Of a DNA stretch of 64,000 bases, positions 1 through 64,000 are shown piece after piece; the first letter of the stretch is position 1; every line of letters begins with the position of its first letter. The position numbers and the translations under genes were made by a program. This DNA is from Euzebya rosea (GTDB lineage Bacteria; Actinomycetota; Nitriliruptoria; Euzebyales; Euzebyaceae): assembly GCF_003073135.1 (NCBI RefSeq), contig NZ_PGDQ01000014.1:62001-126000 (forward strand), in the 5' to 3' direction. The notes under the pieces were generated by a model. It searched no databases. It was not told the DNA's origin and saw only the letters and a list, made by a program, of their open reading frames with translations.

Positions 1-68
1 CGTTCCGGGGACTCACGTGGGACCTCCGCCGGTGGGCATGCCCGTCCGCGGGATGCCGAGTGGAGCGC

Positions 69-812
69 CTACTCCCATCGGAACAGGCGCGTGGCGAGCC
101 CCCCGGCTGCGGCCGCCGTCACGACGAGGACGAGCAGGCTGGTGGGGGTCGGCGCGGCGCCGGCCCAGGCGTCGCCGATGGCGTTGACGGCCGCACCCGC
201 AGGGGTCCAGCCGCTGATGGTCCGAAGGCCCTCCGGCATGATCTCCAGCGGCAGGTAGATGCCGGCGAAGAACAGCATCGGGAAGTACAGCAGCATCCCG
301 GTGCCGACCCCGGCCTGCGCCGTCGGGACCAACGCCCCGATCAGCACCCCGACCGCCAGCAGCGCCGCAGTCGACAGGGCGAACGCGATGACGAACCAGC
401 CCGGGGCCTGCGGCAACGGCAGGTCGAAGGCGAACCGTCCGACGAGCGCCGCCCCGACGGTGGCGATCGTGACCGCGACGGCCTGCACGATCACATGCGC
501 TGCCACCAGCAGACGGGGGTGGGCCGGCGTCACCGACAGCCGGCGGAGGATGCCCCGCTCGCGGTCCAGGCCGAGCGCCTGCGGCAGCATCGCGATGCCC
601 AGGGTCAGCAGCGCCATCACCGCCGACGCCGGCGCGTAGATCTGCACCAGGCTCTTGTTGCCGAGCTCGGCGTTGACCTCGGTGGCGCCGGGGAAGACGC
701 TGCCGATGACCAGCAGCAGGACCGCCGGGAAGATCAGGCCGAAGGCGACCACGGCGGGCTCGCGCAGGAAGACCCGGGTCTGGGTTCGGGTGAGGGTCAT
801 GAACGCGGTCAT
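69..812 (-). CDS. ABC-2 type exporter permease
   Basis: A 247-residue integral membrane protein with about six hydrophobic segments and the layout of ABC-2 permeases (N-terminal segment 'FLREPAVVAFGLIFP', cytoplasmic stretch 'DRERGILRRLSVTP', paired helices, C-terminal segment). It should form the channel half of an export complex in the cytoplasmic membrane. Its ATG overlaps the TGA of the upstream ATPase gene by four bases (ATGA), so the two are translationally coupled and probably form one transporter. Substrate is not visible; drug or lipid export is usual for the family. Last gene of the leftward operon starting near 4186. Confidence 0.88.
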   Translation of the reverse strand: MTAFMTLTRTQTRVFLREPAVVAFGLIFPAVLLLVIGSVFPGATEVNAELGNKSLVQIYAPASAVMALLTLGIAMLPQALGLDRERGILRRLSVTPAHPRLLVAAHVIVQAVAVTIATVGAALVGRFAFDLPLPQAPGWFVIAFALSTAALLAVGVLIGALVPTAQAGVGTGMLLYFPMLFFAGIYLPLEIMPEGLRTISGWTPAGAAVNAIGDAWAGAAPTPTSLLVLVVTAAAAGGLATRLFRWE

Positions 813-1855
813 CGCGTGTCCTCAAGGGTGGTGTCGATGGTGGTGTCGGCGTTGGTGACGAGCGGGCGGCCGGCGAGGGCGACGAACGCGTCGTCGAGCG
901 TGGGTTGGTCGACCTGCAGCCGGCCGGGGACGATGTCGTGCGCCGCGAGCAGCGACACGACCGAGAAGACCATGCGCTCGTCGCCGGTCACGGTGTAGGT
1001 GTCGGCGTCGCGCGCCACGCCGGAGACCTCTGGCAGGCGACGGATCCAGTCCTCGTCGAGCTCGGCGGTCGTGGAGAAGCGCAGCCGCTGCTCGAGGTTG
1101 GCCAGGTCGATCAGGCCCTGCGGGGTGTCGAGGGCGACGAGCCTCCCGCGGTCGATCAGGGCCACGCGGTCGGCCAGTCGTTCGGCTTCCTCCATGAAGT
1201 GGGTGACCAGCAGCACGGTGACGCCGCGGTCGCGGAGGTCCTCCACGAGGATCCAGGTGTCGCGGCGGGACTGCGGATCGAGGCCGGTCGTCAGCTCGTC
1301 GAGGATGACGGCACGGGGCCGCCCGACGAGCGCCACGGCGATCGACACACGCTGCTGCTGGCCACCGGAGAGGTTCGCGTACCGGGTTCCGGCCGACGGG
1401 CCGAGACCGAGGGAATCCAGCAGCTCGTCGGTGCCGAGCGGGTCGGGGTACAGGCCCCGGTAGGTGTCGACGATCTCGCGAACCGTCAGCTTGTCCTGGA
1501 AGCTGCTCTCCTGCAGCTGGACGCCGAGGAGGCGGGCGACCTCGGTCCGGTCGACGATCGGGTCGTGCCCGAAGACGCGGACGGTGCCCGCGTCCGGGGT
1601 GCGGAGCCCGGCGACCGACTCGACGGTGGTGGTCTTGCCGGCGCCGTTGGGACCGAGTATGGCGAGGATCTCGCCCTCCTCGACCGTGAACGACACGTCG
1701 TCGACGACCGTCCGGCCGTCGTAGGACCTGGTGAGTCCGTCGACGGCGATGGCGGTGGCGGGTGGTGCGGCGCTGGTCATGGTCTGCCTGCTGGTCATGG
1801 TCTGCCTGCTGGTCGTGGTTTGCCTGGAGGTCCGGGTCGTCATGGTGGTGCTCAC
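809..1855 (-). CDS. ABC exporter ATPase subunit
   Basis: ATP-binding subunit that would energise the permease encoded downstream. Walker A (LGPNGAGKTT), signature (LSGGQQQRV), Walker B (AVILDELTTGLDP, with Leu where Pro is commoner) and switch His (VTHFMEE) are all present, so it should be active. The GTG at 1855 overlaps the stop of the preceding small gene (GTGA) and has AAGGAGG just before it; an ATG at 1843 is better spaced from that ribosome site. The first ~25 residues hold three imperfect SRQT(T/M)T hexapeptides with in-frame Met codons, so the true N-terminus is uncertain. Confidence 0.88.
   Translation of the reverse strand: MSTTMTTRTSRQTTTSRQTMTSRQTMTSAAPPATAIAVDGLTRSYDGRTVVDDVSFTVEEGEILAILGPNGAGKTTTVESVAGLRTPDAGTVRVFGHDPIVDRTEVARLLGVQLQESSFQDKLTVREIVDTYRGLYPDPLGTDELLDSLGLGPSAGTRYANLSGGQQQRVSIAVALVGRPRAVILDELTTGLDPQSRRDTWILVEDLRDRGVTVLLVTHFMEEAERLADRVALIDRGRLVALDTPQGLIDLANLEQRLRFSTTAELDEDWIRRLPEVSGVARDADTYTVTGDERMVFSVVSLLAAHDIVPGRLQVDQPTLDDAFVALAGRPLVTNADTTIDTTLEDTR
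1787..1834. repeat. 18-bp tandem repeat in ATPase 5' end
   Basis: The unit ATGGTCTGCCTGCTGGTC (plus strand) occurs about 2.6 times, the last copy diverged. On the coding strand it gives a repeated SRQTMT hexapeptide and places a Met codon in each unit. Length changes by multiples of 18 bp would keep the frame. Confidence 0.75.
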
Positions 1856-2025
1856 TCCTCCTTGTCCTCGGGGGCGGCCGACGGGCGAGTGCCGAGCGCG
1901 GCGATCCCGAGCACGACGAACACCGGACCCAGGCCGTCCGGGATCGTGCTCGACAGCACGAACAGCACACCGCACAGCGCGATGCCGATGCCGAGCACCG
2001 TCTGGTCACGTCGCGACAGCATCAT
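1852..2025 (-). CDS. small membrane protein
   Basis: A 57-residue protein (61 if the ATG at 2037 is used) with two hydrophobic stretches, 'VLGIGIALCGVLFVLSS' and 'GLGPVFVVLGIAALG', and a short charged tail (EDKEE). No family recognised. The ATG at 2025 overlaps the upstream dehydrogenase stop (ATGA) and its own stop overlaps the downstream ATPase start (GTGA); tight coupling on both sides argues it is a real gene and perhaps a partner of the exporter, which is inference from position only. Confidence 0.6.
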   Translation of the reverse strand: MMLSRRDQTVLGIGIALCGVLFVLSSTIPDGLGPVFVVLGIAALGTRPSAAPEDKEE

Positions 2026-3089
2026 GACCGCGTCCATGGCATGGCCTCGCCCTCGCTCGGGGCGACCAGGATCGCGGACTTGCCGCGTGCACGGCCCGCC
2101 AGCAGGTCCTCGATCGCGGTCCGAACCTCCGCGAGCGGGTAGGAGGCGCCCACCGCCGGGACGACCGAGCCGTCCTCCAGGAACGCCGCGAGCGTCGCGA
2201 TGTGGCCCTTCGCCTCGGCGCTGATGAACGTCGTCAGGCGGTGCCGGACGAACGGCGACAGCATCGCCGCACGCAGCTGGCGGCCGACGCCGCCGGTGAT
2301 CGAGCCGCCGTCCTCGCCCCCGATGATCACCAGCGTCCCGCGGTCGGTCAGGGCTCGCCGGAGGGTGCGCACCGGGTTGCGGCCGCCGGTGTCGAGGATG
2401 ACGTCGTAGCGCTGCGTGCCGTCATAGGGGTCGTCGGTGGCGTAGTCGTAGGTGTGGCTCGCGCCGAGGGCCCGCACGAGGTCGGCCTTCGCGCCGCTCG
2501 CGACGCCGTCGACCTCCGCGCCGAGGGCCACCGCCAGCTGGACGGCGAAGCTGCCGACCCCACCCGACGCGCCGACGACCAGGACGCGCTGGCCCGCCTC
2601 GACACGCGCGACGTCGACCAGCGCCTGCAGCGCGGTGATGCCCGAGATGGCGGAGACCGCCGCCTCAACCGGTGACACGTTCGCCGGGCGGAGCGCCAGC
2701 CGCGCGGCGTCGGCCACCGCGTGCTCGGCCCAGGAGCCGTCCGCGATGCCGAAGACCTCGTCACCGACGGCGAAGGTGTCGACGCCCTCGCCGAGGGCGA
2801 TGACGGTGCCGGCGACGTCCATCCCGAGCCGTGGCTGCTTGGGACGGCGCAGGCCGTATCCGGCCAGTCGAACCGCGAAGGGTTCACCGGCCATCAGGTG
2901 CCAGGCGCCGCGGTCGAGACCGCCTGCGTGCACCTGCAGCAGGACCTGGCCCTGGCCGGGGGTCGGGACGGGCTGGGGTGCGATCTCGATCCCGGCGGGT
3001 GGGCCGTACTCGTGACGGACGGCAGCCAAGGAGCTGTCGGGCAGGTCAGGCATGGGGTGCGTGGTCGTGGTCGTCTTCTCGGTGTGCAT
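2022..3089 (-). CDS. zinc-free NADP-dependent medium-chain dehydrogenase (quinone oxidoreductase-like)
   Basis: Medium-chain dehydrogenase/reductase of the quinone-oxidoreductase type, expected to use NAD(P)H to reduce quinones or activated enones in the cytosol. Visible: N-terminal GroES-like fold 'PGQGQVLLQVHAGGLDRGAWHLMAG', 'GMDVAGTVIALGEGV', and the nucleotide-binding loop 'GASGGVGSFAVQLA'. The Cys ligands of structural and catalytic zinc are absent, as in this subfamily. Start at ATG 3089 is chosen because AGGAG lies seven bases upstream; ATG 3116 (GGGAG six bases upstream) is an alternative. The substrate cannot be inferred. Confidence 0.85.
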   Translation of the reverse strand: MHTEKTTTTTHPMPDLPDSSLAAVRHEYGPPAGIEIAPQPVPTPGQGQVLLQVHAGGLDRGAWHLMAGEPFAVRLAGYGLRRPKQPRLGMDVAGTVIALGEGVDTFAVGDEVFGIADGSWAEHAVADAARLALRPANVSPVEAAVSAISGITALQALVDVARVEAGQRVLVVGASGGVGSFAVQLAVALGAEVDGVASGAKADLVRALGASHTYDYATDDPYDGTQRYDVILDTGGRNPVRTLRRALTDRGTLVIIGGEDGGSITGGVGRQLRAAMLSPFVRHRLTTFISAEAKGHIATLAAFLEDGSVVPAVGASYPLAEVRTAIEDLLAGRARGKSAILVAPSEGEAMPWTRS

Positions 3090-3218
3090 GGCGGTGCTCC
3101 TCGTGGTGGGTGTCATGGGGTGCTCCCGGGGGCGTCGGTGTGGGTTGGCGCCTCGTGACAACGGCACCGTCGTCGGTGACGGTTCAGGTCCGGTGCACGT
3201 CGGGTGCACGCGCGGCCA

Positions 3219-3911
3219 TCAGGGGCGGACGAGCAGCTCGCGACCCACGGCCGCGAACCAGGCGATGCACCCCAGCCCGAAGACCATGCCGACCTCGGTC
3301 AGGGCCGGAATCACGGTCACGATGCCGGCCAGCGCCGTCACGATGCCGAGGACGTTCAGCCAGCGGGGAAGCGCCGCGGCGCGCTGGGCGGCTCGGCTGA
3401 CGAGCAGGATCCAGACCCCGCCGACCAGCTCGTTGCCACCACCGAGGCCGTTGCCGACCGTGTCGATGGCGGTGAAGAGCGACTGGGCCTGCGCGGAATC
3501 GCCGGCCATGTCCGCCACCGCACCCATGCCGATCGTGAGCACCATGCCGGTGGCGAACATCAGGCCGACCCAGATGTAGCCGAAGACGGCCGACATCGCG
3601 GAGAGCTCCGGCTCGGCGCGATGGAGGCGCTGCTGCAGCGCACGGACGAGCGGCACGATCGCCAGGCCGAACAGCAGGTAGATCACCGCGTAGCCGACGA
3701 ACAGGACCTCCTCGTTGTCGACGAGGAACGCCACGGAGTCCGCGACGGTCGTGTCGGGTGCGGTGAAGTCGGCCAGCTGCGTGACGAACAGCACGATGCC
3801 GAACAGGAACGTGGCTGTGGCGACCAGCGCGCCGATGCCGCCGGCGCGGGCCGATCCGGCTGGCGACGCCTCCACGTCGTGGACGGTGCTGGATGGAATG
3901 GCGGTGCTCAT
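3219..3911 (-). CDS. DUF4386-like multi-pass membrane protein
   Basis: A 230-residue protein with about six transmembrane segments, 'SARAGGIGALVATATFLFG' near the N-terminus and 'GIVTVIPALTEVGMVFGLG' near the C-terminus. The spacing and the 'RAALPRWLNVLG' loop resemble the DUF4386 family, whose function is unknown. AGAGGAG lies five bases before the ATG. The start overlaps the stop of the upstream small gene (ATGA), placing both at the head of the leftward operon. It could be a sensor or a transporter accessory; nothing in the sequence decides this. Confidence 0.72.
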   Translation of the reverse strand: MSTAIPSSTVHDVEASPAGSARAGGIGALVATATFLFGIVLFVTQLADFTAPDTTVADSVAFLVDNEEVLFVGYAVIYLLFGLAIVPLVRALQQRLHRAEPELSAMSAVFGYIWVGLMFATGMVLTIGMGAVADMAGDSAQAQSLFTAIDTVGNGLGGGNELVGGVWILLVSRAAQRAAALPRWLNVLGIVTALAGIVTVIPALTEVGMVFGLGCIAWFAAVGRELLVRP

Positions 3912-4186
3912 GATGTCTCCTCTTGAGTGATGGGGGTGGATCTGCTCGTCGGCGGTGCCGACGGTGTGGCGCTGACGCTGTCGACCTCCAACGCGAAGGC
4001 GGTCAGGTGCGCGAGCACGCCGTGCAGGTGGCCGGGGTCACGGACCTCGCCGACAAGACGTGTTCGCCCGTGCTCCGGGTGGTCGACGGTGAAGTCGTCC
4101 AGCAGCGGGCGGAGGAGTCGAGGACCGACGCGACCGCGCAGCACGATCTCGTAGGTCCGGGGTGTCGGGTGCTCGGGCATGTCCAC
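3908..4186 (-). CDS. small conserved actinobacterial protein
   Basis: A 92-residue soluble protein. Its core 'TYEIVLRGRVGPRLLRPLLDDF' followed by 'HGVLAHLTAFALEVDSV' resembles short uncharacterised actinobacterial proteins with an alpha/beta ferredoxin-like look, from memory; no function is assigned. An internal start at Met3 (4180) is equally likely. First gene of the leftward operon, 94 bp from the divergent LuxR-type regulator, and coupled to the next gene by an ATGA overlap. Confidence 0.65.
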   Translation of the reverse strand: MDMPEHPTPRTYEIVLRGRVGPRLLRPLLDDFTVDHPEHGRTRLVGEVRDPGHLHGVLAHLTAFALEVDSVSATPSAPPTSRSTPITQEETS

Positions 4187-4230
4187 ACCGTCCCTCCCGG
4201 ACGCAGCCGCCGCCTCCCCTCAACGGCGAT

Positions 4231-4244
4231 CTCACCCGGGTGAG
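4231..4244. promoter_or_regulatory. 14-bp palindrome in divergent promoter region
   Basis: CTCACCCGGGTGAG is a perfect 14-bp inverted repeat in the 94-bp gap between the leftward operon (start 4186) and the MalT-like regulator (start 4281). Its position suits an operator controlling one or both transcripts. TAGGCT at 4266-4271 could be a -10 element for the regulator, giving a very short or absent leader, since no ribosome site precedes the ATG. Binding protein unknown. Confidence 0.5.
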
Positions 4245-4280
4245 CCGTCGCGCCCAGCGCCCCACTAGGCTTGCGGCAGC

Positions 4281-6467
4281 ATGCATGGTGCGACAGGCGT
4301 GATCCTCCCGGCGACGAAGTTCTCGCCGCCGACGCTGAGCGACCAGCACGTCACGCGGTCACGGCTGCACCGCCGGCTCGACGACCTGCTCGAACCCGAC
4401 GGGCAACGGGTCGGGCTCGTCAGCGCGCCCGCCGGGTCGGGCAAGTCCACGCTGCTCGCCGGCTGGCTGGCGGAGCGGCCCGAGGCGTCCGCGTGGCTGC
4501 AGGTCGACCGCTTCGACAACGACCCTGCCCGCTTCTGGGCGTCGGTGGTCGGTGCCCTCGCTGCTGAGGTCCCCGGGCTGGACGCGGCGACGGGGCCTGC
4601 GCTGGCGGCCGCCGCCGCCGACGAGGCCCCGGTCGTCGCCAGGCTGGTCAACGCGCTCTCGGCGCACGGCGGATCCATCGTGCTGGTCATCGACGACCTG
4701 CACCTGATCACCCAGCTGCGTGTGATGGAGGGGTTGGCCTACCTGATCAGCCTCGCCCCGCCGCAGCTTCGGATCGTGCTGGCCACGCGGGTCGACCCGG
4801 CGCTCGGGCTTGCCCGGTTGCGGTTGACCGGCGGGATGACGGAGCTCCGCGCCGCGGACCTGCGCTTCGAGGTCGGTGAGGCCGCCGGGCTCCTGGCCAC
4901 CGGCGTCGACGGGTTGACGCCGTCCCAGCTGGACACGCTGTGCCAGCGGACGGAGGGGTGGGCCGCGGGCCTGGTCCTCGCCGGCATGTCGCTGGCCGTG
5001 ACCACGGACCTCGACCATGCGGTCGCGGCGTTCCAGGGCGACGACCGGCTGGTGGTGGAGTACCTCAGCGCGGAGCTGCTGTCGGGGTTGTCGCTGGAGG
5101 ATCGGGATCGCCTGCTGCGCACGTCCATCCTGGACAGGATGTGCGGCCCGCTCGTCGACGCGGTCTGCGGGAGCGCCGACGGGACCGCGTGGCTGCGGCG
5201 GCTGGCGTCCCGCAACCAGATGGTCGTGTCGCTCGACCGGACCGGGACCTGGTACCGCTACCACCACCTGCTGGGTGATCTGCTCCGTCTCGAGGCCGAC
5301 GTCGACCTGGCCGCGGAGCTCCCGGCGATCCATCGGGCGGCCGCGGAGTGGCACGAGTCCGACGGGAGCCCCCACGAGGCGGTCGAGCACCGGGTGGGGG
5401 CCGGTGACCACGTGATCGCCGTCGACCTGCTGTGGGATCACGCGCCCGTGCTGATGAACCGTGGGCAGCTCGGTACCGTCCTCGGACAGCTGGAACGGCT
5501 GGGGTCTGCGGGTCGGGACCACCCGCGGGCGCTGCTCGTGCGCAGCTGGATCTCGTTGTTCTCCGGACGGCAGGCCGACGCCTGGCGTCACCTGGACCGT
5601 GCCCGTGCGCTGGACCTGGATGCCGAGGAGGCCGGGCAGGCCACCGCGCTGTCGATCATGCGGGGCCTCGCCGACGGCGACGTCAGCGCCTGCCTGGCCG
5701 AGGTGGCCGCATCCGGCCCCACGATCGACTCGACCCATGCCATGACCCTCGGCGGGGCCCTGGTCTGGGCGGGCCGCCACGAGGACGCCCGCCCGCTGCT
5801 CCAGGAGGCGGCAGCGAGGGCGGCGGACGAGGAGCACCTCTTCGTGGCCGCCGTCACCCCGGTACTCCAGGCGATCGCCGACATCGAGCAGGGGGATGAG
5901 GCGTCGGCCGCAGAGCGTGCCTCGTGGTCGATCCGCTTCGCCGAGGACAACGCCATGGAATCCCTCTCACAGCTGGCGCTGGCCCACAGCATCGTCGGCA
6001 GGACGGCCGAGGCCCCCGACGAACGCCTGGCGGCGGCGCGTCGTGGCGTGGCGCTGGCGCGGACCGCGCAGGAGCGGGTGACGTTGGCCCATGCCCTGGC
6101 GAGCGCGGGAGACGTGCTGTGCGAGCTCGGCGAGCCGGACGGCCCCGAGCTGCTCCGCGAGGCGCGGGCGGTCGTGGACCGGTGCGTGGATCCCGGCATC
6201 GTGGCGCCCTACCTCGCCCGTGTGGAGTCCCGCCACGCCCTGACCACCGCACCCGTGCGCCCGGCCGGTCTCGTCGACGCGCCGACGGAGCGCGAGGCGG
6301 CGGTGCTCCGCTACCTGCCGACGAACCTGTCCCAGCGCCAGATCGCCGAGGAGCTGTTCGTGTCGCTGAACACCGTGAAGACCCACACCCGTTCGCTGTA
6401 CCGCAAGCTCGGGGTCAGCGACCGCAAGCAGGCGATCCAAGCCGCACGGGACCACGGGCTGCTCTGA
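4281..6467 (+). CDS. MalT-like LuxR-family (LAL/STAND) transcriptional regulator
   Basis: A 728-residue regulator with STAND architecture: Walker A 'APAGSGKST' at residues 50-58, Walker B 'IVLVIDDLHLI' near 131-141, a helical TPR-like middle, and a C-terminal LuxR helix-turn-helix from about 662 ('QRQIAEELFVSLNTVKTH'). Such proteins bind ATP and an inducer, oligomerise and activate transcription. Divergence from the leftward dehydrogenase/exporter operon suggests that operon as a target. No ribosome site precedes the ATG, so a leaderless message is possible. Inducer unknown. Confidence 0.9.
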   Translation: MHGATGVILPATKFSPPTLSDQHVTRSRLHRRLDDLLEPDGQRVGLVSAPAGSGKSTLLAGWLAERPEASAWLQVDRFDNDPARFWASVVGALAAEVPGLDAATGPALAAAAADEAPVVARLVNALSAHGGSIVLVIDDLHLITQLRVMEGLAYLISLAPPQLRIVLATRVDPALGLARLRLTGGMTELRAADLRFEVGEAAGLLATGVDGLTPSQLDTLCQRTEGWAAGLVLAGMSLAVTTDLDHAVAAFQGDDRLVVEYLSAELLSGLSLEDRDRLLRTSILDRMCGPLVDAVCGSADGTAWLRRLASRNQMVVSLDRTGTWYRYHHLLGDLLRLEADVDLAAELPAIHRAAAEWHESDGSPHEAVEHRVGAGDHVIAVDLLWDHAPVLMNRGQLGTVLGQLERLGSAGRDHPRALLVRSWISLFSGRQADAWRHLDRARALDLDAEEAGQATALSIMRGLADGDVSACLAEVAASGPTIDSTHAMTLGGALVWAGRHEDARPLLQEAAARAADEEHLFVAAVTPVLQAIADIEQGDEASAAERASWSIRFAEDNAMESLSQLALAHSIVGRTAEAPDERLAAARRGVALARTAQERVTLAHALASAGDVLCELGEPDGPELLREARAVVDRCVDPGIVAPYLARVESRHALTTAPVRPAGLVDAPTEREAAVLRYLPTNLSQRQIAEELFVSLNTVKTHTRSLYRKLGVSDRKQAIQAARDHGLL

Positions 6468-6521
6468 TCCGGCCGGATGGGACCGGGTCGGGAGGGGGTT
6501 CGGGGATACCCCGGAGGTGGG

Positions 6522-6605
6522 TGGGCGAGGGGGGACTTGAACCCCCAAGGACCTAAGTCCACACGGACCTGAACCGTGCGCGTCTGCCAATTCCGCCACT
6601 CGCCC
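6522..6605 (-). tRNA. tRNA-Leu (CAG)
   Basis: An 84-nt class II tRNA. Acceptor stem GGGCGAG pairs with CTCGCCC; the anticodon loop TTCAGGT gives anticodon CAG, reading CTG, the main Leu codon at this GC content. The long variable arm (GTGGACTTAGGTCCTT) is typical of tRNA-Leu. Discriminator base A at 6522 is followed by CCC, so CCA must be added by nucleotidyltransferase. Confidence 0.97.
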
Positions 6606-6722
6606 GTGGCCTCATCGCAGTGAGGAACGGAGAGTGTAGCGAGGGCGACGCGTGTCGGCCAACTCGCATTTCGGCATCGCCGATCATGGAACGATCGGCC
6701 GTCGGTCGGCGTCGGAAGGGAC

Positions 6723-7376
6723 ATGCCAACACTGACCATCCCACGTCTCCTCCTGCTGTCGGTCCTCCTGCTCGCCCTTGCCGCCTGTGCCGACGGCACG
6801 GCGGTCGGTGCCGGCGGACCGGCCGACGACAACACGACCACCGACGCGCCCATCCCCGTCGAGCCCGACGGCGGCATCGGCGACGGTGCCGGCGCTCCCG
6901 GCGACTCCTCCGCCCCGATCGGCGACGCACCCATCCCGGTCGAGCCCGACGGCGGCATCGGCGATGGCGCCGGCCCCCCCGGTCCTCCGGCCGAGGCCCC
7001 CGACTTCGGCATCTCCTCCGAGACCGACTCGTTGTCCGCTGCCCCCTACACCTCCTGCTGGACCACCGACGACGTCGGCCTCTGCTCCGACGGCGGCCCC
7101 AGCCCCACGACCTACCCCGTGAAGGCCGACGCCCAGCTGGTCGTCACCTACGAACCCGGCACGGTCACCGCCCATGCCTGGCCGCTGGACGAGGCCGACC
7201 CGGCCGCCCAGCCCGACGACGCCAGCCGCACCGAGCTGACCGTCGTGCAGGAGAACCCCGGCGTGAACCTGGTCGACGTCTCGACCCTCGAGCCGGGCAC
7301 CTACCACCTCTCCCTCTCCTGGGTGGGCGAGCAGGGCGACTCCCACACGGCGGTCGCCCTGACCATCGAGCGCTGA
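6723..7376 (+). CDS. secreted lipoprotein with internal duplication
   Basis: A 217-residue predicted lipoprotein. The signal peptide ends in a lipobox LALAAC, with Cys22 as the lipidation site; AAGGGA precedes the ATG. Residues about 41-83 contain two copies of DAPIPVEPDGGIGDGAG in an Asp/Gly/Pro-rich linker. The C-terminal ~110 residues, with two cysteines ('YTSCWTTDDVGLCSDGG'), look like one small beta-rich extracellular domain. No family recognised. It stands alone between tRNA-Leu and a convergent ABC transporter. Confidence 0.85.
   Translation: MPTLTIPRLLLLSVLLLALAACADGTAVGAGGPADDNTTTDAPIPVEPDGGIGDGAGAPGDSSAPIGDAPIPVEPDGGIGDGAGPPGPPAEAPDFGISSETDSLSAAPYTSCWTTDDVGLCSDGGPSPTTYPVKADAQLVVTYEPGTVTAHAWPLDEADPAAQPDDASRTELTVVQENPGVNLVDVSTLEPGTYHLSLSWVGEQGDSHTAVALTIER
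6841..6969. repeat. 51-bp direct repeat inside lipoprotein gene
   Basis: Two 51-bp copies, starting at 6844 and about 6925, encode the repeated DAPIPVEPDGGIGDGAG peptide and differ at only a few third positions. This is a recent in-frame duplication of the surface linker. Confidence 0.75.
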
Positions 7377-7502
7377 CCGACCGTCCGGCCCGCCCACCCC
7401 TCACCGGAACTGTGCAGTTCGACCACGTGACCGGCTCAGGCGCACCACCCCCGCGACGGTTCGTGCACCTCGGCCGGCGGACCGGCGAAGCTGAACATTT
7501 CC

Positions 7503-9154
7503 TCAGCCGCGGAGGTCCCGCCGCTCGAACAGCGGTACCGCCGCGGCGACCAGCACCGCGAAGGTCGCCACGAGGATCCCGGCGTGTCCCCAGTGCATCC
7601 CGTTGACCAACGGGTCGCTGGACAGGAAGTAGTGGAACGGGCTGAGCACGGCGAACGGCTCGAAGAACGCTGCCAGCGGGAAGAACGAGTCCACGAAGTA
7701 CGCCACCAGCCCAAGCCCGGCCGCACCGAACACCGCCACCTTCACGCGTCCCGTTGCCGCCCCGATCAGCAGCGCCACGCCGCCGAAGACCAGCCCGAGC
7801 AGGCTGCCGAGCACCGCAGCGGACACCACGCCGGTGATCGGCAGGTCGAAGCCGGCGATCAGCACGCCCACCCCCAGCCCGATCGAGGTGCCCACGGCCA
7901 GCACGACGGCGAAGGCAACCATCGCCGCGGCCTTGTCGCGCAGGACCCGCCGCCGTGAGATGGGGCTGGCCAGCAGCAGCTCCATCGAGTGGTTCTCCTC
8001 CTCCCCCGCAAGGGCCCGCGATCCCATGGACGCGAACAGCGTGATGGCGGCGATGGGGAACACCGACGCCAGCAGCTCGCCCTGGATCCAGCCGCTCGGC
8101 GTCGACATGTCGACCCCACCGATCGCGGCGATCAACCCCTCCGGCAGGTTGCCGAAGACCTCGCCGATCGAGTCGGGCAGCAGGTTGAACATGGGCACCA
8201 CGAGCAGCGACATGTAGAAGACGATCGCGACGATCACCGACAGCAGCGCCTGGTGGTCCGACATGGTCTTCGCGGTGATGCCCGACACCCGGGCCGACCC
8301 GGCCATCCGCTCGACCAGGGCCTGCGTCCGCGGGTTGGCGCGCAGCCGGTCGAGCAGGCTCGTCGCCGTGCTGGCCCCGCGCAGGTCCCGCCGACGGACC
8401 CCGACCACGCCAACGCTCGCCAGCGCCACGCACGCGCCGACCTGCAGGACGAGGTGGCCCCAGCCGATGCCGTTCAGCTCCGGCTGGCTGCCGTTGAACC
8501 AGTACCACGGGAAGGCCTTCGCCACGTCGGCCAGGTCGGCGATCAACGGCAGGAACGACGTGGCCAGCCAGGACGTGACCATCGCCCCGGCGGCGACACC
8601 GACAGCGGCGCCACGGTTGCCGGTCCAGCCGCCCACGGCGAAGGCGAGCAGGCCCCACAGCAGCGCGTTCGCCGCCAGGTGCACCATCAGCGCGGCGACG
8701 TGGATACCGGTGATGTCGACGCCCACCACGGTCGGGACCAGCAGCGCCGCCGCCAGGTACAGCACCCCGCCGAGCACGACCAGGGACACCATCGAGCCCA
8801 GCTTGGAGACCGCCACGGCGGTGCGGCTGCGCGGGTTGGCCAGCAGCAGGTCGAGGGTGCCGTTGCGCTCCTCGCCCGCGATGGTGCTGGCCCCGATCGA
8901 GATGGCCACGCCGGCCAGCGCCATCGCCCCCATCAGGTTGTACATGGCGCCGTAGGCGATGCCCCCGACCCCTCCGACCTCGGCGGAGATGCCCGCTGTC
9001 TCGAGGAACGCCGCGGGCAGCTCGTAGTAGAACGACGTGTCGATCTGGGTGTAGACCGCCATGGCCATCCACAGCAGCAGGCCGACGCCGACCCCCGCGA
9101 TGACGACGGCGCTCCAGCGATCGCGGATGGACTTGGCCCAGACGCTGCCGAGCA

Positions 9155-9155
<1 letters not shown>
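7503..9155 (-). CDS. ABC-2 type permease, fused double-length form
   Basis: A 550-residue membrane protein built as two similar halves of about six helices. Each half has the ABC-2 signature loop ('AGEERNGTLDLLLANPRSR' and 'AGEEENHSMELLLASPISR') with a Glu-rich turn before the coupling helix. It matches the fused permeases of actinobacterial drug or antibiotic exporters. ATPase stop and permease ATG overlap by one base (TGATG), so it pairs with the ATPase at 9155-10099. Expression is probably controlled by the TetR gene heading the operon. Confidence 0.9.
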
Positions 9156-10099
<944 letters not shown>

Positions 10100-10100
10100 G

Positions 10101-10781
10101 TCAGCTGTCCTTCGTGGGGGCGGGGTCGGCGGGGGTGGTATCCGCGGCGGCCATGGCGGCGGCGATCCCCGCGGCGGCCTCCGCGGTCACCATGCCGCCG
10201 CTGAGCAGCTCGAACGCCGGGGCCATGTAGCGGCGGATGTAGGTCGGGTCGGCCTGCACCGACGGGCTGAGCAGGTCCACGCCGAGCAGCGCCTCGACGT
10301 GGTCGTGCAGGACCAGCGCGCCCAGGGACCAGATGGTGAGGATCGTCGCGCAGCCCTCGGGGTCGTCGAGCTCGTTCAGCAGTCCGCTCGCCGCACCCTC
10401 CTTCATGTGGACGACCGCGTCGGCGACCATCTCGCGGACGAGGTCGGTCACCCGCGGCGTGCCGTCGACCATCGTGCGGGCGAGGTAGGCCATCAGCGGC
10501 GGCCCGTCGGCGGCGTCGCGGAGCGAGGCGATCGGATCGACCTGCGCACCACGGGCCATCGCGGCCGCCTTCAGCCGCCGGACCTCGGACACGATGTGGT
10601 GGTCACACGCGTCGCGGAGCTCGTCCATCGACCCGAAGTGGTGGATGACCGACCCCGCCGACACGCCAGCGCGGGCGGCGACGTTGCGGGCGGTCAGCCC
10701 GCCGGGCCCGGCCTCGACGACCGCCTCGATCGCCGCGTCACGGATCCTTGCCCGGGTCGACCGATCGTCCGTTGAACTCAT
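10101..10781 (-). CDS. TetR-family repressor of the adjacent ABC exporter
   Basis: A 226-residue TetR regulator: N-terminal helix-turn-helix 'LTARNVAARAGVSAGSVIHHF' and an all-helical ligand domain of TetR_C type. ATG 10781 is chosen because AGGA lies eight bases upstream; in-frame ATGs at 10790 and 10799 are alternatives. The palindromes 10771-10788 and 10795-10804 overlap all these starts, so autorepression is likely. It heads the operon with the ATPase and fused permease, and would respond to an exported or toxic compound; the ligand is unknown. Confidence 0.88.
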   Translation of the reverse strand: MSSTDDRSTRARIRDAAIEAVVEAGPGGLTARNVAARAGVSAGSVIHHFGSMDELRDACDHHIVSEVRRLKAAAMARGAQVDPIASLRDAADGPPLMAYLARTMVDGTPRVTDLVREMVADAVVHMKEGAASGLLNELDDPEGCATILTIWSLGALVLHDHVEALLGVDLLSPSVQADPTYIRRYMAPAFELLSGGMVTAEAAAGIAAAMAAADTTPADPAPTKDS

Positions 10782-10807
10782 GTTCAACATCCTAAACATA
10801 TGTTCAA
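10771..10807. promoter_or_regulatory. paired palindromic operator over tetR start
   Basis: GTTGAACTCATGTTCAAC (10771-10788) is a perfect 7-4-7 inverted repeat, and AACATATGTT (10795-10804) is a second palindrome. The octamer ATGTTCAA recurs at 10780 and 10800, spaced 20 bp, two helical turns. This is a likely TetR dimer-pair operator covering the tetR start codons. Confidence 0.65.
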
Positions 10808-10911
10808 TGTGCGGCAAGGGCCACATGTCGGCCGAACTGCACACCACCGTCGGCGGGCTGTGCACCTTCGCGGCCCACGGCGCCGAATTGCACAATCCCG
10901 GCGGTCCCGGT

Positions 10912-10959
10912 GGTCCCGGCACGCGCACGTCCGGCGGTCCCGGCACGCGCATGTCCCGC
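10912..10959. repeat. 24-bp tandem repeat, two copies
   Basis: Two adjacent 24-bp units starting GGTCCCGGCACGCGCA differ at two positions (10912-10935 and 10936-10959). They lie in the gap between the ion channel gene and the tetR operon, next to the palindrome GCGGCCCGGGCCGC at 10958-10971, which could be part of a terminator for the channel gene. Confidence 0.6.
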
Positions 10960-10979
10960 GGCCCGGGCCGCCCCCCGGG

Positions 10980-11822
10980 TCAGGTGGGGTCGGTGGAGGG
11001 GGTGGGGCCGGTGGAGGGGTCGGCGGCCAGCTCGGCGAGGTGGTTGGCCAAGCGGACGCGCTGGTCGACGGTCAGCTCGTCCCAGTGGGTCAGGCGAGTG
11101 ATCGTGTGGGCGACGTCGGGGTCGTCGGGGTCGGTGTCCGGACGGTTGCCGAGCCGCACGGCGTAGGTGGCGATCGCCCCCGTCACCGACCCGAGCACGC
11201 CGATGCCGGTCAGCATCAGCAGGGTCGCGATCCCCCGACCGGCCCCGGTCACCGGGGAGATGTCGCCGTACCCCACCGTGGTCGCGGTCACGACCGCCCA
11301 CCACACGCCGTCGCCGATCCCCTCGATGCCCGGCTCGATGGTCGAGACCAGGGTCCCACCGACGACCACGAGGCCGGCGGCGACGACCAGCAGGGACCCC
11401 GTGTGGTTGGTCGTCAGCACGTCCCTGGTCGTGCGCAGCACCCGCCAGATCACCACGCCGGACCGGACGATCCGCAGGACCCGCAGCGCCCGGAAGCCCC
11501 GCAGCAGGTCCAGCGGGATGATCGCCACCAGGTCGATCAGGTTGGTCCGCACGAACTGCCGGCGGTTCCTCGCCACGGCCAGCCGGGCCAGGTAGTCGGT
11601 CAGGAACAGGCCCCAGATCGCCCACTGCGTGGTCACCGCAACCGGGTCGTCCCGGTTGAACCACAGCACCGCCAGGACGGCCGCCGCGATCATCAGGCCC
11701 TCCCACGCCCAGCGCAGCATCCGCCCGATCGACGAGGCCTTGTCCAGGTCCATGTCGTCGACGTTGATCTGGGTCCTGACCTCCTCGGCGGCGGCAGAGG
11801 CGATGACGGCAAGCCGTCCCAT
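10980..11822 (-). CDS. voltage-gated potassium channel-like protein
   Basis: A 280-residue six-helix channel subunit. The potassium selectivity filter TVGYGD is at residues 182-187, preceded by the pore helix 'GVWWAVVTATT'. An S4-like segment at about 108-130 (RGFRALRVLRIVRSGVVIWRVLR, split here by description only) carries repeated Arg. The C-terminus is short with no RCK domain. It should conduct K+ across the cytoplasmic membrane. Its ATG overlaps the stop of the spermidine-synthase-like gene by one base (TGATG), so the two are coupled. Confidence 0.9.
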   Translation of the reverse strand: MGRLAVIASAAAEEVRTQINVDDMDLDKASSIGRMLRWAWEGLMIAAAVLAVLWFNRDDPVAVTTQWAIWGLFLTDYLARLAVARNRRQFVRTNLIDLVAIIPLDLLRGFRALRVLRIVRSGVVIWRVLRTTRDVLTTNHTGSLLVVAAGLVVVGGTLVSTIEPGIEGIGDGVWWAVVTATTVGYGDISPVTGAGRGIATLLMLTGIGVLGSVTGAIATYAVRLGNRPDTDPDDPDVAHTITRLTHWDELTVDQRVRLANHLAELAADPSTGPTPSTDPT

Positions 11823-13387
11823 CAGTAGCCCGCCCAGCCCGATCGGGCCGCGTCGACGATGGCGGGGTCCAGCAGCGTCGACGGCTGCACGGCTGCCTGG
11901 TCGGGCAGCCGGTCGGGCGGGAACACCGCCGCGGCAGCCAGCACCTCGTCGGTCAGGAACCGAAGCGTCGGCGCATCTTCGGGGACCCGCAGCGCCGGCT
12001 GGCCCTCGCGGGTCGCCAGCACGAAGCCCCAGTCACCGAACGTCGGCACGTCCACGTGGTACGGCACGGTCGCCAGGCCCGCATCCTCCACCGTGGCGCG
12101 GATCGTCCAGAACGCCAGCGGCACGAAGTAGGGGCTGCCGGACTGCACGACCATGCGCCCGCCGGGGGCCAGCAGCCCCGCGGCCATGCCGTAGAACTCC
12201 ACGCTGTACAGCTTGGCCAGGTCGACGGTGTCGGGGTCGGGAAGGTCGACGACGATCACGTCGACGGGCCCGTCCCCCCCGTCGCGCACCCAGGTGAACG
12301 CGTCGTCGTGCACGACGGTCATCCTCGGGTCGTCCAACGACCCGCGGTTGGCCTCGAGGATCCTCGGGACCGTCCGGGCCGCCGCCACGACGGCCGGGTC
12401 GAGATCGACCAGCGTCACGGACCGAACGTCGTCGTAGCCCAGGACCTCGCGGGCGGCCAGCCCGTCACCACCGCCCAGGATCAGCACCCGTTCGTGCGGT
12501 CCGTTCATCGCCGGGTGGACCAGCGCCTCGTGATACCGGTGTTCGTCGAGGGTGGAGAACTGCAGGTCGCCGTCGAGGAACAGCCGCGTGTCGGGCCCGT
12601 CGGGCGTCGTGGACTCGGTGATGACCAGGTCCTGGTAGGCCGTCTGCTCGTGCAGCACGATCGGATCGCGGAACAGCTTCTGCTGGGCGGTCAGCTCGAA
12701 GTCGCCGGTCTTGAGGTGCATCACCCCGATCAGTCCCAGGGCGAGCACCCCGGCGACCAGCAGCCAGCGCCGACGGTCGGGCAGCAGCACCAGCCCGGTC
12801 GCGAGGCCCGCCGTGACGTTCACCCCCCCGACCAGCAACGATCCGGTCAGCAGCCCGAAGACCGGCAGCAGCAGGAACGGGAAGACCAGCCCGCCGACCA
12901 GCGCCCCGACGTAGTCGGCCGCGGACATGTCGGCGACGACGAACGCCGGGTCGTCGTCGCCCAGCCGACCGATCAGGGCCATCAGCAACGGGATCTCCGC
13001 GCCGATCAGCGTGCCGACCACGACCGCCGCGAGCAGCAGCGCCGGGGTGTACAGGCCCAGCCACGCGAACGCCGTGTACAGCGCCGGGACGCAGAACGCC
13101 CCGACGACGCCGAGCACCAGCTCGACGGCGACGAACCCGGCGGCGGGCCGGCCGATCAGCCGCTTGGCGACGAGCGCACCGATGCCCATCGACGCCAGGG
13201 CCACACCCAGGACGAGGCTGGTCTGGGTGATCGACGAGCCGACGAGGTAGCTGCCGGTGGCGACCAGCGCCAGCTCGTAGACCAGCCCGCAGGCCGCGCA
13301 GACCGCGACGACGAACAGCAGCGCCGTCCTGCCGACACGGTGCCCGGTGGGGGTGTCGGTGGTCGCGGGGCTGGTCAGGGTCGCCAC
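11822..13387 (-). CDS. membrane-anchored spermidine synthase-like protein
   Basis: A 521-residue protein: residues about 20-222 form seven or so transmembrane helices, and 240-521 are a polyamine aminopropyltransferase domain. Visible: 'QFSTLDEHRYHEALVHP' (substrate loop), 'VLILGGGDGLAAREVL' (nucleotide-binding Gly motif), 'VDLDP', and 'VIVVDLPDPDTVDLAKLYS' with the Asp expected to act in aminopropyl transfer. The usual product is spermidine from putrescine and decarboxylated SAM, but no SAM decarboxylase is in the window, and membrane-bound members may use other acceptors. In a co-directional set with the channel and DUF350 genes. Confidence 0.88.
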   Translation of the reverse strand: MATLTSPATTDTPTGHRVGRTALLFVVAVCAACGLVYELALVATGSYLVGSSITQTSLVLGVALASMGIGALVAKRLIGRPAAGFVAVELVLGVVGAFCVPALYTAFAWLGLYTPALLLAAVVVGTLIGAEIPLLMALIGRLGDDDPAFVVADMSAADYVGALVGGLVFPFLLLPVFGLLTGSLLVGGVNVTAGLATGLVLLPDRRRWLLVAGVLALGLIGVMHLKTGDFELTAQQKLFRDPIVLHEQTAYQDLVITESTTPDGPDTRLFLDGDLQFSTLDEHRYHEALVHPAMNGPHERVLILGGGDGLAAREVLGYDDVRSVTLVDLDPAVVAAARTVPRILEANRGSLDDPRMTVVHDDAFTWVRDGGDGPVDVIVVDLPDPDTVDLAKLYSVEFYGMAAGLLAPGGRMVVQSGSPYFVPLAFWTIRATVEDAGLATVPYHVDVPTFGDWGFVLATREGQPALRVPEDAPTLRFLTDEVLAAAAVFPPDRLPDQAAVQPSTLLDPAIVDAARSGWAGY

Positions 13388-13403
13388 GGCAGGCGTCGTG
13401 CTC

Positions 13404-13835
13404 CTAGCTGATCGCGGCGGCGACCACGATGCCGACCGCGATGTGGTTGGCGGCGACGAACCATGCGACCGGGGTGGGCTCCGCCGAGGCGACGGTGTCC
13501 CGCAGCTTGCCCGGCGTGATGATGTCGACCAGCCCGAAGCTGGCGGCGTTCAGCAGGATGCCGAGCACGCCGTAGATGCCGGCGGTGGTCAGCCCGAGCG
13601 CGAAGCCGTCGGCCGACGTCAGGATCGCGGTGGCCAGCACGATGGCGTTGGCCAGCATCCCCGACGCGACGACGATGATCAGGTTGCGGTTGTGGTCCTC
13701 GGTGATCTGTTTGCCGAGCTTGCCGGGGGTCATCACGTCGATGACGCCGAAGCTGACGGCGAGCAGGACCAGGGCGAGGACGCCCCAGGCCAGGCCCTCG
13801 GAGGCGTCAGCGAGGATGGCGGCCATGTCGATCAT
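13404..13835 (-). CDS. DUF350 membrane protein
   Basis: A 143-residue protein with four transmembrane helices arranged as a tandem repeat: 'FGVIDVMTPGKLGKQI' in the first half and 'FGLVDIITPGKLRDTV' in the second, the hallmark of DUF350. Function is unknown; the family recurs beside spermidine-synthase-like, DUF4178, DUF4247 and DUF2617 genes. It lies 16 bp upstream of the spermidine-synthase-like gene in the same direction, so the two are probably co-transcribed. Confidence 0.88.
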   Translation of the reverse strand: MIDMAAILADASEGLAWGVLALVLLAVSFGVIDVMTPGKLGKQITEDHNRNLIIVVASGMLANAIVLATAILTSADGFALGLTTAGIYGVLGILLNAASFGLVDIITPGKLRDTVASAEPTPVAWFVAANHIAVGIVVAAAIS

Positions 13836-13902
13836 CTCTGGTGGGCCTTTCGGGTGGTGCGGGAGTCGAGGGTGATCCGGGAACGCGAGGAGGGGGGAGG
13901 GG

Positions 13903-14361
13903 TCACTTGCCGCTGCCGGAGCCGCCGCCGCGGACGCCGGTGAACCCGCCGCCGCCGGAGCTGCCGCCGGAGGACCGGGGGCCGTAGTCGCGGGGCCGGC
14001 TGCCCCAGTAGCCGGCGATGAAGGTGCTGTGCCGCCGGTAGCCGGTGTCGTAGTCGTCGAGCTCGATGCTGGAGCCCTCGGCCTCGGTGCGGACGACCGC
14101 CAGCCAGTCGGCGCCGCGCAGGTAGTAGTTGCCGGACTCGCGGACGCTGTCGTTGGCCTTCAGGTTGATCTGCAGGTTGTCGGCCACGACGCTCGGCGCA
14201 TCACCGGTGCGCCACTGGGACGTGGCGGCGTCGTAGCTGTAGGCGCCGTCGAGGAAGGCGGTGGCCTCGGTGAGGGAGGTGGAGGAGCCGCAGCCGGTCA
14301 ACGTCAGCGCCAGGACGACGAGGATCGCGAGGAGTGGCGGGCGGGGTCGGAGGCTGGTCAT
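13903..14361 (-). CDS. DUF4247-type lipoprotein
   Basis: A 152-residue lipoprotein with a lipobox LTLTGC (Cys24). The mature part resembles DUF4247 ('DGAYSYDAATSQW', 'YYLRGADWLAVVR') and ends in a Gly/Ser-rich tail. It is exported and membrane-anchored on the outer face; function unknown. The start at ATG 14361 overlaps the stop of the DUF2617 gene (ATGA), which fixes the start far inside the longer open frame. Part of the polyamine-channel cluster. Confidence 0.8.
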   Translation of the reverse strand: MTSLRPRPPLLAILVVLALTLTGCGSSTSLTEATAFLDGAYSYDAATSQWRTGDAPSVVADNLQINLKANDSVRESGNYYLRGADWLAVVRTEAEGSSIELDDYDTGYRRHSTFIAGYWGSRPRDYGPRSSGGSSGGGGFTGVRGGGSGSGK

Positions 14362-14870
14362 CGGCTGGCTCCGTGGACGGCGACCGCGATGCGGTCGTGG
14401 GCAAGGACGGTGGTGGTGCTGCGGGCGACGCGGCCGTGCTCGGGGTAGCAGTGCCAGGTCGCCCAGCCGTCGCCGCTCGGCGTGGGCAGGACGGCGGTGA
14501 CGGCGTGGGGGTGGCCGGGGAAGGCATGCACGACGCCGGCGGTGCGCGCCCCGTCCCGAAGCTGCTCGACGAGGGTCGCGAGGCCGACGGGCGTGACCGT
14601 GTCGACGGCGTAGTCGAAGGCCAGGTCCCAGCGGTCGACGCCGGTGTGCACGATGACCCGACGGGGGCCGGGGGCACTCCCGCCGGTGTTGCAGGCGAGG
14701 GTCTCCACCGCGTGTCCCTCCAGGGTGCGGACCTGATGGGACGCCGACAGCACGGCCACCTCGACGGTGGTCGTCGGCAGGGCCAGGGTCGCGCGGGCCA
14801 GCGCGGGCTGGAGCGGCCCGCCGAAGGCGACCGTCAGCCGGTCGGGGCTGAGGTCTGTCGGGTCGTGCAC
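14358..14870 (-). CDS. DUF2617 family protein
   Basis: A 170-residue soluble protein with features of DUF2617 ('DLAFDYAVDTVTPVGLATLV', 'CYPEHGRVARSTT'). No activity is established for the family. GTG 14870 is chosen over the longer ATG 14936 because GGAGGGAGG lies directly upstream. First gene of the leftward cluster DUF2617, DUF4247, DUF350, spermidine-synthase-like, K+ channel. Recurrent association of these families suggests one membrane-linked process. Confidence 0.78.
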   Translation of the reverse strand: MHDPTDLSPDRLTVAFGGPLQPALARATLALPTTTVEVAVLSASHQVRTLEGHAVETLACNTGGSAPGPRRVIVHTGVDRWDLAFDYAVDTVTPVGLATLVEQLRDGARTAGVVHAFPGHPHAVTAVLPTPSGDGWATWHCYPEHGRVARSTTTVLAHDRIAVAVHGASR

Positions 14871-14991
14871 GTGTCCTCCCTCCTGGCATCGGTGCGGGCG
14901 CCCCTCGACGCCGCCGGCCCTCGATCGTGGCCACACCCTATACCCGCCGCGGGCCCCCTCGGATGGATGTTGCCGGCCGGTAATCGTCCCC

Positions 14992-17900
14992 TCAGGAGGC
15001 GGTCGGGACGGCCGCGAGGAAGGCGTCGCTGATCACCGCCGTGCCACCCAGCCCGATCACCCGCTTGACGGACGCACGCTGGGACAGGGCGTGGCCGAGC
15101 GCCGCACCGGGCGCCGCAGGATCCAGGCCGTTGACCAGCACGACGACGCCGTCCAGCGCCGCCGCGACCGGACCGCCCGTCAGGCTGTCGGGGAAGTTCG
15201 CGCCGGTCGCCAGCACCAGTGTGTCGAAGGAGAGGCCGATCGCGCGGGCGTGGTTCAGGACGGCCTCGGCGGTGGTGTACCGCTCGGGGCCTGCCAGCCG
15301 CGTCGGTGACGGCAGACGCTCCATGACGGCGTCGGCGATCACGGCGGTCCCACCGACCACGGCGACCCGTTCGATGCCGAGGGCCTCGATGGTGTCGGCG
15401 GTGGCCCGGGGGATCTCGTCGCGGGTGACGAACAGGATCGGCCGGTGGGTGCGCGCGGCGACACCGGTGATCGACACGGCGTCGGCGAACCCGTCGGCGG
15501 TGACGACGTAGGCCTCGGGTGCCCCGTCGTCGAGGACCGACCCGGGCAGCTCGGCGGCGACGGCCGCGCCGACGGCGTAAGGGTCACCATCGCCGACACG
15601 GCGGACCGACAGGCCCATCGACTCCAGCTCCGCAGCGACCTCGGGGCCGACCAGCGACCCCACGATCACGGCATCCGTGGCACCCAGCTGGGCGATCCCC
15701 TCGCGTGCGACGGTCGACAGCGTGCCGTCGACCAGGACGATCGGGGCATCCAGGAACCCGGCCAGCGGCGAGGCCAGCAGGGCGTCGTGGTAGGTCCCCG
15801 CATCGGCGAGCACCACGGTGTCGCTGCCGTCGGGGTGGGCGGCGAGGGCCGCCGCGACGGACGTGGCGACCCGCTCGGGACCGCCGGCCCGCTCGGTGGT
15901 CAGCGCCGGCAGGCCGTCGAAGGTTGCGAGGTGGACGTAGGAGCCGCGCTCCAGGTACGGCTGCACCGAGGACGGCCCGGTCACGCCGGTCAGGCTGTTG
16001 ACCTCGGTGGTGAAGGTCGTCCGACGGAAGGCCGACAGGTCGTCGGCGCCGAAGCGGTCCTCCAGCGTGGCCAGCGCCGACTCGACCGCGGCCACGAGGA
16101 CCTCCTCGGCGGTCCGGTCGCCCAGCCAGTCGTGCCGGACGGCCAGGCCGGACGAGGCCGGGTCGAGGGCCCGCAGGACCAGGTTGAGGGCGGGGGACAT
16201 GTCGTAGCGGTGGCCCCCGACACCCAGCTGGCGGGAGACGAGGTCGGGACAGCCGCGGCCGGAGTTGCAGGCCGCCGCGGCGTCGGCGTCGGCGATCGGG
16301 CCGCCCCAGACGCTGCCGAGCACCTCCACGACGAGCGCGTCGACGACGGCGGAGAAGATCGTGGCCGCCGGACCGTCGGTGCCGTCCTCGAGCGAGGACT
16401 GCCCGCCGGGGCCACGGAAGGTGGTCGGCGCGTTCGGCGGGTCGTAGAAGCGGGTGTTCCAGCCCGCCAGCAGGTCGGCCACCGCGTCCAGTCGGGCGTC
16501 CACCCCGTCGATCGCGGACAGGACGAGCGGCAGGAACGGTTCGGCCCGGGGGTCGGTCAGCGCCGACTCCATCTCGATGGCCTGGAGGGTCTCGAAGGTG
16601 TGGTCGGTCCGGGACTCGGCCAGCGCGATGGGCGTGGCGACGCGTTGCACGGCACCGCCGGGACGGGACGTCGGGCCGATGCCCTCCCCGTCCAGCCAGT
16701 CGTGCGCGGGCTTGTTGTTCCAGTTGACGAGGAACCCCTGGGCGGGGTCGATGGCGTGGGGCAGGTCGTCGAACGGGATGCGGTCACCGAAGTCCGCCGA
16801 GCCGTCGCCGGGCAGGGGGAACCGCAGGTCGTTGGCCGGACGCTCGTGGTGGATGCCGGGGTGCCAGAAGGCGATGTGGCCGTCGGCGTCGGCGTAGGTG
16901 GTGTTCTCGTTCCAGGTGACCTGGCGCATGGCGGCCTCGAAGTCCTCGAGGGACTCCGCCCGGTTCCACGCGAGGACACCGTCGATGGTGTCGACCTCCT
17001 GGCCGAACATCTGGTACTGCACCGACCGGGCCAGCCGTTCGCCGTCGCCGTCCTCCTGCGCGACGATCGGGCCGTGGACGGTGCGGCAGACCTCGACGTC
17101 GACGGACCGGAGCGCCGGGGTGACCGGCAGGCCCTGGGTGGACTCGCGGTAGTCGATGGTCTCGGTGCGGCAGTCGGCGTCCTTCCACTGCCCGTCGTGG
17201 CGGTACTGCAGCGGCCCGCCGTCGGTCGGGTTGTCGCGGACGGTCTCGATGAAGCTGTCGACGGTCTTGGAGTAGCCGGTGGTCAGCGCCCAGGCGACCC
17301 GGTCGGTGTAGCCGATGCCGACGACCGGCAGGGCGGGCACCGAGGCACCGCGGGCGTCGTAGCCGCCGCCGTGCACCTCGTACTCCACGAGCAGGCTCGG
17401 ATAGGTCCAGCCCAGCTGCGGGCCGCTGATCAGCATGGCGTTGTCGTCGGCGGTGCGGGACGGACCGATCGCCATGCCGATGGACCCGCCGTGCAACGAC
17501 GCGGCCCACTCGGCGAGGGCGTCGGCCGCCCGGAAGGCCCGCGCCCGATCCACGGCGTCGGCCTGGTCGGATGCGCCGGAACGGGAGCCGGTGTCGTCGG
17601 CGAAGGCGGGCAGCGTGGAGGGTTCGGGGTAGGCGCCGGTCCCGGGCCCGTCGGCGAGCTCCAGCGGCAGGGTGGCCGCGAAGTCCGCGGCGGCGTCCAG
17701 CGACGCGTCGAGGTCGGTCAGCGGCGAGTTGGGGAACGTCCCCTCCTCCCGCGGGACGGTGGTGACCGCCAGGGGATCGTCCTGCCAGACCAGGTCGGCG
17801 AAGATCGCGCGGCCCTCCTCCTCACCGTGCTCGGCCTCCAGGTCGCGCAGCAGGCGGACGTTGTCCATCTCGTTGCCGCCCTCGGCGGCGACCGAACGGG

Positions 17901-18630
17901 TGATCAGGACTCCTGCAGCGGCGATGTCGATCAGGTCCAGCGGCTCGGGCCGCGTGGACAGCAGCGCGTACTCGACGGGCAGCAGGTCGGGGTTGGCGTT
18001 GACCTCCGCGATCCACTCGTTGGCACCGTCGACGTAGCCCTGCACGGCCGTCAGCGCCTCGTCGGACAGGCCGTTGATGATGGCCTGGTACTCCTCGTCG
18101 CTGTAGGTGAGGGTGCGGGTCTGCACGTCCAGGGGGACACCGGAGGTGCCGACCAGCTCGGCGAAGGTGCCCCTCCCCTGTCGCCGCACGGCGTCCATCA
18201 GGAACAGGCGGATCTGCGCGACCGCCCAGCCGGTGCCGAACCACACGTCCTCGGCGGTGTCACCGTGGATGGCCGGGGTGCCGAACTCGTCCCAGTACAC
18301 CCGGACCGCGCCGTCGCGCAGCGTTTCGGTGCGCACGGCGTCGGCGGGGTCCAGGAAGCCCTGTCCGGCGTAGCCCTCGAGCCCCCAGTAGATCGACGTC
18401 TGGTCGTCGGTGTGCTCGCCGAAGCTGCCACCGGCCGACCCGGCGACCTGGTCGGTCACCGACGTGAAGCCGGAGTTGCCCGGCGGCATCAACGACACCG
18501 CGGTCACCCCCTGGGGAGGGATGTCGACGGGTGCGTCCTGTGCACGTGCCGACGGCACGATCGGGGCCAGCAAGGCGGCCACGAGGGTCGCGACGAGGAA
18601 CAAGGAGGCGTGGACCGAACGTGACTGCAT
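14992..18630 (-). CDS. secreted penicillin-acylase-family hydrolase with cell-wall-binding repeats
   Basis: A 1212-residue exported protein. Signal peptide with likely cleavage after 'PSARA'. An Ntn-hydrolase (penicillin acylase family) precursor follows: Ser383 in 'HGGSIGMAIGPSR' is the expected new N-terminal nucleophile after autocleavage, with 'GIGYTDRVAWALTTG' and 'VTWNENTTYADADGHIAFW' downstream. The last ~300 residues hold three type 2 cell-wall-binding repeats ('GGPERVATSVAAAL', 'VGSLVGPEVAAEL', 'AGPERYTTAEAVLNHA'). It probably cleaves an amide such as a beta-lactam side chain or acyl-homoserine lactone at the wall. No ribosome site precedes the ATG; a TTG at 18681 is an alternative start. 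Confidence 0.88.
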   Translation of the reverse strand: MQSRSVHASLFLVATLVAALLAPIVPSARAQDAPVDIPPQGVTAVSLMPPGNSGFTSVTDQVAGSAGGSFGEHTDDQTSIYWGLEGYAGQGFLDPADAVRTETLRDGAVRVYWDEFGTPAIHGDTAEDVWFGTGWAVAQIRLFLMDAVRRQGRGTFAELVGTSGVPLDVQTRTLTYSDEEYQAIINGLSDEALTAVQGYVDGANEWIAEVNANPDLLPVEYALLSTRPEPLDLIDIAAAGVLITRSVAAEGGNEMDNVRLLRDLEAEHGEEEGRAIFADLVWQDDPLAVTTVPREEGTFPNSPLTDLDASLDAAADFAATLPLELADGPGTGAYPEPSTLPAFADDTGSRSGASDQADAVDRARAFRAADALAEWAASLHGGSIGMAIGPSRTADDNAMLISGPQLGWTYPSLLVEYEVHGGGYDARGASVPALPVVGIGYTDRVAWALTTGYSKTVDSFIETVRDNPTDGGPLQYRHDGQWKDADCRTETIDYRESTQGLPVTPALRSVDVEVCRTVHGPIVAQEDGDGERLARSVQYQMFGQEVDTIDGVLAWNRAESLEDFEAAMRQVTWNENTTYADADGHIAFWHPGIHHERPANDLRFPLPGDGSADFGDRIPFDDLPHAIDPAQGFLVNWNNKPAHDWLDGEGIGPTSRPGGAVQRVATPIALAESRTDHTFETLQAIEMESALTDPRAEPFLPLVLSAIDGVDARLDAVADLLAGWNTRFYDPPNAPTTFRGPGGQSSLEDGTDGPAATIFSAVVDALVVEVLGSVWGGPIADADAAAACNSGRGCPDLVSRQLGVGGHRYDMSPALNLVLRALDPASSGLAVRHDWLGDRTAEEVLVAAVESALATLEDRFGADDLSAFRRTTFTTEVNSLTGVTGPSSVQPYLERGSYVHLATFDGLPALTTERAGGPERVATSVAAALAAHPDGSDTVVLADAGTYHDALLASPLAGFLDAPIVLVDGTLSTVAREGIAQLGATDAVIVGSLVGPEVAAELESMGLSVRRVGDGDPYAVGAAVAAELPGSVLDDGAPEAYVVTADGFADAVSITGVAARTHRPILFVTRDEIPRATADTIEALGIERVAVVGGTAVIADAVMERLPSPTRLAGPERYTTAEAVLNHARAIGLSFDTLVLATGANFPDSLTGGPVAAALDGVVVLVNGLDPAAPGAALGHALSQRASVKRVIGLGGTAVISDAFLAAVPTAS

Positions 18631-18695
18631 TCGCGGGAGGGTAACAACACAGCGCACACGGGCCCTCGCGGTGGGTACCAATCCCTCGACGGGGG

Positions 18696-18723
18696 TTCAC
18701 GACGGCCCCGAACGCACTACGAT
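18696..18723 (+). promoter_or_regulatory. putative sigma-70 type promoter
   Basis: TTCACG (18696-18701) and TACGAT (18718-18723) are separated by 16 bp, upstream of the gene starting at 18780. Confidence 0.4.
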
Positions 18724-18779
18724 CCGGGGTCGGTGCTGGTGGGGAGCACCATCCCCACACCGGAAGAGATCGCCTCCCC

Positions 18780-19874
18780 ATGCCGCGTTTCGCGTTCGCC
18801 GTGCCGTTCCTGCCACACAAGCAGGACGAGTGGCGCGCGACCGCTGGGGAGATCCCCGTTCGCCGTGCGACCGAACACCGTCAGCACCTGCTGGAGCGCG
18901 GCATCTTCAAGGAACGGTGGTGGATGCAGACGGGCGCGGGCACGCCGCCCCTGTCGTTGGTCCTGTGGGACTGCGACGACCTTGATCGTGTGGGCCTGTC
19001 GCGGATCGGGACGGGCAACCGCCACGACGACTGGATGGCCGAGCAGGTGGTCGGGCAGATCCACGGCCTCAATCCAGCGGGGTCCGCGCTGCCGGAGGTG
19101 CACCTGCTGAGCGGCACCACGACGATGGCGACCGCAACCGCCGGCAGCCAGACGATGTTCGCCCTGCCGATACCCACCGAGGGCATCGACGCCGTCAGGT
19201 CGCTCGTGGAACGCATCGAGCACGGCGACCTCTCGCGGGCCCACGGGCAGTTCCTCGCCGACGCCTCGATCCGCGAGGAATGGATCTGGCTGCAGGAACC
19301 GACGTCGAACTGTCCGGCCCTGCTGCTGATCCACTGGATCGGCGACGACCTCGACGACGCCTGGCAGCGCCTGACCTACGTGCGGGACGACCCCTACGCC
19401 CGGGTGCTGCACGAGGCCCTGTTCACGCGGCTCATCGGCATCAGTCCCGAGCAGGTTGCCCACTGGCGCATCGAGCAGCTGCTGGTGATGCACGTGCGGC
19501 GGTCGGACTCCTTCACGCCGTCCCACCGTCGGATCGGGCAGAAGCTCGTCGGCGCGGTCCGCACCGGCGGATGGCCGATCGTGCAGCGGCTGCTGGCCGA
19601 CGACGTGGTGCTGCTCGAGGGGGACGGGACCCGGCACGTCGGGCCACCGGCGGTGGTCGAGGCCCTGCGCCGGACGGTGGCTGCGGCGGCCGGCACCCGC
19701 ACGGACCGGCCCGACATCGCCGACCTGCTCGTCGGCAGCAGCCACATCCAGGCGTTGCTGGAGTGGCCCGACCGACCCGTGTTGCCGGTGCTCGTCGAGC
19801 TCGAGGGGAGCGCCGTCGTGACGCTGTACGTTCAGCCCCCGATGGCCCGCCGTGACCGTGCGGTGACCGACTAG
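18780..19874 (+). CDS. DUF6176-like tandem protein with SnoaL-like C-terminus
   Basis: A 364-residue cytosolic protein of unknown function. Residues 1-90 and about 120-225 look like two copies of a DUF6176-like alpha/beta module: 'HLLERGIFKERWWMQ' then 'LSLVLWDCDDLDRV' in the first, 'FLADASIREEWIWLQ' then 'ALLLIHWIGDDLDDAW' in the second. The last ~110 residues ('WPIVQRLLADDVVLLEGDG', 'HVGPPAVVEALRRTV') resemble a SnoaL/NTF2 domain. Assignments are by pattern only. It stands between the divergent acylase and the fhaA operon. Confidence 0.75.
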   Translation: MPRFAFAVPFLPHKQDEWRATAGEIPVRRATEHRQHLLERGIFKERWWMQTGAGTPPLSLVLWDCDDLDRVGLSRIGTGNRHDDWMAEQVVGQIHGLNPAGSALPEVHLLSGTTTMATATAGSQTMFALPIPTEGIDAVRSLVERIEHGDLSRAHGQFLADASIREEWIWLQEPTSNCPALLLIHWIGDDLDDAWQRLTYVRDDPYARVLHEALFTRLIGISPEQVAHWRIEQLLVMHVRRSDSFTPSHRRIGQKLVGAVRTGGWPIVQRLLADDVVLLEGDGTRHVGPPAVVEALRRTVAAAAGTRTDRPDIADLLVGSSHIQALLEWPDRPVLPVLVELEGSAVVTLYVQPPMARRDRAVTD

Positions 19875-19969
19875 CACGACGGGGCACCCGTGCGCGGCGG
19901 CGACGGACCGTAGACTTCCCGCAACATCCAGCGTCGACGAGCGAACGACGCCGGCAAGGCACCGCACAC

Positions 19970-20800
19970 ATGAGCATCCTCAGGGACTTCGAGAAGAGAT
20001 TGGAAGGCGCGGTAGAGGGTTTCTTCGCGCGCGCGTTCCGGTCCGGCCTGCAGCCGGTCGAGCTGGCGAAGGCCATCCAGCGCTACGAGGGCAACTACCA
20101 GCAGGTAGGGGTCGACGCGGTGTTCGTGCCGAACGTCTACCGCTTCACCCTCTCCCCCACCGACCTGGAGCGGTTCAGCGGCTTCACCCGGTCCCTGCAG
20201 CGCGAGCTGGCCGACGTCGCCCGGCGCACCGCCGACGAGAAGGGCTGGCGGACCCACGGCCCGATCCGCATCGAGTTCGAGCGGTCCGAGGACATCCGCG
20301 TCGGCACCTTCGAGCTGCGCGGCAAGACCGAGACACCGGGCCAGGCCGAGGCCGCCGGGGTGCAGGCCCCGTCACGACCGGCCCCCGCGCCGCTGCCGGC
20401 CGAGCCGGTGTTCCAGCCCGCGCCGGCCACACCCGCCGCCCCGCCGTCCGCCGCACCCGTGGCTGCCACGGTGCCCGGCGCCGAGCCCGCCCCGTCGCCG
20501 GCCGGTGCCGCACCGGTCCTGCGAGCCGTCCAGGGCTCCGACACCGGCAAGATCTTCACCCTCGACCGCCCCCAGCTGGTCATCGGCCGGCTGCCCGACT
20601 GCGACATCACCCTGACCGGCGCGGCGGTCTCCCGTCGCCACGCCCGGGTGCAGCAGGAGGGGGGGCGCTGGACGATCACCGACCTCGGCTCCACCAACGG
20701 GGTCCGGGTCAACGCCCAGCCCGTCCAGGTCAGCGAGATCAAGCCCGGCGACCGGGTCGAGGTCGGCGACATCACCTTCACCTTCCTCCTCACGGGCTGA
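19970..20800 (+). CDS. fhaA: FHA domain protein FhaA
   Basis: A 276-residue protein with an N-terminal DUF3662 domain (residues ~1-115, 'YEGNYQQVGVDAVFVPNVY'), a Pro/Ala linker, and a C-terminal FHA domain with 'LVIGRLPDCDITL', 'VSRRHARV' and 'DLGSTNGVRVN', the phosphothreonine-binding residues. In mycobacteria FhaA binds phosphorylated partners of PknB and restrains peptidoglycan synthesis. First gene of fhaA-fhaB-pstP-rodA-pbpA-pknB. TAGACT at 19912-19917 is a possible -10 element. Confidence 0.95.
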   Translation: MSILRDFEKRLEGAVEGFFARAFRSGLQPVELAKAIQRYEGNYQQVGVDAVFVPNVYRFTLSPTDLERFSGFTRSLQRELADVARRTADEKGWRTHGPIRIEFERSEDIRVGTFELRGKTETPGQAEAAGVQAPSRPAPAPLPAEPVFQPAPATPAAPPSAAPVAATVPGAEPAPSPAGAAPVLRAVQGSDTGKIFTLDRPQLVIGRLPDCDITLTGAAVSRRHARVQQEGGRWTITDLGSTNGVRVNAQPVQVSEIKPGDRVEVGDITFTFLLTG

Positions 20801-20804
20801 TGAC

Positions 20805-21269
20805 GTGCCGCCCATCGTCTTCACCGCGCTGCAGGTCCTCTTCCTGGTCCTGCTGTACGCCTTCGTGGCCCGGGCCGTCCGCTGGGTCATCAAGGACGTC
20901 GCCAACCCCGGTCCAGCCCTGGCGGCAAGCCAGCCACGCGCGCCGCGCGGCCGCCAGCCGAAGCAGAAGCGTGCTCGTCCCCGTGAGCTGGTCATCCACT
21001 TCCCCGATTCCGCCCCGCGTGTGCTGCCGCTGGAAGAGGGACGAAGCGTGACGTTCGGTCGACACCAGACGGCGTCGGTGGTCCTCACCGACCTGTACGC
21101 CAGCGACTTCCATGCGCGCATCGACTTCGACGGTGATGGCTGGACGCTGACCGACGAGGGCTCGACGAACGGTACGTTCCTCAACCAGGTCCGACTGACG
21201 GCACCCACGCCGCTGCGGGCCGGCGACCAGATCTCCTTCGGTCGGACCACAGTGGAAGTCAGGAGGTGA
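20805..21269 (+). CDS. fhaB: FHA domain membrane protein FhaB (FipA)
   Basis: A 154-residue protein with one N-terminal transmembrane helix ('ALQVLFLVLLYAFVARAV'), a basic linker and a C-terminal FHA domain ('VTFGRHQTASVVL', 'ASDFHARI', 'DEGSTNGTFLN'). It should bind phosphothreonine peptides at the membrane; the mycobacterial homologue links PknB signalling to division. GTG start four bases after the fhaA stop; pstP follows after seven bases. Confidence 0.93.
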   Translation: MPPIVFTALQVLFLVLLYAFVARAVRWVIKDVANPGPALAASQPRAPRGRQPKQKRARPRELVIHFPDSAPRVLPLEEGRSVTFGRHQTASVVLTDLYASDFHARIDFDGDGWTLTDEGSTNGTFLNQVRLTAPTPLRAGDQISFGRTTVEVRR

Positions 21270-21276
21270 GGCCGGA

Positions 21277-22623
21277 ATGACCCTTGTCGTGCACGCCTTC
21301 GGCTACTCCAACGTCGGGCGCATCCGCGAGATCAACGAGGACAACTTCCTCACCGGGCGCACCGTGTTCGCGGTGGCCGACGGGATGGGCGGCCATGCCG
21401 CCGGCGAGGTCGCCTCCGAAGCGGCGTTGATGCCGCTCCGCGAGATCGACGGTGGCACCTACCGGGATCCGCAGGCCGCCACCGACGCGTTGTCCCACGC
21501 GGTCAGCCAGGCCAACGAGCTCGTCCTCGAACGGGCTGCCGCCGACCCCGACCTGCGGGGCATGGGCACCACCCTGACCACCGTGATGGTCCGTGGCTCG
21601 CGGCTGCACCTGGCCCACGTCGGCGACAGCCGCGCCTACCTGCTCCGCGGCGGCATGCTGCAGATGCTCACCGAGGACCACACCCTCGTGAACCAGCTGG
21701 TGAAGGAGGGCCGCCTCACCGAGGAGCAGGCCGCCACCCACCCGCAGCGCAGCGTCATCACCCGCGCCATCGGCGTGGAGATGGGCGTGCAGGTCGACAC
21801 CATGGTCGAGCCGCTCGAGCTGGCGCCCGGCGACCAGATCCTGCTGTGCTCCGACGGCCTGACCGGCCCGGTCAGCGAGTCGTTGATCGCCGAGATCCTG
21901 GCGACCGAGGACGACGGCGACATCGCCTGTCGTCGCCTGATCGACGCCGCCAACGCCGGCGGTGGCCCCGACAACATCACCTGTGTGCTGCTGCGCGTCG
22001 AGGGTGACGGCACGACGACCGCGCCCGCGGCCATCGCGCCGGCGACGTCCTCCGACGACGACGCGACCGCCGAGCTGGGCGACCCGGCGCAGCTGGACGC
22101 CCGCCGCCTGGCCGAGCTGGGCGGCGGCAGCGAGGTGCCGGAGGAGGTGCAGGCGGAGGAGCGCAGCTCGGGTCGTCGTCGCCTCGGTGCCACCCTCCTC
22201 GGCGTGCTGCTCGTGCTGGCCGTGCTGGTCGGCGGCGCGCTGCTGCTGCTCAACCGCAGCTTCTTCGTCGGGGTGGACGACGACGGCCAGGTCGGCATCT
22301 ACCGCGGCATCCCCGCGTTCTCCATCGGGCTGGTCGAGGCCGAGTCCTTCGGGCTGGACGACCTGCCCGAAGGCCTGCACCCGGGCCTGGAGGGCGGCAT
22401 CGCCTTCTCCAGCCTCGCCGAGGCCCGCATGCACGTCACCGACGTCCTCGAACCACAGCTGGAGGTGGAGGAGGAGGAGCCGTTGCCGACCGAGTCGCCG
22501 ACGCCGTCGCCCTCCCCGGCCAGCGAACCCAAGGACCCCCCGTCCATCGGGGCCGACGCACCCGCTCCGACTCCGGAACCGACCACGGCGCCACGACCCA
22601 CGCCCTCCCCGGCCAGCTCGTGA
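21277..22623 (+). CDS. pstP: PP2C-type Ser/Thr phosphatase PstP
   Basis: Metal-dependent protein phosphatase that reverses PknB phosphorylation. Residues 1-240 form the PPM domain, with 'REINEDNF' (18-24), 'VADGMGGHAAGE' (34-44), 'HVGDSRAYLL', 'LLCSDGLTG' and 'GGPDNITCVLL' giving the metal-binding Asp residues. A transmembrane helix follows at about 305-325, then an extracellular part ending in a Pro/Thr/Ser-rich tail. AGGAGG precedes the ATG. Its stop overlaps the rodA GTG (GTGA), so the membrane phosphatase and the wall polymerase are translationally coupled. Confidence 0.96.
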   Translation: MTLVVHAFGYSNVGRIREINEDNFLTGRTVFAVADGMGGHAAGEVASEAALMPLREIDGGTYRDPQAATDALSHAVSQANELVLERAAADPDLRGMGTTLTTVMVRGSRLHLAHVGDSRAYLLRGGMLQMLTEDHTLVNQLVKEGRLTEEQAATHPQRSVITRAIGVEMGVQVDTMVEPLELAPGDQILLCSDGLTGPVSESLIAEILATEDDGDIACRRLIDAANAGGGPDNITCVLLRVEGDGTTTAPAAIAPATSSDDDATAELGDPAQLDARRLAELGGGSEVPEEVQAEERSSGRRRLGATLLGVLLVLAVLVGGALLLLNRSFFVGVDDDGQVGIYRGIPAFSIGLVEAESFGLDDLPEGLHPGLEGGIAFSSLAEARMHVTDVLEPQLEVEEEEPLPTESPTPSPSPASEPKDPPSIGADAPAPTPEPTTAPRPTPSPASS

Positions 22624-24002
22624 GCGTGTCGCTCGACCAGCTCCGGGGCACCCCGGAGGTGCGGCGGCGGGCCAACACCGAGGTCGGCCTGCTGGTCCTG
22701 GCGATCATCATCACCCTCAGCGCCTACACGCTGGTGGGGCTGGCCCAGGAACCGGTGATCCCCGCCGGGCTGCTGGCCTACGGCGGGGCGCTCGCGGCGC
22801 TGGCCGCGGCCGCCCACCTGGTCAGCCGTCGCCTCGCGCCCGGTGCCGACCCGCTGCTGCTGCCGATCGCCTTCCTCCTCAACGGCATCGGCCTGGTGAT
22901 GATCCGCCGGGTCGACTTCGCCGAGGCGTCCCGGGACAGCGGGCTCGAGCTGGCCCCGCTGCAGACGATCTGGACGATCATCGGGGTGGCGCTGTTCGCG
23001 GGGACGCTCCTGCTGCTGCGCGACCACACGGTCCTGGACCGCTACCGCTACATCATCGGCCTGGCTGCCGTCGTCGCGCTGATGACCCCGCTGCTGCCGG
23101 TCCTCGGGACCGACTTCGGTCGCGGCTCGCGCATCTGGGTACGGATCCCCGGCGGCTTCTCCCTGCAGCCCGGCGAGTTCGCCAAGATCGGCCTCGTCGT
23201 GTTCTTCGCGGCCTACCTGGCCGAGAAGCGCGCGCTGCTGTCGGCCGCCACCTCGCGGCTGGGCCCGCTGCACGTCCCGCCGGCACGGGCGTTCGGGCCG
23301 GTCGGGCTGGCCTGGTTCGTCTCCCTCGGCGTGCTGGTCTTCGAACGCGACCTGGGGCTGTCCCTGCTGGTGTTCGGCATCTTCGTCGCGATGCTCTACA
23401 TGGCGACCGGCCGGCTGGCCTACGTCGTGTTCGGCGGTGCGCTGTTCGGTGCCGGGGCGCTCGCGTCGTGGTCGGTGTTCAGCCACGTGCAGACCCGCGT
23501 GTCGATCTGGCTGGACCCCTTCGCCGACGCCCAGGGGTCGGGCTTCCAGCTCGTGCAGTCGTTGTTCGCCTTCGGCACCGGCGGCGTGGCCGGCGTGGGC
23601 TGGGGGCAGGGCAACCCCGAGCTGATCCCGGACGTCGAGACCGACTTCATCTTCTCCGCCATCGGTGAGGAGCTGGGGCTGCTCGGCACCACCGCCGTCC
23701 TGCTGCTGTACTTCCTGCTGGCCGGCCGCGGCTTCGTGACCGCGCTGCGGGCCCCCGACGACTTCTCCAAGCTGCTGGCCGCCGGGCTGACGTTCGTGTT
23801 CAGCCTGCAGGTCTTCGTGATCGTCGGCGGGGTCAGCCGGCTGATCCCCCTCACCGGCATCACGCTGCCGCTCGTGTCCTACGGCGGCTCCAGCCTGCTG
23901 GCCAACTACGTCCTGATCGCCCTGCTCGTCAGGGTGTCGGCCGCGCGAGCGCCGGTGGCCCGCCGTTCGGCCCGCGCCGACCTCGCCAGGATCGACGGCT
24001 GA
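22620..24002 (+). CDS. rodA: RodA/FtsW-type peptidoglycan polymerase
   Basis: A 460-residue SEDS-family glycosyltransferase with about ten to twelve transmembrane helices. Family motifs: 'WVRIPGGFSLQPGEFAKIG', 'FERDLGLSLLVFGIF', 'QGNPELIPDVETDFIFS' with 'AIGEELGLLG', and 'GITLPLVSYGGSSLLANY'. It polymerises lipid II into glycan strands with the PBP encoded next. The GTG start overlaps the pstP stop, and the stop overlaps the pbpA ATG by one base. Position in the pknB operon argues for RodA rather than FtsW. Confidence 0.95.
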   Translation: MSVSLDQLRGTPEVRRRANTEVGLLVLAIIITLSAYTLVGLAQEPVIPAGLLAYGGALAALAAAAHLVSRRLAPGADPLLLPIAFLLNGIGLVMIRRVDFAEASRDSGLELAPLQTIWTIIGVALFAGTLLLLRDHTVLDRYRYIIGLAAVVALMTPLLPVLGTDFGRGSRIWVRIPGGFSLQPGEFAKIGLVVFFAAYLAEKRALLSAATSRLGPLHVPPARAFGPVGLAWFVSLGVLVFERDLGLSLLVFGIFVAMLYMATGRLAYVVFGGALFGAGALASWSVFSHVQTRVSIWLDPFADAQGSGFQLVQSLFAFGTGGVAGVGWGQGNPELIPDVETDFIFSAIGEELGLLGTTAVLLLYFLLAGRGFVTALRAPDDFSKLLAAGLTFVFSLQVFVIVGGVSRLIPLTGITLPLVSYGGSSLLANYVLIALLVRVSAARAPVARRSARADLARIDG

Positions 24003-25483
24003 TGACCCGCTCCATCCGCCACACCGCCTGGACCGTCTTCGTGCTGTTCGGGCTGCTGTTCGTCAACCTCAACTGGCTGCAGGTCATCCAGGCCGACGAC
24101 CTGGCCCGCGACGAACGCAACCGCCGGCAGCTGCTGGCGGAGTACGAGATCCAGCGAGGGTCGATCACCGCCGGCAGCGGCACCCAGCAGCGGACGATCG
24201 CCAGGTCCCAGGACACCTCGGACCAGCTGCGGTTCCAGCGTGTCTACAGCGACGGGCCGACCTACGCCCACGTCACCGGCTTCCACTCCTTCATCTACGC
24301 CCGCACCCAGCTGGAGCAGCGCTACAACGAGTTCCTCCAGGGGTCCTCGCCGGACGCGTTGTTCCGCAACCTCGCCGACGCGCTGCAGGGCCGCGAACGG
24401 CAGGGCGACACCGTCGTCACGTCGATCGTGCCGGCCGTGCAGGAGGCGGCCGTCCAGGCGCTCGGCGGGCAGACCGGCGCGATCGTCGCGATCGACCCGC
24501 GGACCGGCGCGGTACTGGCGATGGTGTCCAGCCCCACCTACGACCCCAACGAGCTGTCCAGCCACGACGGCGCCTCGATCCGCGCGGCGTGGGAACGGCT
24601 CGAGGCCGACCCCGCCAACCCCCGGCTGAACCGGGCGACCAGCGAGCTGTACGCCCCCGGGTCCACCTTCAAGGTGGTCACCGCCGCCGCGCTGCTGGAA
24701 CGCGGCGGGAGCCCCGAGGACACCTTCGACGATCCCGCGTTCCTCGACCTGCCCCAGACCACCGCGCAGATCGGCAACTTCGCGTCCGGCCGCAGCTGCG
24801 CCGGCGGCACGATCACCCTCCGACGGGCCCTGGAGGTGTCGTGCAACACCACCTTCGGGCTGATCGGCCTGGACATCGGCGCCGCTGCGCTGGTCGAGAC
24901 CGCCCAGTCCTTCGGGCTGAACACCGACATCGAGTTCGACGTCCCCACGGCGACCAGCCGCATCCCCACCGAGCTGGACCCGCCCCAGACCGCCCAGTCC
25001 GCCATCGGCCAGCGTGACGTGAGGGTCTCGCCGCTGCAGATGGCGATGGTCGCCGGCGCGATCGGCAACGGCGGCGTGATGATGCGTCCCCGGCTGGTCA
25101 CCGAGGTCCAGGACTACGCCGGCCGGGTGCTGCGGGAGTACCCCGCCGAGCCGCTGTCCATCCCCAGCCGCGACGGCTCCCAGGCCGTCAGCCCCGGCAC
25201 CGCGGCGACGCTGACGGACATGATGGTCGGCGTGGTGAACAACGGCACCGGCACCAACGCCGCCATCCCCGGGGTGCAGGTCGCCGGCAAGACGGGCACC
25301 GCCGAGCAGGGGGAGGGACAGTCGCCGGACGTGTGGTTCATCGGCTTCGCCCCCGCCGAGGCCCCGCGTGTCGCCGTCGCCGTCGTCGTCGAGGAGGGCG
25401 GCAACGGCGGCGAGTCCGGCACCGGTGGTGGGATCGCAGCCCCGATCGCCCGTACGGTTATGGCAGCAGCGCTGGGGATCTGA
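24002..25483 (+). CDS. pbpA: penicillin-binding protein (class B transpeptidase)
   Basis: A 493-residue PBP with an N-terminal membrane anchor ('AWTVFVLFGLLFVNLNWLQ'), a dimerisation region and a transpeptidase domain. The active site is complete: STFK with Ser221/Lys224, SCN at 280-282 and KTG at 430-432. It cross-links peptidoglycan at the outer face and should pair with the RodA encoded just before it. A Gly-rich stretch near the C-terminus is unremarkable. pknB follows after 43 bp. Confidence 0.95.
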   Translation: MTRSIRHTAWTVFVLFGLLFVNLNWLQVIQADDLARDERNRRQLLAEYEIQRGSITAGSGTQQRTIARSQDTSDQLRFQRVYSDGPTYAHVTGFHSFIYARTQLEQRYNEFLQGSSPDALFRNLADALQGRERQGDTVVTSIVPAVQEAAVQALGGQTGAIVAIDPRTGAVLAMVSSPTYDPNELSSHDGASIRAAWERLEADPANPRLNRATSELYAPGSTFKVVTAAALLERGGSPEDTFDDPAFLDLPQTTAQIGNFASGRSCAGGTITLRRALEVSCNTTFGLIGLDIGAAALVETAQSFGLNTDIEFDVPTATSRIPTELDPPQTAQSAIGQRDVRVSPLQMAMVAGAIGNGGVMMRPRLVTEVQDYAGRVLREYPAEPLSIPSRDGSQAVSPGTAATLTDMMVGVVNNGTGTNAAIPGVQVAGKTGTAEQGEGQSPDVWFIGFAPAEAPRVAVAVVVEEGGNGGESGTGGGIAAPIARTVMAAALGI

Positions 25484-25526
25484 CGCCTGCAGCTTCCCCG
25501 GATCACGACAGAAAGAAGGCACTCGA

Positions 25527-27473
25527 GTGAGCACCACCGACGGACAGGATCGGCGCGTCATCGCCGGCCGGTACGTGCTGCGCGGCCTGCTCGGTCAGGG
25601 CGGCATGGCCGACGTGGAGCTTGCCTACGACGAGGTGCTCGACCGCCAGGTCGCGGTCAAGATGCTCCACGAGCGCTACACCGGCGACGATTCCTTCGTC
25701 GAGCGGTTCCGTCGAGAGGCCCAGTCCGCTGCGGCGCTGAACCACCCCAACGTCGTCGGGGTCTACGACACCGGCGCCGACAACGGCCGCCCGTTCATCG
25801 TCATGGAGTACATCGCCGGCCGGTCGTTGCGCGACATCATGCGCCGCGAGGGCGTGCTGCCCCGCCGGGCCGCCGAGATCGGTGCCGAGGCCGCGCAGGC
25901 GCTCCACTTCGCCCACGAACGCGGGATCGTCCACCGCGACATCAAGCCGGCCAACATCATGATCGGCGACGACGGACGGGTGAAGGTCACCGACTTCGGG
26001 ATCGCCCGGGCCGTCAACGTCGAGTCGGTCACCCAGACCGCCGCCGTGTTCGGCACCGCCGCCTACGTCGCGCCCGAGCAGGCCCAGGGCCAGCGGGTCG
26101 ACGGCCGCACCGACCTGTACGCGCTGGGCTGTGTGCTGTTCGAGATGTTGACCGGCCAGCAGCCGTTCTCCGGCGACACCGCCGTGACGCTGGCCTACAA
26201 GCACGTGTCGGAGGCGCCGCCCGAACCGCGCTCGATCAACCCCGACATCCCCCCGGCGCTGTCGGCGGTCGTGCTGAAGGCGATGGCCAAGGACCCGGCG
26301 CAGCGGTACCAGACGGGCAAGGACTTCGCCGACGACCTGAACCGCGCCGTGGCCGGCCAGCAGGTCGCCGCGTCCGCCGGGCAGACCGCGGCCTACGCCA
26401 CCACCCAGGCCATCCCGAGGCAGCAGGCCGGCACCGCCGCCCCGCACGACCCCACGCTGGTGGCGTCCACCCCGGTGGCGACCCCGGTGCGCGAGACGCC
26501 CCGCCCCAGCGAGGACTACTACGAGCGGTCCGGCCCCGACTACGGCCGCATCGCCGCCTACGCCTTCCTCGTCGTGCTGATCGCCGCGCTGGTGGGCATC
26601 GCGTGGTTCCTGTTCTCCGACCTCGGCGGCGACGACGAGGCCATCACCCAGGTGCAGGTCCCGTCGCTGATCGGCATGGACGTCGACGCAGCCCAGCAGG
26701 CGTTGGTCGCGCTGGAGCTGCAGCCGGCCATCGGTGAGCGGGAACCCAGCGCGACCGCGCCGCCCAACACGGTGCTGCGGACCGAACCGGGTGAGGGGAC
26801 GTCGGTCGACATCCGCTCGACGGTGACGTTGATCCTCTCGGAGGGCCCGGAGCTGATCCGCATCCCGCAGGTGATGGGCCTGACCGCGGCCGAGGCCGAG
26901 CAGCTGCTGGCCGCCGACGGCCTGGTCGTCGGTGGTGAGGAGACCGCCCAGGACCCCGATGTGGAGGAGGGGCTGGTCATCCGCACCCAGCCGGCCGCCG
27001 GCATCGAGGTCGAGCAGGGCACCGCCATCATCCTGGTGATCTCGGCGGGGCAGGAGACGTTCCGCATGCCCCCGGTGGTCGACCTGACCGAGGAGGCCGC
27101 GCGGGAGCTGATCGAGGGCGCCTGCGACCGTGAGGACGACACCCCGTGCGCCGTCGTCGTCGCCACGACCGACGCCACCGTGACCGGCGACGGGCGGGTC
27201 ATCCGCACCGACCCGGAGTCCGGCGAGGACGTCCTCATCGGCTCCCGCGTGACGATCGTGCTGTCCTCGGAGGAGCCCACGGAGGAGCCCACCACCGAGG
27301 AGCCGGAACCCGAGCCCACCACGGAGGAGCCGGAACCCGAGCCCGAGCCGACCACGGCTCCGCCCGAACCCCAGCCGACCCAGCAGCCCGAGCCCACCCC
27401 GACGCAGCCCCAGCCGACCCCCGAGCCGGCCCCACCACCCCCTCCCCCAACGGTCCCCGCGCCGACTGAATAG
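25527..27473 (+). CDS. pknB: Ser/Thr protein kinase PknB with PASTA domains
   Basis: A 648-residue receptor kinase. Kinase domain: glycine loop 'LGQGGMADV' (22-30), catalytic Lys45, 'HRDIKPAN' with Asp138, and DFG at 156-158. One transmembrane helix at about 342-363 is followed by three PASTA repeats (~375-585) that sense muropeptides or lipid II in homologues, then an extracellular tail of Glu/Pro/Thr repeats. Start GTG 25527 is chosen from conservation and an AAGG site; an upstream in-frame start at 25368 would overlap pbpA. It likely regulates RodA/PBP and the CwlM-like protein at 60.6 kb. Confidence 0.96.
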   Translation: MSTTDGQDRRVIAGRYVLRGLLGQGGMADVELAYDEVLDRQVAVKMLHERYTGDDSFVERFRREAQSAAALNHPNVVGVYDTGADNGRPFIVMEYIAGRSLRDIMRREGVLPRRAAEIGAEAAQALHFAHERGIVHRDIKPANIMIGDDGRVKVTDFGIARAVNVESVTQTAAVFGTAAYVAPEQAQGQRVDGRTDLYALGCVLFEMLTGQQPFSGDTAVTLAYKHVSEAPPEPRSINPDIPPALSAVVLKAMAKDPAQRYQTGKDFADDLNRAVAGQQVAASAGQTAAYATTQAIPRQQAGTAAPHDPTLVASTPVATPVRETPRPSEDYYERSGPDYGRIAAYAFLVVLIAALVGIAWFLFSDLGGDDEAITQVQVPSLIGMDVDAAQQALVALELQPAIGEREPSATAPPNTVLRTEPGEGTSVDIRSTVTLILSEGPELIRIPQVMGLTAAEAEQLLAADGLVVGGEETAQDPDVEEGLVIRTQPAAGIEVEQGTAIILVISAGQETFRMPPVVDLTEEAARELIEGACDREDDTPCAVVVATTDATVTGDGRVIRTDPESGEDVLIGSRVTIVLSSEEPTEEPTTEEPEPEPTTEEPEPEPEPTTAPPEPQPTQQPEPTPTQPQPTPEPAPPPPPPTVPAPTE

Positions 27474-28072
27474 TCGGCACCCTGCGGCAGCCTGTGGTCA
27501 GGCACGTCGCGGTCGCCGGGATGGCGTGTGGCCTGGGCGCCTCTGAGGGCGGTCGACCGCACGCGGGGTGAGGCCGCGTGTGCGATCCACACCCGCCGGC
27601 GGCGTGGCCGCCACACACCGGCCGAGGGTGGGTGCGATGAGCCGCACCTCAGGCTGTCCAACACACACACCATTCGTGCGCGGGGCCCATCGAGGTCCCC
27701 ACGCACCGACCGGTCAGGTCGCCGTGGACGGCGCGACGTGTGCGATAGGCCCCTCTGGGGGCGGTCGACCGCACCCAGGGTCAGGCCTCGTGTGGCATGC
27801 ACGCCCCCGGACGACGTCGACCGCGCACACCGAGCAAGGGTGCGTGCGATCCACTCCACCTCACGCGCTCGAACGCACACACCAGTCGTGTGCGCGACTC
27901 ACCGAGGGTGCCCACGCATCACCGCAGGGCGCCGACGACTCCGTGGTGGCTCCCGCAGTGCCCCGATGCGAAGCGAGGGTCGGTTCGCGAAGCGACGGTC
28001 GAGGAAGCCGCCGCGGATCGTCGATCACGAGCCCGAGGACCCGACGAGCGAAGCGAGGACCAACAAACAGGG
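27474..28072. other. gene-free stretch with degenerate duplication
   Basis: About 600 bp between the pknB stop and the convergent pabA stop. Open frames here have implausible Arg/His/Pro-rich products and no family resemblance. Most of it is two imperfect ~190-bp copies (27537-27723 and 27749-27933). The rest, 27960-28060, contains three short 'GCGAAGCGA'-like motifs. Confidence 0.65.
27537..27933. repeat. imperfect direct duplication, period ~211 bp
   Basis: Copy 1 (27537-27723) and copy 2 (27749-27933) align over their lengths with substitutions and small indels. Shared landmarks are CTCTGNGGGCGGTCGACCGC near the start, a CACACACAC-like run in the middle and a conserved end. The heptamer GTGCGAT occurs four times (27580, 27632, 27740, 27844). 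Confidence 0.65.
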
Positions 28073-28672
28073 CTACACCCTGACCGGCAACCCACTCAGG
28101 AAGTTGCCGAGGAGCTTCATGCCGCTGCGGGTGAGGATCGACTCGGGGTGGAACTGGACGCCCTCGACGGCGAGCTCGCGGTGGCGGAGGCCCATGATGA
28201 TGTCGGGGTGGGTCGACTCGGGCCCGGTGCGGGCGGTGACCTCCAGCACGTCCGGCACGGTCGCGGGGTCGGCCACGAGGGAGTGGTAGCGGGTGGCGTC
28301 GAACGGCTGGGGGAGGCCGGCGAACACGCCCCGGCCGTCGTGGTGGATGGCCGACACCTTGCCGTGGACCAGCTCGGGGGCCTGCACGATCGTCGCCCCG
28401 TAGACCTGGGCGATGCACTGGTGGCCGAGGCACACCCCGAGGATCGGGATGTCGCCGGCGAAGCGGCGGATGACGTCCATCGACAGGCCCGCGTCGTCCG
28501 GTGTCCCCGGGCCCGGGGAGATGACGATCCCGTCGGGCCGGTCGGTCGCGACGTCCTCGAGGACGAAGGCGTCGTGGCGGGTCACCGTGACGTCCGCACC
28601 CAGCTCCCCCATCTCCTGGGCGATGTTGTAGGTGAAGCTGTCGTAGTTGTCGATCAGCAGGATCCGTGTCAC
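28073..28672 (-). CDS. pabA: glutamine amidotransferase of anthranilate/aminodeoxychorismate synthase
   Basis: A 199-residue class I glutamine amidotransferase that supplies ammonia to chorismate-using synthases (tryptophan or folate pathway). Catalytic triad: Cys in 'GVCLGHQ', His and Glu in 'VQFHPESIL'; the oxyanion motif 'SPGPGTPDDAG' is present. The gene next to pknB in mycobacteria is also a trpG/pabA, so this position is conserved. No partner synthase subunit is in the window. PabA versus TrpG cannot be settled from sequence. Confidence 0.92.
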   Translation of the reverse strand: MTRILLIDNYDSFTYNIAQEMGELGADVTVTRHDAFVLEDVATDRPDGIVISPGPGTPDDAGLSMDVIRRFAGDIPILGVCLGHQCIAQVYGATIVQAPELVHGKVSAIHHDGRGVFAGLPQPFDATRYHSLVADPATVPDVLEVTARTGPESTHPDIIMGLRHRELAVEGVQFHPESILTRSGMKLLGNFLSGLPVRV

Positions 28673-28680
28673 GGGATGAC

Positions 28681-29352
28681 CTATCGGGGTGGAGTGGCGG
28701 TGTCGCGGATCGCCGCTAGGTGGACGTCCATGACGTGGTCGACGAGGCGGTCCACGTCCGGCCAGGGGAAGTCGATGGGCTCGACGGCCTTGGCAACCAT
28801 CATGCTCGTCACGCCGTGGACCGCCACGAGCAGTCCCATCGCGTGCATCGACGCCGGCGAGGTGGGGTCGTCGGGATCACCGGCTCCCTCGCCCATCGCG
28901 TCGGCCACGAGGCCGCGCAGCGCGTTGAACGCGAGCAACCCCTCGTAGGCCTGCGGGTCGAACCCCGCCGGCAGGTCGTGGTGGGGCGACATGAGCATGA
29001 TGCGGTACGGCTCGGGGTTGTCCAGCCCGAAGCGCACGAAGGCGTGGGCGGCGACGCGCAACCGCTCCGCCGGGTCGTCCACCGCCGTCGCGGACTGCAG
29101 GATGTCGCGTCGCAGCCGCCCGAGCAGCGAGCTGCAGCACTCGAACAGCAGCTCGTTCTTGTCGGCGAAGTGCAGGTAGATGGAGGGAGGGGTGACGCCG
29201 ACGCGCGTGGCGACGGCCCGGACCGACACGGCCGCCTCGTCGCCGGTCTCCAGCAACAGCTCGGTGGCCGCCTCGAGGATCTCCTCGCGCAGCCGGGCCC
29301 CGTCGCCGCGACGTGCGCGGGAGCGGGTCCGGGATACGTCGCGGGTCGGCAT
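28681..29352 (-). CDS. TetR-family regulator
   Basis: A 223-residue regulator with a basic N-terminus, a helix-turn-helix ('VATRVGVTPPSIYLHF') and a WHG-type TetR C-terminal domain ('VRFGLDNPEPYRIMLMS'). It lies eight bases before pabA and 14 bases after the pseudo-AMP-ligase gene on the same strand, so the three are probably one transcript. Target and ligand are unknown; no clear palindrome was found in the immediate leader. Confidence 0.88.
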   Translation of the reverse strand: MPTRDVSRTRSRARRGDGARLREEILEAATELLLETGDEAAVSVRAVATRVGVTPPSIYLHFADKNELLFECCSSLLGRLRRDILQSATAVDDPAERLRVAAHAFVRFGLDNPEPYRIMLMSPHHDLPAGFDPQAYEGLLAFNALRGLVADAMGEGAGDPDDPTSPASMHAMGLLVAVHGVTSMMVAKAVEPIDFPWPDVDRLVDHVMDVHLAAIRDTATPPR

Positions 29353-29366
29353 CAGCGGCCCGCCCC

Positions 29367-32300
29367 TCAGCGTGGCGGCAGCGGCAGCGGGCCCACGACC
29401 CCGTCGTCGACAGCGGTGGCGGCGTCGGCACCGGTCGAGGAGTCGGCGGGATCGACGTCCCGGTCGGACTCGACGGCCTCGGCCGACTCGGTGGTGGCGG
29501 ACTCCGCACCGGGGGTGGCGTCCGCACCCTCGACGGCCTCCTCGGGCGGGGTGACCACGGTGATGGTCCAGCGGCCCGGCGGCGCCTGGTTGGGAACCAC
29601 CTCGCTGAGGCGTGCCGTCAGCCGCCCTTCGTCCAGCGTGTCGTCTGACACCATGACCGACGCGGTCATGATCAGGTCGCCGTCCTCGACCTCGGTGCGC
29701 ACCATCGCGTCGAGCACGCCGTCGGTGCGGCGCAGGGCGGTGGCCAGCACCGTGGGGTCCGACGTGCCACCGCTGTGGGTGACGACCCGGTCGGCCGGTC
29801 CCACGACCTTGACCTGACCACGCTCGTCGATGTGCCCGAGGTAGCCGGTGGACACCCAGGTGTCGTCGTCGCCGGGAACCTGGGGACCACGTGCCACGAG
29901 CGTGCCGACGCCGTCGGGACCGGCACCGGCGACGGCGACCTCGGTGTCGGTGATCGGCAGGCCCTGGATGCCGGTGCGCGACTCGCCGTAGACCGGCTGG
30001 GCGGCGACCATGCCGCCGACCGACTGGCCGGACACCGACGTCCGGAAGCGGCCGCCGGTGCGGTTGCGCATCGCGGCGCCCATGGCTGGTTCGCTCGGGG
30101 GGGCCGCGGACAGGGTCACACGGATGGAGGTCAGGTCACGCCGCTTGGAGTCGGGTGCCAGCAGGTCGGTCAGGCCGGCGTCGGTGCCCACGAGCAGGCT
30201 CGGGCGCATGTCGTCGACGACGCGGGCGGCGGCACCCGGACGGGGCTCGGGGAGCACCAGGGTGGCGGCCGACAGCATGGCCTGTCCGAGTCCGGCGGTC
30301 AGCACGAACGCCGACGCCGGGCTGCCGGCGAGGACGACGGACTCCTTGCCGGCCTGGACGTCGGGGATCCACAGGCGGGCCTGGAAGCTGGCCGCGATCA
30401 TGTTGAGGTGGCTGAGCGCCACGGGGTTGTCCCCGTCGAAGACGACGACGGCGGTGGTCTCGTCGACGGCCAGCTCGACCTGCGGGGTGGCCGCCGGGGC
30501 CTGGGCCAGGATGTCGTTGAGCGACAGGACGCCGTCCTCCGCCGGGATGGTGATGGCCGGCAGGCGGAGCTTGACGGCCTGGACCTTCGCGCGGATGGCC
30601 GGCAGGACGTCGAGCAGTCCGGTCGTGACGACGTGCTGGACGCTGGCCAGCTGGTCCCTGGACGCCGCGAGCGCCGGGTAGGTGGTGTCGATGACCACCA
30701 GCGCGGTCGGTGCGGCCGTTTCGATCTGCCGGAGCACGACCTCGGGGCCGTCGTCGGGGTCGCACACGACGGCGACGAGGCCGGCGCGCCAGCAGGCGTG
30801 GAGCACCAGGACGAGCTGGGGTGACCAGGGCAGGACGACGCCCACGCGATCGCCGCGGCCGAGGCCGAGCTGCAGCAGCGCGGTCGCCAGGCGGTCGACC
30901 TGCTCGCCCAGGGCGCGGTAGGAGGTCTCGGTGCCGAGGAACTGCACCGCGGTGGCGTCGGGGAAGTCCTGCGCGGCGTCGTCGAGCAGCCGCGTCATCG
31001 GGACCAGGGGATAGCGGTAGGTGTCGGGCACGCCCGGCGGGTACAGCCGGATCCAGGGCCGCTCGGGCATGGCCTGCGGCGCGTCCGCGGCGGACGGAAG
31101 CTGGTCGACGACCGTCGACAGGTCCACGGTGCGGTCGGCCCCGTCGATCGACAGACCGTCCTCCACCTCGTGGTCGTCAGCGGACTCGTCGTCAGCGGTG
31201 TCGGCGGCCGTGGAGTCCTCGGCCGCGGGATCGTCGTCACCGGTCTCGGCGTCCGCCCGCGCGTCGTCCCCCCCTTCGGACTCCCCTTCCGGCCCGGCCC
31301 CGTCGTCGTCTCCGACGGCAGCGTCGTCGTCCTCTGACGGTTCCACGTGTGACGCCTCGGCCACGAGCGTGGGGTCCTCGTCGCTGGTCGGCAGCGACAC
31401 GTCGATCGACATGGTCGACAACGACACCGGGGCGGGAGCCCCTCCCTCGACGGGTTCAGGGGTGTCGGGTGCCGCGGACCGATCCGGAGGGAGGGGAAGG
31501 ACGAGGGCGGGTTCGTCCTCGCCCGCGCCGTCGCCGGCGTCCTCCGTGTCGGCGTCGTCCTCCACAGGTGCGTCCTGGGTGACCACGAGGGTGGGGGCCT
31601 CGTCGTCGACGACCGACGCCTCGGGGCCCGAGTCCTCGTCTGCACCGGTCACCGAACCGGCGTCGTCCTCGTCGATGTCGACGGGCTGGTCGTCCGCCGT
31701 CGGCTCCGCCACCTCGACCTCGTCGTCCGGGGCCTCGCTGGCGCCAGCGGCCTCGAGGTCGCGTGCCGTGACCATCCTGATCGGCGGGGTCGGCAGCGGG
31801 GGAATGTCCTCGGTCCCGGCGACGGCCTCGACCCCGTCCTCGGCAGCGGCAGGCCCGTGCGCCGGTTCCTCGTCAATCGAGGCGGGCTCGTCGACGGACA
31901 CATCCGCCACGGACACGTCCGCAGCAGGGACTCCCTCGGCATTCCCTGTCTCGGACGGTGCGTCCTGGGAGGGCGGGTCCGGCAGCGCCGGGATGTCGGT
32001 GGGCAGACCGGTCAGGGCGCCGAGGCGCTCGACGGCGTCGGGCTCCTGCGCCGTCGGCGCGGCTGCCTCGGGCTCGGTCGGCCGGGGTGGCTGCTCGGTC
32101 GGCTCGTCGAGGTCGGGTTCGGGGGCCGCCTCGACGCGGGCGGGCGCCGACGTGGTGACGTTGGTGTCGGGCGGGGTGGCCGCAGGAGGACGGGGGCGCG
32201 CCACGGGCGGCAGGGTGCGCAGCGTAGCCGGCGGCTGGGGCCGGTCCTGCGCGCGGCGGGCCGGGGTCGTCGGGCGGGTCCGGGCGGTGCTGCCGTTGTC

Positions 32301-32636
32301 GGTCGACGGGGTCGCTGGCGTCGGGGGGGTTTCCTGACGGGCGGACGTGGGCGCGACCTCGGGGTCCGGCGGGGTCGGGCGGGTCCGGGTGAGGGTCGGG
32401 TCGACGGTGATGCCGCCGCCGCGGAACTCCAGGCCGGGTTTCCGGCTCAGCGCCGGCGGTCGACGGTCGGGAACACGGCGGCGGGCGGAGTCCTGCACGG
32501 CCCGACGAGCGGCGGCATGACGCGCGGCGCTGCGGCGGGCCTCCTCGGCCTGCTGCCGAGCCTGCTCGGCCCGCTCCTTCGCGCTCGATTCGTCTCTGGA
32601 CACCGCTGCCGCCTTCGTTGTTCGTGGACGCCGCAT
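29367..32636 (-). CDS. degenerate AMP-dependent ligase-like protein with long acidic N-terminus
   Basis: A 1089-residue protein. Residues ~1-70 are Lys/Arg/Ala-rich and helical; ~70-520 are Pro- then Asp/Glu-rich and look disordered; ~525-1030 align with acyl-CoA synthetase/AMP ligases ('TSYRALGEQVDRLATALLQLGLGRGDRVGVVLPWSPQ' region, quoted only in part). The ATP-binding loop (normally SGTTGxPKG) reads 'VVFDGDNPVALSH', YxTGD reads 'VSTGYLG', and the C-terminal catalytic Lys motif is not found. It is therefore probably not an active ligase. Start ATG 32636 has a weak GGA site. Confidence 0.75.
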   Translation of the reverse strand: MRRPRTTKAAAVSRDESSAKERAEQARQQAEEARRSAARHAAARRAVQDSARRRVPDRRPPALSRKPGLEFRGGGITVDPTLTRTRPTPPDPEVAPTSARQETPPTPATPSTDNGSTARTRPTTPARRAQDRPQPPATLRTLPPVARPRPPAATPPDTNVTTSAPARVEAAPEPDLDEPTEQPPRPTEPEAAAPTAQEPDAVERLGALTGLPTDIPALPDPPSQDAPSETGNAEGVPAADVSVADVSVDEPASIDEEPAHGPAAAEDGVEAVAGTEDIPPLPTPPIRMVTARDLEAAGASEAPDDEVEVAEPTADDQPVDIDEDDAGSVTGADEDSGPEASVVDDEAPTLVVTQDAPVEDDADTEDAGDGAGEDEPALVLPLPPDRSAAPDTPEPVEGGAPAPVSLSTMSIDVSLPTSDEDPTLVAEASHVEPSEDDDAAVGDDDGAGPEGESEGGDDARADAETGDDDPAAEDSTAADTADDESADDHEVEDGLSIDGADRTVDLSTVVDQLPSAADAPQAMPERPWIRLYPPGVPDTYRYPLVPMTRLLDDAAQDFPDATAVQFLGTETSYRALGEQVDRLATALLQLGLGRGDRVGVVLPWSPQLVLVLHACWRAGLVAVVCDPDDGPEVVLRQIETAAPTALVVIDTTYPALAASRDQLASVQHVVTTGLLDVLPAIRAKVQAVKLRLPAITIPAEDGVLSLNDILAQAPAATPQVELAVDETTAVVVFDGDNPVALSHLNMIAASFQARLWIPDVQAGKESVVLAGSPASAFVLTAGLGQAMLSAATLVLPEPRPGAAARVVDDMRPSLLVGTDAGLTDLLAPDSKRRDLTSIRVTLSAAPPSEPAMGAAMRNRTGGRFRTSVSGQSVGGMVAAQPVYGESRTGIQGLPITDTEVAVAGAGPDGVGTLVARGPQVPGDDDTWVSTGYLGHIDERGQVKVVGPADRVVTHSGGTSDPTVLATALRRTDGVLDAMVRTEVEDGDLIMTASVMVSDDTLDEGRLTARLSEVVPNQAPPGRWTITVVTPPEEAVEGADATPGAESATTESAEAVESDRDVDPADSSTGADAATAVDDGVVGPLPLPPR

Positions 32637-32707
32637 TGTTCCATCATGTATCCACCCTTGCGAACCTCCATCGGCGGCGCCGTGGGCTCGCTGGTACGTT
32701 GACCCGG

Positions 32708-34135
32708 GTGGGCTCCGTACGCACCTTAGTCCCTCGGGCACGGGCCGTCGCCGCAGGGATCCTGCTGTCGGCCATGGTCTGCCTGCCCGCCCTCGCGGTG
32801 CCGGCCTCGACGATCGACCCGGCCAGCAACACGCCGCACCTCCGGGACGACGGCCACATCTCCCTCGCGTGGCTCTACGGGGGGTCGTCGGCGGACTACC
32901 GTGCGCAGATAGAGGCGATGCCCGGGCTGACGACGATCTCGCCGACGTGGTGGTACCTGGACGAGGACGATCCCGGCGGGCTGGAGATCGGCACCGACGA
33001 CGAGCTCGTCGCCTGGGCGCAGGCCCGTGGCCTGGCGGTGTGGCCGTTGTTCGGCAACCACATCGACCCCGACCTGACCGATCAGGTCCTCCGTGACCCG
33101 GTGCTGCGCCAACGAGTCGTCGACGGCATCGTCGCGGAGGTCCGGCGGTCGGGGGTGGACGGCGTCAACGTGGACTTCGAGAACCTCCACGACGACACCC
33201 GCTTCCTCCTCACCGACCTGGTGCGCGAGCTCGAGGTGGCCCTGCCCGAGGTCGTCGTCTCCGTCGACGTGACCGCCATGACCGACACGTGGGTGCTGGG
33301 CAACTGGTCGACGGCCTTCGACCGAGAGGGACTCGGCCGGGTCGCCGACTACGTGATGCTGATGAGCTACGACCAGCACAACTCGCTGCGGCGAGACGGA
33401 CCGGTGGCCGGGCTGCAGTGGGTCAGCGAGTCCACGGAGTTCCTGCTCCGCACGGTTCCCGCGGAGAAGCTGGTGCTGGGCCTGCCGCTGTACTCGCGGC
33501 ACTGGGCGACCGACGCCTCGGCCCGCGACGGCATCTCCCTGGAGGCCACGCTCGGCATGGCCGCGATGGCCAACCGTGTGGCCGAACGGTCTCAGGCGGT
33601 CACCTACGACCCGGTCGCCGGGCAGGACCTGCACACGTGGACCGACGAGCAGGGCCGACCCAACCGGGTGTGGCTGGAGGACGTCGCCAGCCTGCAGCGC
33701 AAGACCGAGCTGGTGGACCTCCACGGACTGGCCGGCATCGCCGCGTGGCGCGCAGGGTTCGAGCAACCCGAGGTGTGGACCGCGCTCGACGCCCAGCTGG
33801 CCGCCATGGCCCCACCCGGATCGACCGCCCCAGCTGCCCCCACCGAGACGCCCACCGCCGTTCCCGACCCCAGCACCGCCGACATGCCTGCCGAGGACGG
33901 CCCGGTCGCGGACGGCCCTGCGGTGGAGGAGGGGGCGGTGCCTGCCGGCAGCACACCCTCGACCGGGGCTCCCACCGCTGCAGCGACCGAGGGGTCCGAA
34001 CCGATGGACGCCACGGCGACCTCGGCAACCGCCGGTGGGGACATGGTGACGTTGGCCGCCGCCACGCTCCTGGGGGTGGTCGGCGTTGCCCACACGGTGC
34101 GCTGGCGGTTCAGCCGCCGAGCACGGGATCGGTGA
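32708..34135 (+). CDS. secreted GH18-family glycosidase-like protein
   Basis: A 475-residue exported protein. The signal peptide ends near 'CLPALAVPAS'; residues ~50-365 form a GH18 barrel of the spore-germination (YaaH/SleL) type with 'VDGVNVDFENLHDD', where Glu158 is the catalytic acid. A Pro/Thr/Ala linker and a C-terminal transmembrane helix ('MVTLAAATLLGVVGVAHTV') with a basic end anchor it to the membrane. It likely trims peptidoglycan or another glycan. Start GTG 32708 fits the signal peptide; divergent from the pseudo-AMP-ligase gene. Confidence 0.85.
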   Translation: MGSVRTLVPRARAVAAGILLSAMVCLPALAVPASTIDPASNTPHLRDDGHISLAWLYGGSSADYRAQIEAMPGLTTISPTWWYLDEDDPGGLEIGTDDELVAWAQARGLAVWPLFGNHIDPDLTDQVLRDPVLRQRVVDGIVAEVRRSGVDGVNVDFENLHDDTRFLLTDLVRELEVALPEVVVSVDVTAMTDTWVLGNWSTAFDREGLGRVADYVMLMSYDQHNSLRRDGPVAGLQWVSESTEFLLRTVPAEKLVLGLPLYSRHWATDASARDGISLEATLGMAAMANRVAERSQAVTYDPVAGQDLHTWTDEQGRPNRVWLEDVASLQRKTELVDLHGLAGIAAWRAGFEQPEVWTALDAQLAAMAPPGSTAPAAPTETPTAVPDPSTADMPAEDGPVADGPAVEEGAVPAGSTPSTGAPTAAATEGSEPMDATATSATAGGDMVTLAAATLLGVVGVAHTVRWRFSRRARDR

Positions 34136-34235
34136 CGTACCGGATCTCCACCCAGGGGAAAACGACGGTGAAGAGCAGGTAGACGACCACCAGCACGGCC
34201 ACGGCGATCAACCCACCGCGGAGCCACGGGTTCAC
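34110..34235 (-). CDS. 41-residue single-pass membrane protein
   Basis: Short frame with translation starting VNPWLRGG, then a hydrophobic stretch LIAVAVLVVVYLLFTVVF, ending PVLGG. The GTG start overlaps the sortase stop (GTGA), so it is translationally coupled; its 3' end overlaps the end of the convergent GH18 gene by 26 bp. No family recognised. A sortase accessory or a small stabilising peptide is possible. The coupling and clean membrane helix support it being real. Confidence 0.6.
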   Translation of the reverse strand: MNPWLRGGLIAVAVLVVVYLLFTVVFPWVEIRYVTDPVLGG

Positions 34236-34966
34236 GAGGCAGTCGTCCCCGCCGCCGGCGCAGCGGCCGTCTGCTGGTCGGGGACGAGCTCGGCGAACAC
34301 GATCAGGCGCTCCCGGTTGGACCAGCGGGGGTGGCAGGTCGTGAGGGTGAGGATCGGCGCGCCGGTACCCAGCGGGTCCTGCCCGAGCACGTAGTTCTCC
34401 GACGGGTCGACGATCCGCTGCTCGACGACCCGGTAGACCCAGCGCACGCCGTTGCGGTCGGTCACGTGGATCTCGTCACCGGCCTCGAGCGTCTCGAGGT
34501 CGTAGAACGGCGCACCGGCGGTCGTGCGGTGCCCGGCAACGGCGAAGTTGCCCTGCTCGCCCGGGTAGGCCGTCCCCGGGTAGTGACCCGGGCCCTCGCT
34601 CAGCGACTCGGCGTTGACACCCTCGACGATGAACAGGGGGCCGTCGTACACCGGTTGTTCGGCGCTGCCGGGACGGTGGAACTGCAGGGCCGCCACGGCC
34701 TCACCGACCTCGACTGCCTCGAGTGGCTGCTCGGTCTCGACCGGCAGCAGGGGGTCGCCACGGTCGTCGATCTCGCCGACCTCCAGCACCCAGTCGTCCA
34801 GGAACTGCTCCTGGGCCCTGCTGGTGGCGATGCCCGTCCAGTACAGGGAGTAGACGAGGTACAGGGCCAGCACAGCGCCGCCGGCGATGAACAGCCAGCC
34901 GAGGGAACGCAGGGCCGTACGCATGGGAGTGGACATCCGGGTCGTCGGAGGGGCGGGAGAGGGCAC
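34232..34966 (-). CDS. class E sortase
   Basis: A 244-residue transpeptidase that would anchor surface proteins to the wall. N-terminal membrane helix ('GWLFIAGGAVLALYLVYSLY'), then the sortase barrel with catalytic His ('FAVAGHRTT'), Cys211 in 'LTLTTCHPRW' and Arg in 'NRERLIVF'. Class E enzymes usually recognise LAxTG; no such substrate is obvious in the window. The start is uncertain (GTG 34966, ATG 34936 or 34924). In Streptomyces class E sortase genes also lie near pknB. Confidence 0.9.
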   Translation of the reverse strand: MPSPAPPTTRMSTPMRTALRSLGWLFIAGGAVLALYLVYSLYWTGIATSRAQEQFLDDWVLEVGEIDDRGDPLLPVETEQPLEAVEVGEAVAALQFHRPGSAEQPVYDGPLFIVEGVNAESLSEGPGHYPGTAYPGEQGNFAVAGHRTTAGAPFYDLETLEAGDEIHVTDRNGVRWVYRVVEQRIVDPSENYVLGQDPLGTGAPILTLTTCHPRWSNRERLIVFAELVPDQQTAAAPAAGTTAS

Positions 34967-35193
34967 GCCGACGGCGACGAGGCGTCGTCACCAGCAGGCG
35001 GTCCACGCGCGAGGGTAGCCGCGTCGGGGGGGCGGGCCGATCGTCCGTCGGGGCGGGTCGACCGGCCGCACCCCCACGGGCGTACCTCGGTCCACGCACG
35101 GTGGCGGTACCATCACCCTTTACTGTCCCTGTGCTCCAGCCCTCGTCATGGGTGCGGAGCCAACCGCAACGCCAGCCGTTCAGAGGTGCCGAC

Positions 35194-35424
35194 GTGCCCA
35201 AGTCCAAGTCGAAGCGCGACAACTACACACCGCCGCCGAAGCCGAACCCGCCGCCCAGCCCGCAGTGGGTGCCGGTCGCGGGCACGGGGCTCATCGCCCT
35301 GGGCATCATCGTGATCCTGATCAACTACGTGTTCCCGGGCTTCCTGCCCGGTGGCAACTACGCGATCATCGTGGGCTTCGTCATGATGGCGGTCGGGCTG
35401 GGCATCCTCAGCCAGTGGCGCTGA
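35194..35424 (+). CDS. crgA: cell division protein CrgA
   Basis: A 76-residue protein with a basic start (VPKSKSKRDNYTPPPK) and two transmembrane helices ('GTGLIALGIIVILINYVF', 'YAIIVGFVMMAVGLGIL'), the CrgA layout. In actinobacteria it stabilises or restrains the division complex, interacting with FtsZ, FtsQ and PBPs. GTG 35194 is chosen because AGAGG lies seven bases upstream and the product matches CrgA length; upstream in-frame codons are not conserved. Confidence 0.92.
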   Translation: MPKSKSKRDNYTPPPKPNPPPSPQWVPVAGTGLIALGIIVILINYVFPGFLPGGNYAIIVGFVMMAVGLGILSQWR

Positions 35425-35453
35425 CGGGCCGAACCGTTTCGGTCCCGCCCGTC

Positions 35454-35548
35454 CACAGGGTTGTCCACGTCTGTGGATGAACCCCGGGAGGGGAACTACA
35501 TGGCGGAGGTTTCCTCCACAGGGTTCTCCACAGCTGTGGACGAACCGG
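35454..35548. repeat. two ~32-bp palindromic repeats with DnaA-box-like sites
   Basis: Copies at 35454-35485 and 35517-35548 share about 26 of 32 bases, 63 bp apart. Each is an imperfect inverted repeat: the first has GGGTT-TCCAC against GTGGA-AACCC; the second contains the perfect palindrome CCACAGCTGTGG (35528-35539). They contain four DnaA-box-like nonamers: TTGTCCACG (35461), TGTGGATGA (35472), TTCTCCACA (35524) and TGTGGACGA (35535). They lie tail-to-tail between crgA and the zinc-ribbon gene, so paired terminators are the alternative reading. Confidence 0.65.
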
Positions 35549-35606
35549 GGGACACCTCGGCACGCCGATGGGTGCGCCGACGGCGGTGCCGATCGTCGTT
35601 CGCGGG

Positions 35607-35930
35607 TCAGCCGCGGCCGCTGCGGACCTCTCGACGTTCGTGCATCTTCTCACCGCAGTGGCGGGGCGGCATGGCCGATCCCCGGACCAGCAGCATGACC
35701 TCGGCCCCGCAGCCGGTGCAGGTGTACGTGACCCGTTCGTCGGGGTCGACGGCGACCGGCGGGCCGTCGGGGATGTGGGCGGCGCCGCGGTTGAGCGACC
35801 CGAACGAGGCGATGCCGATCGACCAGATCAGCATGCCGAGCAGCGGGGCGAAGACCAGCTGCCACGCGATCAGCCCCCTGGATGCGGCGATCACGCCGAC
35901 CAGGAACAGGACCATCACCAACCGCTTCAT
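35607..35930 (-). CDS. small membrane protein with zinc-ribbon tail
   Basis: A 107-residue protein: two N-terminal transmembrane helices ('MKRLVMVLFLVGVIAAS', 'LVFAPLLGMLIWSIGIASF') and a C-terminal zinc-ribbon-like part with CTGC and HCG ('TYTCTGCGAEVML', 'PPRHCGEKMHE'). Only three Cys are visible, with His as possible fourth ligand. Function unknown. ATG 35930 is 15 bp from the divergent methyltransferase start; a longer upstream frame reads through that gene and is rejected. Confidence 0.75.
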   Translation of the reverse strand: MKRLVMVLFLVGVIAASRGLIAWQLVFAPLLGMLIWSIGIASFGSLNRGAAHIPDGPPVAVDPDERVTYTCTGCGAEVMLLVRGSAMPPRHCGEKMHERREVRSGRG

Positions 35931-35945
35931 CGTCCCCAGCCTGCC

Positions 35946-36770
35946 ATGACCGATCCCACACCTCCTGCCTTCCTCGAGGCCGTCCAGTCCTACCTGGCCG
36001 GTCGGGAGGCCCAGTTCAACTACGACGCGCTGGTCCACACCTTCACCGACATCGAGCGGTTCCACCGCTGGGCGCGGTACATGGACCGCCTGCATCCGCT
36101 CGACGGGGCCCGGGTGCTGTCCAGCGGCTGCGGGGCCGGTGGATCGTTGCTGGCCTACGCCGATGCGGGCGCCGAGCTGGTGGAGGGGGTGGAGGTCGAC
36201 GCCCACTTCGCCCACATGGCCCGGTCACGCGTCGCCGACGTCGACGGGGTCGAGGTGCACGAGCTGGCCCCCGAGGCACGGCTGCCGATCCCCGATGGCA
36301 GCGTGGACGTCATCGAGTCGATGGACGTCATCGAGCACGTGCCGGACGACGAGCGGTACCTGCGCGAGCTTCGCCGGGTGCTGGCCCCCGGCGGGATCAT
36401 CCTGGTGGTCACCCCGAACCGGATCTGGCCGGTCGAGCAGCACCTGGGCATCGCCGGGCCACCGTGGCTGCCGATCGGATTGGCCGACACGATCTTCGGG
36501 GTGCTCGCGCTGCTGCCCTGGCTGTCCTCGGAGCGTCGACAGAAGTACCGCGAGCTGCGGGGCATGCGAACCCAGAACATGTCGATGTGGCGCCTGCGCC
36601 GGCTGGCCAAGCGGCTGGACCTGCACATGACGGTCCTGCACCGCAGCGACGAGCCGGGCGACCCGTTGCCGGTGGACGACCCCCGCGCCGAACGCCTGCT
36701 GCGATCGTGGTGGGGCAAGTACCTGTCCCCGGTCAAGTCGCTTGCGGTGACCTACCAGCGTCGTCGCTGA
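35946..36770 (+). CDS. class I SAM-dependent methyltransferase
   Basis: A 274-residue methyltransferase. The SAM-binding motif is modified: 'VLSSGCGAGGSLLAYADAG' for the usual LDxGCGxG, with acidic 'GVEVDAHF', 'VDVIESMDVIEHVPD' and 'RVLAPGGIILVVTPNR' conserved in UbiE/MT-11-type enzymes. The C-terminal ~90 residues may bind the acceptor. Substrate unknown; lipid or small-molecule targets are common. Divergent from the zinc-ribbon gene with only 15 bp between starts and no ribosome site, so it may be leaderless. Confidence 0.88.
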   Translation: MTDPTPPAFLEAVQSYLAGREAQFNYDALVHTFTDIERFHRWARYMDRLHPLDGARVLSSGCGAGGSLLAYADAGAELVEGVEVDAHFAHMARSRVADVDGVEVHELAPEARLPIPDGSVDVIESMDVIEHVPDDERYLRELRRVLAPGGIILVVTPNRIWPVEQHLGIAGPPWLPIGLADTIFGVLALLPWLSSERRQKYRELRGMRTQNMSMWRLRRLAKRLDLHMTVLHRSDEPGDPLPVDDPRAERLLRSWWGKYLSPVKSLAVTYQRRR

Positions 36771-36803
36771 CCCGCTGGGCGGGTGCTGGCGCGGGCGGTC
36801 CGG

Positions 36804-36876
36804 TGGAGCCAGGCGGAATCGAACCGCCGACATCTGCCATGCAAAGACAGCGCTCTACCAACTGAGCTATGGCCCC
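36804..36876 (-). tRNA. tRNA-Ala (TGC)
   Basis: A 73-nt cloverleaf. Acceptor stem GGGGCCA/TGGCTCC includes the G3-U70 pair that identifies tRNA-Ala; the anticodon loop TTTGCAT gives TGC. T arm GGCGG-TTCGATT-CCGCC. The CCA end is not fully encoded. The partner tRNA-Ile lies 1.4 kb upstream on the same strand; this pair downstream of gyrA is common in Actinobacteria. Confidence 0.97.
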
Positions 36877-36964
36877 GAGGGGAGAACGAAGGGTAGCGCG
36901 GCACGAGCGATCGGGCCCAGCTGGGTGCTGGACCCGTCGTACAGCCGTCCCTCGTCCGGGTTGC

Positions 36965-37078
36965 CTACAGGTCGCGCGGCTCTTCCCAGATGGCCTCGTC
37001 GAGCTCCATGTCGCGCTGGCGCTTGAGCGCCATGGCGCCAGCGGCAAGGACGGCCAGCAGGACAATCAGCTTCTTCAT
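36965..37078 (-). CDS. DLW-39-like small protein
   Basis: A 37-residue frame starting MKKLIVLLAVLAAG and ending 'DEAIWEEPRDL', with GGAGGAGA six bases before the ATG. It is short, hydrophobic at the N-terminus and acidic at the C-terminus with a DxxxW motif, as in the DLW-39 family of tiny actinobacterial proteins often found near gyrA and tRNA-Ala. Function is unknown. Strong ribosome site and conserved location support it. Confidence 0.75.
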   Translation of the reverse strand: MKKLIVLLAVLAAGAMALKRQRDMELDEAIWEEPRDL

Positions 37079-37196
37079 CTCGGTCTCCTCCGTCTGCCTC
37101 GGTCGGGCAGGGCTCGCGTCACGATGGGGATGTTCGGCCGCGGAGCCTACCCGAGGACGACACCTCGGGCAGGTGATGCGTCAGGGCGGTGCCGCG

Positions 37197-37856
37197 TCAG
37201 GTCAGGGCCAGCTCACCGGTCTCGGCCCCCGAGCTGCCCGTCCTGAGGATCAGGACCTTGGCGCGCAGGCGGACCACCGGGCGCCCCTGGCTGGGCTGGG
37301 CGCTGCGCGGAGGAAGCGGTCGATACCCGGGAGCCGTCGCGGTCGTCAGGCGCTCCAGCTGGGCGCCGCTGGCGGTCAGGGAGGTGAGCGCGACCAGCCA
37401 CATGGTGGGGTCCACGAACGGGGGGAGGGTGTCGGTTCCGTGGTACCCGGCGAACTCGCGCGGCCGGGTCAGCAGCCCGTAGACGTCGAGGATGCCGCGC
37501 TCCAGGTCGTCCAGGGCGGCGCTGGGTGGTCCGGGCACGATCGGGACGGCGAGGCCCACCTGCGCCCCCTCGTCGGCGGCGAACCGCAGCTGCAGCTCCG
37601 CCGGTGGGGTCCTGCCGTGGTGCGGGTGCTCCGCCGGGGTCCGGGTGCTGACCGTCTGCAGCACCGACGTGCCGGTCCCGAGGACGAGCAGGGCGCTGTC
37701 CTCCAGCGGCCGGCGATGGTGCGTCCCCGCCACGCCGAGTCGCGCCCGACGCGTCAGGATCGTCACCTGCCCACCCCCGCTGCGCGGTTCCGGGAACTCG
37801 ATGGGCGCGCCGCCGGCCGCGGACGACATCGGCGGTTCCCCAAGAGGTGGCTGCAT
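37197..37856 (-). CDS. hypothetical protein
   Basis: A 219-residue product not recognised. The start may be ATG 37856 or 37829 (weak GGGGAA upstream of the latter). The composition is mixed, with a plausible folded part in the middle ('ALDDLERGILDVYGLLTRP', 'WLVALTSLTASGAQLERL') and a basic C-terminal strand ('RPVVRLRAKVLILRT'); no signal or membrane segment. It lies between the DLW-39-like gene and the 61-bp repeats. Confidence 0.55.
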   Translation of the reverse strand: MQPPLGEPPMSSAAGGAPIEFPEPRSGGGQVTILTRRARLGVAGTHHRRPLEDSALLVLGTGTSVLQTVSTRTPAEHPHHGRTPPAELQLRFAADEGAQVGLAVPIVPGPPSAALDDLERGILDVYGLLTRPREFAGYHGTDTLPPFVDPTMWLVALTSLTASGAQLERLTTATAPGYRPLPPRSAQPSQGRPVVRLRAKVLILRTGSSGAETGELALT

Positions 37857-38027
37857 GGACGGGATTCAACCACTCCACGCCGCCCGATCGTGCCCGAACT
37901 CGTCCATGGACGATGCAGGCCCCGATCGCGCCAACCAGCCGCAGCCCGGCCACGCGCACCGGCACGCCACCAGCCAAGTTCACACGAAGGCCGCTCGACC
38001 ACCGCGCGAATCCACCGGATCGGACAC

Positions 38028-38211
38028 CGGGCAGCACCGAATCCGGCCCCGGAGTGGTCGCCCTTGGCCTCCGTGGCCCGAACGGCCAGCGGGCAGCACC
38101 GAATCCGGCCCCAGCTCTGTCGCCATGGGCTCCGTGGCCCGAACGGCCAGCGGGCAGCACCGAATCCGGCCCCAGGTCGGTCGCCCTGGCCTCCGTGGCC
38201 CGAACGGCCCG
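38028..38211. repeat. three tandem 61-62-bp repeats
   Basis: Units at 38028-38089, 38090-38150 and 38151-~38211. Each begins CGGGCAGCACCGAATCCGGC and ends GTGGCCCGAACGGCC, with a variable ~16-bp core. The TGGCC-CGAAC-GGCCA segment can form a short hairpin in each unit. It lies in the 430-bp gene-free gap between an unknown gene and tRNA-Ile. Confidence 0.85.
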
Positions 38212-38249
38212 AGCGGAGCGAGAGGATGGACGAAGTCCTCGATGAACAA

Positions 38250-38282
38250 CGACACGTCACGCAGCGAAGCAAGTGACGCTGT
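38250..38282 (-). terminator. stem-loop downstream of tRNA-Ile
   Basis: CGACACGTCAC pairs with GTGACGCTGTCG around a 12-nt loop with one or two mismatches. It sits just 3' of the leftward tRNA-Ile and could end or help process its transcript. No U-run follows, so intrinsic termination is uncertain. Confidence 0.4.
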
Positions 38283-38284
38283 CG

Positions 38285-38358
<74 letters not shown>

Positions 38359-38409
38359 TTGTTGCGCGGATGCGGAGAGCCCGCGCGGGAGTCAAGGAGT
38401 GTAGGTCGA

Positions 38410-38847
38410 CTACTCCTCGCTTGCCAACTCGATGCGCAGTCCGCCGAGGAGATCGGCGACCAGGTTGTAGAGGAAGGCAAGGAAAACGTTGATGCCGGTC
38501 CACAGGACGACGTTGAGCAGGCCCAGGAGGAACGCTGCCCGGGCGATGTTCCCACCGTTGATGACCAGCGTCAGCTGCAGCTCGTCGAGGAACGACGTCA
38601 GCGTGTCGATCACGCCGATCCGCAGGATGACGGACCAGAAGACGCTGAGGCCCAGCATGACCACGAGCAGGAAGCAGAAGTAGAAGATCACCGACAGCTT
38701 CAGCACCGACCACGGGTCGATGCGGCGCACGGTCGCCCGGCGACGGACGACCTGACCGGTCCTGACCCGCTCGCGCGGGGGCTGCTGGTTGCTCACCCGC
38801 GTGGCGGGCTTGTTCTTCCCGCTGCTGGGGCGTTGGGTGGTTGACAT
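38410..38847 (-). CDS. DUF3566 transmembrane protein
   Basis: A 145-residue protein with a basic, disordered N-terminus (to about 40), then two long transmembrane segments ('LSVIFYFCFLLVVMLGLSVF' and 'AAFLLGLLNVVLWTGINVFLAFLYNLVADLLGGL', partly quoted). It matches DUF3566, regularly encoded directly downstream of gyrA. Function unknown. 61 bp separate it from the gyrA stop, so it may belong to the gyrBA transcript. Confidence 0.88.
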   Translation of the reverse strand: MSTTQRPSSGKNKPATRVSNQQPPRERVRTGQVVRRRATVRRIDPWSVLKLSVIFYFCFLLVVMLGLSVFWSVILRIGVIDTLTSFLDELQLTLVINGGNIARAAFLLGLLNVVLWTGINVFLAFLYNLVADLLGGLRIELASEE

Positions 38848-38908
38848 GGTGCTCGCAGTCTAGTTGACCCGGTGACGGCGCCGTGCGGGCCGATCGGCCG
38901 GGTGAAGG

Positions 38909-41602
38909 CTACTCCTCCTCCTCGGAGGTGTCCGAGGACGCTGCGTCCCCGTCGATGTCGTCGTCGATGTCACCATCGATGCCCTCACTGTCCGTCGCCG
39001 ACACCTCTCGGTCGGTGTCGATCGCCGGCGCATCGGCCGAGGCATCGCCGCCGGTGGCCGCCTCGTCCTCGACGTCGTCGTCCTCGAGCTCCATGACCTT
39101 CGCGACCGACGCGACCTTGGCGCCCTCTCGCGGGGTCATGACCCGCACGCCCTGGGTGTTGCGCCCCGTGGGGCGGACGTCCTTGACGTCCATCCGGATG
39201 ATGGTGCCGCGGTCGGTGACGATGAAGATCTCCTGCTCGTACCCGGCGACGATCGCCCCCACGAGCCCACCTCGTCCGTCGGTCAGCTTGGCCGTCTTCA
39301 CGCCCATGCCGCCGCGCTTCTGGGTGGGGTAGCGCTCCAGCGGGGTGCGCTTGCCGAAGCCTTCGTCGGTGATGACGACCAGGTACCCGTCGGGTTCGAC
39401 GATGGCGCAGGCCAGCAGCTCGTCGCCGTCGGCCAGGTTCATGCCCTTCACGCCGCTGGCGTTGCGGCCCATGGCGCGTGCGTCGGACTCGTGGAACCGG
39501 ATCGACTGGCCCTTGAGCGAGACGAGGATCACGTCGTCGTCGCCGGAGGTCAGCCGCACGTCGATCAGCTCGTCCCCGTCACGCAGGTTGATCGCGATGA
39601 GCGTCGAACGCGGGGAGTCGTACTCCTCCAGCTTCGTGCGCTTGACGATCCCGTTGCGGGTGGAGAACAGCAGGTGCTTGCCGTCCTGCTCCAGGGAGTC
39701 CAGGTGCACGACGGTGCGCACGACCTCGTCCTTGTCCAGCTCCAGGCCGGGGACGTTGGCCATGTACACACCACGGGCGGTGCGGCTCTTCTCGGGGATC
39801 TGCCAGGCCTTGATGCGATGCATCCGGCCCTTGGAGGTGAAGAACAGCACCCAGTGGTGGGTGGAGGTCGAGAACAGGTCCCAGATGATGTCCTCGTCCT
39901 TGAGGCCACCGGCGTTGATGCCCTTTCCGCCGCGCTTCTGGACCTTGTACTCGCTGGCCGAGACCCGCTTGATGTAGCCGGCCTGGGTGATCGTGACGAC
40001 CACCTCTTCCTCGGCGATGAGGTCCTCGATGTCGAGGTCGCCCTCGGCGGGGACGATCCGGGTCCGGCGGGCGTCGCCGAAGCGGTCGGCGATCTCCTCC
40101 AGCTCCTCGACGATGATGTCCTTGACCTTCTGCGGGTCGGCGAGGATCCCCTCGAGCTCGGTGATCCGCTCCATCAGCTCGGCGTACTCCTCCTGGATCC
40201 GCTGGCGCTCGAGGGCGGCCAGGCGGCGCAGGGGGAGGTTGAGGATCGCGGTGGCCTGCACGTCGGACAGGTCGAAGCGCGACATCAGCTCGGACTGGGC
40301 CGCGTCGGCGGAGGCGGAGTTGCGGATCAGCTGGATGACGTCGTCGAGGTTGTCCAGCGCGATGATCAGGCCCTCGAGGATGTGGGCCCGTTCGCGCGCC
40401 TTGCGCAGCCGGTACTCCGTCCTCCGGGTGATGATCTCGATCTGGTGGGTGATGTAGCGCGAGATGGTGTCCTTGAGACCCATCGTGCGCGGCACCCCGG
40501 GGCTGACCTCGTCCTCGCCGGTGGGGACCAGCGAGAGGTTGATGACCCCGAAGGTGTCCTGCAGCTGCGTGGCCTTGTACAGCTGGTTGAGCACGACCTG
40601 GGCGTTGGCGTCGCGCTTCAGCTCGATGACGAGCCGGATGCCCTTGCGGTTGGACTCGTCGCGGATGTCGCGGATGCCCGTCAGGCGCTTGGTGTTGACC
40701 AGCTCGGCGATCTTCAGCGCCAGGTTGGCCTTGTTGACCTGGTAGGGCAGCTCGGTGACGACCAGCTGCTCGCCGGCGCGGTTCTCCTCGATGTCGACGA
40801 CGGCGCGCATGCGGATGGACCCGCGGCCGGTCTCGTAGGCCTGCCGGATGGGGTTCGCACCCATGATCAGGGCCCCGGTCGGGAAGTCCGGACCCGGGAT
40901 GATCTCCATCAGCTCGTCGAGGGTGATCTCGGGGTTGGCCATCTGCGCCACGATCGCCCGGGTGACCTCACCGAGGTTGTGCGGCGGGACGTTGGTGGCC
41001 ATGCCGACGGCGATGCCGGCCGACCCGTTGACCAGCAGGTTGGGGAAGCGGCTGGGCAGGACCAGCGGCTCGGACTCCTGGCCGTCGTAGTTGTCCTGCC
41101 AGTCGACGGTCTCCTCCTCGATGTCGCGGAGGAGCTCCATCGCGAGGGGGGACAGCCGGGCTTCGGTGTAGCGCATCGCCGCGGGCGGGTCACCGTCGAC
41201 GGAGCCGAAGTTCCCGTGTCCCTCGATCAGCGGGTACCGGATCGCCCACGGCTGGGCCATGCGGACCAGCGCGTCGTAGATCGAGGAGTCGCCGTGGGGG
41301 TGGTACTTCTTCATCACGTCGCCGACGGCAGCCGCGGACTTGCGGTGCTGCGTGCCAGCGCGCATGCCGCCCTCCCACATGGAGAACAGGATGCGGCGGT
41401 GGACGGGCTTGAGGCCGTCACGGACGTCGGGCAGCGCACGCCCCACGATCACGCTCATCGCGTAATCGATGTAGGAGCGCTGCATCTCCTCCTCGATCTC
41501 GACTGCCTCGAAGACCTCGGTGGCCACTGTCGCCTCGCCCTCCCCCTCGGGGGTCTCGGGTGTGGCGTCCTCGGGCACGTCAGGAGTGGTGTCGTCAGCC
41601 AT
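38909..41602 (-). CDS. gyrA: DNA gyrase subunit A
   Basis: An 897-residue gyrase subunit that cuts and rejoins DNA during negative supercoiling. Catalytic Tyr145 lies in '[11 protein letters not shown]'. The quinolone region reads '[19 protein letters not shown]', with Ser106 and Asp110 of the susceptible type. The GyrA box is QKRGGKG, and six C-terminal blades follow, ending in an unusually acidic ~60-residue tail (runs of Asp/Glu, last residues SEEEE). gyrB lies 33 bp upstream on the same strand. Confidence 0.98.
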
Positions 41603-41635
41603 GATGGTGAACCTCTGCTGGACCGTTCAAGGGTC

Positions 41636-43840
<2,205 letters not shown>

Positions 43841-44161
43841 CTATTTGGAGGAGCGCTGGACCACGATCTCGATCTTGCGGACAGTGTCCGGTCCCATAAT
43901 CGAGTTGACACGGGCCTGGAGGTCGCCGGTGAAGTAGCGCAGCTGGGTCGCCCAGCCCGCGTCCTCTGCCGCGATCACGAGGACACCGCCGTGCAGCCGA
44001 ACGGGGTTGGCATGGGCGGCGATGTCGGGGCCTGCGGCCTCGTCCCAGAAGTCGAAGATCCGCGCCCCGTCGAGCCGGCCGGCCCAGCGGCGACGGGTGA
44101 TCATCTCGTCGATGACCCGCCCGATCGGCTGGGGGTCCGGGCGGTGTGGTCGGCGGCTCAT
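43841..44161 (-). CDS. dciA: DciA-type (DUF721) helicase-loading factor
   Basis: A 106-residue protein of the DUF721/DciA family: 'PQPIGRVIDEMITRRRWAGRL', 'ARIFDFWDEAAGPDIAAHA' and 'LRYFTGDLQARVNSIMG'. DciA is the ancestral factor that helps load the replicative helicase DnaB. The order recF-dciA-gyrB is conserved in Actinobacteria. 55 bp separate it from recF. Confidence 0.9.
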   Translation of the reverse strand: MSRRPHRPDPQPIGRVIDEMITRRRWAGRLDGARIFDFWDEAAGPDIAAHANPVRLHGGVLVIAAEDAGWATQLRYFTGDLQARVNSIMGPDTVRKIEIVVQRSSK

Positions 44162-44213
44162 CCGCGAGGTCGGGCGCTCGGGACGAGCATGGGCACCGGG
44201 CGGAGGGATGGGG

Positions 44214-44227
44214 GTTTCACGTGGATC
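44214..44227. promoter_or_regulatory. parS-like site at recF 3' end
   Basis: GTTTCACGTGGATC matches the parS core GTTTCACGTGAAAC in 12 of 14 positions, with a perfect left half. It overlaps the recF stop codon. It is weaker than the sites near parA and on the other side of dnaA. Confidence 0.45.
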
Positions 44228-45380
44228 CTCCGATCGACGGCGGGTCGATGACCGTACCGGCCCGGATGTGGACGCGCATCCCCTCGAGGGGGACCTCCGT
44301 CCCGACGGCGGCGGTGACCAGGACCTGCTCGAACCCTGCGCAGCGTGCAGCCAGGCGTCGACGACGGTCCTCGTCGAGCTCCGCGAACACGTCGTCGAGC
44401 AGGACGATCGGCTCGTCGCCGATCTCGCCGATGACCTCGTGGGAGGCGAGCTTGAGCGCGAGGGCCAGCGACCACTGCTCCCCGTGGCTGGCGTAGCCCT
44501 TGGCCGGCAGGTCGCCGATGCCGAGGAACAGCTCGTCGCGGTGCGGTCCGACCAGCGTCATGCCACGTCGGACCTCGTCGCGTTCCTGCTCGGCCAGCGC
44601 CTCGCGCAGCTCCCCGGCCAGCTCACCCGGATCGGGCACGGGCTGGCCCGTCGTGCCGGTGACCGTGCGGCCCCAGGACAGCTCGTAGGCCAGGACGGGC
44701 AGCCGATCGACGTCCTGGGACGGGCTCGCGGCCACGAGGTCGGCGTAGGCCTCGGCGACCGGTTCGGCGAGGGCGTTGATGGCCGCGATCCGCGCCGCCA
44801 GCACCGGCCCGGCGGTGTTGACGTAGGTGTCGGTCCAGACCTCGAGCACGTCCCGCTGGAGGCGACCCGTGATCCGTGCGTCCTTGAGGATCGCGTTGCG
44901 CTGGGTCAGGGCACGGTCGAGGTCGCTGCGCACCCCGGCGAAGGTGGCGCGTCGGCCGGCCAGCAGGTCGTCGAGGAAGCGCCGGCGATCACCGGGGTCG
45001 CCGCGGACCAGGGTCAGGTCCTCCGGCGCGAGCATGACCGACCGGATCGCCCCGAACGCGTCGGACATGCGCTGCATCGGCTGGCCGTTGAGCTGGGCAC
45101 GGTTGCGTCCCTGCCGAAGCTCGACGCTGACGGCGATCCGCTGGCCCATGTCGCTGCGGGCCTCCGCGCGGATGACGGCCGCGTCGGCGCCGGCCCGGAC
45201 CATCGCCTGGTCGCTGGAGACCCGGTGGGATCGCCCCAGCGACAGGTAATGCACGGCCTCCAGCAGGTTGGTCTTGCCCTGCGCGTTGGAGCCGACGAAC
45301 GTCGTCACGCCGGGCTGGAGCTCGAGGTCCAGCCGTTCGTAGTTGCGCACGTCGAGCAGGTGCAGCGATTCCAGCCGCAT
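44217..45380 (-). CDS. recF: DNA replication and repair protein RecF
   Basis: A 387-residue SMC-like ATPase acting in gap repair and RecA loading. Walker A 'GSNAQGKTNLL' (30-40), 'LVGPHRDEL' and the signature region 'SHGEQWSLALALKLA', Walker B 'PIVLLDDVFAELD'. Usually encoded next to dnaN; here a DinB-like gene intervenes. A parS-like sequence overlaps its stop. Confidence 0.96.
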   Translation of the reverse strand: MRLESLHLLDVRNYERLDLELQPGVTTFVGSNAQGKTNLLEAVHYLSLGRSHRVSSDQAMVRAGADAAVIRAEARSDMGQRIAVSVELRQGRNRAQLNGQPMQRMSDAFGAIRSVMLAPEDLTLVRGDPGDRRRFLDDLLAGRRATFAGVRSDLDRALTQRNAILKDARITGRLQRDVLEVWTDTYVNTAGPVLAARIAAINALAEPVAEAYADLVAASPSQDVDRLPVLAYELSWGRTVTGTTGQPVPDPGELAGELREALAEQERDEVRRGMTLVGPHRDELFLGIGDLPAKGYASHGEQWSLALALKLASHEVIGEIGDEPIVLLDDVFAELDEDRRRRLAARCAGFEQVLVTAAVGTEVPLEGMRVHIRAGTVIDPPSIGGST

Positions 45381-45408
45381 CAGGTCGTCCGTGTCGTGGT
45401 CGGACGCG

Positions 45409-45930
45409 TCACTCGCCGACGACGCCGTCGATGGCTTCGCGCAGCAGGTCCGCGTGCCCCGCGTGGCGGGCGGTTTCCTCGATCATGTGGAGGATGACCC
45501 AGCGGAGGTTGGGCCGTTCGCGCCCCTCCCAGCCCGACCAGGCGAGCAGGTCGTCCAGCTCCGCGGCCGCGATGATGGCGTTGGACCGTGCGCAGGCAGC
45601 GTCGTACTCCGCCAGCAGGTCGTCGACGTCCTCCGTCGCCCCCGTGCGGAACTCCCAGTCGGGGTCGGACTCCCAGTCGACGCCGATCCAGGGTTCGCGG
45701 CCCGGTCCGTCGACGAACCGGTGCTCGAACCAGCTGTGCTCGACCAGGGTCAGGTGCTTGACCAGCCCGCCCAGGGTGAGGGTCGAGGCGCCGACCGTGG
45801 CAGCCGCGCCCGCGGCATCGACGCCACGGGCCTTCATCGCCACGGTCGCGCGCAGGTGATCCAGGTACTGGACCAGCATGGTCTTCTCGTCGGTCGCGCC
45901 GTCCGGGTCGACGCGCTCGGCGAGACCCAC
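45409..45930 (-). CDS. DinB/DUF664 family protein
   Basis: A 173-residue four-helix-bundle protein of the DinB superfamily, DUF664 branch: 'LVKHLTLVEHSWFEHRF' and 'ILHMIEETARHAGHADLLREAIDG' supply the His residues for a metal site. Members are thiol-dependent transferases or uncharacterised. The GTG start lies one base after the dnaN stop and recF follows after 28 bp, so it is embedded in the replication operon. No replication role is known. Confidence 0.88.
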   Translation of the reverse strand: MGLAERVDPDGATDEKTMLVQYLDHLRATVAMKARGVDAAGAAATVGASTLTLGGLVKHLTLVEHSWFEHRFVDGPGREPWIGVDWESDPDWEFRTGATEDVDDLLAEYDAACARSNAIIAAAELDDLLAWSGWEGRERPNLRWVILHMIEETARHAGHADLLREAIDGVVGE

Positions 45931-45931
45931 G

Positions 45932-47056
45932 TCAGACCCGGACGGGCATCAGCAGGTACAGGTAGTCCGCCTCGGACTCGTCGTCGCCCTCCTCCGGCGC
46001 CGGCGGGCGCATGACGGCGGGCTTGAGCTCGTCGCGGAACTCGAACATGACCTGCTCGCCACCCATGGCGTCGAGGCCGTCGATGAGGAAGCGCGGGTTG
46101 AACGCGATCTGGAGCGGCTCGCCCTCCAGCTCGATCGGGAGGGACTCCTCGGCCTGCCCGGCTTCGGTGGAGTCGGCCTTCACCGTCAGCGTGTCGCTGT
46201 CCATGCCCAGGATCACCGGCGTCATGGCCTTGTCGGCCTCACCGACGACGGCGATGCGTCGCACGACCTCGGTCAGGGCCTGGCGGTCGACGCGGATGCG
46301 CCGCTCGTAGCCGTCGGGGATCAGTCCGCGGTACTCCGGGTACTTGCCCTCCACCAGGGTGGAGACCAGGCGGCGGTCGGCGAACACGAAGGTGGCGTAG
46401 CTGGGCTCCAGGACCAGCTTCACGGCGCTCCCGAGCATGTCGGCAGCGTGCTTGGCCTGCTCCAGCGCACGACGCGACACGAGGGCGCTCATCTCGCCGG
46501 CCTCGTCCCACGGGATCGTGCGGACGGCCAGGCGGTAGGAGTCGGTGGCTGCGGCGGTGAAGTTGCCGTCGCTGGCCTCGAGCTTCACGCCGGTGAGGAC
46601 GGCACGGGCGTCCTCGGTGCTGGCGGAGCGGGCGACCTGGGTGATCAGCTGGGAGAACTCGCCGGCCTGCAGGGTGGCCGACGGGGCGTCCTCCAGCGGG
46701 GTGCGCATGGACGGGAAGTCCTCGAGCACCATCAGCCGGAGCTCGAAGCTCGCACGGCCACACCGGATGTTCATGGCCTCGTTGACGGCGGCGATCTCCA
46801 CGGCGTCGTTGGGCAGCAGGTGGACGACGTTGCTGAGCAGCTTGCCGGACACCAGCGCGCCGCCATCCCGTTCGCCCTGGACGGGCAGGGTCAGCTCGGA
46901 GTCGATCTGCCCGTTGGTCGAGGACAGGGTCAGCTCGTCACCGGCAAGGCTCAGCTTGATGCCGGCCATCGCGGGAAAGCTGACGCGCTCACCGACGGTG
47001 CGCTGCACCCACTTGATGGCCTCTTCGAACTCGGTGCGCTCGGCGCGGAACTTCAT
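45932..47056 (-). CDS. dnaN: DNA polymerase III beta sliding clamp
   Basis: A 374-residue sliding clamp with three repeated domains: 'MKFRAERTEFEEAIKWVQ' start, 'FPAMAGIKLSLAGDELTLS', middle 'YRLAVRTIPWDE', and C-terminal end 'YLYLLMPVRV'. It tethers the polymerase. Start ATG 47056 has GAGGAGA six bases upstream; the in-frame GTG/ATG further upstream has none. It follows dnaA across a DnaA-box-rich gap. Confidence 0.97.
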   Translation of the reverse strand: MKFRAERTEFEEAIKWVQRTVGERVSFPAMAGIKLSLAGDELTLSSTNGQIDSELTLPVQGERDGGALVSGKLLSNVVHLLPNDAVEIAAVNEAMNIRCGRASFELRLMVLEDFPSMRTPLEDAPSATLQAGEFSQLITQVARSASTEDARAVLTGVKLEASDGNFTAAATDSYRLAVRTIPWDEAGEMSALVSRRALEQAKHAADMLGSAVKLVLEPSYATFVFADRRLVSTLVEGKYPEYRGLIPDGYERRIRVDRQALTEVVRRIAVVGEADKAMTPVILGMDSDTLTVKADSTEAGQAEESLPIELEGEPLQIAFNPRFLIDGLDAMGGEQVMFEFRDELKPAVMRPPAPEEGDDESEADYLYLLMPVRV

Positions 47057-47089
47057 GGGATCTCCTCGGCTCGTGGCGGTGTTTTCCAC

Positions 47090-47348
47090 CGCTCCCCGGG
47101 CCCTCGGGTTAAGGGGTTGATGTCAGATCTCTAGGAACAGTTGTAGTTGTAGGGGCGACGAACGCCTGTGGGTAACCGCTCTTTCGCGAGGTCACAGGTC
47201 GTTTGACCCTGTTGGCCGCCTCGTGGGGAAGCTGTGCGGCACACGTGTAATTCCGGGAACGCGCATGTGGACAAGCCCAGTGTCGCGTTCTGCTCGTGGA
47301 GCGTCGAGGACCGTCCACCGGTTGTCCACGAGCACCTGTGGGCGAATC
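47090..47348. other. dnaA-dnaN intergenic region, candidate oriC
   Basis: A 259-bp gene-free gap. DnaA-box-like nonamers: 47167-47175 (minus, TTACCCACA), 47266-47274 (minus, perfect TTGTCCACA), 47322-47330 (plus, TTGTCCACG) and 47337-47345 (minus, TCGCCCACA). A locally AT-richer stretch (47107-47152) next to dnaN could be the unwinding element. In mycobacteria and Streptomyces oriC lies here. Confidence 0.7.
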
Positions 47349-48767
47349 TCAGCCACGGGACCGCGCCTTGATGTGCCCCGTGAGCTCCTGGATCTGCTCG
47401 AAGAGGGCGGGCCGTTCGCGGATGAGCTTCTGGATCTTCTTGTTCGCGTGGATGACCGTGGTGTGGTCGCGGCCGCCGTACTGCTCGCCGATCTTGGGCA
47501 ACGACAGCTCGGTGAGCTCGCGGGTCAGGTACATGCCGATCTGGCGGGCCGTCACCAGCGACCGGGTGCGCGTGGCCGAGCACAGCTCGTCGGTGGAGAA
47601 GCCGAAGTACTTGGCCGTCTCCTCCATGATCACGTCAGCGGTGATCTCCCCCAGCGTGGCCGCAGGGAAGATGTCCTTCAGCGCCGTCTCGGCCAGCGCC
47701 ATGCTGACGGGCTGCTTGGAGAGGCTGGCCGCGGCGATCACGCGGATCAGCGCGCCCTCGAGCTCACGGATGTTGGTGGAGATGCGGCTGGCGATCAGCT
47801 CGAGGACCCCTGCGGGGACGTCGACCTCCTCCAGCTCCGCCTTGCGACGGAGGATCGCCTGGCGGGTCTCGAGGTCGGGCGGCTGCACGTCGGTCAGCAG
47901 GCCCATCTCGAACCGGGTGCGTAGCCGGTCCTCGAGGCGTTCCAGCGCGCGGGGCGGCCGGTCGGAGGTCAGGACGATCTGCTTCTCGGCGTGGTGGAGG
48001 GCGTTGAACGTGTGGAAGAACTCCTCCTGCGTCCGCTCGGCCTTCTCCAGGAACTGGATGTCGTCGATCAGCAGGATGTCCACGTCGCGGTAACGGCGCT
48101 GGAAGCTTGCCTGGTGTCCGCTGCGCACCCCCTCGATGAACTCCGACGTGAACTGCTCGGAGGTGACGTAGGTGATCTTGGAGCGGGGGTACAGCCGGCC
48201 GGCGTAGTGGCCGACCGCCTGCAGGAGGTGGGTCTTGCCCAGGCCGGAGCCGCCGTAGATGAACAGCGGGTTGTAGGCCTTCGCGGGGGCCTCGGCCACG
48301 GCGAAGGCGGCGGCATGGGCGAACCGGTTGCCCGGCCCGATGACGAAGCGTTCGAAGACGTACTTGTCCGACAGGTTCGACGTGGGCAGCGCGTGCACGT
48401 TGCCGTGCACGGAGGTGTCCACGCGCGGAGTGGGCGGTGCCATGCGCACGTCGTCGGGTTCCTCGACGAACGGTGCGGGGTCGCTGGTGGAGGTGGGCTC
48501 GGCGGTGTCGGGCCGGACGGTGATGACCAGGGTGACCGGCGAGCCGACCGCATCGGACAGGGCGCCGGAGATCTTGTCCTGGAACTTCCGTCGCAGCTGC
48601 TCGCGGGCGAACTCGTGGGGGGCGGACAGCACGCAGACCCCGTCGGACAGGCCGATCGGGTGGGTCTCGGCCATCCAGGTCAGCTGTGCGGCGCTGGGGA
48701 CGTCGGCCGAGAGCTGCCTCACCGCCGTGTTCCAGACGTCGACGAGGTCTTGGCCTTCGAGGTCCAT
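47349..48767 (-). CDS. dnaA: chromosomal replication initiator DnaA
   Basis: A 472-residue initiator. Domain I about 1-85; a short linker domain II about 86-130; AAA+ domain III with Walker A 'GGSGLGKTH' (172-180), Walker B '[10 protein letters not shown]' (231-240) and arginine-finger region '[15 protein letters not shown]'; domain IV with the DNA-binding signature '[11 protein letters not shown]'. It binds DnaA boxes on both sides of its gene. Minus strand, divergent from rpmH. Confidence 0.99.
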
Positions 48768-49188
48768 CGCGCGGTCAGCTCACTTGGTCGTCGGGAACGG
48801 CGGGGCTGGAGCACGAGGGCTCCGGAGGGCCGGTCGAGCGCATCATCGACGTGATGCGTACCGGTCATCCACAGAGTTTTCCACAGGTTGTGGGAATGTC
48901 GGGCGCGTGGTATTCGAGGCCGTTGGACACTCCCGTTCACCCATGGGAAGGTTGCGGAGTCTAGGGGGCCTGTCGACCTGTGGACAAGTGTGGATTGGTG
49001 GCCGGTTGACGCTTCTGGGGGGTGGTCAATACACTGGTCCATCGCGCGCGGGATTGGTGCCCCCATCCGGGGGCCCGACTCATGCCACGCCCCGCCGCGA
49101 CACCTACGCCACCCGCACTGCCCAGGCCCCCGAGCTGTGGGCCGCCGTCTGCGGGGACGGCCACGACCCAACAGTAAGGCCTCCAGTC
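48768..49188. other. dnaA-rpmH intergenic region, candidate second oriC half
   Basis: A 421-bp gene-free gap with DnaA-box-like nonamers at 48865-48873 (TCATCCACA), 48877-48885 (TTTTCCACA), 48979-48987 (minus, perfect TTGTCCACA) and 48989-48997 (minus, CAATCCACA). The last two sit just upstream of the rpmH promoter, so DnaA could repress it. The first pair lies near the dnaA leader, fitting autoregulation. Confidence 0.65.
49006..49035 (+). promoter_or_regulatory. rpmH promoter
   Basis: TTGACG (49006-49011) and TACACT (49030-49035) with an 18-bp spacer give a strong sigma-70 type promoter, about 147 nt upstream of rpmH. It probably drives the whole rpmH-rnpA-yidD-yidC block. Confidence 0.7.
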
Positions 49189-49326
49189 ATGAGCAAGCGC
49201 ACCTTCCAGCCCAACAACCGTCGTCGCGCCAAGAAGCACGGCTTCCGCGCCCGCATGCAGACCGCGTCCGGCCGTGCCGTGATCAAGGCGCGTCGTGCGA
49301 AGGGCCGCAAGAAGCTGACCGCGTAG
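49189..49326 (+). CDS. rpmH: 50S ribosomal protein L34
   Basis: A 45-residue, very basic protein with the L34 signature ('[18 protein letters not shown]', '[18 protein letters not shown]'). Structural component of the large ribosomal subunit. Conserved partner of rnpA and divergent from dnaA in most bacteria. Confidence 0.98.
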
Positions 49327-49360
49327 GTCGGCTCCACCTGTCCTCGCTACGGTGGGGAGC

Positions 49361-49702
49361 ATGCCCACCCCCGCGCGACTGCGTTCCGGGCGAGAGATCC
49401 GGGCGGTCTTCGATGCGCGAAACGCGATGGGCACCGCCACCCTCGTGGTCCACGGACGTCCCTCGGACCCGACGCACGAATGCCGTGCCACCGTGGTGGC
49501 CGGTCGTCGCGTCGGCGGCGCTGTGCAGCGCAATCGCGCCAAGCGCCGCATTCGTGCTGCCCTCCAGGCGGCTGACCTGCCCCCCGGGATGGACCTCGTT
49601 GTCACCGCCAAGCCACCGGCGGTGACTGCGGCGTTCGCCGACGTCCGCAAGGACCTGGAGCGTGCGCTGTCTCGTGTTCACGTGCGGGCAGCCGCGGCAT
49701 GA
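49361..49702 (+). CDS. rnpA: ribonuclease P protein component
   Basis: A 113-residue basic protein subunit of RNase P, which matures tRNA 5' ends. Signature '[17 protein letters not shown]' holds the RNR motif; '[12 protein letters not shown]' is the usual N-terminal strand. Start ATG 49361 gives family length, but GTG 49352 is possible because GGGGAG sits too close to the ATG. Its stop overlaps the yidD ATG (ATGA). Confidence 0.95.
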
Positions 49703-50004
49703 GGACGTCACCGCTCGCCTGGGTGCTGGCCGGCCTGATCAGGCTGTATCGGCTCGTGCCCAAGCGGGCCGAGACCTGTCGGTACCACCCCACCTGCTCG
49801 GCGTACGGCCTCGAGGCCATCCGTGTCCACGGCGCCGTGCGGGGAACCTGGCTGACGCTTCGTCGCCTCGGCAGGTGCCACCCCTGGGGTGGCACGGGAC
49901 TCGACCCCGTCCCACCGCGTCGCGCCACGCGCGGCGACTCCACACCTCCCGAACTCCACCCCCCAGCTGACGCGTCCCAACCGCGTCAGGAGGAGCACCT
50001 CTGA
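49699..50004 (+). CDS. yidD: membrane protein insertion efficiency factor YidD
   Basis: A 101-residue YidD: '[29 protein letters not shown]' region (quoted in part as [15 protein letters not shown]) with its three Cys, and '[18 protein letters not shown]'. An amphipathic peripheral protein that aids YidC insertion. Coupled to rnpA by ATGA and to yidC by TGATG. Confidence 0.96.
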
Positions 50005-51116
50005 TGTCGTTCTTCAGCCAGATATGGAACGGTCTCCAGGACGGCCTTTCCGCCATCCTGCACATGTACGCCAACCTGCTGGACCCGATCGCAGGGGGCT
50101 ACAAGTGGGGCTTCAGCATCATCCTGCTGACCCTGACCGTCCGGCTGTTCCTGGTGCCCCTCGCGGTGCGCCAGACCAAGTCCATGCGCTCGATGCAGAA
50201 GCTGCAGCCCGAGCTCAAGAAGATCCAGAAGAAGTACGACGTCGACAAGACGTTGATGAAGACGGATCCCGAGAAGTACAAGGCCGCCAAGGAGAAGCAG
50301 CGCGAAGCGCAGATGGCCCTGTACCAGGAGCACAACGTCAACCCCGTCGGGGGTTGCCTGCCGCTCGTGCTGCAGATGCCGATCTTCTTCGCCCTCTTCC
50401 GGGTCCTGCAGCCCAACCCGGTAGGCGCGCTCGACCGCATCTTCATCGACGTGTCCGAGCGCATCGGCGTGGCGCTGACCTTCGGGGACCGCATCCCCGA
50501 GCTGACGACCGCCAACTTCTTCGGCATCGACTCGCTGGCCAACACCGCGGCAGGTGGCGCCGGGATCGGCGCGATCGTCCTGGTCGCCCTGCAGGTCGGG
50601 ACGACGTACTACTCCACCAAGATGATGCAGGGCCGCAACACCCAGGCGGCCGCCGAGCAGCAGCAGGCGCAGAAGCTGATGCTCTACATCATGCCGGTCT
50701 TTTTGGGCTGGCTGTCCTGGACCTTCCCGATCGGTGTGGTCCTGTACTGGGTCACCACCAACGTGTGGACGATCGGCCAGCAGTGGGTCATCTTCCGCCA
50801 GGTCGAGGCCGAGGAGGCCCGTGACGAGGAGGCCCGCGCCGAGGCTCGCAGGGAGCGGGCCCGCGCCAAGGCCGCCAAGAACCAGCCCGGGGGCACGTCG
50901 GGCAAGAAGTCGACCGCCGGTGGGACCTCCAACGGCCGGTCGAGCGGCGGGACGACCAACGGTCGCGCCAGCAAGGACTCGACGACCAAGGGCGGGACCG
51001 GCAAGGGCGGGGCCAGCAAGGGCGGGGCCGGCAGGACCGGCAACACCAACGGCAGCGCGGCGTCCACCGACGCCGAGGGGTCCAGCGACACCACGGGACG
51101 GCGCAGCAAGCGCTGA
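50004..51116 (+). CDS. yidC: membrane insertase YidC/Oxa1
   Basis: A 370-residue insertase of the Gram-positive type, without a large periplasmic domain. Segments include 'GFSIILLTLTVRLFLVPLA', 'GCLPLVLQMPIFFALFRVL' and 'YIMPVFLGWLSWTFPIGVVLYW'. The last ~100 residues are a Lys/Arg/Gly/Ser/Thr-rich tail of low complexity (tandem KGGxxKGGA-like units), probably ribosome-contacting. Inserts proteins such as the many small membrane proteins here. Confidence 0.96.
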   Translation: MSFFSQIWNGLQDGLSAILHMYANLLDPIAGGYKWGFSIILLTLTVRLFLVPLAVRQTKSMRSMQKLQPELKKIQKKYDVDKTLMKTDPEKYKAAKEKQREAQMALYQEHNVNPVGGCLPLVLQMPIFFALFRVLQPNPVGALDRIFIDVSERIGVALTFGDRIPELTTANFFGIDSLANTAAGGAGIGAIVLVALQVGTTYYSTKMMQGRNTQAAAEQQQAQKLMLYIMPVFLGWLSWTFPIGVVLYWVTTNVWTIGQQWVIFRQVEAEEARDEEARAEARRERARAKAAKNQPGGTSGKKSTAGGTSNGRSSGGTTNGRASKDSTTKGGTGKGGASKGGAGRTGNTNGSAASTDAEGSSDTTGRRSKR

Positions 51117-51227
51117 CCACAACGGCGGCCGTTGATCGAACACCAGTTCTGACGACTCCGCCGAGGATTTCCATCAGACGCGTCCCCGCATCCATCGGGG
51201 ACATCGAGCACGAAAGGAACGTTCGCG

Positions 51228-51731
51228 ATGACCGACGTTCAAGAAGCCGAGTCCGACGAGCGCACGACCATGGAGCTGCTGGACGAGGATGCAGACCTCG
51301 CCGCTGACTTCGTGGAGGGGCTGCTCGACATCCTGGACCTGCCGGGGGACATCGACATCGAGGTCCAGCCCGACCAGGCCACCGTCACCGTGCAGGAGGT
51401 GGGATCCGGGCTGCTGATCGGCCGCCGCGGGGCCACCCTGGACGCCCTGCAGGAGCTCGTTCGGTGCTCCGTGCAGCGCCAGACCGAGCGACGGTCCCAC
51501 GTCCGGGTGGACGTGGAGGGCTACCGTGCCCGCCAGCTGGAGAAGCTGCGCGAGCGGTGCCGCGAGGCCATCGCCGAGGTCCGCGAGACCCTGGAGCCGG
51601 TCAAGCTCGAGCCGATGGACGCCTACGAGCGCAAGATGATGCACAACCTGGCCGCCGCTGCGGGTGGCGTGACCTCCGCGAGCGAAGGCGCCGAGCCGCG
51701 TCGCCGCGTGGTCATCCGGCCGGAGGGCTAA
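51228..51731 (+). CDS. khpB: KH-R3H RNA-binding protein KhpB (Jag)
   Basis: A 167-residue RNA-binding protein with a type II KH domain (GxxG as 'GLLIGRRGATLDALQEL') and an R3H domain ('LEPMDAYERKMMHNLAA' for R-x3-H-like). The N-terminal Jag_N part is missing, as in other actinobacteria. The conserved neighbour yidC suggests a role in envelope protein biogenesis. Acidic N-terminus. Confidence 0.92.
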   Translation: MTDVQEAESDERTTMELLDEDADLAADFVEGLLDILDLPGDIDIEVQPDQATVTVQEVGSGLLIGRRGATLDALQELVRCSVQRQTERRSHVRVDVEGYRARQLEKLRERCREAIAEVRETLEPVKLEPMDAYERKMMHNLAAAAGGVTSASEGAEPRRRVVIRPEG

Positions 51732-51733
51732 GG

Positions 51734-52549
51734 GTGTCGGGCTCCACGGAGGGCCCCGAGCACGACGCGGGTCTGGACGATGGTCCGGCCCGCGTTTCTC
51801 GTGCACGCGGGGATGGTGGCGAGGGCGGCGCGTCCGAGGGTGGTCGCGCTGACGGCCTCACCGTCGGCGATCGCGCCGAGGATGGCCTTGGCGTCGGCGA
51901 ACAGCTCGCGCTGCTCGGGCACCTGATCGCCGAGTCGCCGCACAACCTGGTGTCGGCCCGTGACCGGGGGTTGCTGGACAGCGTCCACATCCCCGAGTGC
52001 GTTGCGGTCGTCGAGGCCATCCATGCGGGCGACGGCCAGCACTGGATCGACCTCGGCACGGGCGGGGGCCTTCCCGGGCTGGTCGCGGCCATCATGCGGC
52101 CGCACGTCGGATGGACGCTGATCGACAGCCGCCAGAAGAAGGTGGACGCGGTCAACGAGTTCATCGAGATCCTCGGACTCGAGAACGCCCGCGCCGTCGC
52201 CGGTCGGGCCGAGGTGCTGGCCCGTCAGGAGGAGTACCGCGGCATCTACGACGGCGTGGTGAGCCGCGCCATGGCTCGGCTGGACATCGTGGCGGAGCTG
52301 GCGCGTGGCTTCCTCAAGCCGCGAGGTCGCCTGGAGGTCGTCAAGGGCCCGAGCATCGACCAGGAACGCGGCTACTTCCAGCGCGCAGCCTCCAAGCTCC
52401 GGATGCGCGAGAACAGCACGTCTGCGTTGGAGATGTCTGACCGCGGGACCGTCATCGTGAGCCTCGTCGCCAAGGGTGGTCCCCCGACCGGCGTGCCGCG
52501 GTCGGATGGCCTGCCGCAGGCGAAGCCCTTGGGCGGCCCCAAGAGCTGA
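51734..52549 (+). CDS. rsmG: 16S rRNA G527 methyltransferase RsmG (GidB)
   Basis: A 271-residue enzyme that methylates N7 of G527 in 16S rRNA. SAM motif 'WIDLGTGGGLPGLVAAI', then 'LIDSRQKKVDAVNEF' and 'VVSRAMARLD'. An Asp/Gly-rich ~60-residue N-terminal extension is longer than usual. GTG 51734 is chosen from GGAGG at 51722-51726. Last gene before the parS region. Confidence 0.94.
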   Translation: MSGSTEGPEHDAGLDDGPARVSRARGDGGEGGASEGGRADGLTVGDRAEDGLGVGEQLALLGHLIAESPHNLVSARDRGLLDSVHIPECVAVVEAIHAGDGQHWIDLGTGGGLPGLVAAIMRPHVGWTLIDSRQKKVDAVNEFIEILGLENARAVAGRAEVLARQEEYRGIYDGVVSRAMARLDIVAELARGFLKPRGRLEVVKGPSIDQERGYFQRAASKLRMRENSTSALEMSDRGTVIVSLVAKGGPPTGVPRSDGLPQAKPLGGPKS

Positions 52550-53679
52550 TGGGACAGCTGGGGTCGATGATCCTCGTGTGCAGCCCCAGCTGACCCTCCT
52601 TCGAAACTCCGTCTGACCTGCGAAAACGCAGTGAACGGTCGCCTGCGGGCGTTTACCGGGCGGGTTGATGGTCCGGTATCCTTCGCGACAGGCCATCCTG
52701 GGCCGAATCGGCTGCTCGGCCAGGTGGGCCGGCGCTCGGTAGCTCGCGATCTCGCGTTGCAGGACCCCGAGGTCGTTGGGATCCGACGTGGGCGTGCCCG
52801 GCGCGTCAGCCGGAACGGAGCCGCACGTGCCCGGGGGTCCTTGCGTGTGGGTCGTGGTCAGGGTTCATCGTTGGGGACGATGCGCCTCGACTCGGGCTGC
52901 GGGTCCCGGCAAGGCGGCTGGTCCGGCAGCGTGCTGGCATGGTTCGGACGACGCACGTTCGGGTCGCACTGGTGGACGCGCCGAACGACGAACGGGCGAC
53001 GGGTCGGATGGTCCGTGCCCACTCCCCCGCCGGCTACCGCCTGGAGCGCGTCCGGTGGGAGGCGGGTCTGGCGCGTCGTCATCGGTTGTTCCCTGTCGTG
53101 AGAGGTGGGGGACGGGGGGCAGACAGCCCCTCCTGGGAGGGGCAGGGCCGTGGGCTGGAGTGGCCGCACTGGGGATCTGACGGCCTGCGGAAGCCCTTCG
53201 GTGAGGCGAGTGGCGGGACACCGGCAGGACTGCCGGAGTCGACCCATCTTCCGAGCCGGGTCCGACGCGGCCCTGTGGTCCGCAGCGGGATCAGCCGGCT
53301 GGGGTCCTGATGGCCGCCGTGGTCGCGCGGTCGGACACCGGGACGGGGGACGCACGGCTGCATGGCGTGGTGGCGATCGAGTCCGAGATGGAGACGCTTC
53401 TCGACCACGGGCGTTGGTCAGTGGTCGGTCGACCACGTGGGCATGATGGTCGGTCTTTGACGGACTTGGATGGTTCTTGCGTCGCGGTGTCCCCGAGTGC
53501 GACCAGCGCCGTCCAGTATGTGCCCGCCGTCCCGATCATCGGCGGGTTCCTGGAGTGCCGTCACCGGCCGTCGAAGGTGGCCCCCCTTGCATGCGGCTGA
53601 TGCTGCCGTCGTTCGGATGGTGAGTGTGCATGGGGCCGCAGCTGACTGCTCGTTGCCACGACGCGCTGTGGACTCGAGC

Positions 53680-53693
53680 GTTCCACGTGCAAC
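53680..53693. promoter_or_regulatory. parS-like site
   Basis: GTTCCACGTGCAAC, core CACGTG with one position off the palindromic parS consensus. Confidence 0.7.
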
Positions 53694-54056
53694 GCCATGA
53701 ATGGTCCTCAACGGCGCTTGTGCTTCTGCAAGCTCCGCACGCACCCCCTGTCCCGAACCGGGGTAGCCAGGGTCGCTCCGTGCAAACGGTTGGGGATCGC
53801 CCGGCGGTAATCGGCCGTCCGGGGGCGAACACCTCGACGGGACCGGGGTGGACGGGCCGGGTTGTGCGGTCCCTAGGTAGGGCAGGGCGAGGACTGCTTC
53901 TCGGCATTGTCCCCTACTGACCAGGTGGCCCCACACCCGCGGCGCGTTCGCCCGTGTCTGCCCGGGTGGATCGCCGCTCTTTCGCTTCGTGGGACATTCC
54001 GATCATCTGGCGGGGGTTTGGGCACCTCTGTGGACTTCCAGCGGCGATCACCCGAG

Positions 54057-54070
54057 GTTTCACGTGCAAC
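54057..54070. promoter_or_regulatory. parS-like site
   Basis: GTTTCACGTGCAAC, one mismatch to GTTTCACGTGAAAC; identical to the site 38 bp on. Confidence 0.72.
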
Positions 54071-54094
54071 CAACTCCCCGTCGATCGCGGGAGC

Positions 54095-54108
54095 GTTTCA
54101 CGTGCAAC
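54095..54108. promoter_or_regulatory. parS-like site
   Basis: GTTTCACGTGCAAC, second copy of the preceding site, centre-to-centre distance 38 bp. Confidence 0.72.
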
Positions 54109-54661
54109 CTCGGTGTGTAGAGGCCTGGAGGTCATTCGAACAGCAAGGAGCGGGTGGCAGTGACCGATGGCGTTGTTCGGGGCATGGACTCGGCGGGCCC
54201 TGGACGGAGGTGGTGAGCGGACTGAGCGGGCCACGACCGAAGGCAACGTGAGTTGGGGGTGACCGTCCCCCCCGACCGCCGTGGGTCACCGGGGGGCGTG
54301 TCGGGATCTTCCGCCGATGTCTCCGCTCCCCCGTTCGGTGTCGCACAGGGCCGCAGCGATCCAGGCAGTGCGCATGTCTCCGTGCGGCACGAGACGGTGT
54401 GCGCTCGGCATGGTGCAAGGCGGCAAGGACCCGCAAAGACCCAGATGGCCGTGACTGCGGGAGAAGGGTCGGTGTCTTCCCTGAGGAAGAGAGCGGCGAG
54501 GTGTACCAAGTCCCCGCTTCCATACCTTGGGGCGCGTGTCACTCGCTTCCTGAGTCGTTACCGCCGGAGCGTCCCAGTCTTCGGGTCCGCCGTATGCGGC
54601 GGGGACCACCACATCTGGATGGCGGCAGGAGCCCAGGTGGGCCCCGAGGACCCCCCAAGGC

Positions 54662-54675
54662 GTTCCACGTGGAAC
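54662..54675. promoter_or_regulatory. parS site
   Basis: GTTCCACGTGGAAC, a perfect 14-bp palindrome matching the ParB-binding consensus GTTYCACGTGRAAC. Confidence 0.8.
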
Positions 54676-55255
54676 ACACCCGTCTGCCGCCAAGCATGTA
54701 TGGAGTGGAACCCCGGACGTTCGGATTCGCGAACAGAGGACCATCACGAGGATTCGACGGCGTGGTGAACGCCGATGGCCCACGGGGGCCCGGCACGCAG
54801 CCCACCGCAGGCATGGCGGTCTGAATTGTGGCGTGGCCGATGGGACGCAGAGGATCGTGGCCTCCCGCCGTCGGAGGGCCGCCGGACCTGACGGGCGCGA
54901 ACCGCAGCCCATGTGCCACTGCGACTCGCCACGGTGGAGGGAGGTCGGCACACCGGGGATCCAAAGACGTGGTGACTCGTCCCCGAGGGTGTTCTCCAGC
55001 GGTCCGTCCGGGAGGGGCCCCCTTCTGCAGCTCTGCGACATGGCTGTCGTCGACTGCATGGAAGGATCGGCACCTGGGTGGCACGTCGGCACAGGGACCG
55101 GATGGAACGCTGAGCGCCCGTGTGGTGCGCCTGGACGCTGCCCGGTGGAACGCGCGCACAGATCGGGGCAACGTGCCACTGTCGTCCCGCAAGGGCGTCG
55201 GATCCTGGAGCGGTGGGCGGGGCCGCGAGCCGTGGGCGTCACATCCACCCACGGT

Positions 55256-55269
55256 GTTCCACGTGGAAC
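55256..55269. promoter_or_regulatory. parS site
   Basis: GTTCCACGTGGAAC, a perfect palindrome identical to the site at 54662, 158 bp before the parA start. Confidence 0.82.
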
Positions 55270-55348
55270 GGTGCAGCGTGGTCCTGCAACCGCTGGATGA
55301 CTGTCCACAGCGGCGTCCCACCTTCCCTACCGGCACTGTCACGGTTGC

Positions 55349-55354
55349 TAGCAT
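55349..55354 (+). promoter_or_regulatory. possible parAB -10 element
   Basis: TAGCAT fits TANNNT, 73 bp before the parA start, just downstream of a perfect parS site; no good -35 seen. ParB binding at that site could influence this promoter. Confidence 0.3.
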
Positions 55355-55426
55355 CAGTGGCGAGCAAGCGGGATCGCCGTCACGTGGTGTGCGGGGTCCC
55401 TTCGAGCCCCTTGGAGGTGGCCGTTG

Positions 55427-56455
55427 GTGACACCACACGACACGTCCGGACCGTGGTACCGCTACTGGGCGCGTGAGGACGACCAAGCAGGCATGGACGC
55501 ATCCCGTGACCACACGCCGACCATCCCAGCCGAACCGCAGGCCGACGCCGTGGAAACCGACGATCTCGAGGACGAGGTCGACGCGTTCGAGGCCCCCGAA
55601 CCCGTGACCGCCCCGACACCCGAACGGGCGGGACGGTACGCCGCCGCAACGGTCCTCGCAGTCGCGAACCAGAAGGGCGGTGTGGGGAAGACCACGACGT
55701 CGGTCAGCCTGGCCGCATCCCTGGCGGAGCTCGGCCTGCGGGTGCTCCTCGTGGACTTCGACCCCCAGGGCAACGCGTCCTCCGGCCTCGGTCTCCGTGC
55801 GCATCCCGGCCAGGCCTCGGTCTACGACGTCCTGGTCGATGCCGTGCCGGTCGAGAACGCCGTCGTTCCGACCACACAACCCGGACTCGACCTGATCCGC
55901 GCCACGATCGACCTCGCCGGCGCCGAGGTCGAGCTGGTCAGCGCCTTCAGCCGTGAACACAAGCTACGCCGGGCCCTGGACGCCGTCCGTGACCAGTACG
56001 ACGCCATCATCATCGACTGCCCGCCGAGCTTGGGGCTGCTGACGGTCAACGCCATGACCGCCGCCGACGGCGTGATCGTGCCGATCCAGTGCGAGTACTT
56101 CGCCCTGGAGGGGCTCGGGGCGCTTCGCCGCAACGTGGACCTCATCCGGGAGCAGCTCAACCCGCAGCTGGAGATGACCGGTTTCGTCCTCACGATGCTG
56201 GACGCCCGCACCCGCCTGAGCCAGCAAGTCGTGGATGAGGTCCGCTCCCACTTCGGTGACCGGGTCTTCAAGGCCCGGATTCCCCGCACCGTCCGCCTGG
56301 CGGAGGCCCCCGGCTTCGGCCAGCCGATCACCCAGTTCGACCCCTCCTCCAGGGGCGCCATGGCCTACCGCCGGCTCGCCCAGGAAGTCGTCGAACGCCT
56401 CGACCGACGCGCCGACGACCAGCAGCGAGACACCGAACAAGGAGCAGTGGCATGA
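55427..56455 (+). CDS. parA: chromosome partitioning ATPase ParA (Soj)
   Basis: A 342-residue ParA/MinD-type ATPase that moves ParB-parS complexes. Deviant Walker A 'KGGVGKTT' (83-90), 'VDFDPQGNASSGLG' and 'IIDCPPSLGLLTVNA'. A ~75-residue acidic N-terminal extension precedes the fold, longer than in Soj. GTG 55427 has GGAGGT eight bases upstream. Its stop overlaps the parB ATG (ATGA), so ParA and ParB are coupled. Confidence 0.97.
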   Translation: MTPHDTSGPWYRYWAREDDQAGMDASRDHTPTIPAEPQADAVETDDLEDEVDAFEAPEPVTAPTPERAGRYAAATVLAVANQKGGVGKTTTSVSLAASLAELGLRVLLVDFDPQGNASSGLGLRAHPGQASVYDVLVDAVPVENAVVPTTQPGLDLIRATIDLAGAEVELVSAFSREHKLRRALDAVRDQYDAIIIDCPPSLGLLTVNAMTAADGVIVPIQCEYFALEGLGALRRNVDLIREQLNPQLEMTGFVLTMLDARTRLSQQVVDEVRSHFGDRVFKARIPRTVRLAEAPGFGQPITQFDPSSRGAMAYRRLAQEVVERLDRRADDQQRDTEQGAVA

Positions 56456-57351
56456 GCAAGCCGGGCGGACTCGGACGTGGGCTGGGGGCCCTGATCCCCA
56501 GTGCGGCACCCGGACAGTCGGGGCTGGTCACCGTGCCGCTCGCCGAGCTGCAGCCGAACCCGCGGCAGCCTCGCGACCGCTTCGACCCCGAGCTGCTGCA
56601 GGAGCTGGCGCTGAGCATCGCCGAGATCGGCATCCTGCAGCCCATCGTGGCCCGTCCCCTGCCCACCGGCGGCTACCAGATCATCGCCGGTGAGCGTCGC
56701 TACCGGGCCTCGCGCATGGCCGGCCTCACCGAGGTGCCGGTGGTCGTCCGCCACACCGAGGACGGCCAGCTGCTGACCGAGGCGCTGGTGGAGAACGTGC
56801 ACCGGGCCAACCTCGACCCGATCGAGGAGGCGATGGCCTACAGGCAGCTGCTCGACGACTTCGGCATGACCCACGACGCGCTCGCCAACAAGCTCGGCAA
56901 GTCGCGCTCGGCGATCTCCAACAGCATGCGCCTCCTCGCCCTCCCCGCGTCGGTCACCGACATGGTCGTCACCGGCGCCCTCTCTGCCGGCCACGCCAGG
57001 GCCATCCTCGGCCTGCCGAGCACCGAGCAGCAGGAGGACATCGCCAGCCAGGTGGTGGCCGAGGGCATGTCGGTCCGTGCCACGGAAGAGCTCGTCCGCG
57101 GCATCGTCGAGCGTCAGTCGCAGAGCACCGACGACGTCATGACCGACCTCGCCACCGAGGCGAAGAAGCGGAAGCGGTCACCCTTCACCCACGTGGAGGA
57201 ACGACTCGTCGACGCGCTCGGGACCAAGGTCGAGATCAAGGGGTCGGTCAAGCGGGGCAAGGTCGTCATCCAGTTCGCCGGGGCCGAGGACCTCGAGCGC
57301 CTGCTCGACATCCTCGGACGAGGCAGCGGCCAGGACCTGCTGGCCGGCTGA
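56452..57351 (+). CDS. parB: chromosome partitioning protein ParB
   Basis: A 299-residue centromere-binding CTPase. N-terminal ParA-interacting 'GGLGRGLGALI', CTPase motif 'IIAGERRYRASRM' (77-89), helix-turn-helix 'ANKLGKSRSAISNSMRLL', and a C-terminal dimerisation segment. It should load at the CACGTG-centred parS sites upstream. A perfect hairpin terminator follows 60 bp downstream. Confidence 0.97.
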   Translation: MSKPGGLGRGLGALIPSAAPGQSGLVTVPLAELQPNPRQPRDRFDPELLQELALSIAEIGILQPIVARPLPTGGYQIIAGERRYRASRMAGLTEVPVVVRHTEDGQLLTEALVENVHRANLDPIEEAMAYRQLLDDFGMTHDALANKLGKSRSAISNSMRLLALPASVTDMVVTGALSAGHARAILGLPSTEQQEDIASQVVAEGMSVRATEELVRGIVERQSQSTDDVMTDLATEAKKRKRSPFTHVEERLVDALGTKVEIKGSVKRGKVVIQFAGAEDLERLLDILGRGSGQDLLAG

Positions 57352-57411
57352 CCGCCGGTTGGTGACCCACGAGGGCCGAATCGGCCCATGGTCGGGCCTA
57401 CTCCACTAGTC

Positions 57412-57444
57412 GAAACGCCACCAGCGTGCAGCTGGTGGCGTTTC
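57412..57444. terminator. bidirectional terminator between parB and ddl
   Basis: GAAACGCCACCAGC pairs perfectly with GCTGGTGGCGTTTC around loop GTGCA: a 14-bp stem with a T-run ending each strand's stem. It sits between the convergent parB and ddl stops, so it can terminate both transcripts. Confidence 0.85.
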
Positions 57445-57461
57445 CGCAGGTCAGAGGCGTT

Positions 57462-58421
57462 TTACTTGCGCGTGCTGACCGGCTCCAGCGCCGCTGACAC
57501 GATCGTTTCGCAGAGCTCGGCGAACGACATGCCCTTCGCCTCGGCTGCTGCGGGCAACAGCGAGGTCTCGGTCATGCCCGGACAGGTGTCCAGCTCCAGG
57601 AGCCACGGCTGCCCGTCGTGGTCAACCATCAGGTCCACACGAGTCACGTGCCGTGCGTCGGCCTGCTCGTAGGCCGCCACCGCCGCCGAGGCCGCGGCGT
57701 CCAGGACGTCGGCCGGGAGGCGTGCCGGGGCGTGCAGCAGCGTCGCGCCGGGTGTGTATCGGGCGGAGAAGTCGTAGTGATCGTCCGGGCCGTGCGACGC
57801 GATGTCGATCTCGACCGCCGGCAACACCTCACCATCGACGATGGAGATGGCCAGCTCCGTCCCGTCGACCCGACGCTCGACCAGCGCCACACCGTGGTAC
57901 CGGAACGACCCGATCAACGCGTCGGTCAGCTGGTCGGCGCTGTTGACGTAGCCGACCCCCATGCTGCCGCCACCCTGGCTCGGCTTGACGACCAGCGGCA
58001 GCTGCAGTGTGTCGATCACCCGGGGCAGCAGCCGTGCGGCGCCGAGGTCCCGGATGGCCTCGCTGGACACCGACACCCAGTCCGGCGTGGGGATCCCGGC
58101 GCGCCTCCACAGCGCCTTGGTGACGGCCTTGTCCCAGGCCAACGACGACGCCCTCGCGTCGGGGCCGGTGAAGGGAATGCCGAGCAGCTCGAGCAGCCCC
58201 TGGATCGTGCCATCCTCCCCCATGCGTCCATGGAGGGCGAGGTAGGCCAGGTCCGGCTCGAACTCGCTCAGGTGATCACCGAGCTGTGGGTCGACATCGA
58301 GCACCCTGACGTCGTGGCCGACGCTCTCCAGCGCGGCGGCGATACGGGTGCCCGACTGTAGGCTGACCTCGCGTTCCAGCGACAGGCCACCGGCGATGAC
58401 GGCGATGCGGTTGCTGCTCAT
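57462..58421 (-). CDS. ddl: D-alanine--D-alanine ligase
   Basis: A 319-residue ATP-grasp ligase making the D-Ala-D-Ala end of the peptidoglycan stem. Visible: 'GGLSLEREVSLQSG' start, 'LHGRMGEDGTIQGLLELLGIPFTG' (quoted in part as HGRMGEDGTIQGLLE), 'VVKPSQGGGSMGVGYV', 'VERRVDGTELAISIV', and 'LLELDTCPGMTETSL' for metal and nucleotide. The usual closing NxxPG is DTCPG, an Asn-to-Asp change. The ATG overlaps the aminotransferase stop (ATGA). Confidence 0.93.
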   Translation of the reverse strand: MSSNRIAVIAGGLSLEREVSLQSGTRIAAALESVGHDVRVLDVDPQLGDHLSEFEPDLAYLALHGRMGEDGTIQGLLELLGIPFTGPDARASSLAWDKAVTKALWRRAGIPTPDWVSVSSEAIRDLGAARLLPRVIDTLQLPLVVKPSQGGGSMGVGYVNSADQLTDALIGSFRYHGVALVERRVDGTELAISIVDGEVLPAVEIDIASHGPDDHYDFSARYTPGATLLHAPARLPADVLDAAASAAVAAYEQADARHVTRVDLMVDHDGQPWLLELDTCPGMTETSLLPAAAEAKGMSFAELCETIVSAALEPVSTRK

Positions 58422-59665
58422 GCCTCGGTCCCCGAACGTCCGAACGCCTCCAGCAGCGTCATCTCGTCTCCGATCAGCTTGCCCAGGCGGCGGATGCCCT
58501 CGCGGATCCGGGTCTCGTTGGCGTAGCTGAAGTTCAGTCGCATCTCGTGGGTTCCTCCACCGTCGGCGTAGAAACCTCGTCCGGGGACGTAGGCCACGCG
58601 GGCGTTGATGGCGCGGGGCAGCATCGCCCCGGTGTCGATCGCGTCGGGCAGCCTGACCCAGGCGAACATGCCGCCGGTCGGAGGGCTCACCTTCGCGCTG
58701 GCGGGAAAGGCCGACTCGATCTCGGCCAGCATGGCGTCGCAGCGTTCGCGGTACAGCTCGGTGAAGCTGCGGACGTGCTCGGTCCACGGCTGCGTGCGCA
58801 ACCAGGCGTCGGCGATCCCCTGGGTGGCGTTGGACTGGCACAGGTCCGAGGCTTCCTTCAGCTGTACGAGCTTGTCGCGGACCGACCGGGGCGCGAGCAC
58901 CCAGCCGGTTCGCATGCCGGGGGAGAACATCTTGGAGAGGCTGCTCAGGTAGATGACCCGCTCGGGCGCGAGGGACACCAGCGGCGTCCGACGCTCGTGC
59001 TTGAAGTCCAGCATCCCGTACGGGTTGTCCTCGATGACCATGACGTCGAACCGCTCGGCGATCGCGACGATCCGTTCCCGTCGTTCCAGGGACAGGGAGA
59101 CTCCCGCCGGGTTCTGGTGGTTGGGGATGGTGTAGATCATCTTGGCCGGCCGCCCCTCGTCGACCAGGCGCTGCATGGTCTCGGCGAGGGCGTCGGGGTC
59201 CATGCCGTCACCGTCCATGCCGACGTGCACGACCCTCGGCTCGTACTGCTGGAACGCCGACAGCGCGCCCACGTACGAGGGACCCTCGGCGACCACGACG
59301 TCACCGGGGTCGATGAAGAGGCGTGCGAGCAGGTCGAGCGCCTGCTGGCCGCCGGTGGTCACGACGAGGTCGTCGGCGCGGGCGTGGATGCCCTCCTCCG
59401 CCATGACCATCGTCAGCGACTCGCGCAGCCGCTCGCTGCCCTGTCCCCCGCCGTACTGCAGCGCGGTCACCCCGTCGCGGGCGAAGACCTCGGCGGCGAC
59501 CGCGGCCACCTCCTCGAAGTCCAGGACCGACACGTCGGGCATGCCGCCTGCCAGGGAGACGACCTCCGGGCGGCTCGCGACGGCGAACAGTGCGCGGATC
59601 TCGCTTGCCTTCATGCCGGTGGCGCGGGTGGCGTAGCGCTTCAGATGGGGGTCGACGGCGGCCAA
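58418..59665 (-). CDS. PLP-dependent aminotransferase (class I, LysN/2-aminoadipate type)
   Basis: A 415-residue fold-type I aminotransferase: 'VVSLAGGMPDVSVL', 'ALQYGGGQGSERLRES', 'TTGGQQALDLLARLF', 'YTIPNHQNPAGVSLSLERR', the PLP-binding Lys in 'YLSSLSKMFSPGMRTGWV', and the terminal 'MRLNFSYA'. Substrate could be a branched or aromatic amino acid or 2-aminoadipate. TTG 59665 is chosen because AGGAG lies seven bases upstream and it includes the conserved 'YATRATGMKASEIRALF'; a Met-only start would lose it. Confidence 0.9.
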   Translation of the reverse strand: MAAVDPHLKRYATRATGMKASEIRALFAVASRPEVVSLAGGMPDVSVLDFEEVAAVAAEVFARDGVTALQYGGGQGSERLRESLTMVMAEEGIHARADDLVVTTGGQQALDLLARLFIDPGDVVVAEGPSYVGALSAFQQYEPRVVHVGMDGDGMDPDALAETMQRLVDEGRPAKMIYTIPNHQNPAGVSLSLERRERIVAIAERFDVMVIEDNPYGMLDFKHERRTPLVSLAPERVIYLSSLSKMFSPGMRTGWVLAPRSVRDKLVQLKEASDLCQSNATQGIADAWLRTQPWTEHVRSFTELYRERCDAMLAEIESAFPASAKVSPPTGGMFAWVRLPDAIDTGAMLPRAINARVAYVPGRGFYADGGGTHEMRLNFSYANETRIREGIRRLGKLIGDEMTLLEAFGRSGTEA

Positions 59666-59835
59666 GTCGGGCTCCTGAGAACGGCGGCACGGGGTTGTCG
59701 AGAGGTTCAGCGTAGCGACGCGCCCCGTGACCACCCTGATGGCCACTCCACCGATGGGCAGTCGACCTCTTGGAGACTGTTGGATCAGTAATGAAGTGAT
59801 TCGGCACGGGCAGCGGCCATCGGTCCGGACCTGCG

Positions 59836-59841
59836 TATCCT
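59836..59841 (+). promoter_or_regulatory. putative -10 for leaderless transcript
   Basis: TATCCT fits TANNNT and ends six bases before a GTG codon at 59848, the spacing expected for leaderless mRNAs that are common in Actinobacteria. Confidence 0.4.
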
Positions 59842-59847
59842 CGGGTC

Positions 59848-59952
59848 GTGACCACTGGCCCGTCGATGCTGCGCCGATCGGTGGTCGGGCTCGTGCTCGG
59901 CCTCGGTGTCGGGCTGCTCGCGATCTGGAGCTCGGGAGGACGGGACCGGTGA
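59848..59952 (+). CDS. 34-residue single-pass membrane peptide
   Basis: A short frame, VTTGPSMLRRSVVGLV then LGLGVGLLAIWSSGGRDR. It has one hydrophobic helix with a basic N-terminus, and no family. The TGA overlaps the GNAT gene's GTG (GTGA), implying coupling. A -10-like TATCCT ends six bases before its GTG; an internal ATG at 59866 is an alternative start. It may simply be a leader whose translation feeds the next gene. Confidence 0.5.
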   Translation: MTTGPSMLRRSVVGLVLGLGVGLLAIWSSGGRDR

Positions 59953-60614
59953 TTCCGCCGAGGGTGCGCGTGCTCGACATGGACGACCTCGACGCCCTCC
60001 CCTCACCGTGTCGTGGGTGCATGTTCTGGCAGTCCGCCGCCGCCCCGCCGGGTGAACAGGCGAGCGACCCGCAGGGTCAGGACGCGTGGTGGCAGGCCAT
60101 GCAGCTGGACTGGGGCACCCCCGGCAAGGGCATCTGGGACGGCGACGAGCTGATCGCCTTCGCCCTCTTCGCACCACCGTTGCACGTGCAACGTCCCCGA
60201 ACCCTGACCTTCGCGCCCAGCGACGACGCGCTGGTCCTCGCCACGATGTGGTGCGACCCCGACCACCGGGGCGCCGGCCATGCCCGCCACCTGCTCCAGG
60301 CGCTCGCACGGGATGCGCTGAGCCAGGGGTACGAGGCGATCGAGGCCTACGGCGCCGCGTTCGTCCGGGACGGTGCCTGCGTGCTCAGCGGGTCGGCGCT
60401 GGAAGCCCTCGGGTTCGCCCTGCACCGTCCCCACCCGACGACGGCGCTGTACCGCATGGACCTGGACCGCACGGTCAGCTGGCCGCAGGCGGTCGGGCAT
60501 GCGCTGGGTGAGGTCATCTCCAGCCTGCAGGGCCGCGAACGCGCGCGTGCGCGTCCTGCCCTGGAGCAGCGTCAGCTGCGGGAGGACGTGCGGACCAACG
60601 GGTCCTCGTCGTAG
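59949..60614 (+). CDS. GNAT-family acetyltransferase
   Basis: A 221-residue acetyltransferase. The acetyl-CoA loop 'CDPDHRGAGHARHLLQAL' has the R/QxxGxG/A pattern; N-terminal 'SPCRGCMFWQ' is Cys-rich and unlike the core fold. Substrate unknown, though genes of this type are seen beside parB and aminotransferase genes. GGAGG lies nine bases before GTG 59949. It contains the GTTGCACGTGCAAC palindrome. Confidence 0.85.
   Translation: MIPPRVRVLDMDDLDALPSPCRGCMFWQSAAAPPGEQASDPQGQDAWWQAMQLDWGTPGKGIWDGDELIAFALFAPPLHVQRPRTLTFAPSDDALVLATMWCDPDHRGAGHARHLLQALARDALSQGYEAIEAYGAAFVRDGACVLSGSALEALGFALHRPHPTTALYRMDLDRTVSWPQAVGHALGEVISSLQGRERARARPALEQRQLREDVRTNGSSS
60179..60192. promoter_or_regulatory. parS-like palindrome inside GNAT gene
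   Basis: GTTGCACGTGCAAC is a perfect palindrome. Its right half GTGCAAC equals that of three sites near parA, but the left half departs from GTTYCAC, so ParB affinity is uncertain. Confidence 0.5.
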
Positions 60615-61708
60615 CCCTCGAGGAACCGCCGGATACCGGCCGTCAGCTGCCGTGCGAGGCGGTCCTGCACGGCCGGGTCGGTCAGGCGAGCCAGGTCCTC
60701 GGGGCTGGTCGCGAAGCCGGGTTCGATCACGACCGCCGGCATGCGTGTCTCGCGGAGCAGCGTCCAGGTCATGGGATGGGCCCGGCAGTCGGGTCCGAGG
60801 CCGGCGAGCAACATGCTGTCGAGCAGGGACTCGGCCAGCGCGTTGCCGGCGGCGGACACGAACCGCAACGATCCGAAGTAGTACGCCGCGCAGCCGGTGG
60901 CGGCCGTGGTCGTGCTGGTGTTGAGGCCGATCGAGACGATCAGGTCGACGCCGAGTCGGTTGGCCATCTGTGCGCGGGCCGAGGACGTGGGGTGCTGGTG
61001 CCGTCCGCGGGACAGGACCGGACGGGCACCGCGGGCGCCCAGGTGGCCGGCCAGGCGGGTGGCGATCTCCCACGACACGTCCTGGGCCTCGGGTGGCAGG
61101 TCGCCACGGTCCCGAGGACGGGTGGCGTCCACCATCACCTGCAGGCCGATGAGGCCCTGTCTGGCGATCCGGCGAACGGCGGCTTCCTCCCGTACCCGCG
61201 TGCTCACTCCGGCCGCCTGATGGCCCCTGTGGAGCCGCTGGAGGGCTTCCAGCGTTCGGGCCCCCACGATCCCGTCGACGTCGAGGCCCACGTTGGCCTG
61301 GAACTCCATGACCGCGGCACGTGAGGACGGTCCGAAGATGCCGTCCTCCATGCCGGCGTCGAAGCCGAGCTGGTTGAGCCGTTGCTGGAGGTCCAACACG
61401 TCGTCGCCCCGCATGGGGGTGCCCGAGTGCCACAGCATCCGGTCCCCGAGGGCGTAGTTGGCCTCGACGAGCGCCTGCCAGGTCTCGGGCCCGACTTCGG
61501 CGTCGGCGGGCAGGTTGCGCTGCCGCTGGAACTCCCGGGTCACTGCGGCGGTGGCGTCGTCGAAGACGTCCCCCTCCTCCAGCGCCGGCTCGATCCCATG
61601 GTCACGCTGCCACCGGCTGAGGCGGCGGCGCAGGTCCAGGATCTCGGAGCCGTGCTGTCCGGGGGTGAGTGGGAGTCCCATCAGGTGAGGAAGGATAGGC
61701 GGCAACAT
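60572..61708 (-). CDS. cwlM: CwlM-like pseudo-amidase with peptidoglycan-binding repeats
   Basis: A 378-residue protein: two PG-binding repeats (residues ~16-80 'VGPETWQALVEANY' and ~98-158 'DGIFGPSSRAAVMEFQ'), then an Amidase_3 fold. Zinc ligands are degenerate: the usual DPGHGG is 'VDATRPRDRGD' and SIHxN is 'SIGLNTST'; only a late Glu in 'VVIEPGF' remains. It is probably not an active N-acetylmuramoyl-L-alanine amidase. In mycobacteria CwlM, beside trxA, regulates MurA after PknB phosphorylation. C-terminus 'VRTSSRS'. ATG 61681 is an alternative start. Confidence 0.85.
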   Translation of the reverse strand: MLPPILPHLMGLPLTPGQHGSEILDLRRRLSRWQRDHGIEPALEEGDVFDDATAAVTREFQRQRNLPADAEVGPETWQALVEANYALGDRMLWHSGTPMRGDDVLDLQQRLNQLGFDAGMEDGIFGPSSRAAVMEFQANVGLDVDGIVGARTLEALQRLHRGHQAAGVSTRVREEAAVRRIARQGLIGLQVMVDATRPRDRGDLPPEAQDVSWEIATRLAGHLGARGARPVLSRGRHQHPTSSARAQMANRLGVDLIVSIGLNTSTTTAATGCAAYYFGSLRFVSAAGNALAESLLDSMLLAGLGPDCRAHPMTWTLLRETRMPAVVIEPGFATSPEDLARLTDPAVQDRLARQLTAGIRRFLEGYDEDPLVRTSSRS

Positions 61709-61709
61709 G

Positions 61710-61740
61710 CCGACGGCCGCCCTGCTGGGGCGGCCGTCGG
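61710..61740 (-). terminator. strong hairpin upstream of cwlM-like start
   Basis: CCGACGGCCGCCC and GGGCGGCCGTCGG are perfect 13-bp arms with a 5-nt loop. It lies 70 bp after trxA and one base before the 61708 ATG. It could attenuate the trxA-cwlM transcript or control translation; no U-run follows. Confidence 0.55.
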
Positions 61741-61813
61741 TGAAGGTTGCGGCCGGACCGGCCGGGTGCAGGACCCGTGCGAGGGGCCTGCGGGTTGTCC
61801 CAGGGCTACGCGT

Positions 61814-62137
61814 CTAGAGGAACTCGGCGAGGTCGCCGAGGAGGGCGCCCTTGTTCTTCGCGCCGACGAGGCGCTTCTTCTCCACGCCGTCCTTGATGAC
61901 GAGCATGGTGGGGATCGACATCACGCGGTACTGCCGAGCGGTGTCGGGGTTCTCGTCGACGTTGAGCTTAAGGACCTTGATGTTGTCCGCCTGCTCCTGG
62001 GCGATCTCGTCGATGATCGGACCGACCATGCGGCACGGTCCGCACCACTCGGCCCAGAAGTCGATGAGGACCGGCTTGTCGGCCTCGAGGACCTCCTGCT
62101 GCCAGGTTGCGTCGGTCACCTTGGGGGTGTTGCTCAT
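61814..62137 (-). CDS. trxA: thioredoxin
   Basis: A 107-residue disulfide reductase with active site WCGPC (Cys32, Cys35), cis-Pro 'SIPTMLV' and 'VGAKNKGALLGDL'. It is reduced by the thioredoxin reductase encoded just upstream. Start ATG 62137 has AGGAGG ~11 bases upstream; longer frames are not conserved. Confidence 0.96.
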   Translation of the reverse strand: MSNTPKVTDATWQQEVLEADKPVLIDFWAEWCGPCRMVGPIIDEIAQEQADNIKVLKLNVDENPDTARQYRVMSIPTMLVIKDGVEKKRLVGAKNKGALLGDLAEFL

Positions 62138-62252
62138 GAGGGGTACTGCCTCCTGCGGGGGGTCTGTCGGGTGCTGTCGGGGTGGAAGTGCTGTGGATTC
62201 AACGCTGCTGCTGGACCGACTATTCCACGGCCCGACCCGGGGTGCCCGGGGT

Positions 62253-63191
62253 TCAGTGTGCGTTGGACTCCAGCCAGCGTTCGGCGTCGAGGGCGGACTT
62301 GCAGCCCTGACCGGCGGCCGTGATGGCCTGACGGTAGATGGTGTCGGTGATGTCGCCAGCGGCGAAGACGCCCGGGACGGACGTGGCGGTCGTGGGTTCC
62401 TGCACCAGGATGTAGCCCTCGTCGTCGAGGTCGAGCTGCCCCTGGAACAGCGAGCTGGAGGGGTCGTGCCCGATCGCCAGGAACAGCCCGTCGGTCGCCA
62501 TCTCGTGACGCTCCCCGGTGTTGGTGTCCTCGAGGACGACGCCGGTGACCGCGTCCTCGCCGAGGACATCGACGACGGCGGTGTTCCAGATGAACTCGAT
62601 CTTCTCGTTGGCCATCGCACGGTCGGCCATGATCTGGGAGGCACGAAGCTCGTCACGACGGTGCACGACCTTGACCTTCGAGGCGAACTTGGTCAGGAAC
62701 ATCGCCTCCTCCATGGCGGAGTCGCCGCCACCGACCACGACCAGCTCCTGGTCGCGGAAGAAGAAGCCGTCGCACGTGGCGCAGGCCGAGACGCCCTTGC
62801 CGATGAGACGCTGCTCGTTCGGCAGGCCCAGCCAGCGGGCGGTCGCGCCGGTGGAGATGATGATCGTGCGCGCCTGCACGCGGTCGGCGCCGACCTCGAT
62901 GGTGAACGGCGAGCCGGTGGACAGGTCGACGCTGGTGACGTCCTGTGTCATGAACTGGGTGCCGAACTTCTCCGCCTGCTTGCGGAAGTCCATCATCAGC
63001 TCGGGGCCCATGCGACCGTCGGGGAAGCCGGGGAAGTTCTCGACCTCCGTGGTCTGCATGAGCTGCCCGCCGGCGGCGATGCCCTCGATCACGAGGGGCG
63101 CCAGGTCGGCACGGGCGGCGTAGAGGGCGGCGGTCAGCCCAGCGGGTCCGGAGCCGATGATGACGACGTCGTGGATGGTGTCAGCGCTCAT
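62253..63191 (-). CDS. trxB: thioredoxin reductase
   Basis: A 312-residue low-molecular-weight FAD/NADPH enzyme. FAD motif 'GSGPAGLTAA' (13-22), redox pair 'CATC' at Cys137/Cys140, NADPH motif 'VVGGGDSAMEEA', and 'GVFAAGDIT'. It reduces TrxA. ATG 63191 with AGGA nine bases upstream is preferred to ATG 63263. Confidence 0.96.
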   Translation of the reverse strand: MSADTIHDVVIIGSGPAGLTAALYAARADLAPLVIEGIAAGGQLMQTTEVENFPGFPDGRMGPELMMDFRKQAEKFGTQFMTQDVTSVDLSTGSPFTIEVGADRVQARTIIISTGATARWLGLPNEQRLIGKGVSACATCDGFFFRDQELVVVGGGDSAMEEAMFLTKFASKVKVVHRRDELRASQIMADRAMANEKIEFIWNTAVVDVLGEDAVTGVVLEDTNTGERHEMATDGLFLAIGHDPSSSLFQGQLDLDDEGYILVQEPTTATSVPGVFAAGDITDTIYRQAITAAGQGCKSALDAERWLESNAH

Positions 63192-63301
63192 GGGAAAGGG
63201 TCCTTCGACGAGAGGTGCCTCGCGCACCGTGTCTGCGGTGGGGGCGGGTAGGGCGGTCGGCATGGCAGAACGCCGGGGACCCCGATCCTATTCCGTGGGG
63301 C

Positions 63302-64000
63302 TCACGACACGACAGCCAGGACGGTGCATCCGTCCGGGTCCACGACCCACACGTCGATGCGGTCCAGTGCGTCCCCGCTGCTGGAGCGCACGAGCGCGTA
63401 GCCGAGGCGTGGATCGCCGTCGGCGGTGAACGACGCGGCGACGGCGGGGACCACGACCCCGTCGGCGTCGCGGAGGACCTCGGTCACACAGGCACCGGGT
63501 TCGACCCCGTCGTCGAACGGCTCGGCCCGGAGGATCTCGTCGCGGAACGGGGTGGCCAGCTGCTGGGCGTCCGCCTCGGACCGGCCGAGCAGCTGCGTTG
63601 CGGCCGGGTCGCCGCCGACGGTGGCCCGAACGGCGTCGTCGTCCCCACCGATCTCGCCGAGGTTCAGGAGGGCGGGTCCCACCGGCGCCGCGGAGGCGGC
63701 TCCGGTGGCATCCCCCGTGTCGTCGTCGGCCAGCTCGCCGTCGGCTGCGGCCTCGTCCGCCGCGGTTCCCTCGGCGGCCTCCTCTTCGGCGTCCTCGACG
63801 GGTGCCTCCTCCGCGGCGAGCGGGGCGTCGAGGGCCGTGGGTTCCTGGAGCATGTCGGGCGCCATCTCCATGGCGGCCTCCTCCCGCTCGTCCTCGGCGG
63901 AATCGGCTGCGCCGCCGGCGAACGCCGCCTCGTCGCCCATGGTCCGAGCGCTGGTGTCGTCCACGGACTCGACGCTGTCACCGCTGTCGTCCGACGACGA
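63302..64000 (-). CDS. acidic protein, C-terminal part (possible anti-sigma factor)
   Basis: The reading frame continues past the window edge, so the N-terminus is missing. What is seen: a low-complexity Glu/Ala/Asp-rich stretch, then a ~110-residue folded end ('FRDEILRAEPFDDGVEPGACVTEVL', partly quoted as EPGACVTEVL, and 'VVDPDGCTVLAVVS') with two Cys. In mycobacteria the gene before trxB encodes a SigM anti-sigma factor, so this may be its extracytoplasmic part. Evidence is positional only. Confidence 0.6.
   Translation of the reverse strand, partial: SSSDDSGDSVESVDDTSARTMGDEAAFAGGAADSAEDEREEAAMEMAPDMLQEPTALDAPLAAEEAPVEDAEEEAAEGTAADEAAADGELADDDTGDATGAASAAPVGPALLNLGEIGGDDDAVRATVGGDPAATQLLGRSEADAQQLATPFRDEILRAEPFDDGVEPGACVTEVLRDADGVVVPAVAASFTADGDPRLGYALVRSSSGDALDRIDVWVVDPDGCTVLAVVS

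Follow-up and report, generated by a model that had tools for sequence, protein, structure and literature searches.

An Euzebya rosea gene encodes an acyl-CoA synthetase–like protein that has kept its fold and lost its catalytic motifs, and the same kind of degeneration is found in most of its syntenic orthologs across the class. The gene, which we identified by Pfam matches and by its syntenic orthologs, lies on the minus strand at 29367–32636 of a 64,000-nucleotide stretch of genomic DNA (hereafter, the window), with its start ATG at 32636 and its stop at 29367, and encodes an AMP-ligase-like pseudoenzyme of 1089 amino acids with a long N-terminal arm; a congener has a 95% identical protein in which the start ATG is conserved. 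Because catalytic parts have been lost in nearly every species while one short stretch has stayed nearly unchanged, the family probably consists of non-catalytic binding proteins. On balance, from the sequences and a structural model, we favor the view that the window protein descends from a long-chain fatty-acyl-CoA synthetase and serves its locus as a scaffold or binding protein that has the ANL fold but no catalytic activity.

The AMP-binding family (PF00501) matched residues 552–920 of the protein (E 1.7e-38, 132.9 bits against a gathering cut-off of 29.9), and AlphaFold modeled residues 515–1035 (29532–31094, minus strand), using an input alignment of 45 orthologs, with a pLDDT of 92.4 and a pTM of 0.91. 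When searched with Foldseek, the modeled domain matched solved ANL enzymes (E 8.1e-35), with a Z score of 42.3 to 4wv3. It has the fold in common with 4wv3 (anthranilate-CoA ligase), 3t5c (FACL13), and 1v25 (ttLC-FACS), with Z scores of 39–42 over 366–455 residues, but shares only 15–22% identity with them and has lost their catalytic loops. The ORF call, Pfam, and AlphaFold thereby confirmed the ORF and the AMP-ligase fold reported in a preliminary description of this DNA, which had called for just such a structure prediction. A single-sequence AlphaFold model of the minimal relative in genome G027 reached a pLDDT of only 33 and was left out of the evidence.

Motif comparison indicated what the domain has lost. 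The consensus ATP P-loop (A3) YTGGTTGxGKG, with its Gly-rich turn and Lys, is absent; the loop reads LYTGGTTGTGKGVMLTH in intact relatives at the same locus and is reduced to a shorter remnant, VFDGDNPVALSH, in the window protein (aa 732–743; 30408–30443, minus strand). The TGD of motif A7 has become TGY (aa 930–932; 29841–29849, minus strand), A5 YGLTE (Y-G-x-T/S-E) has become VSGQSV (within TSVSGQSVGG), A8 VDRKKD has become VGPADR, and the catalytic A10 Lys of the C-terminal domain is missing. The earlier claim that the ATP loop, the Thr-Gly-Asp motif, and the C-terminal Lys were altered or missing was therefore correct, and the window protein, as modeled, retains the ANL fold without the motifs of the known chemistry. 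The best NCBIfam model for both the window protein and its degenerate relatives was PRK05605 (NF004114), FadD, an actinobacterial long-chain-fatty-acid–CoA ligase. Compared with that family, the window protein lacks the P-loop, TGD, and A10 Lys, has a long arm, and scores far below the cut-off (155.1 versus 766 bits). Intact relatives at the locus scored 540–641 bits with PRK05605 or PRK06710, also below 766 bits, and so even the intact enzymes fall outside the PRK05605 equivalog. Pseudoenzymes in general (reviewed in PMC5106787 and PMC10211241) keep the fold, lose catalytic motifs, and are strongly constrained elsewhere; the window protein likewise keeps its fold, loses its motifs, and is constrained elsewhere.

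The order of genes around the ligase gene is crgA (35101–35424, plus strand; PF06781), a class E sortase gene (34232–34966, minus strand; NF033747, 165.8 bits against a cut-off of 160), a divergent gene for a GH18-family protein (32618–34135, plus strand; PF00704; start codon uncertain), the ligase gene, a TetR-type regulator gene (28681–29352, minus strand; identified by Pfam and synteny), inserted downstream of the ligase gene and ahead of pabA in some members of the genus, and the glutamine amidotransferase gene pabA/trpG (28073–28672, minus strand; identified by family searches). Beyond pabA, on the other strand, lies an fhaA-fhaB-pstP-rodA-pbp-pknB operon, the last gene of which encodes a pknB-type PASTA kinase (25368–27473, plus strand; true start downstream of the ORF start). 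Only 14 nucleotides separate the ligase gene from the TetR gene and 8 nucleotides separate the latter from pabA, and the operon genes adjoin, in agreement with the unit described previously. Elsewhere in the window (14992–18681, minus strand), a 1229-amino-acid penicillin-amidase protein has three C-terminal CW_binding_2 (PF04122) stretches and is apparently an acylase tethered to the cell wall.

The order crgA, class E sortase, ligase, pabA, with crgA on the opposite strand, is kept across the class, and the window protein belongs to the family defined by this slot, as it lies between the class E sortase gene and pabA at the crgA locus and carries the R-L-W-x-P-D...E element described below. 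Named relatives from a separate collection, Nitriliruptorales and Egibacter MAGs, point to Nitriliruptoria as the class. In 38 of the 47 loci measured, the ligase stop fell no more than 80 nucleotides from the DNYDSF motif of PabA, which means that the ligase gene adjoins or overlaps the pabA start. The pknB neighborhood is general in the window's order, but in the sister family most of the orthologs have no pknB beside them, and hence the linkage to the sortase gene and pabA is older and tighter. We found no ligase between sortase and pabA in three order members (G008, G010, and G024; loci L167, L169, and L171), implying that the gene is dispensable in places. At several of the sister-family loci (L156, L192, L159, L166, and L181), a divergent ORF with a GGKRIRPxLLLLG motif, polyprenyl-synthase-like by eye, lies between sortase and ligase, in the position of the window's divergent GH18 gene. 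Orthologs throughout the class rule out a free-standing curiosity of one genome: the ligase gene has syntenic orthologs class-wide. Chance and mis-assembly are likewise ruled out, since the gene order recurs in many genomes, including some assembled as single or near-single contigs.

PF00501 matched all 45 aligned orthologs from the slot (E 0.01 or better), with the C-terminal domain recognized by Pfam in 23 of the 45. Among the 46 orthologs scored in the class, 40 were degenerate and six were intact (G005, G006, G014, G019, G043, and G044). A search for homologs with the same kind of losses thus yielded 40 in the class, which much strengthened the pseudoenzyme claim. None of the 40 had the A10 Lys and one had the P-loop Lys; the A4 His was kept in 2, the A7 Asp in 16, and the A5 Glu in 15. 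Six sister-family members (G039, G041, G042, G046, G051, and G052) have nearly intact A5 and A7 and have lost the P-loop and A10 Lys. Because A5 and A7 contact AMP, these six, together with the preserved fold, lend some support to a ligand sensor, whose domain would hold acyl-CoA, an acyl chain, or AMP without converting it and signal its presence to the products of the envelope genes. However, A5 and A7 are changed in the window's own lineage, the His of the A4 acyl gate is nearly always gone, and across the family none of the nucleotide or acyl contacts is conserved. With the ATP, A5, A7, and A4 positions varying in this way, the sensor idea raised in the preliminary description is weakened for the window protein, and we consider it unlikely, with the best chance in the group of G039 and G041.

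What has been conserved lies elsewhere in the domain. The stretch RLWIPDVQAGKE (aa 754–765; 30342–30377, minus strand) contains an R-L-W-x-P-D...E element whose R, L, W, P, D, and E are identical in 40 of 40 degenerate orthologs. In the numbering of the window protein, the invariant residues are R754, L755, W756, P758, D759, E765, L788, R839, R865, and G917, and 43 columns have at least 90% identity among the 40 sequences. Thus FQARLWVPDVQAGRE, which follows the site of the lost P-loop, has persisted longer than any of the catalytic motifs. The intact slot enzymes carry RLWxPD as well, suggesting that the subfamily may require it for structure rather than for docking, and the R, W, and E of the element are found in intact enzymes of a second class of the phylum, which indicates that the element was inherited, not invented. 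An enzyme still active through a rearranged active site could draw on this invariant cluster and on strong purifying selection, but the presence of RLWxPD...E in normal enzymes means that it is not a new active site; with the P-loop shortened or deleted, the A10 Lys found in none of the 40, and the C-terminal domain missing in many, we regard continued catalysis as highly improbable.

Selection on the domain was strong. In the comparison with the closest relative analyzed, dN/dS was 0.07 for the domain and 0.046 for its N-terminal part, and the domain had no stops or frameshifts. Values were 0.16–0.27 in most close pairs of degenerate orthologs and higher (0.34–0.57) in some distant pairs. Purifying selection of this strength shows that the window gene is not decaying, and the dN/dS of 0.07 together with the invariant columns rules out a decaying pseudogene. 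A related proposal is that the protein is a passive relic, an enzyme decaying under relaxed selection whose frame survives mainly through translational coupling to pabA. The tight spacing to pabA and the loss of the whole gene or its C-terminal domain in several lineages fit this idea, but it is hard to reconcile with the uninterrupted, constrained domain and its 43 conserved columns, with the 500-residue arm that the window's lineage has added, or with the TetR gene standing between the window's ligase gene and pabA, and we therefore judge it very unlikely.

Intact homologs, which the preliminary description had named as potential counterevidence, do exist: the six in the class, plus every one of the four scored in the second class (G074, G088, G102, and G184); they do not refute the loss but show that the ancestor was an enzyme from which catalysis was lost. 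In three of the four (G074, G088, and G102; loci L198, L197, and L202), the intact ligase gene adjoins pabA at the same place; G088 and G102 also have pknB farther along. The slot ligase was absent from the other sampled phylum members having the crgA-pabA-pknB arrangement. Three of the intact slot ligases (L077, L076, and L197, from G005, G014, and G088) carry histone-H1-like, Lys/Ala-rich N-terminal tails with AAKKAA repeats.

In trees that excluded the catalytic columns, the slot family of the class formed one clade (100/100) with its intact members low in it, and intact genes of the class and second class together branched outside or low in the tree. The 36 fully degenerate sequences formed one clade (99/99 in one tree and 90/90 in another), outside of which fell four sequences that were degraded in different ways (G011, G018, G013, and G025). 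From these trees it seems that catalysis was probably lost more than once. The number of losses, at least two, and four on a literal reading of the second of these trees with losses assumed irreversible, is uncertain because the 36-sequence clade mixes two orders, a single clade for all members of an order was weakly rejected (p-AU 0.032), and fast-evolving sequences may attract one another in the gene tree.

The N-terminal arm has three parts, all on the minus strand. A basic head (aa 1–75; 32412–32636), judged helical by composition, has 21 Lys and Arg versus 9 Asp and Glu, as expected from the basic head noted earlier, and is conserved in all four genus members. It is followed by a Pro/Arg/Thr-rich stretch (aa 76–160; 32157–32411) with 22 Pro in 85 residues and then by an acidic, disordered-type region (aa 161–515; 31092–32156) with 103 Asp and Glu versus 8 Lys and Arg in 355 residues. 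The acidic arm previously put at ~450 residues is therefore real but was missized, the acidic part spanning ~355 residues and the whole arm ~515. When compared with the closest relative analyzed, these parts had dN/dS values of 0.12, 0.20, and 0.44, respectively: judging from the aligned sequences, the head is constrained, and the acidic part evolves rapidly apart from conserved islands. This pattern and high third-position GC (0.77–0.92 in the arm versus 0.94 in the domain) indicate that the arm is very probably translated.

Arms of the four genus members each have two to three LPxPP motifs, compared with 0.07–0.09 expected from shuffles; those of the window protein are in DIPALPDPP (31971–31997), DIPPLPTPP (31782–31808), and LPLPP (in LVLPLPP; 31485–31499), all on the minus strand. 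A related GPLPLPPR is found at the C terminus in G000 (the window's genome) and G001. We rejected LPxPP as a mimic of the FtsZ tail, as FtsZ tails of the genus end in DLDIPSFLRR and have only the DIP triplet in common with it. In most orthologs the N-terminal extension is minimal, and long upstream open frames in four sister-family genomes (G036, G038, G039, and G059) are candidate extensions seen as frames only, so the long arm with its head is a genus-level addition.

This distribution bears on whether the protein might be a hub at which PknB phosphorylates Thr-rich acidic islands of the arm and FhaA and FhaB read them. A full fhaA-fhaB-pstP-rodA-pbp-pknB operon adjoins, and Thr islands such as DEDPTLVAE and ADRTVDLS are conserved between congeners, but no ortholog outside the genus has the long arm with these islands, and most sister-family orthologs have no pknB nearby. 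With most orthologs also lacking a long arm, phosphorylation is not the general role of the family; as a proposal for the genus it would be compatible with a non-catalytic scaffold and at most genus-specific, and we think it quite unlikely.

Returning to the non-catalytic scaffold, we propose that the ancestral gene, flanked at the crgA locus by pabA and the gene for a class E sortase, encoded a long-chain fatty-acyl-CoA synthetase, and that most of the class lost adenylation and thioester chemistry but retained the fold for binding or scaffolding. A partner may be bound through the RLWxPD region at this cell-wall and division locus, whose genes travel along, and the genus also gained the basic head and long acidic arm, whose LPxPP repeats could tether further partners. 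About 30 other AMP-binding proteins above the Pfam cut-off are present in the E. rosea genome and could supply the chemistry elsewhere. A scaffold rather than an enzyme is plausible. More tentatively, these ANL-fold pseudoenzymes might have, class-wide, a structural or regulatory part in the crgA/class E sortase/pknB cell-wall locus, having arisen through several losses of catalysis, with RLWxPD docking a partner and the genus-specific arm adding docking sites through LPxPP.

Pseudoenzymes and the ANL fold are already known, but in the open-license literature searched, no paper that we found described a pseudoenzyme derived from acyl-CoA synthetase at a bacterial envelope locus, and one in a crgA/sortase/pabA locus appears to be undescribed. 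The family places such a protein next to genes for cell division and wall synthesis (crgA, a class E sortase gene, and pknB) in a little-studied bacterial group. It also provides a rare natural series at one fixed chromosomal place, whose members range from intact acyl-CoA synthetases, which relatives still have, through partly degraded versions to fully non-catalytic ones; the series makes testable the question of which part of a metabolic enzyme stays when catalysis is given up.
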